A DNA stretch of 43,914 nucleotides from contig CALXRV010000036.1 in NCBI GenBank assembly GCA_944390945.1, positions 1 through 43,914 of the forward strand. The letters are read 5' to 3'. Both the position numbers and the translations under genes were made by a program. The notes under the pieces are model-generated. The model made no database searches, was not told where the DNA came from, and worked only from the letters and a program-made list of their open reading frames with translations. Source of the DNA: an uncultured Clostridia bacterium (lineage in GTDB: Bacteria; Bacillota; Dehalobacteriia; UBA4068). Positions 1 through 43,914 of the stretch are shown here, piece by piece. The stretch's first letter is position 1. Each line of letters begins with the position of its first letter.

Positions 1-566
1 AGCAGCAGGGACTCACGGCTTTTGCGCGTTACGCCGCCCAGCGTACCGCCAGAGGGAGAAGGACGGATAAACGCATTCGGTTCGCGAGAAAGCTGCTCCA
101 TCCGCGTCTTATCACCCAGGATTGCACCACCGGTCACCGAAGAACTGGGGTCTACTGCCAGGACAGCCACCTTATGTCCCTGCCGGCACAGCATGGTACC
201 CAACGCCTCGATCAGCGTAGATTTACCTGCGCCTGGCACGCCAGTAATACCGATCCGCACAGCCTTGCCCGTATAGGGCAGGATGCGCTGGATAATCTCT
301 TGTCCCAAGGCAAAATGCTTTGGCGCATTGCTTTCAATCACCGTAATCGCGCGTGAAAGTTTCATCCGGTCACCAGCCAATACACCGGCCACATAATCCT
401 CCACACCAAGCTTAGGTGGTTTGGCTACCACAGCCGCATCTTTGGCCACACGCAAAGTATCATTATCTTCCTGAATGCCGGTCATCACAAAACTGGCAAA
501 CTTTGCGTCCTGTTTCTTATCCTCATCGATCCATTCCGGTTTGTAGGTATCATAATCCGTCGGCAT
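1..566 (-). CDS. meaB: Methylmalonyl-CoA mutase-associated GTPase MeaB (ArgK family), C-terminus cut off
   Basis: G3E-family P-loop GTPase that in known systems loads adenosylcobalamin into methylmalonyl-CoA mutase and protects or reactivates the enzyme. The 188 visible residues show the Walker A motif GVPGAGKST (about 109-117), then [18 protein letters not shown] and [14 protein letters not shown], all typical of MeaB/ArgK. The start at 566 is preceded by GAGGTG. The P-loop lies about 50 residues later than in E. coli ArgK, so there is an N-terminal extension of unknown role. The gene follows mutB in the same direction but is separated from it by an intrinsic terminator, so its expression may need read-through or its own promoter. 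The C-terminal part lies beyond base 1. The family call is very secure from motifs and context. Confidence 0.95.
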
Positions 567-596
567 ATCCGCACCTCATTTTTAGGCATGATGGGG

Positions 597-628
597 AAAA
601 AGCGGGACGGGCGTAATGCCCGCCCCGC
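597..628 (-). terminator. Intrinsic terminator between mutB and meaB
   Basis: Read on the minus strand, an 11-bp GC-rich stem (GCGGGGCGGGC with GCCCGTCCCGC, one G-U pair) closes a 5-nt loop and is followed directly by five T residues. It sits just after the mutB stop and 31 bases before the meaB start. This is a textbook factor-independent terminator inside a functional gene set, so it probably lowers meaB expression relative to the mutase subunits. Confidence 0.85.
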
Positions 629-645
629 AACAAAACGATAAAGAG

Positions 646-2832
646 TTATTCTTCCGCATCCAGACGCTTGTTAAGGATCTCCAGCATTTCCTTAGCTGCA
701 GCCGGAATCACCGTACCAGGACCGTAGATTGCCGCTGCACCATGATCTTTCAGGTATTGATAATCCTGCGCCGGGATCACGCCGCCAGCAATGACCATGA
801 TGTCGCCACGACCACGCTTTTTCAGCTCTTCCACCAACTGCGGCAGTAAAGTCTTATGGCCGGCAGCCAGCGAGCTCATGCCCACGATATGGACATCGTT
901 ATCCACCGCATCCTGCGCCGTTTCTGCCGGCGTTTGGAACAACGGGCCGATATCCACGACAAAGCCCATATCCGCATAAGCGGTCGCAACGACCTTTGCG
1001 CCGCGGTCATGGCCGTCCTGACCCATCTTCGCGACCATAATGCGCGGACGACGGCCATGTTTCGCTTCGAAAGCATCCGTCATCTGACGCACTTCTGCGA
1101 TCAGCTCATCATCGCCGAATTCGCTGGAATATACGCCGGAAATGCTGCGGATCACAGCCTTATGACGGCCGCAAACCTTCTCCACTGCATCGGAGATCTC
1201 GCCGAGCGATGCGCGGGCGCGGGCAGCGTCCACAGCCAGCTCCAGCAGATTGCCATCGCCGTTTTCCATAGCTTTCGTGATCGCCTCCAGTTTCTGCTCC
1301 ACTTCGGCCTGGTTGCGGTTGGCGCGCAGCTTCTGCAAGCGTTCGATCTGCGCCTGGCGCACGGCCATGTTGTCCACGTCGAGAATATCGATCGCTTCTT
1401 CCTGATCGAGCTGGCAATAGTTGAGGCCAACGATCTTTTCATTGCAGGAGTCGATCCGTGCCTGCCGACGCGCAGCAGCTTCTTCAATGCGCATCTTCGG
1501 CAGACCGGTCTCGATCGCCTTGCTCATGCCGCCCAGAGATTCAATCTCCTGGATATGCGCCCAGCCGCGGCGGATCAGCTCATCGGTAAGGGCTTCCACA
1601 TAATAAGAGCCGCCCCAAGGATCGACGACCTTGCAGACATTCGTCTCATCCTGGATATAAAGCTGCGTATTGCGCGCGATGCGGGCAGAGAAGTCAGTCG
1701 GCAGTGCGATCGCTTCATCCAGCGCATTCGTATGCAGGCTCTGCGTGTGGCCAAGTGCCGCACCCATCGCTTCCATGCAGGTACGCGCGATATTGTTGAA
1801 CGGATCCTGCGCCGTCAGGCTCCAACCGGAAGTCTGGCTGTGCGTACGCAGCGCCATCGATTTGGTGTTCTGCGGATTATACTGTTTGACGATCTTCGCC
1901 CACAGCATACGCGCGGCGCGCATTTTCGCCACTTCCATGAAGTAGTTCTTGCCGATCGCCCAGAAGAAGGAAAGACGCGGCGCGAACTGATCGATGGTCA
2001 GGCCGGCATTGATGCCGGTGCGCAGGTATTCCCAGCCGTCCGCCAGCGTATAAGCCATTTCGATATCCGCGGTGGCGCCGGCTTCCTGCATATGATAGCC
2101 GGAGATCGAAATGCTGTTGAACTTCGGCATATACTTGGAAGTATAAGCAAAGATGTCGCCGATGATGCGCATGGAAGCTGCCGGCGGATAAATATAGGTA
2201 TTGCGGACCATGAATTCCTTAAGGATATCATTCTGGATGGTGCCGGAAAGAACCTTTTTGTCCACGCCCTGCTCTTCCGCAGCGACGATGTAGAAGGCCA
2301 GGATCGGCAGAACCGCGCCGTTCATCGTCATCGAAACGGACATCTGGTCGAGCGGGATACCGGAGAAGAGGATTTCCATATCCAGGATGGAATCGACCGC
2401 CACGCCTGCTTTACCAACATCGCCGACCACACGCGGATGGTCAGAGTCATAGCCGCGATGCGTCGCCAGGTCAAATGCGATCGACAGCCCCTTCTGGCCC
2501 GCGGCCAGGTTGCGGCGGTAAAATGCATTCGATTCCTCTGCCGTGGAGAATCCGGCGTACTGACGGACTGTCCAGGGGCGCGTGACATACATCGTCGGAT
2601 ACGGACCACGCAGATAGGGCGGGATGCCGGCCATGGCGTTAAGATGGCGCAGACCCTGATAATCTGCCTCGGTATACAGCGGTTTGATATCGATCTGCTC
2701 CATGGTATGCTCGTAAAGGTCCGCGGCAGTCTTGCCGGTTTCCTTTTCCAGCTTGGCCAACCACTGTTCATAGGTCATGCCGGTCTGCTTCGCATCAAAG
2801 GCGAGCTTGGAAAAATCGACCTTCTTACTCAT
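646..2832 (-). CDS. mutB: Methylmalonyl-CoA mutase, large (catalytic) subunit
   Basis: Adenosylcobalamin-dependent isomerase that interconverts succinyl-CoA and (R)-methylmalonyl-CoA, a cytosolic step in propionate formation or use. The protein has 728 residues, the usual length. The N-terminal TIM-barrel domain (about 40-560) carries [18 protein letters not shown] and the [12 protein letters not shown] substrate region. The C-terminal cobalamin-binding domain has DGHDRG at about 606-611, with His608 as the expected lower axial cobalt ligand, followed by the GMSSL and AGG signatures. The start codon overlaps the mutA stop (ATGA) and is preceded by AAGGGGG, so the subunits are translationally coupled. 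The only mutase neighbours visible are mutA and meaB. Methylmalonyl-CoA epimerase and decarboxylase genes are not in the window but could lie past the left edge. Confidence 0.98.
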
Positions 2833-4856
2833 CAGCAGATCCCCCTTTCTTTCTGGATTTGGCTGAGGATCTGCAGGCAGTTGGCCTTGACATGGATATA
2901 TTCGTCCACGCCCGCAGCATCGTAAGTTTCCTTCATATCAGCAGCAGGCGCGCCGGCCAGCATTACCTTCATCCCAGGCGCAGCTGCTTTGATCCCTTTC
3001 GCCAGCGGCGGGACCAGTTCCGGATAAGTGTCATCCGTGGAGCAGATGACAGCGACTGCAGCGCCGCTTGCTGCGGCAGCCGCCACCGCGTCTTCCACCG
3101 TGGCAAAGCCATCGTTACGCAGAACTTCGAAATGTGCGACTTCCATAAAGCCGGCCGAGAAATCCGCACGTGCTTTATGCTGCGGGATCGGGCCCATATT
3201 GCAGAGGAAGATCTTCACGTTTTCGCCAGTTTCCGCAACATGCTTCTCCGTTGCGGCACGCAGCGCTTCGAACTGTTCAGTCCAACGATGCGGCAGCAGC
3301 GCGGTAATCTCCGCTTCGCTGCCCTGGTTCAATGCCTTCGCGATGTCGGCAACCACAGCGCCCTTGCCCAGGGCGTCGGCAATGCATTCCACGCAAAGGT
3401 CAAGCCCGCTCACCGCAGTACCGGTCTTGCTGGCCGGACGGCTGCAGCCACAGCAGCAGGCACCTTCCAGCGGCTTTTCCGTCATGTTGGGATACATGTT
3501 CGAGCCAACGGCTTTATCCGCACGAGTAGCCAGCTTTTTGAAACGCTCAGCCAGCACCGCGCCGATCTCCGCGGCCAGCGAACCATCCTGCAGAACGGCG
3601 ACGATGCCGCCCTTGGCATCAATCTTCTGCAACGTCTGCCAGATAGCTTCCGCCACCTGACCGGTCAGCGTTTCCACATACCAAGAACCGCCCGCCGGGT
3701 CAACCGGGGAAGTGAGGTTGAATTCGTTCTGCATCATAATCTGGATATTGCGGGCAATGCGGCGCGAATGTTCGTCGCTCTTGCGGATTGCTGCATCAAA
3801 GGGGCGAACATTCATTTCGCTCACGCCGCCGACAATACCGGAAAAGGCCTGCGTCGTTGCACGCAGCACATTGACATACGGATCATAAACCGTCTGGGTG
3901 AAATAAGAGGTCTCTGCTGCGATATCGATGCTGGCTGCATCTTCACTGCCGCCATATGCCTTGATGATCTGAGACCAGATCATGCGGGCAGCACGCAGCT
4001 TGGCAATCTCCATAAAGAAATTCGCGCCGAGCGCAAAACGGAAACGGATGCTCTTGGCAACCTGATCAACGCTGTAACCCTGTTCGGTCAACGCATCCAG
4101 ATAAGCGATGGCAGTGGCCATGGCAGCAGCCACTTCCTGCACCGCATTCGCACCGGCATTATGATAGACCGTGGCGCGAATGAGGATCGTCTTCAGCGCG
4201 GGCATGTTTTTCCCTGTCCAGCGCAGCGCAGCGCCCATCTGTTGATAGTAGCAATCCAGAGAAGCATCCAGCTTGCCATGGCGGGCATATTCGCCGATCG
4301 GGTCTGCACCAACACAACCCTGATAGTTATATTCGTTAATGCCCAGCTTATTGATCCGCGCCTTCAGCAAACCGAGGAAAGGCAGGGCAGACGGACCAGC
4401 ATAAACATTAAGCGGCGCCTTCAACAGGCAAACATTCTGGAAAAGGGCGACGATATCGTCTGCATCCTGAAGCGAAAGGCAGGGTGCGTCAAAGCTGATC
4501 GCCGTAGCGCCTTTCTCCAGCTCGTGGCGGAGCTGTTCATTTGCTTTTACCGGATCCGCGATATCGAGCGACTGCGCGATCTGCCAGGTTTCGCTTAAAT
4601 AACCGCCGGCATGCACGCCACGCAGGAAATCTTCAGCGCCAGGGAAGCTCAGACGCTGCGCAAAATCAGCAGCGCTTTCCTTGGTATAGATCGGCTCCAA
4701 CGTGATCCCTTCATAAGTTTTGCTGAGCAGCTTCTTCTCAAAGGGAGCGCCCTTCAAGCTCGCCACCGCTTCTTCCTTCCACTGTTCATAAGTGGTCGGC
4801 GGGAACTCGTCAAAAGAGACGGGTTCCAACGGGGCATTGGTCTTTTCATTCACCAT
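2832..4856 (-). CDS. mutA: Methylmalonyl-CoA mutase, small subunit
   Basis: Non-catalytic partner of the mutase heterodimer, 674 residues from the chosen start. It has the mutase TIM-barrel fold ([31 protein letters not shown]), but its C-terminal cobalamin-like domain lacks the DxHxxG cobalt-ligand motif and reads [12 protein letters not shown] there, as expected for the small subunit. The start at 4856 (MVNEK) is preceded by AAAGGA with 8-base spacing. A longer reading frame to 4982 would run into the promoter and is rejected. Unusually, the linker between the domains contains CCCGC (467-471) and CVEC (488-491), an arrangement that looks like two CxxC metal-binding knuckles. The gene is first in the operon and overlaps mutB by one base. 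Confidence 0.96.
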
Positions 4857-4967
4857 CTGCAACATCCTTTCCGGTTTTTGGTGTTCAAAAAAGCTCTGCA
4901 TCTGTTGCCGCGCAAAAGCAGGCCACAGCGCGACATCATTGCAAAACCCCTCTAAAATCCTACAATA

Positions 4968-4996
4968 ATAATATAATGCCAACAGATAAAAGTCAA
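4968..4996 (-). promoter_or_regulatory. Promoter of the mutA-mutB operon
   Basis: On the minus strand TTGACT (4991-4996) and TATTAT (4968-4973) are separated by exactly 17 bases, a near-consensus sigma-A promoter. It lies about 110 bases upstream of the mutA start. I see no cobalamin-riboswitch B12 box in the short leader. Confidence 0.75.
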
Positions 4997-5067
4997 TCGT
5001 TTGGTAAGTATTCAGACAAATACAGCAGGCCGCTATGCAGCCAATACCGACATCTGCCGACGGCGAT

Positions 5068-5096
5068 TTGACAGGCGGACAGCAACGCGGTACAAT
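5068..5096 (+). promoter_or_regulatory. Promoter of the gene at 5131
   Basis: A perfect TTGACA (5068-5073) and TACAAT (5091-5096) are separated by 17 bases, with the start codon 35 bases downstream. It is one of the strongest sigma-A-like promoters in the window and is divergent from the mutA promoter. Confidence 0.85.
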
Positions 5097-5130
5097 GGGG
5101 CCGAAGACGACCGAGGGGAGAACGATTCTG

Positions 5131-5466
5131 ATGGATCATGAAAAAAGAAAAGCGCTGGCCGCAGCTTTTAAGCAGAAAAAAGTATCCGGCGGCATCCACC
5201 TGGTGGAAAATACCGCTACTGGGCGCTGCCTGTTGCTGCCCACACCGAATCTGGACGGCGCAGAGAACCGCTTTGCCTTTGCGCGCAAAACGCATTTCCC
5301 ACCGCATCCTAAACTTTATGATTGGGGCGATGGCAGCGCGTTTACGATCACTCTGCTCGATACGCTGGAAAAAGAAGAGGATTGGGATGAATACCGCTTC
5401 CGTCGCGCGCTGCGTGAACTGGCCACACTCTGGCAGGAAAAGCTTTCTCCGCGTGAATGGTATTGA
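5131..5466 (+). CDS. GIY-YIG nuclease-like protein, catalytic motifs degenerate
   Basis: A 111-residue protein. The segment GIHLVENTATGRCLLLPTPNL (about 22-42) has the layout of the first strands of a GIY-YIG fold (GxY...G..YxG...NL), and the rest fits small single-domain GIY-YIG-family proteins of Bacillota. The tyrosines that give the family its name are replaced: GIY reads GIH and YIG reads LLL. Nuclease activity is therefore doubtful and a binding or vestigial role is possible. The start at 5131 was chosen over an in-frame ATG at 5035 because GGGGAGA lies 10 bases upstream and the promoter at 5068-5096 would fall inside the longer frame. It is a single-gene unit with its own promoter and terminator. 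The family assignment is by pattern only. Confidence 0.7.
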   Translation: MDHEKRKALAAAFKQKKVSGGIHLVENTATGRCLLLPTPNLDGAENRFAFARKTHFPPHPKLYDWGDGSAFTITLLDTLEKEEDWDEYRFRRALRELATLWQEKLSPREWY

Positions 5467-5520
5467 CAGCCTGCCGCAGATAGCCCTGCATGCTGGACAT
5501 AGCTGAATCAACTTCGTCAA

Positions 5521-5557
5521 ACAGGCGGTGGACGCATGTCCACCGCCTGTGCTTTTT
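5521..5557 (+). terminator. Intrinsic terminator after the GIY-YIG-like gene
   Basis: A perfect 13-bp inverted repeat (ACAGGCGGTGGAC, loop GCAT) is followed by GCTTTTT. It stands between convergent genes. On the minus strand the run of T is weak, so it mainly serves the plus strand. Confidence 0.85.
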
Positions 5558-5613
5558 CCATCATGCATCGAGAATGCTTGCCCCGCCCTGGCCAGCAGCG
5601 GCAGGAAGTCATC

Positions 5614-6891
5614 TCAGCGCGTCCGGATATCCACATTACCGCTAACCGAATCAAAATGATAATCCCCTGCGCCATCGCCGACCAAAATACTTTTCCCCTC
5701 CTGCCAATGGCCAGCTGGCTCGCAGTGCAGTACACCGCTCACGCTTTCCAGCGTTGCCAGGAAGCTGCTTTCTGCCGGCAGAAACAGTTGGACATCCCCA
5801 GATACGGTATAAATATCTACCTGCTGCGGTGCGGATATGCTATCTATCTCTACATTACCGCTGATATTATTGCAAAAGATATCGCGAAAATCGCCCTGTG
5901 CGCGCAATTCACCGGATACCGCATCATAATGCAGCGTATTCACAACGCAATCCCCGCTCAAAATCAGATCGGCAGAGGTGGTATCGCAGGAAAGCTCCTG
6001 CGCAGCAATGCCTGCCAACCGGCAATCGCCATAGCTCATGTCAATCTCAATCTCCTCCAGCTGCATACCAGCCGGAACCAATAAGGTCAGCGTCTTTTCC
6101 GGCATATTCACTATTCGCTGGCCTGCAGCACAATAGCGGATATCCAGACAGCCATCGACCAGGCGGTAATGCAATGCCTGCCCACTGCTGAGCGCGCCGT
6201 CCGCCTCCTCTGATAACAGCAATTCCGTACCGCTGGCCGTCACCAGCTGCACATCCCCACCATACCATTCAATGCAAAGTTCCTTCACCTCTGTGAAGGC
6301 AACCGTACCGCTGGCTTCTTGATAACTTTCCCCATCCTCATAGCGGTACTTTTGCGGATAACGGTCATCAACCGCATCAGAAGCCAGGTCCAGAGCATCA
6401 TCTACAGTCTCCAGCACAAATCCCGCAGTCTCGCCGGCAAGATCACCAATCGCCGAGACCAGCCCTTCGCCAGCCTCATCCGTTGCGATATGTTCCACTA
6501 CACCACACATGGCGAACAGAGCGCCAAGCGGCAGCACGACAAAAATGCCGAGCAGCAGCAAGCCGATCACCCAGATCAATGCATTATGCTTGCGCGGTGT
6601 GGCGGCGGCCCGCTGCTTTCGTTTCCGCTGTCCCTTGTCGTCATAAGCTTTGTCGGCATTAAAATTGGTATAATACGGCTGCTCATGCCGCAACTCGTCC
6701 AATAGCTCGGAAAGGTCGCCCACACCCTGTATTACAATGCGGTAGGCCTCTTCACGACCATAGCCCTCCGCCAGTAGATCGCGATATTTATCCTGCAGAT
6801 CGAGCAGCATCTCCTGCTTCTGCTCCGTTGCGCGCCTGCTGGGCGGCACGGAAGCGAATACCTGATCCAAATATGCTTGCAGCCTATCCAT
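5614..6891 (-). CDS. HAAS-domain / DUF4097 membrane protein
   Basis: A 425-residue protein. Residues 1-70 form a helical HAAS/DUF1700-like domain (VGDLSELLDEL near 57-67), which usually accompanies PadR regulators. A basic linker leads into one membrane helix at about 104-130. Residues from about 185 to the end form a repetitive beta-strand region of the DUF4097 type (SGDVQLFLPAESSF, SVSGNVDIRTR), predicted to lie outside the membrane. The start overlaps the padR stop by 8 bases, so the two are co-translated. In this family pair the protein is thought to respond to envelope conditions, but no biochemical function is established and I do not propose one. Confidence 0.85.
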   Translation of the reverse strand: MDRLQAYLDQVFASVPPSRRATEQKQEMLLDLQDKYRDLLAEGYGREEAYRIVIQGVGDLSELLDELRHEQPYYTNFNADKAYDDKGQRKRKQRAAATPRKHNALIWVIGLLLLGIFVVLPLGALFAMCGVVEHIATDEAGEGLVSAIGDLAGETAGFVLETVDDALDLASDAVDDRYPQKYRYEDGESYQEASGTVAFTEVKELCIEWYGGDVQLVTASGTELLLSEEADGALSSGQALHYRLVDGCLDIRYCAAGQRIVNMPEKTLTLLVPAGMQLEEIEIDMSYGDCRLAGIAAQELSCDTTSADLILSGDCVVNTLHYDAVSGELRAQGDFRDIFCNNISGNVEIDSISAPQQVDIYTVSGDVQLFLPAESSFLATLESVSGVLHCEPAGHWQEGKSILVGDGAGDYHFDSVSGNVDIRTR

Positions 6892-7225
6892 TGTCTACCT
6901 CCTCCGCCACCAGTTTATCGATCAGCTCACGGGCAACACGCCATTCTGCTAACAGCTTTTCATATTGCTTTCGCCCGCGCTCCGTTATACTGTAATAACG
7001 CCTGCGTGCACCGCTTTGCTCATCTCCCCAATAGGAATAGATGCAGCCCATATCCTCCAAACGGCGAAATGCAGTATAAAGCGTTGCTTCTTTCAATGCA
7101 AACTGATTGCCTGTTTTTTCCTGTGTTGCCTTATTGATCTGATAGCCGTAACTGTCGCCATGCAGCAGCTGTGCCAGGATGATCATTTCTGTATGGCCGC
7201 GAATCAGGTCAGCGGTAATCGACAT
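6884..7225 (-). CDS. PadR-family transcriptional regulator
   Basis: A 113-residue winged-helix DNA-binding protein. It begins with ILAQLLHGDSYGYQINK, continues with ATLYTAFRRLEDMGCI (recognition helix and wing) and then RRRYYSITERGRKQYE, the PadR signature. The short C-terminal helix suits PadR subfamily 2, which dimerises. The start at 7225 has AAAGGGGTG upstream. It is the first gene of a two-gene operon with the HAAS/DUF4097 protein. The inverted repeat overlapping its own -35 box suggests autoregulation, a normal behaviour of this family. The ligand is unknown. Confidence 0.93.
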   Translation of the reverse strand: MSITADLIRGHTEMIILAQLLHGDSYGYQINKATQEKTGNQFALKEATLYTAFRRLEDMGCIYSYWGDEQSGARRRYYSITERGRKQYEKLLAEWRVARELIDKLVAEEVDNG

Positions 7226-7255
7226 AGCGTCACCCCTTTGCCATGATATGCACTA

Positions 7256-7284
7256 ATCATACCGTAATATACCTCACCTGTCAA
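7256..7284 (-). promoter_or_regulatory. Promoter of the padR operon
   Basis: On the minus strand TTGACA (7279-7284) and TATGAT (7256-7261) are separated by 17 bases. The padR start codon lies 30 bases downstream of the -10 box. Confidence 0.85.
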
Positions 7285-7292
7285 GGTATATT
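7266..7292. promoter_or_regulatory. Inverted repeat overlapping the padR promoter, candidate PadR operator
   Basis: Perfect 8-bp arms AATATACC (7266-7273) and GGTATATT (7285-7292) are separated by 11 bases and bracket the -35 box. This position would let a bound repressor block RNA polymerase. The assignment to the adjacent PadR protein is inferred from position. Confidence 0.6.
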
Positions 7293-7330
7293 ATAATAAA
7301 ACATATTTGGGAATTGAATATATATTTTGA

Positions 7331-7370
7331 ACAACCAAAAAGAAAAGAGCCGCTTTGCGGCTCTTTTTCA
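7331..7370 (-). terminator. Intrinsic terminator after yebC, readable in both directions
   Basis: The stem GAGCCGC / GCGGCTC with loop AAA (7347-7363) is extended by A-T pairs on both sides. On the minus strand it is followed by TTTTCTTTTT, ending the yebC transcript. On the plus strand it is followed by TTTTT. Its right arm is also the first unit of the 11-bp repeat array. Confidence 0.85.
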
Positions 7371-7444
7371 GCTCTTTTTCAGCTCTTTTACGGCTCTTTT
7401 TCAGCTCTTTTACGGCTCTTTTACGGCTCTTTTACGGCTCTTCC
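7360..7444. repeat. 11-bp tandem repeat array attached to the yebC terminator
   Basis: Seven exact-length 11-bp units plus an 8-base partial unit lie head to tail. Two variants occur, A = GCTCTTTTTCA and B = GCTCTTTTACG, in the order A A B A B B B. Each unit repeats the CTC-T-run edge of the terminator hairpin, so the array is probably an expansion of one terminator arm. It lies between the yebC stop and the hairpin and would be transcribed as the yebC 3' untranslated region. Confidence 0.9.
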
Positions 7445-7465
7445 TTTTAACCGTTGTGAACCGTG

Positions 7466-8209
7466 TTACAGCTGCTCCATGATCTCGTCACTGATCGCAT
7501 AATTTGCATAGACCTCGCGCACGTCGTCATTATCCTCCAGCGCTTCGATCAGCTTCATCAGCTTGGCGGCAGTCTCCACATCCGTAATCTCGATCGTATT
7601 CAGCGGAATCATATTCACTTCTGCCGCTGTCACATCATAACCGGCATCCAGCAGCGCGGCGCGCACCGCCTCCAGATCGCCGGGTGCACAGATGATGCTG
7701 GCCGCTTCATCCACCGTCATATCTTCCGCGCCAGCGTCAAGCGCGGTCATCATCAGCTCGTCCTCATCCGCGCCTTCCATGCTGACGGTAATCTCACCTT
7801 TACGCTCAAACAGATAGCTGACGCAGCCCGTCTCGCCCAAATTGCCATTGTTACGGCTGAAAATATAGCGGATTTCACTCGCCGTCCGGTTACGGTTATC
7901 CGTCATCATATCGCAAAGCACGGCCACGCCACCCGCGCCATAGCCTTCATAGAAGAACTCTTCGATCGCATCGCTCTCACCCATGCCAGCAGCTTTTTGA
8001 ATACAGCGGTTAATATTGTCCGCCGGCATATTATTCGATTTTGCTTTCTGGATGATCAGCTTCAAGCGGAAATTATTCGCCGGGTCCGGCCCGCCTTGCC
8101 GCACTGCCACCTGGATCTCACGCCCGATCTTGGTAAAGATCTTTCCGCGCTCCGCATCATTTGCGCCTTTTTTCCGCTTAATATTCGCCCACTTGGAATG
8201 TCCTGACAT
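7466..8209 (-). CDS. yebC: YebC/PmpR-family protein (TACO1-like)
   Basis: A 247-residue cytosolic protein of the YebC family. Members were long annotated as transcriptional regulators, and more recent work links them to translation of difficult peptide stretches. The diagnostic N-terminus [23 protein letters not shown] and internal [23 protein letters not shown] are present and the length is normal. The start at 8209 has GGAGGAG upstream, and an in-frame extension to 8368 runs into the preceding gene and is rejected. It lies 26 bases after the UPF0280 gene with no terminator between, so it is probably transcribed with the homocysteine gene set. Its 3' region carries the 11-bp repeat array and terminator. 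Confidence 0.96.
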
Positions 8210-8235
8210 CGTATCTCCTCCAACCTTAAATTGGT

Positions 8236-8994
8236 TTATATGCCTGATAAGGATAAAAGTTCCAGCTCCCCGGCGGCAGACATTGCCTCGCCGCAAAGAA
8301 TCAACGCAGCGCATACGCCTGGTACTGCCATGGCGTATTGACAAGCTGCGCCGACATCCGCCGCGCAATGAACCAAATTGCCGGATGCGGTAGCCACAGC
8401 ATCTGCCAAAGCAGGGTCAGCTGCCACAACCATCGCCGCATCCGCCACACCGTAAGAAAACGAGCTGCCCAAAGTGCCGGATGAAGTGCAGATGCCGCAG
8501 GGAAGCAGCGCCTGCTTAATCCGTACCCCCAGCCTGCCACTGAACGGGCTGCTGCGACCGGCATAAACCGCGACGATACGGTCCTCCTCCCCATCCAGAT
8601 AAATATCGCCGCCGTTTTCTATAATAACATCCCTGCTGTATTTTGCCAATACCTCGCCGGCGAGCGCAGCAAACATACCGGCGACCGCAGCCATCGGTCC
8701 TACGCCGGCCACAGCAGCGACTGCCGCCATGTGCTGCGCTGTTGGCGGTGCTGATGATCCTGGCAGATAGGGCTGATGCGTAGCTGCAAAAGCCGGGTCT
8801 GCAGCCAGATAGCGCAACAGCAGACTGCGCTGCTCCACCAGCCTGTCGCGCAGCTCCTTTTCCAGCGCCGCATCCCACAACCCAGGCGGCAGATGGATGG
8901 CGAGATCTGTCTCCCCAACCACCAGCCGCTGCAGCGTCAACGCCGAGCGCACATGGCAGCGATAATCGCGCGGCTCCTGCTTCCGCACGGTCAA
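8236..8994 (-). CDS. UPF0280 / COG2122 family protein (ApbE-like), homocysteine-cluster member
   Basis: A 252-residue protein of the UPF0280 family, distantly related in fold to ApbE flavin transferases. Conserved elements are [21 protein letters not shown] (ENGGD at 126-130) and [23 protein letters not shown] (from 169). In methanogens COG2122 proteins have been linked to sulfide-dependent homocysteine formation together with the two protein families encoded just upstream here. The likely start is a TTG at 8994 that overlaps the preceding TGA stop by three bases. A GTG at 8988 is an alternative, and the ribosome binding site is weak in either case. Tight overlap with the ferredoxin gene supports a shared role. 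The exact reaction is not known. Confidence 0.85.
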
Positions 8995-9410
8995 AAATCA
9001 AGCTTTACCGCATCGACCGGGCATGCCTCGATACACATATGGCATACGACGCATTTTGTACCGTCGAAGCGGATTGTCATTTCGGGCCGTTGTACGGATA
9101 ATGCACCAGACGGGCAAACCGCCGTGCAGGCGCCGCATTGCGTGCAGCGAAGTTCATCCCAGCTCACTTTATCCGCCAGCTGCTCTACAACCATATTCAG
9201 CCCCTGCAGATAAACGATCGCCTTGCGGAAGTCCTCTTCCGCTCCGGTCAGGGAAAGCAGCGTATAGCCTTCCTTGTTTGGACTGATCGAAGCGCGGATG
9301 ATGTTGGGGATCAGATGATAATCGCGCACCAGATGATAGATGATCGGCGCATCAACCAGCTCTGGCGAATAACGCAGTGAAACGCTTTTCGTGATCGTAT
9401 CAGCCATCAT
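8991..9410 (-). CDS. NIL-domain 2[4Fe-4S] ferredoxin, homocysteine-cluster member
   Basis: A 139-residue protein. Residues 5-75 form a NIL-type ligand-binding domain, and residues 85-139 a bacterial ferredoxin domain with two cluster motifs, CTQCGACTAVCP (Cys 89, 92, 95, 99) and CVVCHMCIEACP (Cys 120, 123, 126, 130). This architecture is the known partner of COG1900 (DUF39) proteins in homocysteine biosynthesis from aspartate semialdehyde and sulfide in methanogens, where it probably supplies electrons. The ATG at 9410 overlaps the preceding TGA stop (ATGA) and has a G-rich Shine-Dalgarno. An in-frame GTG at 9416 is less likely. Confidence 0.9.
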   Translation of the reverse strand: MMADTITKSVSLRYSPELVDAPIIYHLVRDYHLIPNIIRASISPNKEGYTLLSLTGAEEDFRKAIVYLQGLNMVVEQLADKVSWDELRCTQCGACTAVCPSGALSVQRPEMTIRFDGTKCVVCHMCIEACPVDAVKLDF

Positions 9411-10594
9411 GCGCACCCCCCGCTGAACTTTTCATCCGTCGGCAACAGTCGGCTGGGTTGTCCCAGCGTAAAACGGCCAGCCGCGATCCATCCCTTTAAT
9501 GTTTCCGCAATCTCCACCGCTTTGCTGTAACTGGAAAGCGGCGCGGTACGGATACGCCGTCCCTCAAATTCGATTTCCCCGCTTTTCAGCTCTGCCATCG
9601 TCACATAGCCAAGCGTGCAAGGCTCGCCGGTTGGATACCCATCCGGTCCATAATCACAAAGCGGCGCAGAGATTTCCACATCCGTCACCGTCGTATAATA
9701 CAGCGCCTCCTCATCGAGGATAGGGATCGGAATACCAATGCCGATCATCAAGCTAACCCCATAACCAGTCAGACTGACGCCGCGCACAAAACGCGCGTCC
9801 ATCTGCTTCAGATCGCCGATCACCGCCAGCGTACCAGCCCCACCAAGCGGGATGCCACGCGCATTGCGCGGATCATCCGGTGCATGCTGCGTCCCCGGCC
9901 AGGCAACAAAGCCTTCGCCACCACCAAGGAAAATATGCGTGCCAATACCGATCGTGCGATAATATGGATCGTTCAGCAAGGGGGAAAGCTGTCCGGCGCT
10001 GGAATAATGCACATTTCCCATATGTGGCTTCAAAACGCCCATATAGGTATAGACCGTGCGGTCAGAACAATTTGTTGCTACATTGTAATTCTGGTAACAA
10101 TTCCTGGGGGAAAAGAGGAATGCCTGCCGAATATCAGCCAGGGTCAGCGTCTGCTCATAGCTGCGGCGCGGATAACAATCCGTACCATAGGCATCCGCGC
10201 GCAGATGCACCGGCCGCCCGGCGACCAGCGCTTCGATCACATGCCCGCCGCCATGGCGAAAATGCCCTGGGTAATGCGCATTACCAGGATCCCCGGCCGG
10301 CAGCTCTGTCGCACCCAGATAGCAATCCACCGCCGCTACTCCGCCATAAGCCGGCACATCATCCAGCCAAATATGCTGCATCTTCATCTTTGGTTTCGTA
10401 TGCCAGAAATTAAGGAATGCGCCGGAGCTGCACATGATGCCAAAGGTGCCGGTCGTCACGACGTCAATTTTTTCCGCCGCTTTTTTAACCCCGATATCGC
10501 GCGCGATATCGATCACCTCGTTCGCCGTGACCACAACCGCTTCACCACGGCGAATCTTTGCATTGATCTCCTCATATGTTTTACCCGCCATCAT
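9407..10594 (-). CDS. Homocysteine biosynthesis protein (DUF39 / COG1900)
   Basis: A 395-residue protein matching the DUF39/COG1900 family from VVTANEVIDIARDIGVKKAA through TTGTFGIMCSSGAFLNF to GGGEGFVAWPGTQH and the C-terminal SYSKAVEIAETLKGWI. In Methanosarcina this family, with a NIL-ferredoxin, makes homocysteine from aspartate semialdehyde and sulfide. Conserved cysteines proposed there as persulfide carriers may correspond to Cys55 (IMCSSG) and Cys140 (GTDCYPRR), by rough alignment only. The start is one of two adjacent ATGs at 10594 or 10591, preceded by GGGGGA. It overlaps the ferredoxin gene by four bases. No CBS domain is present after the DUF39 core, unlike in some archaeal members. 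Confidence 0.92.
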   Translation of the reverse strand: MMAGKTYEEINAKIRRGEAVVVTANEVIDIARDIGVKKAAEKIDVVTTGTFGIMCSSGAFLNFWHTKPKMKMQHIWLDDVPAYGGVAAVDCYLGATELPAGDPGNAHYPGHFRHGGGHVIEALVAGRPVHLRADAYGTDCYPRRSYEQTLTLADIRQAFLFSPRNCYQNYNVATNCSDRTVYTYMGVLKPHMGNVHYSSAGQLSPLLNDPYYRTIGIGTHIFLGGGEGFVAWPGTQHAPDDPRNARGIPLGGAGTLAVIGDLKQMDARFVRGVSLTGYGVSLMIGIGIPIPILDEEALYYTTVTDVEISAPLCDYGPDGYPTGEPCTLGYVTMAELKSGEIEFEGRRIRTAPLSSYSKAVEIAETLKGWIAAGRFTLGQPSRLLPTDEKFSGGCA

Positions 10595-10658
10595 TCCCCC
10601 GCCTTCCTGGTTATGGCAGATCCGGCACCGCCGGCCTGCCCGGGATTCACCCCGTAAA

Positions 10659-13478
10659 TCAATATTGTATGCTTACGCTGCTCGACCAGTCGCTGGTCGT
10701 ATTATCCTCCACATTTAAGGCATAGACGCGATAAGTATACGTCACGCCGCTCTTTACGTTGGTATCCGTATACTCCGTACCAAACACCTGCACACGTTCG
10801 GCAGCGCCGGATGTGCTGTCCGCACGATCCACGATATAGGAAATATCCTCATGCAAACTGCCGTTCCAGCTGAGATAAATCCCATCCTCAAGACGGGATG
10901 CACTCAGGCCAGAAGGCGTGCTCGGCACATCGCTGCCCAACAGCTCGTTCCAGAAATCTTCAAATTCATCGAACGGATTACCATTGCCGGAAGTCACGCG
11001 GTCTCCGATCACCTGATGATCTTCCAGGTCGCAATATGCGCTGGGGATGCTGCCGCGCGAATAATAACGCTCAACAACATATTCATCCGGGCAACCGCCC
11101 TCGCTGCCCCCCGCTGGGATATTCGCCAGCACCGGCACGCCGTTGTGGCGCGGATCCGTGCAGACATAGACGGAGACAAGCCCGCTCTGATAAGTCGTAT
11201 GCACGCTGCAAGTGAGGGAAGGCATGTACAGATTATAATCCTTCACCTGCTCACTCGGTTTTTTCCCTTCTTCGTAAGTAAGAAAGACGCCCGTCGTTTT
11301 ATTAGGGCAATACGCAGCGGCAAGCAATCCGGTGTCCGCGCAGATCTCCACCATCTGCCACTGCGTTCCATCGCCGGAATAGCTGTATCCGCTGCGAATC
11401 AGATCACCGCCCCGGTATTCTTCCGGCGTCAGCTCGGTCGGGGCGCTGCCGGTTTTTTCATCCACGCTGGCGCTTGACACACCATCCGGTCGAGTAAAAC
11501 CGGTGTTTTCATAATACTGCAATACCTGCGACATAATCGTCTGGAAAAGACGTGCCGGATACGAGCCGCCATAGAGGTTCAGATACTGGATATTGCCATC
11601 CGCATCTTTGGAATTATCATAGCCCATCCAGACAGATCCAGCCAATGCCGAGGTATAACCGCAGAACCAGATATCCTTATTGCCGGAAACACCGCGAAAA
11701 TCCGGATCCTCGCTCGGTACTTCATTCGTCCCTGTTTTGCCTGCGACCTGCCAACCGGAAATATAGGCCGCAGTACCCGTACCGCCAGTGACCACGCCGG
11801 TCAGAATATCCGTCATGATATAAGCGGTGGCCGGACTGAACACCTCGGTCAACGCAGGCTGTGCGGTATAGATCACATCGCCCGCAGAATTGGTGATATG
11901 GGTGATCGCATAGGGTGGCGTATAAATACCAGAATTGGCAAAGGTGGCAAATGCCCCGGCCATCTGTAACGCCGTGACGCCTTCTTCAATTCCGCCCAGT
12001 GCCATTGCCAGATTCTGGGAATCGCTCTCCGTCAGGTTGAGCCCCATCTTCACCCCATAGGACCAGCCGGTCTCCGTTCCAATCAGCTGCAGCATCTTCA
12101 CGGCGCAGACATTGCGCGAACGGACTACCGCCTCGCGCAGTGAAATACGACCGAGGAATTGGTGGTCATCATTGTTCGGTGACCATCCGCCATTGCTGAA
12201 CGGCGCATCATTGATTACTGTACCTGCGCCATAGCCCAGCTCGATCGCAGGTCCATAGACCACCAGAGGCTTGATCGTGGAACCGGGCGAACGGATCAGA
12301 TCCGAGGCACGGTTCAGCCCGCGGCGCGCCGTATATTCACGCCCACCAACCAGACCTTTAATCTGGCCTGTTGCCGGTTCGACAATCGCCATCGCACTTT
12401 CTACGATATCACCAGTCGAACTCTCCGGGAAGTTCTCCGCATCCGCATACTCGGCTTCCATGATCTTTTGCACATTCGTATCGAGCGTCGTATAGATATG
12501 CAGGCCGGCGGTATAGATATAATCCGAATCTTCCTCCAGCGTGATCCCCTGCTCGTACAGCACGCGCTGCGCTTCTTCGATCACATAATCGACAAACCAT
12601 GGGTAATCATATTCCGCCCCGCTGCTGCCGTCGCCGGTATACACTTCGATCGGCGTGGACTTTGCTTCTTCTGCAATCACGCCATAGGTATCTTCTTTGT
12701 AGATGATCATGCTGTTAAGCACGGTATTGCGGATCGGTAACACGCGGTCCTGATATTCATAGGGAGAATAATATGCCGGTGCACGCAGGATGGCCACCAG
12801 CAGGGCGGCCTCCTGGATGTTGATATCCGATACGTCCTTGTTAAAATAATATTCAGAGGCAGCCTGCATGCCGTAGACCTGGCCGCCCATATAAATCTCA
12901 TTGAGATAATAATATAGGATTTCGTCCTTGTCATAATTCTTTTCAAACTGAATCGCAAGCAACATTTCCTGCAGCTTTGCTTCCAAAGCCGCCAGTTTTC
13001 CTTCCCCGACAGTAACGAAATGGCTCGTCAACTGCATGGTAATTGTGGAGGCGCCTTCGGTAAACGTGACCGTACCGGCACGCAGGGAATCCACCACGTC
13101 CACGACCAACGCACGGATCACCGCACGAAAATCAACGCCATCGTGCTCGTAAAAACGTATATCTTCCGAGGCAATAACTGCATCAATCAAATGTTGCGGC
13201 ATTTCCGTAAGCGGCACAGTAACACGGTTTTCGCCACCGTGCAGCTCAGCAATCTGAACTCCGGTCTCGTCATAAACGAAGCCGGTTTGCGCATTCTTCA
13301 AATCTTCGATCGTAATCTCCGGCAGATCATTGGCAACAGACATCACATAGCCAGCGCCAAGCAAGCAGCAGAGCAGGAACAACATCAGCAAAATCATCAA
13401 TATCGTCAGCAAGATGCGGTGCTTGCTTTTCGGTCTGCGCTTCCGCGGAATCGGCCGGACCGGTTTTTTTGTCGTCAT
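10659..13478 (-). CDS. Class A penicillin-binding protein (PBP1a-like) with C-terminal fibronectin III domain
   Basis: Bifunctional peptidoglycan glycosyltransferase and transpeptidase anchored in the membrane, 939 residues. A basic N-terminus precedes one membrane helix (about 21-46). The GT51 domain has ASEDIRFYEHDGVD, with Glu105 the likely catalytic residue. The transpeptidase domain has S400-T-I-K, S454-R-N and K581-T-G. A region with several cysteines (about 730-830) is followed by a fibronectin type III domain (about 850-939, ending DWSSSVSIQY). The start at 13478 has AGGAGG upstream, and an upstream in-frame ATG at 13538 is rejected. It has its own promoter at 13566-13594. No clear terminator separates it from the DUF39 gene 64 bases downstream, so read-through into the homocysteine cluster is possible. 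Confidence 0.96.
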   Translation of the reverse strand: MTTKKPVRPIPRKRRPKSKHRILLTILMILLMLFLLCCLLGAGYVMSVANDLPEITIEDLKNAQTGFVYDETGVQIAELHGGENRVTVPLTEMPQHLIDAVIASEDIRFYEHDGVDFRAVIRALVVDVVDSLRAGTVTFTEGASTITMQLTSHFVTVGEGKLAALEAKLQEMLLAIQFEKNYDKDEILYYYLNEIYMGGQVYGMQAASEYYFNKDVSDINIQEAALLVAILRAPAYYSPYEYQDRVLPIRNTVLNSMIIYKEDTYGVIAEEAKSTPIEVYTGDGSSGAEYDYPWFVDYVIEEAQRVLYEQGITLEEDSDYIYTAGLHIYTTLDTNVQKIMEAEYADAENFPESSTGDIVESAMAIVEPATGQIKGLVGGREYTARRGLNRASDLIRSPGSTIKPLVVYGPAIELGYGAGTVINDAPFSNGGWSPNNDDHQFLGRISLREAVVRSRNVCAVKMLQLIGTETGWSYGVKMGLNLTESDSQNLAMALGGIEEGVTALQMAGAFATFANSGIYTPPYAITHITNSAGDVIYTAQPALTEVFSPATAYIMTDILTGVVTGGTGTAAYISGWQVAGKTGTNEVPSEDPDFRGVSGNKDIWFCGYTSALAGSVWMGYDNSKDADGNIQYLNLYGGSYPARLFQTIMSQVLQYYENTGFTRPDGVSSASVDEKTGSAPTELTPEEYRGGDLIRSGYSYSGDGTQWQMVEICADTGLLAAAYCPNKTTGVFLTYEEGKKPSEQVKDYNLYMPSLTCSVHTTYQSGLVSVYVCTDPRHNGVPVLANIPAGGSEGGCPDEYVVERYYSRGSIPSAYCDLEDHQVIGDRVTSGNGNPFDEFEDFWNELLGSDVPSTPSGLSASRLEDGIYLSWNGSLHEDISYIVDRADSTSGAAERVQVFGTEYTDTNVKSGVTYTYRVYALNVEDNTTSDWSSSVSIQY

Positions 13479-13565
13479 GGCAGCCTCCTGTTTCAACCAG
13501 TATATTCTTACAACGCAGCGCGATGCACAAAATATCAACGATTATACCATAATACCATAAACTGT

Positions 13566-13594
13566 ATTATACCACAGAAGCGCCACCTTAGCAA
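13566..13594 (-). promoter_or_regulatory. Promoter of the class A PBP gene
   Basis: On the minus strand TTGCTA (13589-13594) and a perfect TATAAT (13566-13571) are separated by 17 bases. A second TATAAT-like box lies just downstream without a good -35. Confidence 0.65.
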
Positions 13595-13636
13595 AGAAGA
13601 AATGCTGAAAAAATCATGAATTTTCCTTTAAGCGCA

Positions 13637-13668
13637 GGAAAAAAAATGGACGGCGCAGCGCGCCGTCC
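13637..13668 (-). terminator. Intrinsic terminator after yunB
   Basis: The 9-bp perfect stem GGACGGCGC / GCGCCGTCC with a 3-base loop is followed on the minus strand by an A and eight T residues. It ends the yunB transcript ahead of the PBP promoter. Confidence 0.9.
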
Positions 13669-13699
13669 GTTCTGTTCCCGTCTGTGCTTGCAGAGCTGA

Positions 13700-14362
13700 T
13701 TATTCCGTATGCAACTCAAAATATGCTTCCGGCGTATAACCGACAATGATCCCCTCGCAAAGCAGAACAGTCGTTGACACCTCTGACGAAGCGGCAGTAA
13801 ATGGCGCAATCAGCCGCAGCTCGCTGCTGACCGTCAAATAAATACGGTGCCGAACCTGGTTGATGCCGGCAGCAGTGAAATCATCGGCAATTTCTACGCT
13901 GGGCGCACCGATCATCCGGAAACGAACATGCAGGTCCGGCCCCAGCGCGGAAAACAGGCTGCTGCCGGTAATACTGCCCAGAGGCAGGCTCAGCCGCTGC
14001 TCCCCGATCTCAGACAAAGCGCTCTCGATCGCAGTCACCGTCGCGCTGATCAGTTCGTTGAGCAGCATCGTATCCGGTGCGATCAGCGTAATTCGCCCCT
14101 CGCCGTCGCGCTCGATATGCATCAGCTGCTGATAATCACATGCCGGCTGATAGACGGTAACCGTTTCATTAACCGCCTCGGTCATCGCCCGCAGCGCCAC
14201 GCTATGCGCCCGTTGTGCCGCCGCGGCCTCGATCAGCGGTGAAAGCTGAATCTCAACCAGCAGAAAAATCAGCGCCAGCGGCAGCAGAAAAAACCATAAC
14301 CGCCGCCAGCGCCGCCGGCAATAGCCGCGCCGCCTGCCCCATCCGCCATTCAAACGCCGCAT
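13700..14362 (-). CDS. yunB: Sporulation protein YunB
   Basis: A 220-residue protein of the YunB family, which is made in the mother cell during sporulation of Bacillus and relatives. A very basic N-terminus (MRRLNGGWGRRRGYCRRRWRRL) precedes one membrane helix at about 23-42. The conserved family body follows, with AVNETVTVYQ, LPLGSITGSSLFSALGP and the C-terminal VSTTVLLCEGIIVGYTPEAYF. The start at 14362 has GGAGG upstream. The region before it holds CATATACTG (minus strand, 14391-14399), which vaguely resembles a sigma-E -10 element, but no good -35 is visible. Its presence is the main evidence that the organism forms endospores. The molecular function of YunB is not established. Confidence 0.9.
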   Translation of the reverse strand: MRRLNGGWGRRRGYCRRRWRRLWFFLLPLALIFLLVEIQLSPLIEAAAAQRAHSVALRAMTEAVNETVTVYQPACDYQQLMHIERDGEGRITLIAPDTMLLNELISATVTAIESALSEIGEQRLSLPLGSITGSSLFSALGPDLHVRFRMIGAPSVEIADDFTAAGINQVRHRIYLTVSSELRLIAPFTAASSEVSTTVLLCEGIIVGYTPEAYFELHTE

Positions 14363-14498
14363 GTTGCCGCCTCCTTCCCTGCTGTGCCCACAGTATATGC
14401 CGTCGGACAGTCTGCCGTGCACGCGCAGGCAGGAAATGGCCATTCAGTGGCGAAATATGGCAACTGATCTTAGTATTTGTGGAAAAGGAGCGAGCAAT

Positions 14499-15074
14499 AT
14501 GGCAAAATTAACGTATGCGCGCGCGCAGGAGATCCTGCACCAGAATTGTGACGATCCGCATCTGCTCGCACATGCGCTTGCGGTCAGTGCAGCCATGGGG
14601 GCAATGGCGGAGCATTTTGCTGCGGACAGCGAACATTGGCGCGCGATCGGCTATCTGCATGATGTAGACTATCAGCATTATCCGGAAGAACATCTGCAGC
14701 ATGCCGGCAGCATCCTTGCTGCCGCTGGTGTGGAAGAGGCGGATATCCGCGCCATCCTCTCACATGGATACGGACTATGCTCGGATGTCGAACCGCAAAC
14801 CGATATGGAAAAAAGCCTCTTTACCGTGGATGAGCTGACCGGCATCGTTATGGCTGCAGCCCTGATGCGCCCGACTGGCATCAGCGATATGGAAGTAAAA
14901 AGCGCAGCAAAAAAATTCAAGGATAAGAGCTTTGCCGCGAAATGTGACCGCGCGGTGATCCGCCGCGGCTGCGAGATGCTCGGCATGGAGCTGAACGAGG
15001 TGATCGCTCTGGTCATCGAAGGGATGCGGCGTGAAATGGACGGCCTTGGCATCGGCCCAAAGGCATCAGCGTAA
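14499..15074 (+). CDS. HD-domain protein, putative metal-dependent phosphohydrolase
   Basis: A 191-residue protein. The HD signature is visible as H25, then H54-D55 in GYLHDVDYQHYPEEHLQHAG, followed by ILSHGYG around 88-94. Such stand-alone HD proteins are usually metal-dependent phosphohydrolases, but the substrate cannot be told from sequence. The ATG at 14499 follows AAAAGGAG with good spacing. It is divergent from yunB and ends at a strong hairpin. I see only a poor promoter candidate (TAGTAT about 30 bases upstream), so its regulation is unclear. Confidence 0.85.
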   Translation: MAKLTYARAQEILHQNCDDPHLLAHALAVSAAMGAMAEHFAADSEHWRAIGYLHDVDYQHYPEEHLQHAGSILAAAGVEEADIRAILSHGYGLCSDVEPQTDMEKSLFTVDELTGIVMAAALMRPTGISDMEVKSAAKKFKDKSFAAKCDRAVIRRGCEMLGMELNEVIALVIEGMRREMDGLGIGPKASA

Positions 15075-15100
15075 GCTGCATTCCCTATTTCCAGTATTGA

Positions 15101-15139
15101 AAACGGCATGGCCATCGCCATGCCGTTTCTGTCTGTTTT
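15101..15139 (+). terminator. Terminator between the convergent HD-domain and lpdA genes
   Basis: A perfect 12-bp inverted repeat (AAACGGCATGGC, loop CATC) is followed by CTGTCTGTTTT on the plus strand. It is symmetrical enough to act on the minus-strand lpdA transcript as well. Confidence 0.75.
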
Positions 15140-15174
15140 GCTGCTGCAACAATGGCAGCAAGGCAGTTTTGCCA

Positions 15175-16548
15175 CTATGCGCTGTGTATCGCCTTGCCCA
15201 GAGCGGCATGAAAAGCTTCAGGAATGATCTCGGAAACCGTCGGATGCGGAAAAACCGTTTCCGCCGCCTGCTCTGCCGTCATGCCGGCCTCGATCAGCGC
15301 TGCGATACCACCGATCATATCCGTCGCATGAATGCTGCGCAAATGCGCACCAACGATCACATGATCCGCCGCACGAATAATCAGCTTGATCATGCCCTCG
15401 TTCACCCCTTCCACCGTCGCCTTACCATTGGCAGCAAGCGGGAAACGCCCAACCAGCAGGTCACCGTAATGCTGCCGCGCCTCCTCCTCCGTCATTCCAC
15501 AGGCTGCGATCTCCGGCTGAATATAGATGCAGCTGGGAATAGCCGCATAAGACATCTCACGCGGCTCGCCGCAGATATCCGCCACAGCGACCAAACCTTC
15601 CATCGAGGCAGTATGCGCCAGCATCGACTTACCGTTGACATCGCCGATCGCATGGATATGCGGAATATTTGTGCGCAACCGGCTGTCGGTGACGATCGCG
15701 CCCCTCTCGGTAGCAACACCGGTATGCTCCAGGCCATAACCATCTAAGCAGGGTTTACGCCCTGTTGCCACCAATGTCAGCGGCGCATCCACGCGCTGTG
15801 TCTCGCCATCCTGGATAAAGACGACGCCCGCCGCATCGATCTCCGTCACCCGCGCGCCTGTATGCAGACGAATGCCGGCTTTTTGCAAAGCTGCCGCAGC
15901 CTGCTCCGCGATCTCTGCATCCACCATCGAAAGGATGCGCGGCAGGAACTCGATGATCTCCACCTCACTACCCAGCTGACGCAGCAGATAAGCAAATTCC
16001 ACACCGATCACGCCGCCACCGACAATCGCGATGCGTGGCGGCAGCTCGCTCAGCGCCAATGCGCCATCGCTGTCGATCACTTGTGCATCCGCCGCAATCG
16101 GCACAGGCAAGCTGGCCGGCGCCGATCCGGTAGCGATGATGATCTCCGCTGCGCTGACCGGGGCGCCGTTCACCATCAGCGTATGCGCATCCTGGAATAC
16201 CCCTTCTCCTGCCAATACACTGACACCGTTATTCTTCAACAGCAGCTTTACGCCGCCGGTCAGCTTCTTGACCACACGTTTTTTCCGCTGTTGCAATTTC
16301 GCCATATCCACCTGCAGTGCATCCCGCGCCACGCCGAGCACGGCAAAATCTGCCGCCTGCTGCACGGTATGATAAACTTCTGCTGTTTTAAGCAATGTCT
16401 TGGTCGGGATGCAGCCCCGGTTTAGGCAAACGCCGCCCAGTTCCTCTTTCTCGACCAGGCAGGTGCGAAGCCCACGCTGTGCGGCACGAATTGCGGCGAC
16501 ATAACCACCCGGGCCGCCGCCCAATACCAAAACATCATAATCAAACAT
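15175..16548 (-). CDS. lpdA: Dihydrolipoyl dehydrogenase (E3)
   Basis: FAD-dependent disulfide oxidoreductase that reoxidises dihydrolipoamide in 2-oxoacid dehydrogenase, acetoin or glycine-cleavage complexes, 457 residues. The N-terminal FAD-binding site is LGGGPGGYVAAIRAAQ. The redox-active disulfide is Cys41-Cys46 in GGVCLNRGCIPTK, the NAD site is VGGGVIGVEFA, and the C-terminal catalytic pair is HPTVSE. The start at 16548 has GGAGG with good spacing, and an upstream extension to 16668 overlaps nth and is rejected. It overlaps the end of nth by 8 bases. No E1, E2 or lipoyl-protein gene is nearby, so its partner complex cannot be read from context. Confidence 0.95.
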   Translation of the reverse strand: MFDYDVLVLGGGPGGYVAAIRAAQRGLRTCLVEKEELGGVCLNRGCIPTKTLLKTAEVYHTVQQAADFAVLGVARDALQVDMAKLQQRKKRVVKKLTGGVKLLLKNNGVSVLAGEGVFQDAHTLMVNGAPVSAAEIIIATGSAPASLPVPIAADAQVIDSDGALALSELPPRIAIVGGGVIGVEFAYLLRQLGSEVEIIEFLPRILSMVDAEIAEQAAAALQKAGIRLHTGARVTEIDAAGVVFIQDGETQRVDAPLTLVATGRKPCLDGYGLEHTGVATERGAIVTDSRLRTNIPHIHAIGDVNGKSMLAHTASMEGLVAVADICGEPREMSYAAIPSCIYIQPEIAACGMTEEEARQHYGDLLVGRFPLAANGKATVEGVNEGMIKLIIRAADHVIVGAHLRSIHATDMIGGIAALIEAGMTAEQAAETVFPHPTVSEIIPEAFHAALGKAIHSA

Positions 16549-17242
16549 CTGTATCCTCCTTTTTCTGCTTCTTTTTCCCTGCCGGCGCCGCTGCCGCCAG
16601 CCCGGCGGAAGGACAAAGCGCCGCCAACGGGCAATGCGGGCAATCCGGCCGGCGCGCATCGCAGACACGACGGCCGTGCCAGATCAGCCAATGATGCGCG
16701 GCAGACCATTTCTCCCGCGGAATGATCGCACAAAGCTGCTGCTCCGTTTGCTCCGGCGTCTTACTTTCCGCCAACCCCAGCCGGTTTGCCACACGAAAGA
16801 CATGCGTATCCACCGCCAGCGCCGGAATGCCAAAGCCAACGGAAAGCACGACATTGGCCGTTTTTCCGCCCACGCCGGGCAATTTAACAAGCGCTTCCTT
16901 GTTTGCCGGCACTTTGCCGCCGTATTGTTCACTGATGATCTGCGCCGTGGCGATAAGATTTTTCGCCTTATTCTGATACAAGCCGCAGGAGGCAATCATC
17001 GGCGCCAGCTCTTGTGGGGTCAACTTAGCCAGGGCTGCGGCATCCGGATAGGCGGCAAACAATGGTTCGGTAATCCGGTTCACCTGGTTGTCATTCGTCT
17101 GCGCAGAAAGGATGACCGCGACCAGCAGTTGCCATACGCTGCCGAAATGCAGCGCCGGTTTCGTATCGCCATAGACCTGCTCCAAAATGGCGATCATTTC
17201 CATTTTCTGCTTTTTCGTCGGTTTTTTCGTTTTTTCTCCCAT
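16541..17242 (-). CDS. nth: Endonuclease III
   Basis: Base-excision repair DNA glycosylase/AP lyase for oxidised pyrimidines, 233 residues from the ATG at 17242. The helix-hairpin-helix is LPGVGGKTANVV with catalytic Lys127, and the catalytic aspartate is Asp145 in AVDTHVFRVANRLGL. The [4Fe-4S] motif is C194-X6-C201-X2-C204-X5-C210. A lysine-rich tail follows. An in-frame TTG at 17260 is a poorer start. No strong Shine-Dalgarno is visible, and a TACAAT box lies only about 9 bases before the ATG with TTGCAT 17 bases further up, so the message could be nearly leaderless. That is a weak inference. Confidence 0.96.
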   Translation of the reverse strand: MGEKTKKPTKKQKMEMIAILEQVYGDTKPALHFGSVWQLLVAVILSAQTNDNQVNRITEPLFAAYPDAAALAKLTPQELAPMIASCGLYQNKAKNLIATAQIISEQYGGKVPANKEALVKLPGVGGKTANVVLSVGFGIPALAVDTHVFRVANRLGLAESKTPEQTEQQLCAIIPREKWSAAHHWLIWHGRRVCDARRPDCPHCPLAALCPSAGLAAAAPAGKKKQKKEDTDV

Positions 17243-17343
17243 GACTGGATTGTATCCCAAACAGCACCAAAATGCAAATAGTATTTCACCTTCGCGCCTG
17301 TTGCCGCATAGAATGACCTATAAACCATCCGCAGGAGGGCGCC

Positions 17344-17535
17344 ATGGGAGAATTCTTCAAAAAATGTAAAAACAGCCTGAATAAAGCAGTAGACCATTCC
17401 TTTCTCGACAATGTCGCGAACCTGGTACTGCTGGTTGTCGCCGCATTGCTGCTCATCTCACTGATGATGCATCCGATGATCCTCGTCGGCCTGGCGTTGT
17501 TCGGTCTCTTTCTCTGGGCTTTGCTTTACTGCTGA
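17344..17535 (+). CDS. Small two-helix membrane protein, unknown function
   Basis: A 63-residue protein. A charged N-terminus (MGEFFKKCKNSLNKAVDHSF) is followed by two hydrophobic helices at about 24-41 and 44-62, ending WALLYC. The ATG follows AGGAGG with ideal spacing, and the hydrophobic composition argues that the frame is real. The promoter of the next gene lies across its last codons. I do not recognise a family, and nothing in the neighbourhood (nth, UPF0173 hydrolase) suggests a role. Confidence 0.75.
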   Translation: MGEFFKKCKNSLNKAVDHSFLDNVANLVLLVVAALLLISLMMHPMILVGLALFGLFLWALLYC

Positions 17536-17553
17536 CCCTTTCTGTGCTATAAT
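17525..17553 (+). promoter_or_regulatory. Promoter of the UPF0173 hydrolase gene
   Basis: TTTACT (17525-17530) and a perfect TATAAT (17548-17553) are separated by 17 bases. The -35 box overlaps the end of the 63-aa membrane protein gene. Confidence 0.75.
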
Positions 17554-17585
17554 AGGACAAACATGTTTCAGAAAGGGGTGCTGTT

Positions 17586-18287
17586 ATGAAGCTGACTTTT
17601 GAAGGACATGCCTGCTTCAGCATTGAAGCCAGCGGCGTCAACCTGCTGGTCGATCCGTTCATCACCGGCAACCCGCTGGCCGTCAAAAAGGTGGAGGATT
17701 TTCGACCAGATGTAATTCTGCTTACGCATGGACATCACGACCATCTTGGCGATGCACTGACGATCGCCCGCCGCTGCGGCGCCACCATCGCAGCGCAGGT
17801 CGATCTGCTGAACGCGCTGGATACCGAAGGCATTGATACGGTGGCGTTCAACCTGGGCGGCTGCACTGTTGTGCGCGGCATCCACCTGATCATGGTGCCG
17901 GCCTGGCACGGCAGCACGGTCTCTACCCCGGAAGGCCCGCGTTATGGCGGCGTGGCCTGCGGCTTTGTTATCGAACATGAAGATGGCAACCTTTATCATG
18001 CCGGCGATACTGCATTGTTTGGCGATATGGGCATGGTGATCGAACGTTATCAGATCGGCTGTGCCCTGCTGCCGATCGGCGATTTCTACACCATGGGACC
18101 GAAAGATGCCGTCACCGCGGCAAAATGGCTAAAGGCAAAATACGTCATTCCCATGCATTACAATACCTTCCCCATCATTCAGCAGGATGTCGAGGCCTTC
18201 CGCCGCGAAGTGGACGAAAAAACAGATAGCAGCTGCGTGGTGCTCACGCCGGGAGAAAGCTGGGAGCTATGCCTTAGCAAATCATGA
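17586..18287 (+). CDS. UPF0173-family metal-dependent hydrolase (metallo-beta-lactamase fold)
   Basis: A 233-residue protein of the UPF0173 family. It shows the metal-binding HxHxDH motif as H48-G-H50-H-D52-H53 in LLTHGHHDHLGDA, the conserved MKLTFEGHACFSIE N-terminus, YHAGDTALFGDM and the C-terminal VIPMHYNTFP. These proteins are predicted hydrolases with a two-metal site. The natural substrate is unknown. The ATG follows AAAGGGGTG. Its own promoter and the hairpin downstream make it a one-gene unit, possibly with read-through from the small membrane protein gene. Confidence 0.92.
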   Translation: MKLTFEGHACFSIEASGVNLLVDPFITGNPLAVKKVEDFRPDVILLTHGHHDHLGDALTIARRCGATIAAQVDLLNALDTEGIDTVAFNLGGCTVVRGIHLIMVPAWHGSTVSTPEGPRYGGVACGFVIEHEDGNLYHAGDTALFGDMGMVIERYQIGCALLPIGDFYTMGPKDAVTAAKWLKAKYVIPMHYNTFPIIQQDVEAFRREVDEKTDSSCVVLTPGESWELCLSKS

Positions 18288-18375
18288 TGTAAATGCCAGC
18301 GGCATCTCTCCGCCAGTCTCTGGCCTGCACTGATGCAGTTGATCATCCCACAAAACGAAGAACCCGGAAAATGGG

Positions 18376-18420
18376 ATTTAAAAAGCCGGCTTTCCACAGT
18401 TGTGGAAAGCCGGCTTTCTG
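18376..18420. terminator. Bidirectional terminator between UPF0173 and DUF1540 genes
   Basis: A perfect 17-bp inverted repeat (arms 18382-18398 and 18401-18417, 2-base gap) contains internal GGCTTT edges. On the minus strand it is followed by TTTTTAAA and on the plus strand by CTGTTT. It lies between convergent genes and can end both. The palindrome is unusually long for this window. Confidence 0.75.
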
Positions 18421-18553
18421 TTTGGCCGCAGATACTCCTCTGCTGCAACCCGCGGGATGATCTCCGTCCGCTATGCCTTTTCTCGCAGCAACAGACGGTG
18501 ATTCTCCCGCCATACGCTTCCTTTCCGGAAGATCAGGCAAATGCCGGATCTGC

Positions 18554-18718
18554 TCATTCGCCGCGATGCGCACCCTTGCCACGGAAGGTGCGGCAGGCCG
18601 TCTCATCCGCGCAATTCACCTGCTTGGCGCCGCAAGAGCAAACCTCGATTTCATTTGCATTGCAAAGATTACCGCAGTTATAGGTGCATTCTTCGACCAT
18701 GCATTTTACTTTGGACAT
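18554..18718 (-). CDS. DUF1540 small cysteine-rich protein
   Basis: A 54-residue protein with the DUF1540 layout: C6, C11, C15, C19, then NEIEVCSCGA and further cysteines up to CRTF. It probably binds a metal ion. DUF1540 proteins are short, common in spore-forming Bacillota, and of unknown function. The start at 18718 follows AAAGGGGGTG. A longer in-frame start at 19027 would run antiparallel through the hairpin region and overlap the neighbouring gene, so it is rejected. About 135 bases without a gene separate it from the terminator downstream. Confidence 0.85.
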   Translation of the reverse strand: MSKVKCMVEECTYNCGNLCNANEIEVCSCGAKQVNCADETACRTFRGKGAHRGE

Positions 18719-18798
18719 GTTTTCACCCCCTTTTACCGGCATAGTATGCCCTGCGCGGCGCAGAAAAATCCAAAAGCAATGGCTGCCGTTTGCCAGAC

Positions 18799-18836
18799 AA
18801 AGATCTGCCTGAACCAGGCGGATCTTTTCCTTTTTG
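18799..18836. terminator. Hairpin after the 2-hydroxyacid dehydrogenase gene, probable terminator
   Basis: AAAGATC-T-GCCTG (18799-18811) pairs with CAGGC-G-GATCTTT (18815-18827) with one mismatch. T-rich sequence follows on the plus strand, and the T run on the minus strand is within the stem. It lies between the dehydrogenase stop and the DUF1540 gene. Confidence 0.5.
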
Positions 18837-18851
18837 AAAATTGTTTTCCTT

Positions 18852-19763
18852 CTATTTGCCGTTGTCGGCAAAAAAGCGGCGCAATCCATCCACAACCGCA
18901 AGCCCTGTGCGCAAGAGCGCTTCTTCCGTATTGGCGCCGATATGCGGCGTGGCGATGAAATTTGGCAGCTGCAGCAGCGGGTGTTCCCTGGAAGGCGGCT
19001 CCTCACAGAATACGTCGCAGGCTGCACCAGCCAATCTACCTTCGCGCAGTGCCTGCACCAGCGCTTCCTCGTCCAGTACCGCGCCGCGTGAAGTATTGAT
19101 CAGCAACGCTTCCGGTTTAAGCAACGCTAACTGCCGTCTGCCGATCATGCCACGCGTCTGCTCATTCAACGCCAGGCCAATATGGATCAGGTCCGCCTGC
19201 GCCAGCACCTCTTCCGCTGTGGCGCAATACCCGATGCCCAAGGCGGCGGCGCGCCCCGGCGTCAGGCTGCGCGACCAAGCGATGGCACGCATGCCAAACC
19301 CTGCCGTCAGGATATGCTGCGCCCGTAGGGCGATATGGCCGACGCCGATCATGCCGAAAGTTTTGCCCTGCAGTTCCCGCCCGGCCAGCTCCGGTAGGGT
19401 ATTCGCATAGGGGGTTCCACCATATACCCGCTGCTGCACCTGCCGTAATTGCCGCGCAAGCGACAGCGCAAGCGCAACGATCAATTCCGCCACGGCATTG
19501 GCATTACAGCCTGGTACGGAAAAAACATGGATACCGCGCGCTGCCGCCGCCCGCAGATCCACATCATCCGTACCCGTGCCATGCACTGCGATCACACGCA
19601 GGGCCGGCAGGCGATCCAGCAACGATGCATCCAGGCGCAGATTTCGGCTGATCAGCCCTTCTGCCGCCGAGGCTGCAGACCAATCGTCCGTCACTTTGGC
19701 AAAGGTCAACAGCTCCCGTCGCGCTGCCTCATGTATCGTCTCACATAAAAAGACTTGGTGCAT
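18852..19763 (-). CDS. D-isomer-specific 2-hydroxyacid dehydrogenase (phosphoglycerate dehydrogenase-like)
   Basis: NAD-dependent dehydrogenase of 303 residues. The catalytic set is Arg226 (NTSRGAVLDEEAL), Glu255 (CEEP) and His274 (TPHIGANT). The nucleotide-binding loop reads GVGHIA (140-145), with Ala where most family members have Gly. VPGCNANAVAELIVAL resembles the substrate region of 3-phosphoglycerate dehydrogenases, but no ACT or other regulatory domain follows, and no serine-pathway gene is nearby. The substrate is therefore uncertain and could be glycerate, phosphoglycerate or another 2-hydroxyacid. The ATG at 19763 follows GGAGGA. It lies 84 bases downstream of the GH13 gene in the same direction and may be the last gene of the glycogen transcript. 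Confidence 0.85.
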   Translation of the reverse strand: MHQVFLCETIHEAARRELLTFAKVTDDWSAASAAEGLISRNLRLDASLLDRLPALRVIAVHGTGTDDVDLRAAAARGIHVFSVPGCNANAVAELIVALALSLARQLRQVQQRVYGGTPYANTLPELAGRELQGKTFGMIGVGHIALRAQHILTAGFGMRAIAWSRSLTPGRAAALGIGYCATAEEVLAQADLIHIGLALNEQTRGMIGRRQLALLKPEALLINTSRGAVLDEEALVQALREGRLAGAACDVFCEEPPSREHPLLQLPNFIATPHIGANTEEALLRTGLAVVDGLRRFFADNGK

Positions 19764-19810
19764 CTTCTTCCTCCTACTGCTCTTTTTCCTTTCGCCAATC
19801 TGCTGCAGCG

Positions 19811-19864
19811 CAGCCAGCCTGCTCAGAAAAGCCGCCAGCCAGCCTGCTCAGAAAAGCCGCCAGC
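19811..19864. repeat. 25-bp perfect tandem duplication at the end of the GH13 gene
   Basis: Bases 19811-19835 are repeated exactly at 19836-19860, and four bases of a third copy follow. The GH13 stop codon (19848-19850) lies inside the right-hand copy, so the left-hand copy is a non-coding duplicate of the last codons and stop. It looks like a recent slippage event. Confidence 0.9.
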
Positions 19865-21842
19865 AATCCGCACTGCAAGCAGCGATCCGCAGCCGCAGCA
19901 ATCCGGCTTCGATCCCTTCTTCTGCTCCTGTCAGCAGGCTGCGCGCCTGCCGCAGGCCGCAGGCATGCAATGCAGCCAGCTGTGCGGCGTCAAACCCGCA
20001 GTTGGGACGATAAAGGTCCACAATCATCTCACGCGGTTCCGCAGCGCGGTTGACCGCCACCAGCAGGCAGCCAGGCTTTGCCGCAGCGCCAAACACATCG
20101 TGCGCCGTCACATGGCGCAAGATGCACAGCACATCCGCATGCGGCGCAAACATGGCGACAGCGCCGGTCGTCAGCGCATCTTCCTGCTGCCGCAGGGTGC
20201 TCCACCAGGTATACCAATCAACAAGCGGATGCTTCCCCGGATGAAAGGGAGCGCGGTTGAAAGGGTCAAGAAAACCCTGCATTCCCTGCTCGTCTCCATA
20301 ATAAATACAAGGCACGCCGGGCAGGGAAAACTGGATCGCCACCGCCAGCTTCTGCAGTGCTGCGCCGCGCGCATCCTGCGCCTCGCTGATCACAAAGCTT
20401 GCCTGCTGCTCGCGGCTGAGCGTGCGTGCATCCAGCCGGCTGGCCAATACGCTACGGATACGCGCTATATCATGCGAAGAAAGCAGATTCATCAGCGCAT
20501 AATAAAGCGGCGGCGGATAATTCAGCCGCTGCGCACGCAAAAAGGCTGCCAGCTGATGCGCATTGCCATGCTGCAGCAAAAAGCCAACGATCGCATCGCG
20601 CAGCGGATAATTCATTACCGAATCGAGCGCCGTGCCGAGCGCATAGCGCCGCCGTACCCCATAGCTGCGCTTTGTCGTTGGATCTTCCCAGACTTCGCCA
20701 AGGACGATATTCGCCTCGTCCTCCTCTTTGACCACGCGGCGGATCAGCTCCAGCACCGCGTCCGGCAGCTCGTCCGCCACATCCAGCCGGAAACCGGCCG
20801 CACCGGCGCGCAACCAATGGCGGATCACGCTTTCCTCGCCACGGATGATAAAATCCTGCCAGCTTGCATCCTGCTCATTTACCTCCGGCAGACTTTCGAA
20901 CCCCCACCAGCAGCGGTACACGTCCGGAAAAGAATAAAAATCATACCAGCTGGCATAGGGAGAATTTCTGCTTTGATATGCCCCACAGCCAGCGTAACGC
21001 TGATCACGGTTAAAATAAACGCTGTCTGCGCCGGTATGGGAAAATACGCCGTCCAGCAGCACGCGTATGCCCAGCGCGCGCGCCTCCGTACAGAGTGCGC
21101 GCAGATCCGCCTCGCTGCCCAGCAGGGGGTCGATACGCAGATAGTCGGCTGTGTTGTAGCGGTGATTGGAATTCGCTTCAAACACCGGGTTGAGATAGAT
21201 CACGCCCACCCCGAGCGCCTGCAAGGCCGGCAGCTGACGCCGGATCGCATCCAGGGTACCGCCATAGCAATCGCAGGGATCATAATCAGACGCGCCGGGC
21301 AGCGGCAGATAGTCGACCGGATCATCCCAGCTCTCATGCAGATACAGCCCGCGGCCCAGGGACTGGTGATAAGCGAGACCGGTTGCCACGGCAGTTTTTT
21401 CGCCGGCGGCAAAGCGATCTGGAAAAATCTGATACATCACGCTTTTGCTGAACCATGCCGGCACATGAAAATCAGGTGCATAAACCGTAATCTGAAACGC
21501 TGACGGCCGACTATGGCTGATCGCGCCCAACGAAGCAACCCCGCCCTCTGCCGCGCCATAATAATAAATATCCTGCGCCACCTGCAGCTTAAAATAGTAC
21601 CAGAGCACCTGTGGGCGCTCCGGTACGGTCAAATCCACGCAAAAGCCGCCATCCTGCGGTGACATTACCAGCTCTTGCGAGCACGCATCATCAAACAGGA
21701 TCAGCCGCACATCGCCTACGCTTTCGCTGCACACGGCAAGAAAAAGATGCAGCCGGCTGCCAGCCGGCAGCGCGCCAAGCGGCGTACGGTATTTCTCTGC
21801 CGCCGCATCATGCGCCACGCTGCGTCTCAATTCCGCGATCAT
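19848..21842 (-). CDS. GH13 alpha-glycosidase (neopullulanase / cyclomaltodextrinase-like)
   Basis: A 664-residue alpha-amylase-superfamily enzyme. An N-terminal beta-sandwich (1-125) precedes the catalytic barrel. MYQIFPDRF and the region LLDGVFSHTG lead to the nucleophile Asp354 (GFRLDVADEL), the acid/base Glu383 (VLGEVWED) and the His457-Asp458 pair (LLSSHDIAR). It probably cleaves alpha-1,4 and perhaps alpha-1,6 bonds of maltodextrins released from glycogen. No signal peptide is present, so it acts in the cytosol. The start at 21842 follows AAAGGGGGTG, 14 bases after the glgP stop. The last codons overlap a 25-bp tandem duplication. Exact specificity cannot be assigned from sequence. Confidence 0.9.
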   Translation of the reverse strand: MIAELRRSVAHDAAAEKYRTPLGALPAGSRLHLFLAVCSESVGDVRLILFDDACSQELVMSPQDGGFCVDLTVPERPQVLWYYFKLQVAQDIYYYGAAEGGVASLGAISHSRPSAFQITVYAPDFHVPAWFSKSVMYQIFPDRFAAGEKTAVATGLAYHQSLGRGLYLHESWDDPVDYLPLPGASDYDPCDCYGGTLDAIRRQLPALQALGVGVIYLNPVFEANSNHRYNTADYLRIDPLLGSEADLRALCTEARALGIRVLLDGVFSHTGADSVYFNRDQRYAGCGAYQSRNSPYASWYDFYSFPDVYRCWWGFESLPEVNEQDASWQDFIIRGEESVIRHWLRAGAAGFRLDVADELPDAVLELIRRVVKEEDEANIVLGEVWEDPTTKRSYGVRRRYALGTALDSVMNYPLRDAIVGFLLQHGNAHQLAAFLRAQRLNYPPPLYYALMNLLSSHDIARIRSVLASRLDARTLSREQQASFVISEAQDARGAALQKLAVAIQFSLPGVPCIYYGDEQGMQGFLDPFNRAPFHPGKHPLVDWYTWWSTLRQQEDALTTGAVAMFAPHADVLCILRHVTAHDVFGAAAKPGCLLVAVNRAAEPREMIVDLYRPNCGFDAAQLAALHACGLRQARSLLTGAEEGIEAGLLRLRIAACSADCWRLF

Positions 21843-21856
21843 CCGGCACCCCCTTT

Positions 21857-24292
21857 TCAGTCCAGCGGCAAAAGATGCCAGATCAAACGGTTATATTCCT
21901 CCACCGTACGATCCGCGCTGAAAAAACCGGATTTCGCCGTGTTGACCACCGCCATGCGGTTCCAGGCCGCCGCATCGCCATAAGCCCGGCGCGCCGTCTG
22001 AAAAGCCGTGCTGTAGGAAGCGAAGTCATAGAGCACATAATATTCGTCCGCATGCCCATATTCGCCAAAAAGCAGCGACTGATAAATATCGGAGAACTGC
22101 CGGTCATTGGTCACAGGCAGCGAACCGTCGATCAGGCGGGTGAGCGCATCGCGCAAAGCCGGATCCTTTTCAAAATAAGCGCCCGCACGATAGGTGTGGA
22201 ATTCCTCCATATGGTGAATCTCCTCCACGCGCGCGCCAAAGATGAACATGTTATCATCGCCGACCTGCTCATGGATCTCCACATTTGCACCGTCCATCGT
22301 GCCCAGCGTCACGGCGCCGTTCATCATGAATTTCATATTGCCGGTGCCGGAAGCCTCGCGGCCGGCGGTGGAGAGCTGCTCGGAGATATTGGCAGCCGGG
22401 ATCATCCGCTCCGCGGTGGAAACGCTGTAATTCTCGACAAAGACCACGGCGATCTTGCCCTGACAAAGCGGCTCGCGATTGACGAGCTGGCCAACGCTGT
22501 TGATCAGCTTGATGATATTCTTCGCCTTGGCATAGCCCGGCGCCGCCTTGGCGGCGAAGATAAAGGTGCAGGGCGGGCCGTCGAACGGTTCGCCTTGCAA
22601 AATATCGTTATACAGGCGCAAAATATGCACTACTTTCAGCAGTTGCCTTTTGTATTCATGCAACCGTTTCGCCTGTATGTCGAAGATCGAATCCGGGTCT
22701 ATGCGTACATCCTGTGTGCGCAGCAGGAAATTGGCAAAGCGGCGCTTGTTCTCCGCCTTGACCACGGCAAAACGCTCGCGGAACGCCGCATCATCCGCAA
22801 AGGGTAAAAGCTGCTCCAGCTGGCGATAATCGCGGATGAAACCATCGCCGATCGCATCGCGGATCAACGCGGTCAGGCCGGGATTGGCTTCCGCCAGCCA
22901 GCGGCGCTGCGTGATGCCATTGGTGATGCCGAGGAATTTATCCGGGAAAGCAACATAAAAATCACGGAATGTCTTGGTACGCAGGATATTGCCATGCAGG
23001 CGAGAAACGCCGTTCACCTTGCCGCAGACCGCGATGCAGAGGTTTGCCATGCGGATTTCAGAATAAGCGATGATCGACATCTGCGAGATACGTTCCCAAT
23101 CGCCAGGGAAAACCTGCCACATCTGCTCGCAAAAACGGTCGTTGATCGTGGAGATGATTTTGTGAATCCGCGGCAGCAGGCTACGGAACATCGGTTCCGA
23201 CCAGCATTCCAGCGCCTCCGTCATGATCGTATGATTCGTATAGTTAAAGACACGGCCGGCGATATCAAACGCCTCGTCCCAGCCAAAGCCTTCCTCATCC
23301 ATCAAGATGCGCATCAACTCGGGAATAGCCAGCGTAGGATGGGTATCATTGATCTGCACCGTCACTTTGTCCGGCAGGGTATGCAGGTCGCCATACTTCT
23401 CTTTATGCTGTCGCACGATCGACTGTACCGTGGCGGAGGCAAGGAAATAAAACTGCTTCAGCCGCAGCTGCTTGCCCTGCTCATGGTTGTTCTCCGGATA
23501 GAGCACCTTTGAAATTACTTCAGAGAGCTCTTTTTCCGCCATCGCATGGATATAGTCGCCGCGGTTGAAATAGTTCAGATCCAGACGGCTGGCGGCACGC
23601 GCGCTCCACAGGCGCAGCGTGGCAGGCATTTTCGACTGATAGCCGGAGATCGGCATATCATAAGGAACCGCATAGACCGTATGATAATTGCGATGCACAA
23701 CTTTCATGCCGGCATCGGTCCAAATCTCCTCGATCTCGCCGTCAAAGCGTACTTCGTAGCGTTCATCCTGGCGCTCCACTTCCCAGACATAACCACGCTC
23801 GGTCCAGTTGTCCGGCACCTCCACCTGCTCGCCATCCAGGATGCGCTGGCGGAAAAGGCCATATTCATAACGGATGCCACAGCCGGTCACCGGCAGATCA
23901 AGCGTGGAGAGACTGTCGAGAAAGCAGGCGGCCAGGCGGCCCAAACCGCCATTGCCCAGGCCGGCGTCACTCTCTTGCTCCTCGATCTCGCCAATATCAA
24001 AGCCCAGTTCAGCCAGGGCCTCCGTATAGGTGCGGTAAGCACCCAGATTGATCATATTGTTCGTCAGCGCACGCCCCATCAGGAATTCTGCCGACATATA
24101 ATAAAGCTGCTTCAGCCCTCTGCGTTCGCGCTCCGCATTGGCGTCTATCCATTTTTCCATCATCTCATCGCGCACGCACATGGCAGTTGCCTTATAGACC
24201 TGGTCCAGCGTCGCGTCTTCAATGGAACGCCCGAAATGCCGCTTCAGCTTTCCAATGATATTGCGTTTTGCTTCCTCTTTTTGGATCGTCAT
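21857..24292 (-). CDS. glgP: Glycogen/starch/alpha-glucan phosphorylase
   Basis: PLP-dependent phosphorylase releasing glucose 1-phosphate from glycogen ends, 811 residues as in bacterial members. The cofactor lysine is Lys654 in EASGTGNMKFMMNGAVTLGTMDGANVEI. The N-terminal part has YYMSAEFLMGRALTNNMINLG and GLGNGGLGRLAACFLDSL. The start at 24292 follows AAGGGAAG, and a longer in-frame start at 24373 would begin inside the glgA end and is rejected. A good promoter overlaps the glgA stop codon, so glgP and the GH13 gene can be transcribed apart from the synthesis genes upstream. This fits a separately tuned breakdown arm. Confidence 0.98.
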   Translation of the reverse strand: MTIQKEEAKRNIIGKLKRHFGRSIEDATLDQVYKATAMCVRDEMMEKWIDANAERERRGLKQLYYMSAEFLMGRALTNNMINLGAYRTYTEALAELGFDIGEIEEQESDAGLGNGGLGRLAACFLDSLSTLDLPVTGCGIRYEYGLFRQRILDGEQVEVPDNWTERGYVWEVERQDERYEVRFDGEIEEIWTDAGMKVVHRNYHTVYAVPYDMPISGYQSKMPATLRLWSARAASRLDLNYFNRGDYIHAMAEKELSEVISKVLYPENNHEQGKQLRLKQFYFLASATVQSIVRQHKEKYGDLHTLPDKVTVQINDTHPTLAIPELMRILMDEEGFGWDEAFDIAGRVFNYTNHTIMTEALECWSEPMFRSLLPRIHKIISTINDRFCEQMWQVFPGDWERISQMSIIAYSEIRMANLCIAVCGKVNGVSRLHGNILRTKTFRDFYVAFPDKFLGITNGITQRRWLAEANPGLTALIRDAIGDGFIRDYRQLEQLLPFADDAAFRERFAVVKAENKRRFANFLLRTQDVRIDPDSIFDIQAKRLHEYKRQLLKVVHILRLYNDILQGEPFDGPPCTFIFAAKAAPGYAKAKNIIKLINSVGQLVNREPLCQGKIAVVFVENYSVSTAERMIPAANISEQLSTAGREASGTGNMKFMMNGAVTLGTMDGANVEIHEQVGDDNMFIFGARVEEIHHMEEFHTYRAGAYFEKDPALRDALTRLIDGSLPVTNDRQFSDIYQSLLFGEYGHADEYYVLYDFASYSTAFQTARRAYGDAAAWNRMAVVNTAKSGFFSADRTVEEYNRLIWHLLPLD

Positions 24293-24343
24293 GCTTCCCT
24301 TGCCTTTCTTTTTGCTTACGGAAAATTCACTGAAAGAGATAAA

Positions 24344-24373
24344 ATGATATACGATGCCCGCCCTGTTTGTCAA
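24344..24373 (-). promoter_or_regulatory. Internal promoter before glgP
   Basis: On the minus strand a perfect TTGACA (24368-24373) overlaps the glgA stop codon. TATCAT (24344-24349) lies 18 bases downstream, or TATATC at 16 bases. The glgP start is about 52 bases further on. Confidence 0.65.
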
Positions 24374-25869
24374 TCCCCCAGCAACAGCCGATAAAGCGCG
24401 CTATAGCCAGCCGCTGCGCGGTCAAAACTGAAATCAGCCGCCATCGCCTGCGCCACCAATGCAGCCATCTCCGTTTTATCACGATATACTGCCAGCGCAC
24501 GCCGCACCGCATCCGCCATCTCATGCGCGTTGTAATTAGCAAAAGAAAACCCCGTGCCCGCGCCGGTATATTTATTATATGGGATCACCGTATCCTTGAG
24601 ACCGCCGGTCTCGCGCACGATCGGCAATGTGCCATAACGCATGGCGATCATCTGCGCCAGACCGCAGGGCTCAAAGCGCGACGGCATCAGCAGATAATCC
24701 GCCGCTGCATAGATACGGTGCGCCAGATCCTCGCGGTAGGCGATATAGGCGCATAGTCTTCCCTTATAGCGTTGCTCCGCTGCACGGAAAAAATTCTCGT
24801 ATTCCGCATCGCCACTACCCAGAATAATCACGGCCATATCTTCACGCATCAGCTCATCCAACACGCATTCGACCAGATCAAATCCCTTCTGGGCAGTCAT
24901 CCGGCTGATCATGGCCAGCAGCGGCGTATTGACGTCCGCCTGGTACAATCCCAGCTCTTCCAGCACCGCTTCCTTTGTCCGGTATTTCCCGGTCAGATCA
25001 TCCATGTTGTAGGGCCAGGGCAGGCTGGCATCTGCAGCCGGGTCATACACGCTGTAATCAATGCCATTGAGCACGCCGGAAAGTTGCTGACTGCGGGCAT
25101 TGAGTATTCCCTGCAAACCCTCGCCGAAATACTCTGTCTTAATCTCCTCCGCATAGGTTGGGCTGACTGTATTGATGCGGTCGGCGAATACGCAGCCGGC
25201 CTTTAGAAAATTCGCCAAACCATAATGCTCCATATACTCGCTGGTCAGATAACGGTCTTCCACAGCCAGCAAGTCCCGCACGAATGAGAAGGTAAACTTC
25301 CCCTGGTAAAACAGGTTGTGTATCGTCAGCAGGGTGCGCGCGCCACCGCCCGGCTTCCCCTGATATTGCGTTTTTACCAGCATGGGCAGCATGGCGGTAT
25401 GCCAGTCGTTAGCATGGATCACATCCGGTTCAAAATCCAGATAAGGCAGCGCTTCCATCACTGCCCGGCAGAAAAAAGCGTACTGCTCGCCCTCGGCTTC
25501 CTGACCGCGATAGATCCTGTCGCCAAAATAAAATTCATTATCAATGAAATAAAAGAGCGCGCCATCCAGCTCCAGCTGTTCCAGGCCAACATACTGGCTA
25601 CGCCAGCCCAGATCCACGGAAAAACTGCGCAAATGCCGCACCCGGCCGCCATAACGCTCTTTTGCTACGCGGTGAAAAGGCATGATCACCCGCGCGTCAT
25701 AGCCAAGCGGAGCCAGGTGGCCGGGCAGCGCGCCGACCACATCCGCCAGCCCACCGGTTTTGGCAAAAGGCGCACATTCCGCCGCTGCGATCAGGATATG
25801 CCGCCGGATTGTTTGCGCTTCGCCGTTCTTTTTCTGCGGCATCATCTGCTTTGTCGCCTGCCCTGCCAT
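24370..25869 (-). CDS. glgA: Glycogen synthase (ADP-glucose type)
   Basis: GT5 glycosyltransferase that adds glucose from ADP-glucose to glycogen, 499 residues. The ADP-glucose-binding KTGGLADVVGALP is at 37-49. GVLNGIDYSVYDP and the C-terminal PSRFEPCGLAQMIAMRYGTLPIVRETGGLKDTV are typical. About 20 residues precede the usual N-terminal strand. The ATG at 25869 overlaps the glgD stop (TGATG), with only a weak GGTG upstream. ATGs at 25845 and 25842 are possible alternative starts. It is the last gene of the synthesis block, and its stop overlaps the internal promoter of glgP. Confidence 0.97.
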   Translation of the reverse strand: MAGQATKQMMPQKKNGEAQTIRRHILIAAAECAPFAKTGGLADVVGALPGHLAPLGYDARVIMPFHRVAKERYGGRVRHLRSFSVDLGWRSQYVGLEQLELDGALFYFIDNEFYFGDRIYRGQEAEGEQYAFFCRAVMEALPYLDFEPDVIHANDWHTAMLPMLVKTQYQGKPGGGARTLLTIHNLFYQGKFTFSFVRDLLAVEDRYLTSEYMEHYGLANFLKAGCVFADRINTVSPTYAEEIKTEYFGEGLQGILNARSQQLSGVLNGIDYSVYDPAADASLPWPYNMDDLTGKYRTKEAVLEELGLYQADVNTPLLAMISRMTAQKGFDLVECVLDELMREDMAVIILGSGDAEYENFFRAAEQRYKGRLCAYIAYREDLAHRIYAAADYLLMPSRFEPCGLAQMIAMRYGTLPIVRETGGLKDTVIPYNKYTGAGTGFSFANYNAHEMADAVRRALAVYRDKTEMAALVAQAMAADFSFDRAAAGYSALYRLLLGD

Positions 25870-26993
25870 CAGATGACCGCACCTTTCCGAATAATGACCG
25901 GAAATTCCGGTGCGCCGATCAGATGCCGCCCCTTATGGATGGTGACATACTTATCAATGATTACGTTTTCCAGCACGCAGTCCTCCTGAATCTGCGAATC
26001 CTGCATGACGATCACGCCATTCAGGCTGGCGTTACGCCCCACCGTTACGCCGCGTGAAAGCACGCAGCCATGCACGGCGCCGGCAATTTCGCAAGCGTCG
26101 CTGACAATGCTGTTCGTCACCTGCGCCGTCGCCATATAGCGCGCAGGCGGTTCATCCTTAATCTTCGTATACACCGGCGCACCGGCATGGAACAGATCCC
26201 AACGCACGGATTCGTCGAGCATATCCATATTCAAATCATAATAAGAGAGCAACGAATGCAGCCGCCCGACATAGCCCTGATGTTCCACCGCCTGCACGCG
26301 CAGGCTATGCAGGTTAGGGATAAGCACGTCAGAAACAAAATTATAACGCCCGCGTGCTACCGCAGACTGAATCAGATATTCCAGCAGAGATTTTTTTAAC
26401 AGATAAATATCCATGCCCAATTTATGCGATTTCGCAATATGCGAATCAAATTCGATATCGCATACCCGACCGCTGTCATCCGTTTCAATGCGAACCTCTT
26501 TGAAACGCTCCGCGTCCGTATTCGGCGGGTCAAGATTATATAACATGGTAATATCGGCGTTGTTCTCGATATGGGCGCGCATCATTTCGTCATAGGTCGT
26601 GCTGTAAATGGTATAAGAACCGGTAAGCAGACAATACTCCTGCGGCGCGCGCCGGACATAATCCAATTTGGCATAGATCGCATCGCAAATACCATGATAA
26701 AGGCTGGTATTCTGGCTGGTATCATAAGGCGGCAACATGAACAGGCCGTTGTTTTTGCGGGAAAGATCCCAATCTTTACCAGAACCTAAATGGTCCATCA
26801 GGGATTTATAATTTTTCTGCGTAATGATACCGATATTGCGAATCCCGGAATGTACCATATTCGAAAGCTGGAAGTCAATCGCGCGATAACGCCCGCCCAC
26901 CGGCAGTGCAGCCACAGAACGATGCATGACCAGATCGCGCAGATTATGGTTTTCCTCGCCGGCATAGATCAGGCCAAATACATTGCGGATCAT
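25869..26993 (-). CDS. glgD: Glucose-1-phosphate adenylyltransferase, GlgD regulatory-type subunit
   Basis: A 374-residue paralogue of GlgC that in Bacillota forms a heteromer with GlgC and stimulates it. The nucleotidyltransferase region starts [20 protein letters not shown], where the GGxGxRL catalytic loop of GlgC is lost, and retains [21 protein letters not shown] left-handed beta-helix with hexapeptide-like repeats makes up the C-terminal 100 residues. The start at 26993 overlaps the glgC stop (ATGA) and follows AAAGGAGGGG. Lack of the catalytic loop supports a regulatory rather than catalytic role. Confidence 0.96.
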
Positions 26994-28201
26994 TCCGCAT
27001 CCCCTCCTTTCGCCGCCAGTTCGCCCACGGGTTCGATGCGTGCGCCTTCTGCCACCCGGCTGGCCGGCGCGATCTGCGCCCGGCTGCCGACAACGGTGAT
27101 TTGCTCCATGCCGCCGACCACAGCGCCTTCGCCGATATACGCCCGCTCATCGATGATCGCACGCCGCACCACGGCATTACGTTCGATCACCGTATCCTGC
27201 ATGATTACGCTATCCGTTATCTCGGCGCCCTCTTTAACGATCACCCCGGAGAAAAGCACACAATTCCTGACTGTTCCGTAAATGTAGCAGCCTTCTGAAA
27301 TCATGCTCGTCGTGATCTCCGCATGATCGCCGGCATAATGTGGCGGCTGATTGGGGTTGCGCGCATAGATGCGCCATTCCGGATCGCGCAGCCGGATGCC
27401 CGGGGTTTCGGTCAGCAGCTCCATGTTCGCTTCCCATAGGCTTTCCACCGTACCGACATCCTTCCAGTATCCATCAAAGCGATAGGCAAACATACGCTCG
27501 CCGCCTGCCAGCATGGCCGGCAGCACATCTTTGCCAAAATCATGCGAAGACGCGCTGTTTCGTGCATCCTCCTGCAGATAGCGTTTCAGCTTCTGCCAGT
27601 TGAATACATAGATGCCCATGGAAGCCAGGTCATTTTTCGGCTGCTTTGGCTTTTCGTCAAATTCCACGATGCGCAACTCTTCATCCGTATTGAGGATACC
27701 AAAACGGGAAGCCTCGCTTAGCGGCACACGCAACACGGCGATAGTCGTATCCGCTCCCTTCTGCTCATGGAAGCGAATCATCTCTGTATAATCCATCTTG
27801 TAGATATGGTCGCCGGAAAGCACCAGCACATATTCCGGTGAATAGCGTTCGATGAAATACAGGTTCTGATAGATGGCATTGGCCGTGCCGCTGTACCATT
27901 CGCCCGGCTTACCACTTCGGACATAAGGCGGCAACACAAAAGCGCCACCAGTAATGCTGTCCAGATCCCACGGCGCGCCGGTTCCGATATAGGTATTCAG
28001 CTCCAGCGGTTGATACTGCGTCAGAACGCCTACCGTATCAATACCGGAATTGGCACAGTTGGAAAGCGGAAAATCAATGATCCTGTACTTGCCGCCATAA
28101 GGTACGGCGGGTTTGGCACGATACTTGGTCAATACGCCAAGACGACTGCCCTGCCCACCTGCCAACAGCATGGCGACGCAGCGTTTTTTATTGACAACCA
28201 C
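26990..28201 (-). CDS. glgC: Glucose-1-phosphate adenylyltransferase, catalytic subunit
   Basis: Makes ADP-glucose from glucose 1-phosphate and ATP, the committed step of bacterial glycogen synthesis. The protein has 403 residues from a GTG start at 28201, which overlaps the glgB stop by 14 bases and follows GGGGG at 9-base spacing. No in-frame ATG gives a sensible start: the next one falls inside the catalytic strand at MLLAGGQG, and a frame extended to 28468 would lie inside glgB. The catalytic loop is [14 protein letters not shown], followed by [26 protein letters not shown] and the C-terminal beta-helix ([18 protein letters not shown]). Confidence 0.96.
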
Positions 28202-30245
28202 TGCAGCATACCCCCTGTTCCTTTTTTTCTGTAACCTCTTTTCCGTCTGCATCCTTCTGCATTGCCGCCGTCTGCTGTACTGCCGCCGTTTCCTCTGCCG
28301 CCATTTCCTCTGCCGCCGGCTGTTCCGCATCCGGCTGGAAGCGGAAGAAAACGGTGGAAAAGCCCGGCAGACGGATAGTCGCCTGATAAGGATGTCCCTG
28401 GAAGTTGCCGCGCCGGCTGCGCAGCGGCACCGGATTATGAAAGCCATGGCCGCCATAATCTGCTGCATCGCTGTTCAGCAGCTCAGTCAACGTGCCCGCC
28501 AAAGGAAGCCCCAGCACAAAACATTCATCATCATCCGGAGCAAAGCGGCAGGCGCAGACGATATATTCCAGCGGACCGGCCTGGTCAGACCGGCGCAGGA
28601 AAGCGATCGAATTATGCGACGCATCCATCACGTTCAGCCAGGTAAAACCATCCCAGCTGTTTTCAACGCGATAAAGCGCAGACTCCGCTGTATACAACCG
28701 GTTCAGCGCCTGTACATAGCGCTGCAGCGCGGCATGCTGCGGATAATCAAGCAGCAACCAGTCGAGTTGACGATGATGATCCCATTCAATAAACTGGCCA
28801 AACTCCGTACCCATGAAATTGTGCTTTTTGCCGGGATGCCCATATTGATAGCCAAGCAAAGCGCGCAGCGAAGCGAACTTCTGTGCATAGTCGCCAAACA
28901 TCTTGTCCAGCATCGAGCGCTTGCCATGCACCACTTCATCATGCGAAAAGGCGAGCACAAAGCTTTCGGAGAAGCAATACATCATCGAAAAGGTCAACTT
29001 GTCATGGTGGTCCTGACGGAAATAGGGGTCCATCATCATATAATCCAGCGTATCATGCATGAAGCCCATGTCCCATTTGAAAGAAAACCCAAGCCCGCCC
29101 TGCTGCGGCGGCCAGGTTACCATCGGGTAGGCCGTACTCTCCTCCGCTATGGTCAGGCAGCCAGGATATGCGCTGAGCACAGTCTGGTTCAGTTTGCGCA
29201 GAAAATCCACCGCTTCCAGATCTGTATTGCCGCCATAGCGGTTGACCACGGATTCTCCCGGCTTACGCCCGTAATCCAAATAAAGCATCGAGCTGACCGC
29301 ATCCACGCGGATACCGTCAATATGATAGCGGTCGAAGAAGAGCATCGCCGAACTGATCAGAAAGCTCTGTACTTCCGGACGGCCAAAGTTGAAGATCAGC
29401 GTACCCCATTCCGCATGTGCGCCGCGCCGCGGGTCCTCATGCTCAAACAGCGCCGTACCGTCAAAACGTGCCAGGCCATGCTCATCGCGCGGAAAATGGG
29501 CCGGCACCCAATCGAGGATAACGCCAATGCCATGCCGGTGCATCGTATCGACAAAATACATCAGATCTTGCGGCGTGCCGTACCGCGCAGTGGGCGCATA
29601 ATAACCTGTCACCTGATAGCCCCAGGATTCAGCAAAAGGATATTCCGTAAGCGGCAGCAGCTCGATATGCGTATAGCCCATCTGCACGCAATAAGCTGCC
29701 AGTTCCTCCGCAATCTGCCGATAGCCGGGCGCTTCCCCACCTGCCGGCAGCCGCCAGGAACCAAGATGCAGTTCATAGATCGACAGCGGTGCGCAGTGCA
29801 GGTCCACTGCTGCACGACGACGCAGATATTCAGCGTCCGACCAGGCATAGCCATCCAGGCTCCAGACGCGGGAGGCGGTGCGGCTGCCGGTCTCCGCATA
29901 AAAGGCAAACGGGTCTGCTTTCCAGACCGTCGCGCCGCCATATTGCCGGACGGCATATTTGTAGAGGTCTCCATCCTGCAGGCCGGCGACGAAAAGGATG
30001 AAAACACCGCCATGGTAGCGCAGCATTGGATGCGTCTGCGGATCCCAGCCATTGAAATCGCCGACCAGAGAGACCGCCTCGGCATTGGGCGCCCAGAGCA
30101 CAAAGCGGTGCATGCCAAGTTCCGGAATATAGTGGCAACCATAGGCAAGATAAGCGCGCTGCGCTGCACCGGTATTGAAAAGATAGATATCCGTTTCGCT
30201 GAGGCTGTGCTCCGCCCACTGCCGCAGCTGTGCTTCTGTATACAT
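28188..30245 (-). CDS. glgB: 1,4-alpha-glucan branching enzyme with a repetitive C-terminal tail
   Basis: GH13 branching enzyme that makes alpha-1,6 branches in glycogen, 685 residues. A CBM48 domain (about 40-120, [22 protein letters not shown]) precedes the barrel, with nucleophile Asp315 ([12 protein letters not shown]), acid/base Glu368 (TIAEEST) and [10 protein letters not shown]. The normal all-beta C-terminal domain ends near GFSTVFFRF. About 44 extra residues follow, with degenerate pentapeptide units ([15 protein letters not shown]) and the ending GVCCSGCQ. The tail is unusual for GlgB. The start at 30245 follows GGAGG and lies 30 bases after pgi. Confidence 0.97.
28252..28320. repeat. 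15-bp tandem repeats coding the GlgB tail
   Basis: Two near-identical 15-bp units (28280-28294 and 28295-28309, one mismatch) and partial copies on both sides encode alanine/glutamate-rich pentapeptides. The array has no function visible at DNA level and is likely to vary in copy number between strains. Confidence 0.7.
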
Positions 30246-30275
30246 ATCTGCCTCCGCCGGCTTGCCGGCCGCACC

Positions 30276-31679
30276 TCAGACCGAAAGCATCAGTCTGGCA
30301 TCCGCCGCGCTGCCCGCGCGCAGCTCCGCCGCCTTTTCCGCATAGCCTGGCCGGCCCATCAAGGCAAAAGTTGCGATCTTGCCTTCCTCCACGCCAGGCT
30401 GATCAAAGGCATTGATATCCAGCAGCTCACCGGCGGCAGCCGTCGCCATTTCAAAGAAGAAAAAGAGCTTGCCCAGGCTGGCCTCGTTCAACGACTCTAC
30501 CATGATCGTGTTGTTCATCTTACCATTTTTCGTCACCGCATGCACAGTAGCGGACATTTCGGCAGCGATCAATTCATTCAGGCTGTGGCCGCAAAGATAG
30601 GAGACGTCGCGCACATCGATCGGCGCGGCCGGGATCACCAGCTCGCTATGGAAATGCTCCACGCCGATAAAACTGATCACCTTATCGAACGGCCCTTCGT
30701 TATAAAGCTGGATCTGCGAATGCTGATCGGTTACGCCGAGCGCACGCACCGGTGTTTGTCCGCAATGCACGCTATGCCCTGCACGGTCGTTGCGCTTGCC
30801 GAGCGATTCCGCCCACAGCTGGCAATACCATTCGGAAAAAGGCGCCAACGCATCAGCATAAGGCAACATTACCGAAATATTGGCGCCCATACGCATCGCT
30901 TCCGTATAGAGCAACGCATATTGATAAGCCGGATTTTCTGCCAGAGCTGGCCGGCTGCAGGCAGCATCCATCTCCGCCGCACCGGCGAGCAGCGCGTCTA
31001 AATCCAGATTGAGCACCGCAGCGGAGAGCAGCCCCACCGGACAGAGCACGGAAAAGCGCCCGCCTACACCGTCTGGCACGGTAAAAGTATCCCAGCCTTC
31101 CGCATCCGCAATGCCCTTCATGATACCGCTCTTCCTGTCCGTCGTGATGAACAGGTTATTGCGCAAATTCTCACCGAGTTCTTTGCGCAGCCGGTCGAGG
31201 ATGATGATAAACTGCGACATCGTCTCCACCGTATTGCCAGATTTCGTGATGATGTGGAAAGCGGTGCGCTTGACGTCGATCACATCGAGCAGCGCATTCA
31301 TCCGGTCTGGATCCACATTGTCCTCAACATAGAAGCGCACGCCGCCGCGCCTTTCACGCGGCAATGCATTGTAATGGCTATGGCAGCAGGCGGAAAACAG
31401 CGCTTTAGAGCCAAGCGCCGAACCGCCAATGCCAAATACGACAAAATTGTCAAATTCCGCATTGATCCGTGCCGCTGCAGCACGGCAGGCTGCAACAATA
31501 TCCTGCTGCACATATGGCAAAGCGCGCCAGGCCATCGCCTCGCGGCCAGCTTCCATCGCCTGGTGCAAAGCAGGGATACGCGCTGCTGCCCTGTCAAAAA
31601 CTTCCTCGCGGATACCATGGCCGCCGGTGGCGGCTGCAAGCATATGACTGAAATCAAAGCTGATCCTGCTTGGTTCCAT
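30276..31679 (-). CDS. pgi: Glucose-6-phosphate isomerase
   Basis: Interconverts glucose 6-phosphate and fructose 6-phosphate, linking glycogen to glycolysis, 467 residues. Family signatures are VFGIGGSALGSKALF, IITKSGNTVETMSQF and VTDQHSQIQLYNEGP, with GVEHFHSEL and the C-terminal FDQPGVEEGK. The start at 31679 follows AGGAG at 8 bases, and the in-frame ATG at 31712 is less likely. Its position inside the glycogen cluster, between malQ and glgB, is informative: carbon can move between fructose 6-phosphate and the glycogen pool under one control. Confidence 0.97.
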   Translation of the reverse strand: MEPSRISFDFSHMLAAATGGHGIREEVFDRAAARIPALHQAMEAGREAMAWRALPYVQQDIVAACRAAAARINAEFDNFVVFGIGGSALGSKALFSACCHSHYNALPRERRGGVRFYVEDNVDPDRMNALLDVIDVKRTAFHIITKSGNTVETMSQFIIILDRLRKELGENLRNNLFITTDRKSGIMKGIADAEGWDTFTVPDGVGGRFSVLCPVGLLSAAVLNLDLDALLAGAAEMDAACSRPALAENPAYQYALLYTEAMRMGANISVMLPYADALAPFSEWYCQLWAESLGKRNDRAGHSVHCGQTPVRALGVTDQHSQIQLYNEGPFDKVISFIGVEHFHSELVIPAAPIDVRDVSYLCGHSLNELIAAEMSATVHAVTKNGKMNNTIMVESLNEASLGKLFFFFEMATAAAGELLDINAFDQPGVEEGKIATFALMGRPGYAEKAAELRAGSAADARLMLSV

Positions 31680-31743
31680 ACTCCCAGCTCCTTTCTTGGA
31701 CAAAAGGCTCACCTACAGCATTTTCCAGCAGTTCTCTCTTCCC

Positions 31744-31771
31744 GGTCAGCTCCGCCGTTTCCCGGCTGACC
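31744..31771 (-). other. Intercistronic hairpin between malQ and pgi
   Basis: GGTCAGC (31744-31750) pairs with GCTGACC (31765-31771), and a smaller CCG/CGG stem nests inside. No T run follows, so it is more likely an RNA-stability or processing element than a terminator. Confidence 0.35.
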
Positions 31772-31789
31772 AGTTTTCATCGCAACGGT

Positions 31790-33259
31790 TCAAAACCGGC
31801 CAAAAACATGCGCCATCCGCAGCATACGCTGCTGTAATGCATGGTCAAAGGCATCATCTGCCATCCGCCAACGCCAGTTGTCGCCGCCCACCGTACCAGG
31901 GCGATTCATCCGTGCCTCACTGCCCAGGCCCAGCCAATCCTGCATCGGGATGATACAAACATCGCAAACCGTCGCCTGTGCGGTACGAATCAGGACATCC
32001 GCGATATTGCCATCATCTACCGGCCCCAAATATTCTGCTACAAAAGCCCGCTCCGCAGGAGCAGCCTGCGCGAACCAGCCACGCACCGTATCATTATCAT
32101 GCGTCCCGGTATAGATCACGCTGTTGCGCACGGCATGATGCGGCAGATAAATACTGTCCGCCTCCGGCGTGAACGCAAACTGCAGCACGCGCAGGCCGGG
32201 AAAACCGCTTTCTGCCATGAAGGCAAAAAAGGAATCCGTCAGCGTGCCCAAATCCTCTGCGATCAGCGGCAGTTCGCCGCAGGCCTCGCGCAGACGGTGA
32301 AACAAAGCCATGCCAGGTCCGGGTTGCCATGCGCCTTCCGCTGCAGTCTTGGCCGCCGCCGGGATCGCATAATACGCTTCAAACCCACGAAAATGATCAA
32401 TACGCAGATAATCGTAAAGCTGTCGGCTGTAGGCTATGCGCCGCAGCCACCAGCCATAGCCGTCCTCAGCCAACGCCTGCCAATTATACAGCGGGTTTCC
32501 CCAACGCTGTCCCTGGCTGGAAAAATAATCCGGCGGACAGCCGGCTACATTGCCGGAACAATCGAACCAGCGCGGCTCTGCCCAGATATCCGCGCTGCCT
32601 GGGGCGACATAAAACGGCAGATCGCCGATCATCGCCACGCCATGCGCATTGGCATAGCGCCGCAACGCTGTCCATTGCCGGTAAAAAAGATATTGGATAA
32701 ATTCATGATAGGCTACGCGTTCACGCAGCCGTCTGCCGGCAGCCATCAGTGCCTCCGGCCGGCGTTCACGCAGCGGCGCCGGCCAGTCCGGCGGCAGCGC
32801 ACCATCCTGCTCTTCACAAATCGCCAGATAAAGCGCATATTGCGGCAGCCAGTGGGCATTCTCTTCACGGAAGTCCGCCACCTCATGACGAAGAGACTTC
32901 CAGCCGCGGCGAAACGCTTTTTCCAGCAGCGCGGGCCGCGCTACCTGCGCTTCATAGTCGGCGCGACCGTCGTTCGGCCGGAAAGCAGCTTCGCATTCCG
33001 CCAGTTCCTGCTGGCTAAGCATACCTTCCGCCTGCAATAAAGCAAAATCGATATATTGACAATCGCCGGCAAAAGCGCTCACGCTCTGATAAGGTGAAGC
33101 GCCCGGCCCGACTGGCGTCAACGGAAGAATCTGCCAATAGCGCTGACCAGCTGCCTGCAGGGCATCAACAAAAGCATAGGCTTGCGTACCCAGGCCGCCC
33201 ACCCCAAACCGTCCAGGCAGGGATGAAATTGCCATCAGAACGCCGCTCCCTCTTTGCAT
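31790..33259 (-). CDS. malQ: 4-alpha-glucanotransferase (amylomaltase)
   Basis: GH77 enzyme that rearranges maltodextrins by transferring alpha-1,4-glucan segments, 489 residues. MAISSLPGRFGVGGLG, WQILPLTPVGPGASPYQSVSAFAG, RIDHFRGFEAYYAIPA (nucleophile Asp), LPLIAEDLGTLT (acid/base Glu) and TGTHDNDTVRGWF are all present. The start at 33259 follows AAAGGAGAG, and the in-frame ATG at 33328 lies within the promoter and is rejected. First gene of the cluster, it would process the limit dextrins left by GlgP. Confidence 0.97.
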   Translation of the reverse strand: MQRGSGVLMAISSLPGRFGVGGLGTQAYAFVDALQAAGQRYWQILPLTPVGPGASPYQSVSAFAGDCQYIDFALLQAEGMLSQQELAECEAAFRPNDGRADYEAQVARPALLEKAFRRGWKSLRHEVADFREENAHWLPQYALYLAICEEQDGALPPDWPAPLRERRPEALMAAGRRLRERVAYHEFIQYLFYRQWTALRRYANAHGVAMIGDLPFYVAPGSADIWAEPRWFDCSGNVAGCPPDYFSSQGQRWGNPLYNWQALAEDGYGWWLRRIAYSRQLYDYLRIDHFRGFEAYYAIPAAAKTAAEGAWQPGPGMALFHRLREACGELPLIAEDLGTLTDSFFAFMAESGFPGLRVLQFAFTPEADSIYLPHHAVRNSVIYTGTHDNDTVRGWFAQAAPAERAFVAEYLGPVDDGNIADVLIRTAQATVCDVCIIPMQDWLGLGSEARMNRPGTVGGDNWRWRMADDAFDHALQQRMLRMAHVFGRF

Positions 33260-33299
33260 AGGCTCTCCTTTTCCGGCATATCCGCAAATCATTTCTTTC

Positions 33300-33328
33300 A
33301 TTTTACTATAATTTGCCAGGAAATACAA
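33300..33328 (-). promoter_or_regulatory. Promoter of the glycogen cluster, before malQ
   Basis: On the minus strand TTGTAT (33323-33328) and TAAAAT (33300-33305) are separated by 17 bases, about 40 bases before the malQ start. The -35 match is moderate. Confidence 0.5.
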
Positions 33329-33353
33329 CCGTTACCCCACATCCTGATTCCTC

Positions 33354-33386
33354 CAAAAAAAGAAAAAGTCCGCACGGCGGACCTTT
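33354..33386 (-). terminator. Intrinsic terminator after folD
   Basis: On the minus strand, GTCCGC-CGT-GCGGAC (33368-33382), flanked by an AAAG/TTTTT extension, is followed by TTTTTCTTTTTTT. It separates the fhs-folD unit from the glycogen cluster. Confidence 0.9.
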
Positions 33387-33408
33387 CTTTTCCCGGCTTA
33401 ACCTCCGT

Positions 33409-34269
33409 TTATTTGCCTGACGGCTGCTGCCGGCGGGCAGCTTCGATCACATGCTGCACCAATACAGAAGTCGTCACCGTCCCTACCCCGCCCGGCACCG
33501 GCGTGATCGCCTTGACCAGCGGCTCGGCTGCGGCAAAATCTACATCCCCGCACAGCGCGCCCGTTTCATCGACATGGATACCCACGTCGATTACCACCTG
33601 GCCCTGGCCAAAATACGGCGCATCGATAATCCGCGGTTTGCCAGCAGCGACGATCAGCAGATCCGCCTCACGCGTAATCGCCGGCATGTCTTGCGTACGC
33701 GTATGGCAGACCGTCACCGTCGCATGCCGTGCCAGCAACAGCATGGCGACAGGCTTACCCACCACGAGCGAACGCCCGATCACCACGGCACGCCGCCCCT
33801 GCAGCGCATATCCAAAATGATCGAGGATCGTCAGACAGGCTTCCGCCGTGCAGGGCGGGAAGCCGACCCCGCCACCGGTGAACACGCCGGCCAGGCTTTG
33901 ATCGGTAATACCGTCCACATCTTTTTCCGGCAACAGCGCATTGCGCACGCGTGTATCATCAATCTGTGGCGGCAGCGGACGCAGCAAAAGGCAACCATGT
34001 ATCTCCACATCACGATTCACACGATCGATCACCGCCAGCAGCGCGGCTTCATCCGCATCCGCCGGCAAGGTATGACAGCATACCTTCACGCCAATGCTCT
34101 CACAGCGTTTGATCGCACCGCGCTCATAAGCGATATCATCCGGCCGCTCGCCCATCCTTACGATCGCCAGCTGCGGCGTCACACCACAGCTGCGCAAAGT
34201 CTCAACCTCGCTGCGCAGCCTCTCATTCAGCACAGCGTTCACCGCTGCGCCTTTCCACAGTTCTGCCAT
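33409..34269 (-). CDS. folD: Methylenetetrahydrofolate dehydrogenase / methenyltetrahydrofolate cyclohydrolase
   Basis: Bifunctional one-carbon enzyme oxidising 5,10-methylene-THF to 10-formyl-THF, 286 residues. Tyr48 and catalytic Lys54 (YERGAIKR) and Asp118 (PEKDVDGIT) are conserved. The NADP-binding region is VVIGRSLVVGKPVAMLLL and the C-terminus has TPVPGGVGTVTTSVL. The motif usually reading VQLPLP is LLRPLP here, so the glutamine that assists cyclohydrolase chemistry in well-studied enzymes is replaced by Leu96. The start follows GGGGGAG. It lies 65 bases after fhs in the same direction, and together they interconvert formate and methylene-THF. Confidence 0.95.
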   Translation of the reverse strand: MAELWKGAAVNAVLNERLRSEVETLRSCGVTPQLAIVRMGERPDDIAYERGAIKRCESIGVKVCCHTLPADADEAALLAVIDRVNRDVEIHGCLLLRPLPPQIDDTRVRNALLPEKDVDGITDQSLAGVFTGGGVGFPPCTAEACLTILDHFGYALQGRRAVVIGRSLVVGKPVAMLLLARHATVTVCHTRTQDMPAITREADLLIVAAGKPRIIDAPYFGQGQVVIDVGIHVDETGALCGDVDFAAAEPLVKAITPVPGGVGTVTTSVLVQHVIEAARRQQPSGK

Positions 34270-34334
34270 TCCGGCTCCCCCTTTTCTCTCTGCCTGTCAT
34301 TCCGAATTATCCGTTGCCATCCATTTTCACCCGC

Positions 34335-36011
34335 TCAGAACAGGCCGGTGATGCGACCATCCGCCTCCACATCGATCTGTTCGGCGGCCGGCCGCTTCGG
34401 TAGGCCGGGCATAGTCATGATATTGCCGGTCAGCGCGACGACAAAACCAGCGCCGGCGTTCACCTTCAGCTCGCGCACCGTAATGCGGAAACCGCGTGGT
34501 GCGGCGAGCAGAGCAGCATCATCAGAAAAACTGTACTGTGTCTTGGCCACGCAAATCGGCAACTCGCCATAACCCTGCGCGGTCAACTCCGCCGCCTGCT
34601 TCTGCGCAGCCGATGTCAGATCTGCCCCCTCCGCATGATAGATCCGCCGCGCGATCAGATCCAGCTTCTCGGCAATCGGTAAAGCCGCATCATAGCAGAA
34701 ACGCAGCTCGCTTTTTTCCGCAGCAATCCGCACCACTTCTTCTGCCAGTGCCAGACCGCCCCGGCCTCCCTTGGTCCAGACTTCTGCCGGCACAGCTACC
34801 AACCCGGCCATAGCGCATTTTTCCGCCAGCAAAGCCAGCTCCCGCTCAGTATCGGTGGGGAAACGGTTGATTGCCACCACGACGGGCAACCCATATACGT
34901 TGCGGATATTTTCCGCATGCTGCAGCAAGTTGGGCAGGCCGCGTTCCAACGCCGTCAGATTCTCCTCTGCCAGCGCTTTTTTATCCGCGCCGCCATGATG
35001 CTTAAGCGCGCGCACCGTCGCCACCAGCACCACTGCAGCCGGCTGCAAACCAGCCATACGGCATTTGATATCGAAAAACTTCTCCGCGCCGAGATCTGCA
35101 CCAAATCCAGCTTCCGTCACCACATAATCCGCCAGTTTCAGCGCCAGCTGCGTCGCAATCACGCTATTGCAGCCATGCGCGATATTGGCAAACGGGCCGC
35201 CATGAATCAGCGCCGGCGTGCCCTCCAGCGTCTGTACAAGATTCGGTTTCAGCGCATGTTTGAGCAGTGCGGTCATTGCGCCTGCCGCATGCAGGTCAGC
35301 CGCAGTCACCGCTTTTCCCTCCCGCGTATAGCCGACGATCAGTCGACTCAGCCGCGCTTTTAAGTCCGGGATATCGCGCGCCAGGCAGAGCACGGCCATC
35401 ACTTCACAGGCAGCCGTGATATCATAGCCGTCCTCCCGTGGCATGCCGTCCGCGCGGCCGCCGAGACCGCAAACGATATGCCGTAGCTGCCGGTCATTCA
35501 TATCCAGGCAGCGCCGCCAGCTGATGCGCCGCGGGTCCAGCCCCAGGGCATTGCCCTGCTGGATATGGTTGTCCACCAATGCTGCCAGCAGGTTGTTTGC
35601 TGCCGAGATGGCATGCAGGTCGCCGGTAAAATGAAGATTGATATCCTCCATCGGCACCACCTGCGCATAGCCGCCACCGGCCGCGCCGCCCTTGATGCCG
35701 AAAACCGGCCCCAGGCTCGGCTCGCGCAGGGCAACCATCACCCGCCTGTTCAGCTGCCGCAAAGCATCAGCCAGGCCGACGCTGACCGTCGTTTTTCCTT
35801 CCCCGGCTGGCGTCGGTGTAATGGCCGTGACCAGGATCAGCTTGCCATCAGGCCGTTCGGCCAATTCTTCCAGCAAAGCGTAATCCACCTTTGCTTTATC
35901 ATTACCATACTGCTCCAGATACTGCTCCGGAATCCCGGCTTCTGTCGCGATCTCACGAATATGCCGCAATTCTGCAGCCTGAGCGATTTCGATATCGCTA
36001 CGATAGTGCAT
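34335..36011 (-). CDS. fhs: Formate-tetrahydrofolate ligase (10-formyl-THF synthetase)
   Basis: ATP-dependent ligase that makes 10-formyl-THF from formate, 558 residues, the usual bacterial length. The P-loop is [16 protein letters not shown] (about 66-81), followed by [32 protein letters not shown] and the C-terminal [15 protein letters not shown]. The start at 36011 follows AGGAGGA. With folD downstream it supplies one-carbon units for purines, or serves a formate-linked pathway. No other Wood-Ljungdahl gene is visible, so acetogenesis cannot be inferred. Confidence 0.98.
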
Positions 36012-36093
36012 AATGCTCCTCCTGTCTATGCCGCCTTTTCTGTCATTTCAGCCTGTCCCGGCGATAGGCAAAATGAAAAACAAGATATTGTAT

Positions 36094-36122
36094 AGTATAT
36101 ATTAAGAAAGAGCATTTGTATA
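36094..36122 (-). promoter_or_regulatory. Possible promoter of fhs-folD
   Basis: TATACA (36117-36122) and TATACT (36094-36099) on the minus strand are separated by 17 bases in an AT-rich gap between phoR and fhs. The -35 box is only a fair match. Confidence 0.4.
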
Positions 36123-36136
36123 CTGTATCTGGAAAT

Positions 36137-37825
36137 TTATTTTTCTTCTCCGCCATCTTTTGTCGCTTTTTGCGGCCAAAAAACCGTAAAGACCGAGCCT
36201 TCATCAAGCCGGCTTTGCGCCTGCACCACTGCGCCATGATAAGCCGCTGCATGCTTGACGATCGAAAGCCCCAGGCCGGTGCCGCCTTCCTGCTTGGAAC
36301 GACTCTTATCCACCCGATAAAAACGCTCAAATACACGATCCAGTTTTGCGGCAGGAATCCCAATGCCTGTATCCGCCACAGTCAGACGAATCCCCTCTGC
36401 ATCCTCGCTTACGGTTACGGTCAATGAACCATTTTCCCGATTGTAGCGGATCCCATTATCACAGAGATTATAAATCATATCCTCCAGGATCTCCGGCACG
36501 CCGCGCACAAGCGCGGCACAGCCTTCCAGCCGACAGGTGATATGCTTTTCCGCTGCTGCATCGCGCAGATTGGCGAGCACATGCTCCGCCAGCGCATAAA
36601 GATCGACCATCACCTTTTCAGCCGGAATCGCCTCTTCATCCAGCTGGGAAAGACGGATAATATCGCTGACCAAAGAGATCAGCCTCTGCGCTTCATCATA
36701 AATCTTTCCGGCAAAGCGCGGCACATCCTGCGGTTGTACCATATTGTTGCGAATGATCTCGGCAAATCCGGAAATGGAGGTCAGCGGCGTTTTCAATTCA
36801 TGAGAAACATTGGCGGTAAACTCGCTGCGCAACCGCTCCCATTCCTTTTTCTCCGTAATGTCAACGATCAGTAGTACCATGCCGACACATTCCGCATCAC
36901 GCCGTACCGGATTAGCCAGCAGCTGATAGTCCTTATCCCCTAGCTGCAACTCACGTCGGCAGGCCTGGCCGGAAAGCGCAGCACGTACTGCATCGCGTAA
37001 TGCCTTACTGCGGTTCAGCGTAAATACGCTGGCGTTTTCCTCTGATGCAACTGCCCCAAGCAGAGAGATAGCCGCTGAATTAAAGGAAAGCACCTTCGCA
37101 TGCCTGTCGAGAATCAAAAACCCTTCGCTCATATTTTCCGTGATCGCAGTAAATTCTTGCTGTTTGCGCCGCAAACCTTCCATCTGCTCCCGAATCGTTT
37201 CGTTTTGATGGATAATCCGGGTCAACAGCGGCGCCAGCTCGTCATATGCCTCATCATCCATTTCCGGATGATCCAGGTCAATACGATTGATCGGCTCCAC
37301 AATGCGCCGTGCGGCACGCGAGGCCAGCACCAGCGAAACCAGCATCGCCGCAGCCAGAATCAACATCACGGCCGGCACCATATCGATCAGCAGAGCCAGA
37401 ACGCCGCTCTGCGTACCGGCAATACGCAGTACACTGCCATCTGCCAGCAGCAATGCATAATAGAGCGTTTTTTGGCCAAGCGTTTCAGAATAGCGCGCCG
37501 CCTCTCCGCTGCCATTTGCTAATGCAGCCTGAAATTCAGGCCGGTCGGCATGATTCTCCATCGCAGCCGCCGCAGTGTCGCTGTCATACAGCACTTCCCC
37601 CGATGCCGTAATCCAGGTGATGCGCCGTTCCGATGAATCCAGCTCCTCCAGATACGCGCTGCCCTCATGCGACAGCCCCTGCGCAATAAAGCCCGCCTCA
37701 TTTTCCAGATCGCTACGCAGCTGCCGCCCGAAATGCGTATACAATACGCTAAGCAGCAAGATCATGCTGAGCAGCAGCACGATAAGGGAAACAAGAAAAG
37801 CCGCACGGAAAATTCGCTTTGTCAT
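36137..37825 (-). CDS. phoR: Phosphate-responsive sensor histidine kinase PhoR
   Basis: Membrane sensor kinase of 562 residues. Two membrane helices (about 8-30 and 145-168) enclose an extracytoplasmic sensor region. A HAMP-like stretch, a PAS domain (about 225-325, ENMSEGFLILDRHAKVLSFN), the phosphoacceptor His342 in FTANVSHELKTPLTSISGF and an ATPase domain (YNLCDNGIRYN, VADTGIGIP, GGTGLGLSIVKH) follow. The start overlaps the phoB stop (ATGA). As last gene of the pst-phoU-phoBR run it is assigned to phosphate control. The kinase type itself is generic, so the PhoR name rests mainly on context. Confidence 0.92.
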   Translation of the reverse strand: MTKRIFRAAFLVSLIVLLLSMILLLSVLYTHFGRQLRSDLENEAGFIAQGLSHEGSAYLEELDSSERRITWITASGEVLYDSDTAAAAMENHADRPEFQAALANGSGEAARYSETLGQKTLYYALLLADGSVLRIAGTQSGVLALLIDMVPAVMLILAAAMLVSLVLASRAARRIVEPINRIDLDHPEMDDEAYDELAPLLTRIIHQNETIREQMEGLRRKQQEFTAITENMSEGFLILDRHAKVLSFNSAAISLLGAVASEENASVFTLNRSKALRDAVRAALSGQACRRELQLGDKDYQLLANPVRRDAECVGMVLLIVDITEKKEWERLRSEFTANVSHELKTPLTSISGFAEIIRNNMVQPQDVPRFAGKIYDEAQRLISLVSDIIRLSQLDEEAIPAEKVMVDLYALAEHVLANLRDAAAEKHITCRLEGCAALVRGVPEILEDMIYNLCDNGIRYNRENGSLTVTVSEDAEGIRLTVADTGIGIPAAKLDRVFERFYRVDKSRSKQEGGTGLGLSIVKHAAAYHGAVVQAQSRLDEGSVFTVFWPQKATKDGGEEK

Positions 37826-38499
37826 TTGTTCTGCGCCCCGATTCGATAGCCAACGCCACGCACCGTTTCAATGCAATTACCGCATACCCCTAATTTTTGC
37901 CGGAGATTGCGGATATGCACGTCCACCGTGCGGCTTTCGCCGTCATATTCATAACCCCAGATGCGATTCAACAGCTGGTCGCGGGTAAACACAAAACCCT
38001 GGTTTTCCAGCAACAAGCAGAGCAGTTCAAATTCCTTCAATGTCAGGCTGATCTCCTGGCCCCCACAGCGCACGATATGCTGCGCAGGGGAAAGGTAAAG
38101 ATCCCCCACCCGATATTCTACGCTTTCACCGCCATTGCCGCTGCGCCGCAGCAGCGCACGGATACGGGCCAGCAGCTCCATCATACCAAAGGGTTTCGGC
38201 AAATAATCGTCCGCACCAGCATCCAGCCCCAGCACCTTGTCATACTCACCGCCTTTTGCCGTAAGCATCATCACCGGCAATCGGCTGGTCGCAGCCGCGG
38301 CACGCAGGCGGCGCAGAATCGTCAATCCATCTTCCTCCGGCAACATAATATCGAGCAAGATCAATGAAGGCAGCTGCCGCTCCATCGCCCGCCAGAATGC
38401 GGAAGGCAATGCAAAACCTTCCGCCTGCATTCCCTGGCTATTCAGCGTATAGACGACCAGTTCGCGTATGCTTGCATCATCCTCGACGATATAGATCAT
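37822..38499 (-). CDS. phoB: Phosphate regulon response regulator PhoB (PhoP-type)
   Basis: OmpR/PhoB-family regulator of 225 residues. The receiver domain has Asp50 as phosphorylation site (LILLDIMLPEEDG), acidic residues at 7-8, and KPF near 100. The C-terminal winged helix has LTLKEFELLCLLLENQGFVFTRDQLLNRIWG and RTVDVHIRNLRQKLG. The start has AGGAGG just upstream, overlapping the phoU stop, with three bases between genes. It is expected to activate the pst operon when phosphate is low. I could not identify a convincing set of Pho boxes upstream of pstS. Confidence 0.95.
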   Translation of the reverse strand: MIYIVEDDASIRELVVYTLNSQGMQAEGFALPSAFWRAMERQLPSLILLDIMLPEEDGLTILRRLRAAAATSRLPVMMLTAKGGEYDKVLGLDAGADDYLPKPFGMMELLARIRALLRRSGNGGESVEYRVGDLYLSPAQHIVRCGGQEISLTLKEFELLCLLLENQGFVFTRDQLLNRIWGYEYDGESRTVDVHIRNLRQKLGVCGNCIETVRGVGYRIGAQNK

Positions 38500-38502
38500 G
38501 CC

Positions 38503-39150
38503 TCATCCTCCTACATGCACTCCAGTCAGAGAAAATTCCACCCATTCGGCGATATTCACCGCATGATCGCCGATTCGTTCCAAATATTTTGCCACCATCA
38601 GCAGGTCAAGGCAAAAGCCGCCGGCTGACGGTTTTTCACCGATCAAACCGATCAGTTCGGTTTTCACCTGGTCAAAAAGGCGATCCACCACATCGTCTTC
38701 CGCCGCTACCGCGCGCGCCAGTTCCAGATCCTTGTGCACAAAAGAATCGATGCTGCCGGTGACCATATGAATCGTCGCTTGCGCCATATCCTCGATATGC
38801 ACGCGCCCGGTCATCTTCTCGCCATCGATATAACGGCTGATCTCTGCGATATCGGCCGCCTGATCGCCGATGCGCTCCATATCGGAAACCATTTTCAGTG
38901 CCGAACTGATCGCGCGCAGATCGCGCGCTACCGGCTGCTGCTGCAGCAGCAATTTCAGACAGAGCGCCTCGATATCCCGCTCCTTGCGATCGATCTCTGC
39001 ATCGATCTCCAGCACCTGCGTTGGCAGCGTATCATCGTTTTCCAGCAGCGCGCGTACCGCCATGGCGATCGCATCCTCGCAGCGCGCGCCCATCCCGATC
39101 AATTCCGTATTCAGCCTCTCCAGCTGGGCATCAAATCTTTCCCGCATCAT
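38503..39150 (-). CDS. phoU: Phosphate signalling protein PhoU
   Basis: A 215-residue all-helical protein with the two PhoU repeats, each carrying the metal-binding pattern ([17 protein letters not shown] and [19 protein letters not shown]). It links the PstSCAB transporter to PhoR and restrains phosphate uptake and Pho signalling. The start, one of two adjacent ATGs, overlaps the pstB stop (ATGA). Its place between pstB and phoB is the classic arrangement. Confidence 0.97.
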
Positions 39151-39896
39151 CCGAACCTCCCCGTGATATAATCTTCCGTTCTTTTTTCCCTGGGATTGGA
39201 AAAAAGCTGTTCGGTCGCACCGGTTTCCACCACTTCTCCCAGCAGGAAAAAAGCCGTTCGGTCTGAAATACGCGCTGCCTGCTGCATATTATGCGTCACG
39301 ATCACGATCGTATAATCCTTTTTCAATTCTATCACAAGATCTTCGATTCTTGAAGTCGAAATCGGATCCAATGCGCTGGTCGGTTCATCCATCAGCAACA
39401 CATCCGGCTGCACAGCCAGAGCACGGGCAATGCACAGCCGTTGCTGCTGGCCGCCACTCATCCCGAGCGCGCTCTTTTTCAGCCGGTCTTTGGCTTCATC
39501 CCAGATCGCTGCAGCACGCAACGACTTTTCCACAATCTCATCCAGCCGCGCCTTGCTGTGGATGCCATGCGTGCGCGGGCCGTAAGCGATATTATCATAG
39601 ATGCTCATCGGGAAGGGATTTGGCTTTTGGAATACCATACCTACACGACGGCGTAATAAATTGACGTCAATATCGCCATGGATATCCTCGCCATCCAGCA
39701 AAATTTTGCCTTTGATCCGGCAGCCTTCCACAAGGTCGTTCATGCGGTTCAACGATTTGAGCAAGGTCGTCTTACCGCAGCCAGAGGGGCCGATGAAAGC
39801 GGTCACCTCATTGGCCTGTATCGCCAGGTCCACCTGGCGCAGCGCCTGAAATGTACCATAATACAGATCCAGCTTCTGGATATTGAACTTATCCAT
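39147..39896 (-). CDS. pstB: Phosphate ABC transporter ATP-binding protein
   Basis: ATPase of the high-affinity phosphate importer, 249 residues. Walker A is GPSGCGKTT (36-44), the signature is [17 protein letters not shown], and Walker B is [38 protein letters not shown] is characteristic of PstB. The gene lies 21 bases after pstA and overlaps phoU. Confidence 0.98.
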
Positions 39897-39917
39897 CTGT
39901 CTTTCCTTCCTCCCTCA

Positions 39918-40775
39918 TCAGCCCCGCCGCCGCGTCAGCCGGCGGGCGGCAAAAGCAGAAAGTGCGTTCAGGCCGACCACCAACAGCAGTAGGACAACGG
40001 CCGTGGCATAAGATTCTTCCATATAAAGCCCTTCTGAAGTCAGCGCATACATATGCACGGCCAGCGTACGGCCGGATTCCATCAGCGAACTGGGTACCAC
40101 TGCCGCTGTGCCGGCAGGATAGATCAGCGCCGCCGTCTCGCCGACAATACGGCCAATGCCCAGAATCACGCCGGCCAGGATGCCCGGCATGGCCGAAGGT
40201 AAAATAATGCTGAATACCGTGCGCAGCCTGCCCGCGCCAAGGCCAAAGCTGCCTTCGCGATATGCATCCGGCACGGCAAGCAAAGCTTCCTCTGTCGTGC
40301 GCATGATCAACGGCAGAATCATGATCGCCAATGTCAAACTACCGCCCAACATGGAATAGCCCCAGTCCAGCTTCATGAAAAAGAAAAGGAAGCCAAACAA
40401 GCCATAGACGATGGAAGGAATGCCGGCCAGCGTTTCTGTTGTCAACCTTACCGCCGAAACCAGCCGGTTACCGCGTTTGGCATATTCGACAAGATAGATC
40501 GCCGCCGCCACGCCAACCGGTATGGCAAACAGCAGGGTCAGCACGGTCATTATCACCGTATTGATCAAAGCCGGCAGCATGGAGACATTTTCCGTCGAAT
40601 ACTGCCAGGCGAACAGCTCCGGCTTCAGGTTTGGAATACCGCGAATCAGAATATAGGCGATCAGGAACAGCAATACGCCGATGGTCATCACCGCCGCTGC
40701 GATCACCAGCGCCCGCAGAAAAAGGGAAAGCGGATGAATACGCTTTTTTATTCGCGCAGACTGCACGGCCGCCAT
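39918..40775 (-). CDS. pstA: Phosphate ABC transporter permease PstA
   Basis: Integral membrane permease of 285 residues with about six helices and a long cytoplasmic N-terminus. The PstA signatures are TTETLAGIPSIVYGLFGFLFF and YREGSFGLGAGRLRTVFSIILPSAMPGILAGVILGIGRIVGETAALIYPAG. The ATG overlaps the pstC stop by one base (TGATG). Confidence 0.97.
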   Translation of the reverse strand: MAAVQSARIKKRIHPLSLFLRALVIAAAVMTIGVLLFLIAYILIRGIPNLKPELFAWQYSTENVSMLPALINTVIMTVLTLLFAIPVGVAAAIYLVEYAKRGNRLVSAVRLTTETLAGIPSIVYGLFGFLFFFMKLDWGYSMLGGSLTLAIMILPLIMRTTEEALLAVPDAYREGSFGLGAGRLRTVFSIILPSAMPGILAGVILGIGRIVGETAALIYPAGTAAVVPSSLMESGRTLAVHMYALTSEGLYMEESYATAVVLLLLVVGLNALSAFAARRLTRRRG

Positions 40776-41623
40776 CAGTACCCCCTCCTCTTCAACAGGG
40801 AAAACGTCAGATTGATGATCAAAATAAAGACAAACAATACCACCGCCGTAGCGATCAGCGCCTCGCGGTGCAGATCAGCCGCATAGCCCATTTCCAATAC
40901 GATATTGGCCGTCAAGGTACGCACGCCGGAAAGCAGGCTTTCCGGTATCACCGGCTGATTGCCGGCGATCATCACCACCGCCATCGTCTCGCCTACCGCC
41001 CGGCCGACGCCAAGCACCACACCGGCCATGATACCGGAGCGTGCCGCCGGCACAACGGTAAAGAACACGCTGCGTTCATGCGTCGCACCAAGTGCCAACG
41101 CACCTTCATAATAACTTTCCGGAACCGCGCGGATCGCGGATTCCGCCACGCCGATCACCGTGGGCAAAATCATGATCGCAAGCAAAATCGATGCCGTTAA
41201 CAGGCCTTTACCACTGCTGCCCGTCAGCTGCTGCATCAGCGGTACCAGCACGACCAGACCGAAGAAACCGTATACGATGGAAGGAATGCCAGCCAGCAGC
41301 TCGACCATCGGCTTCAGTACCCGGTAGAGACGTGCGGGACAAAAATGCACCAGAAAAACGGCGCAAAGAATGCCGATTGGTACGCCGAGCAGCACTGCGC
41401 CTGCCGTAACATAAATGCTGCCGACGATCATCGGAAAAATACCATAGATATCGCTCAGCGGCCGCCAAACACTGCCGAAGAGGAAATCCCCCACCCCGAT
41501 CTCCAGCATCGCAGGCACGCCGTTGGCGAAAAGGAAAATACAGATCAGCAAGACTGCGATGATCGAAACGCAGGCGGCTGCCAGGAATACGATGCGCATC
41601 ATGCTTTCCGTTATGTTTTTCAT
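40775..41623 (-). CDS. pstC: Phosphate ABC transporter permease PstC
   Basis: Integral membrane permease of 282 residues. LLAGIPSIVYGFFGLVVLVPL, the EAA-type loop YYEGALALGATHERSVFFTVVPAARSGIMAGVVLGVGRAVGETMAVVM and six hydrophobic helices identify PstC. The start at 41623 follows GGAG at 9 bases, and the in-frame ATG at 41677 lies in the intercistronic hairpin and is rejected. It is separated from pstS by about 140 bases holding a stable stem-loop. Confidence 0.97.
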   Translation of the reverse strand: MKNITESMMRIVFLAAACVSIIAVLLICIFLFANGVPAMLEIGVGDFLFGSVWRPLSDIYGIFPMIVGSIYVTAGAVLLGVPIGILCAVFLVHFCPARLYRVLKPMVELLAGIPSIVYGFFGLVVLVPLMQQLTGSSGKGLLTASILLAIMILPTVIGVAESAIRAVPESYYEGALALGATHERSVFFTVVPAARSGIMAGVVLGVGRAVGETMAVVMIAGNQPVIPESLLSGVRTLTANIVLEMGYAADLHREALIATAVVLFVFILIINLTFSLLKRRGY

Positions 41624-41653
41624 TCGCAGCGACTCCTTCCTTCGGCGGAACAG

Positions 41654-41683
41654 CGGGCTGCGCGAATCTCTTCGCACAGCCCG
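41654..41683 (-). promoter_or_regulatory. Strong stem-loop between pstS and pstC
   Basis: A 13-bp stem (one G-U pair on the minus strand) closes a GAGA loop: CGGGCTGTGCGAA pairs with TTCGCGCAGCCCG. No T run follows, so it is unlikely to be a full terminator. Its position fits an mRNA-stabilising or attenuating element that raises binding protein levels over permease levels. Confidence 0.6.
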
Positions 41684-41762
41684 TCATCCCCGCCCGTCCA
41701 TCCATCAGCCCTGCCGCATGCGCCCTGCGCGAGCTGCTGCCGTATATCCGTTCCGGCTGCGC

Positions 41763-42701
41763 TTATTCAAGTTCACCCCAGTTGGCGACAGCGCCGGTAA
41801 ATATGGCTTTCACCTGATCTGCGGTCAGATTATCAAGCGGATTGTCATTGTTGACGATCACTGCGATGCCGTCGAGTGCGATCACGGTCGGCGTCAGACC
41901 GCCTGCCAATTCGCTATCTTTCAGCTCGCGGGAGGCCATGCCGATATCGCAGGAACCTTCCATCGCCACCGTCATCCCGGTCGAAGAATCACTCTGCTGG
42001 ATCTCGATCGTCACATTTGGGTTGATCTCCGCATATGCTTCCTTCAGCGCTTCCATCACCGGTGTTACGGAAGAGGAACCCGCCACAACGACTGTCCCTT
42101 CAGGCTGTGCGCTGGTAAAAGCAGGCGCGTCACCCACGCTGATATATCCTTCTTCCGTCACAACTGCCTGGCCATCCGCACTGAGAATGAAGTCGATGAA
42201 ATCCTGCGCCGCATCGCTCACCGTAGCCAGCGTTGCGATATTGAAGGGACGGGAAATTGCATAGCTGCCATTCTCGATGTTCTCCACCGTTGCCGCCACA
42301 CCGTCGATCGCCAACGCTTTGACCGAATCACTCAGCGAACCGAGGGAAACATAGCCGATCGCGTTCACATTACCGGCCACGGTCGTCATCATCACCGCAG
42401 TGCTGTTGGTGATCTCTGCCGCAAGCGTCGTCATGTCGACCGCCTCGCCGGATTCATCTTCTTCTTCAATCGCAAACAGCTCGATAAATGCGCCATGCGT
42501 ACCGGAGCCATCCTCGCGCCGAACAACGGTGATCGGGCCGTCATTGCTGTTTTCTTCTCCGCCGTTACCCTCGCTGCTTTCAGCCCCATCGGCAACATCC
42601 GCGCTCCCATCCGCAGCACCATCGTTTCCGCTGCCTGCACAACCAGCCAGCATGCAGGCAAACAACATCAGACCAAGCAGCAATACCATCATTTTTTTCA
42701 T
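41763..42701 (-). CDS. pstS: Phosphate-binding lipoprotein PstS, with apparent circularly permuted lobes
   Basis: Solute-binding lipoprotein of 312 residues. A signal peptide ends in the lipobox LAGC with Cys21, followed by an acidic, Gly/Ser-rich linker to about 55. ITVVRREDGSGT (57-68), usually in the middle of PstS, comes first, with IGYVSLGSLSDSVKALAIDGV, RPFNIAT and a FIDFILSADGQAVV helix. The usual N-terminal half, VVVAGSSSVTPVMEALKEAYAEINPNV and DIGMASREL, ending IFTGAVANWGELE, comes last (about 203-312). All phosphate-site elements are present but in swapped order. The start at 42701 follows AAAAGGAGAG. First gene of the pst-pho operon. Confidence 0.93.
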   Translation of the reverse strand: MKKMMVLLLGLMLFACMLAGCAGSGNDGAADGSADVADGAESSEGNGGEENSNDGPITVVRREDGSGTHGAFIELFAIEEEDESGEAVDMTTLAAEITNSTAVMMTTVAGNVNAIGYVSLGSLSDSVKALAIDGVAATVENIENGSYAISRPFNIATLATVSDAAQDFIDFILSADGQAVVTEEGYISVGDAPAFTSAQPEGTVVVAGSSSVTPVMEALKEAYAEINPNVTIEIQQSDSSTGMTVAMEGSCDIGMASRELKDSELAGGLTPTVIALDGIAVIVNNDNPLDNLTADQVKAIFTGAVANWGELE

Positions 42702-42761
42702 TACTTTTCTCTCCTTTTCCATTCATATCGTCTTTTTTCTTTGTTTTCTGTTGACAAACTC

Positions 42762-42789
42762 AATATACGCGCCGGATGTTAACGGCAAA
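42762..42789 (-). promoter_or_regulatory. Possible pstS operon promoter
   Basis: On the minus strand TTTGCC (42784-42789) and TATATT (42762-42767) are separated by 16 bases, about 60 bases before the pstS start. TTAACA elements nearby on the minus strand are reminiscent of PhoP boxes but lack the regular spacing needed to call them. Confidence 0.4.
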
Positions 42790-42976
42790 ATCCTGCTGCT
42801 GTTAAATCCGGGTAAAACCGCGTCCACGATCATTGCTTTTTTCCGCTGTCCAGCATATCGAGCGTCACGATCTGCACCAATGCCAAACCAAGGCGCCGCA
42901 ATCGGTTTTGTCAAAGCATAATCTTGGACAACAATGATTTCCAGGGGATAAAAACAACGCTTTTTTTTGAAAACAG

Positions 42977-43005
42977 TTGACAAAGCTGCGCTGATCTGTT
43001 AAAGT
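42977..43005 (+). promoter_or_regulatory. Plus-strand promoter without an obvious gene
   Basis: A perfect TTGACA (42977-42982) and TAAAGT (43000-43005) are separated by 17 bases. The expected start point falls within the inverted repeat at 43007-43034. No ribosome binding site plus open frame follows on this strand within 200 bases. Confidence 0.55.
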
Positions 43006-43006
43006 T

Positions 43007-43034
43007 AATTTAGTTAGTAATAACTAACTAAATT
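43007..43034. promoter_or_regulatory. Perfect 12-bp inverted repeat, candidate repressor operator
   Basis: AATTTAGTTAGT (43007-43018) and ACTAACTAAATT (43023-43034) form a perfect palindrome with a 4-base centre, directly after the -10 box of the plus-strand promoter. The TTAGTTAG core is like operators of MarR- or TetR-type repressors. No such regulator is coded nearby. It is AT-rich and has no T run, so it is not a terminator. Confidence 0.7.
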
Positions 43035-43540
43035 GGCTATTTTCCTCCCGTTAAATACTGCCTTCGGGCAATTAGCAAACAACCCCTTATCCTAAAACAA
43101 ATCACGTTTTCCGCAATAGGCCATATCAACGCTCAGAGAATATAGCAGGTACCGTAGGCTTACTCAGGATTTTCAAGCTTTCCGCTTGCCAAAACCGCTT
43201 ACTTTTGGTCTGTTCATGTTCAGCGCTTACGCAAATTCATGCCGCTTTTCAGATATCCATTATCCCGGAAATTTGATCCCGCCTACTACACCGCTGATCC
43301 GATGGGGCTGCCGAACGCTAGTCCCAACGGGCAGGAAACCGGGGAAAAGAAGCGACAGCCACTTAGAAAAAACACTGGCAAGCCCTGAATTGCCCGCCGC
43401 AGTTACCCCGCTTTCCCCGCGGAAGAACAAAACCGCCCCAAATACGCCCACGGCGGCAGGGTGAAGCCACAAAACCAACTGATCCCAAAGATATCAGGAT
43501 ATTCCAAGAAACCCTGATCTCCTCACATTACCCAACACGG
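43035..43540. other. Gene-poor stretch between the orphan promoter and the first hairpin
   Basis: About 500 bases without a convincing gene on either strand. Apart from the possible RHS-like fragment at 43239-43388, I see only small imperfect hairpins near 43172-43205. The codon pattern differs from neighbouring genes. No tRNA, 6S, SRP or tmRNA signature was recognised. Confidence 0.5.
43239..43388 (+). pseudogene. Possible decayed RHS-core fragment
   Basis: A 49-codon open frame without a ribosome binding site contains KFDPAYYTADPMGLPN, which resembles the RHS core motif (YDPxxGRYxTADPIGL) with the GR segment missing. No other RHS sequence surrounds it, and the rest of the frame (SPNGQETGEKKRQPLRKN) is nondescript. 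It could be a leftover of an RHS toxin-type gene or chance similarity. Confidence 0.25.
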
Positions 43541-43572
43541 CAAAAGCCGGCTGTAAGAACAGCCGGCTTTTG
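43541..43572. terminator. Symmetrical hairpin, possible bidirectional terminator
   Basis: A perfect 14-bp inverted repeat (CAAAAGCCGGCTGT, loop AAGA) has the GGCTTTTG edge on both strands, like the T run of a short terminator. No expressed gene is evident on either side, apart from what the orphan promoter may transcribe. Confidence 0.5.
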
Positions 43573-43736
43573 CGCGCTTCTGCCTCTTCCTGCCAGGGGA
43601 AAACATCCGTCCTGCAGCAGCATGCTGTGCAGCTACTGCAGTATCCTGTCCGGAGAAGGGAGACCGGGAGACCAGATACCCCGCCATGTTGTCGTCAATG
43701 CCTGTAGTCGTGCGCAATCTCCCCCTGCAGCCAGAC

Positions 43737-43768
43737 AAAAAAGGCCGCCTTCAGCGGCAGCCTTTTTT
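43737..43768 (-). terminator. Intrinsic terminator after dnaJ
   Basis: On the minus strand AAAAAAGGCTGCC pairs with GGCGGCCTTTTTT (one U-G pair) around the loop GCTGAA, 27 bases after the dnaJ stop. The A/T flanks make it usable in both directions. Confidence 0.85.
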
Positions 43769-43794
43769 CACCATGACGCTGTCATGCCGGCATA

Positions 43795-43914
43795 TTATTT
43801 TTCCTTGAAGATCTTGCCGAAAAATCCTTTGCGTTCTTCGCTTTCATGCTGCGCGGTACAGGAGGCATCCAGTTTACGCAATAGTTCTTTCTGCTCCTCG
43901 CTAAGACGGGTCGG
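43795..43914 (-). CDS. dnaJ: Chaperone DnaJ, C-terminal end only
   Basis: Only the last 39 residues are inside the window. LSEEQKELLRKLDASCTAQ followed by KGFFGKIFKEK matches the C-terminus of DnaJ, where a conserved L-xx-xQ-xxLL helix leads to a FF-x-K-(I/V) tail. DnaJ is the Hsp40 partner of DnaK. The J-domain, zinc-binding and most substrate-binding parts lie past the right edge. The stop is at 43795-43797 and a terminator follows. Confidence 0.85.
   Translation of the reverse strand, partial: PTRLSEEQKELLRKLDASCTAQHESEERKGFFGKIFKEK

What the first reader, a model, noticed from the sequence alone, without database searches (positions are those of the whole stretch)
41763..42701. PstS with the two lobe halves in swapped order
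In well-known PstS proteins the segment with GSxxxxP and the helix following it is N-terminal, and the RxDGSGT segment lies in the second half. Here DGSGT is at 64-68 and AGSSSVTPV is at 207-215, the protein ends at the IFTG...NW element that normally precedes the DGSGT half, and both parts appear complete. This is what a circular permutation would look like. Because the lipid anchor now attaches to the other lobe, opening of the binding site relative to the PstCA permeases may differ. Relatives in gut Clostridia may share this order, so it could be a clade trait rather than unique.
Basis: partly seen in the sequence, partly recalled or inferred. Interest (0 to 1): 0.6.

Follow-up and report, generated by a model that had tools for sequence, protein, structure and literature searches.

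The report
Circularly permuted phosphate-binding lipoprotein PstS
The phosphate-catching protein of this bacterium's phosphate pump is built from the usual parts in rotated order, and it belongs to a whole family of such rotated proteins, one of which (pneumococcal PstS2) already has a solved structure, so the rotation is real and old rather than a freak of this genome.

Summary
Confirmed. The minus-strand ORF 41763-42701 encodes a 312-aa lipoprotein PstS in which the RxDGSGT half (residues 56-190) precedes the GSSSVTP half (201-312). No second GSSS segment precedes DGSGT. It is a complete circular permutation: the predicted fold matches one solved PstS end to end, pneumococcal PstS2 (4h1x; rmsd 1.4 Å, TM 0.96), and canonical PstS over only about half its length. 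A canonical control model does the reverse.

The gene opens a normal pstSCAB-phoU-regulator-kinase operon. Ninety-five other loci from Clostridia, Coriobacteriia, Chloroflexota and Treponema share the order, nearly all in front of pstC. Trees of the whole protein and of each half put the permuted proteins on one side of one branch (whole protein 100/95), which fits one origin followed by horizontal spread. Tandem double-PstS proteins in another lineage show that the duplication step expected of a permutation does occur.

The order itself is therefore not new, because 4h1x has had it since 2012. I found no paper in the open library that describes it. Phosphate binding and import are inferred. 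Any effect of moving the lipid anchor to the other lobe is untested.

The parts
41763..42701 (-). pstS, permuted phosphate-binding lipoprotein, 312 aa plus stop
   Evidence: translation; TIGR02136 in two swapped pieces, E 1.2e-60; PF12849 in two pieces
42639..42701 (-). signal peptide up to the lipobox cysteine LAGC (C21)
   Evidence: sequence; lipobox pattern also in 87 of 92 permuted relatives
42537..42638 (-). acidic low-complexity linker from anchor to domain (residues 22-55), low pLDDT
   Evidence: sequence; AF2
42132..42536 (-). half B (residues 56-190), C-terminal half in canonical PstS
   Evidence: half profile and PDB alignments
42498..42518 (-). RREDGSGT phosphate-loop motif, R62-T68
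   Evidence: R62 E63 S66 G67 T68 near-invariant in permuted and canonical proteins
42102..42131 (-). new joint between the old C-terminus and the old N-terminus, about 10 residues (2 in the tandem double PstS)
41766..42101 (-). half A (residues 201-312), N-terminal half in canonical PstS; ends at the IFTG..NW element, the permutation break
42060..42080 (-). GSSSVTP motif, residues 208-214
   Evidence: G208 S209 S211 V212 near-invariant in permuted and canonical proteins
40775..41677 (-). pstC permease ORF (true start probably internal)
   Evidence: PF00528 E 9e-21; pstC next to permuted pstS in 93 of 95 loci
39918..40775 (-). pstA permease
   Evidence: PF00528 E 5.5e-20
39147..39896 (-). pstB ATPase
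   Evidence: PF00005; 80-82% identical pieces in L152/L153
38503..39150 (-). phoU
   Evidence: PF01895 E 2.7e-47
37822..38499 (-). PhoB/PnpR-type response regulator
   Evidence: PF00072 + PF00486
36137..37825 (-). PhoR/PnpS-type sensor kinase
   Evidence: PF00512 + PF02518

Best explanation
This is the substrate-binding lipoprotein of the organism's Pst phosphate importer, and a natural circular permutant of PstS. Shown: the two halves of a canonical PstS are both present, complete and in rotated order, the break lies in the loop between the IFTG..W element and the RxDGSGT strand, and the old ends are joined by about 10 residues. The fold is predicted to be the ordinary two-lobed PstS with rotated connectivity. 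Inferred: it closes on phosphate like any PstS (the motif residues are kept) and hands it to PstCA encoded directly downstream. Inferred: the order arose once, most likely by in-frame tandem duplication of pstS followed by loss of the outer halves, and was then passed vertically and horizontally among anaerobic Bacillota and a few other phyla; pneumococcal PstS2 belongs to the same group. Inferred from textbook PstS topology: the lipid tether now enters the lobe carrying the RxDGSGT loop instead of the lobe carrying the GSxS loop. Whether that matters for transport is unknown.
For: Collinear phmmer match of residues 48-311 to 4h1x 2-264 (E 1.2e-61), against two swapped pieces in 4q8r, 4gd5 and 1twy. 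AF2 model pLDDT 88.7; Foldseek: 4h1x end to end, E 4e-35, TM 0.96 on the target, rmsd 1.4, while 1twy and 4gd5 match over only 110-137 columns. Reverse control: the model of a canonical relative matches about 40 PstS entries end to end and 4h1x is not in its top 50; its secondary-structure elements follow the same series with a different starting point. Profile architectures: 99 BA, 45 AB, 2 ABAB. Trees: permuted rows lie on one side of one branch, 100/95 in the careful whole-protein tree; halves A and B alone give the same split, 82 and 93. pstC follows in 93 of 95 loci and the full pstSCAB-phoU-RR-HK order in 53. 31 near-invariant residues are shared by permuted and canonical proteins, including R62 E63 S66 G67 T68, G208 S209 S211, S239, S257 R258. 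The pneumococcal Pst2 system imports phosphate in vivo (PMC4913102).
Against: No binding or transport measurement exists for this protein. The link from 4h1x (SP_2084, named PstS 2) to the Pst2 of the D39 paper is by name only. Support for a single origin is high but rests on about 250 columns, and two permuted rows are long or deep (4h1x; L131, left out of the careful tree). The tandem double PstS is not sister to the permuted clade, so it shows only that the intermediate can exist.
Confidence: 0.9

Rival explanations
1. The permuted order arose several times independently, for example once in streptococci and once in Clostridia.
For: 4h1x sits on a long branch (0.86) at the base of the permuted group, and the divergent L131 was left out of the careful tree.
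Against: One change of order on the quick tree including L131, 100/95 on the careful tree, and the same split from each half alone. The break point and the joint length (10-11 residues in all) are constant.
Confidence: 0.08
2. A chimera: two half-genes of different ancestry were joined, rather than one PstS being rotated.
For: A B-then-A order could in principle come from a fusion; a mixed origin was suggested for the permuted part of Tp0684 (PMC4990184).
Against: Separate trees of the two halves both put the permuted proteins together against the same canonical set, and both halves have their best solved canonical relatives in the same proteins, 4q8r and 4gd5.
Confidence: 0.04
3. Assembly error, frameshift or pseudogene that only looks permuted.
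For: The genome is a 68-contig assembly, 85% complete, and the ORF lies near a contig end.
Against: Intact ORF with RBS and lipobox, heading an intact operon; 95 other loci including isolates with closed genomes, and a crystal structure, have the same order.
Confidence: 0.01
4. It binds a different oxyanion or serves signalling rather than phosphate import.
For: Direct substrate data are lacking. D238 is a clade-typical residue next to the S239 loop, where canonical proteins have G.
Against: pstC-pstA-pstB-phoU-RR-HK follow directly; TIGR02136 scores 205 bits in spite of the rotation. The tungstate-type paralogue at C11 of the same genome is canonical and separate.
Confidence: 0.05

Closest known systems
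Streptococcus pneumoniae PstS2 (SP_2084, PDB 4h1x)
   Same: Same rotated order, collinear over the whole domain, 46% identity in the structural alignment, TM 0.96.
   Different: Basal long branch in the tree; it shares its genome with a canonical PstS1 (4exl).
Canonical PstS of the TIGR02136 type (4q8r, 4gd5 from Clostridium perfringens; 1twy from Vibrio cholerae)
   Same: Same family, motif residues and operon role; both halves align with E-values of about 1e-25.
   Different: Halves in the opposite order; the N-terminus and tether are on the GSxS side.
Treponema pallidum Tp0684 / MglB-2 (type Ic binding protein, PMC4990184)
   Same: Natural circular permutation of a tethered ABC binding protein, with relatives in gut Gram-positives.
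   Different: Glucose-binding type I fold, unrelated sequence, another break point.
OpuAC and other glycine-betaine-binding proteins as circular permutants (CPSARST, PMC2395249)
   Same: Circular permutation within the type II binding-protein fold.
   Different: Different ligand and family; relation seen by structure only.
Tandem double PstS in family f126 of the same phylum (L129, L130)
   Same: Contains the B-then-A junction inside an A-B-A-B protein in a pst operon.
   Different: Two full canonical domains, 527 aa; not sister to the permuted clade.

Membership tests
PstS (TIGR02136 subfamily) | Matches the family model over its whole length | tested here: met
   205.2 bits in two swapped pieces, just under the 206.6 cut-off because of the rotation; all 51 aligned relatives match it
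PstS (TIGR02136 subfamily) | Segment order GSxS half before RxxGSGT half | tested here: not met
   order reversed in this protein and in its clade
PstS (TIGR02136 subfamily) | Phosphate-loop residues conserved | tested here: met
   31 near-invariant residues shared with canonical proteins
PstS (TIGR02136 subfamily) | Encoded with pstC, pstA, pstB, phoU | tested here: met
PstS (TIGR02136 subfamily) | Binds phosphate and feeds PstCAB | not testable with these tools
   needs biochemistry; Pst2 of pneumococcus imports phosphate (PMC4913102)
Circular permutant of PstS | All parts present once, rotated, with the old ends joined | tested here: met
Circular permutant of PstS | Same fold with rotated connectivity, shown with an order-sensitive structural comparison and a control | tested here: met
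   predicted models only:
Permuted PstS2-type clade | Groups with 4h1x and other permuted proteins in a tree built without using the order | tested here: met
   100/95 in the careful tree; halves 82 and 93

The most novel reading that the evidence does not exclude
A single ancient circular permutation founded a PstS class, spread over several phyla, in which the membrane tether is wired to the other lobe, and this changes how the open and closed receptor meets PstCA or how PhoU signalling reads transport. That would be a selected functional redesign, not a neutral rearrangement.
Probability: 0.15. Interest if true: 0.65.

Novelty: new member of a known kind. Interest (0 to 1): 0.4.

Why it matters
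PstS is a textbook binding protein, and a whole natural clade with rotated connectivity gives matched pairs (even within one genome, as in pneumococcus) for asking whether chain order and anchor position matter to an ABC importer. It also exposes an annotation blind spot: linear family models fall just under their cut-offs on these proteins, so relatives are filed as 'substrate-binding domain-containing protein' and the phosphate receptor looks missing or unnamed.

Tried and rejected
Literature searches for PstS with circular permutation, for 4H1X and for permuted binding proteins found no description of a permuted PstS in the open library; subscription papers are not covered. The D39 Pst1/Pst2 paper contains no mention of permutation. 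Tethering as the cause of the permutation: rejected as a sufficient explanation, since canonical relatives carry lipoboxes as often (37 of 44 against 87 of 92) with similar linker lengths. Tandem PstS as the direct ancestor: not supported by the tree. Phage carriage: the two best 'phage' records hold a whole pstSCAB stretch and look like bacterial DNA; viral fold library, no relevant match. A search centred on a locus of another phylum was not accepted by the tool, so prevalence outside the window's own phylum was not measured. No coordinates were available in the script box, so the lobe position of the N-terminus was not measured.

Full report
Observation. The reverse strand of 41763-42701 encodes 312 residues with a lipobox (LAGC, C21), an acidic linker, RREDGSGT at 62-68 and AGSSSVTPV at 207-215, ending just after the IFTG..NW element. 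A ribosome-binding site lies in front of the ATG at 42701.

Sequence against solved structures. The best PDB relative is 4h1x, pneumococcal PstS2, and it aligns in one collinear piece over residues 48-311. Canonical PstS structures 4q8r, 4gd5 and 1twy align in two pieces in swapped order, and a profile of 51 relatives gives the same picture. So a structure with this very order has been in the PDB since 2012. Pneumococcus has both kinds: PstS1 (4exl) is canonical.

Fold. AlphaFold2 on an alignment of 51 sequences gave pLDDT 88.7, with only the signal peptide and linker poorly predicted. Foldseek, which follows chain order, matched 4h1x end to end (TM 0.96 on the target, rmsd 1.4 Å) and canonical PstS 1twy and 4gd5 over only 110-137 columns. 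As a control I modelled a canonical relative (L143); it matched about 40 PstS entries end to end, and 4h1x was not among its 50 best. The secondary-structure elements of the two models follow the same series with a different starting point.

Where the cut lies. Canonical relatives read ...IFxGEITNWKxVGGxDAxIVVVxREEGSGT.... The permuted proteins end at or just after the W and begin, after the anchor linker, at the strand before RE.GSGT. The old C-terminus and old N-terminus are joined through about 10 residues (10-11 in all permuted proteins, 2 in the tandem proteins).

Surroundings. Downstream lie pstC, pstA, pstB, phoU, a response regulator and a sensor kinase. Among 95 other permuted loci, pstC is next in 93, and 53 show the full pstSCAB-phoU-RR-HK order; many of the rest are cut short by the fetched stretch. 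Monoglobus and Treponema saccharophilum records show the same pst operon. The window's genome has a canonical tungstate-type binding protein elsewhere but no second clear PstS in the 85% that is assembled.

Spread. The nearest relatives, found with the permuted protein as query and so not a fair sample, are Lachnospiraceae, Oscillospiraceae, other Clostridia, Eggerthellaceae and Flexilinea. Fairer samples: in 398 genomes drawn from the phylum, 14 carry an end-to-end permuted match, while most PstS are canonical (with 149 genomes agrees). In the window's class, 18 of 43 genomes carry it, and two of these (G417, G418) also carry a canonical one.

History. I cut permuted and canonical proteins into halves, aligned the halves separately and joined them in canonical order, so that the order itself does not enter the tree. 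The permuted proteins, 4h1x included, form one side of a branch with 100/95 support. Each half alone gives the same split (82 and 93). This fits one rotation event of one gene and speaks against a chimera. The four sampled permuted proteins of the window's own family do not form one clade within the group (AU p 0.007), which suggests horizontal transfer or old paralogy. Two genomes of another family carry a 527-aa protein with two full canonical PstS domains in a pst operon, the type of intermediate that duplication and loss would pass through, but these are not sisters of the permuted clade.

Mechanism. Shown: complete rotated fold (predicted), kept motif residues, operon. From the literature: the pneumococcal Pst2 system takes up phosphate in vivo (PMC4913102); that its PstS2 is the protein of 4h1x rests on the name. 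Inferred: phosphate binding and delivery to PstCA as in any Pst system. From textbook PstS topology (own knowledge, not measured here), the canonical N-terminus sits in lobe I and the new one in lobe II, so the tether changes lobe. I have no evidence that this alters function. Tethering does not explain the rotation, because canonical relatives are lipoproteins as often.

Known or new. Circular permutation of tethered binding proteins has been described for Tp0684 of Treponema pallidum, including gut Gram-positive relatives (PMC4990184), and for glycine-betaine-binding proteins (PMC2395249). For PstS I found no description in the open library, but the library is incomplete and 4h1x shows the order. 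I therefore file this as a new member of a known kind, with an apparently undescribed clade around it.

Noticed in passing
42777-43002: Three TTAACA hexamers on the pstS sense strand within 300 bases upstream of pstS (the + strand TGTTAA occurs only 6 times in the whole window); reminiscent of Pho boxes, not tested.
   Followed up: partly
43007-43034: Perfect 12-base inverted repeat AATTTAGTTAGT-AATA-ACTAACTAAATT about 300 bases upstream of pstS; possible operator.
   Followed up: partly
L129 1102-2685 and L130 1102-2685: Two genomes of one family encode a tandem double PstS (two complete canonical domains in one lipoprotein) in front of pstC.
   Followed up: yes
41763-42701, L146, L147: Rotated PstS scores 1.4 bits under the TIGR02136 cut-off, and two relatives in pst operons are annotated only as 'substrate-binding domain-containing protein'.
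   Followed up: partly
L152, L153 (MT837530.1, MT837962.1): Records deposited as phage carry permuted pstS followed by pstC, pstA and part of pstB, so they are probably bacterial DNA.
   Followed up: yes
residue D238, 41988-41990: Permuted proteins of this group have D before the S239 loop where canonical relatives have G (4h1x has G); possible ligand-loop signature.
   Followed up: no
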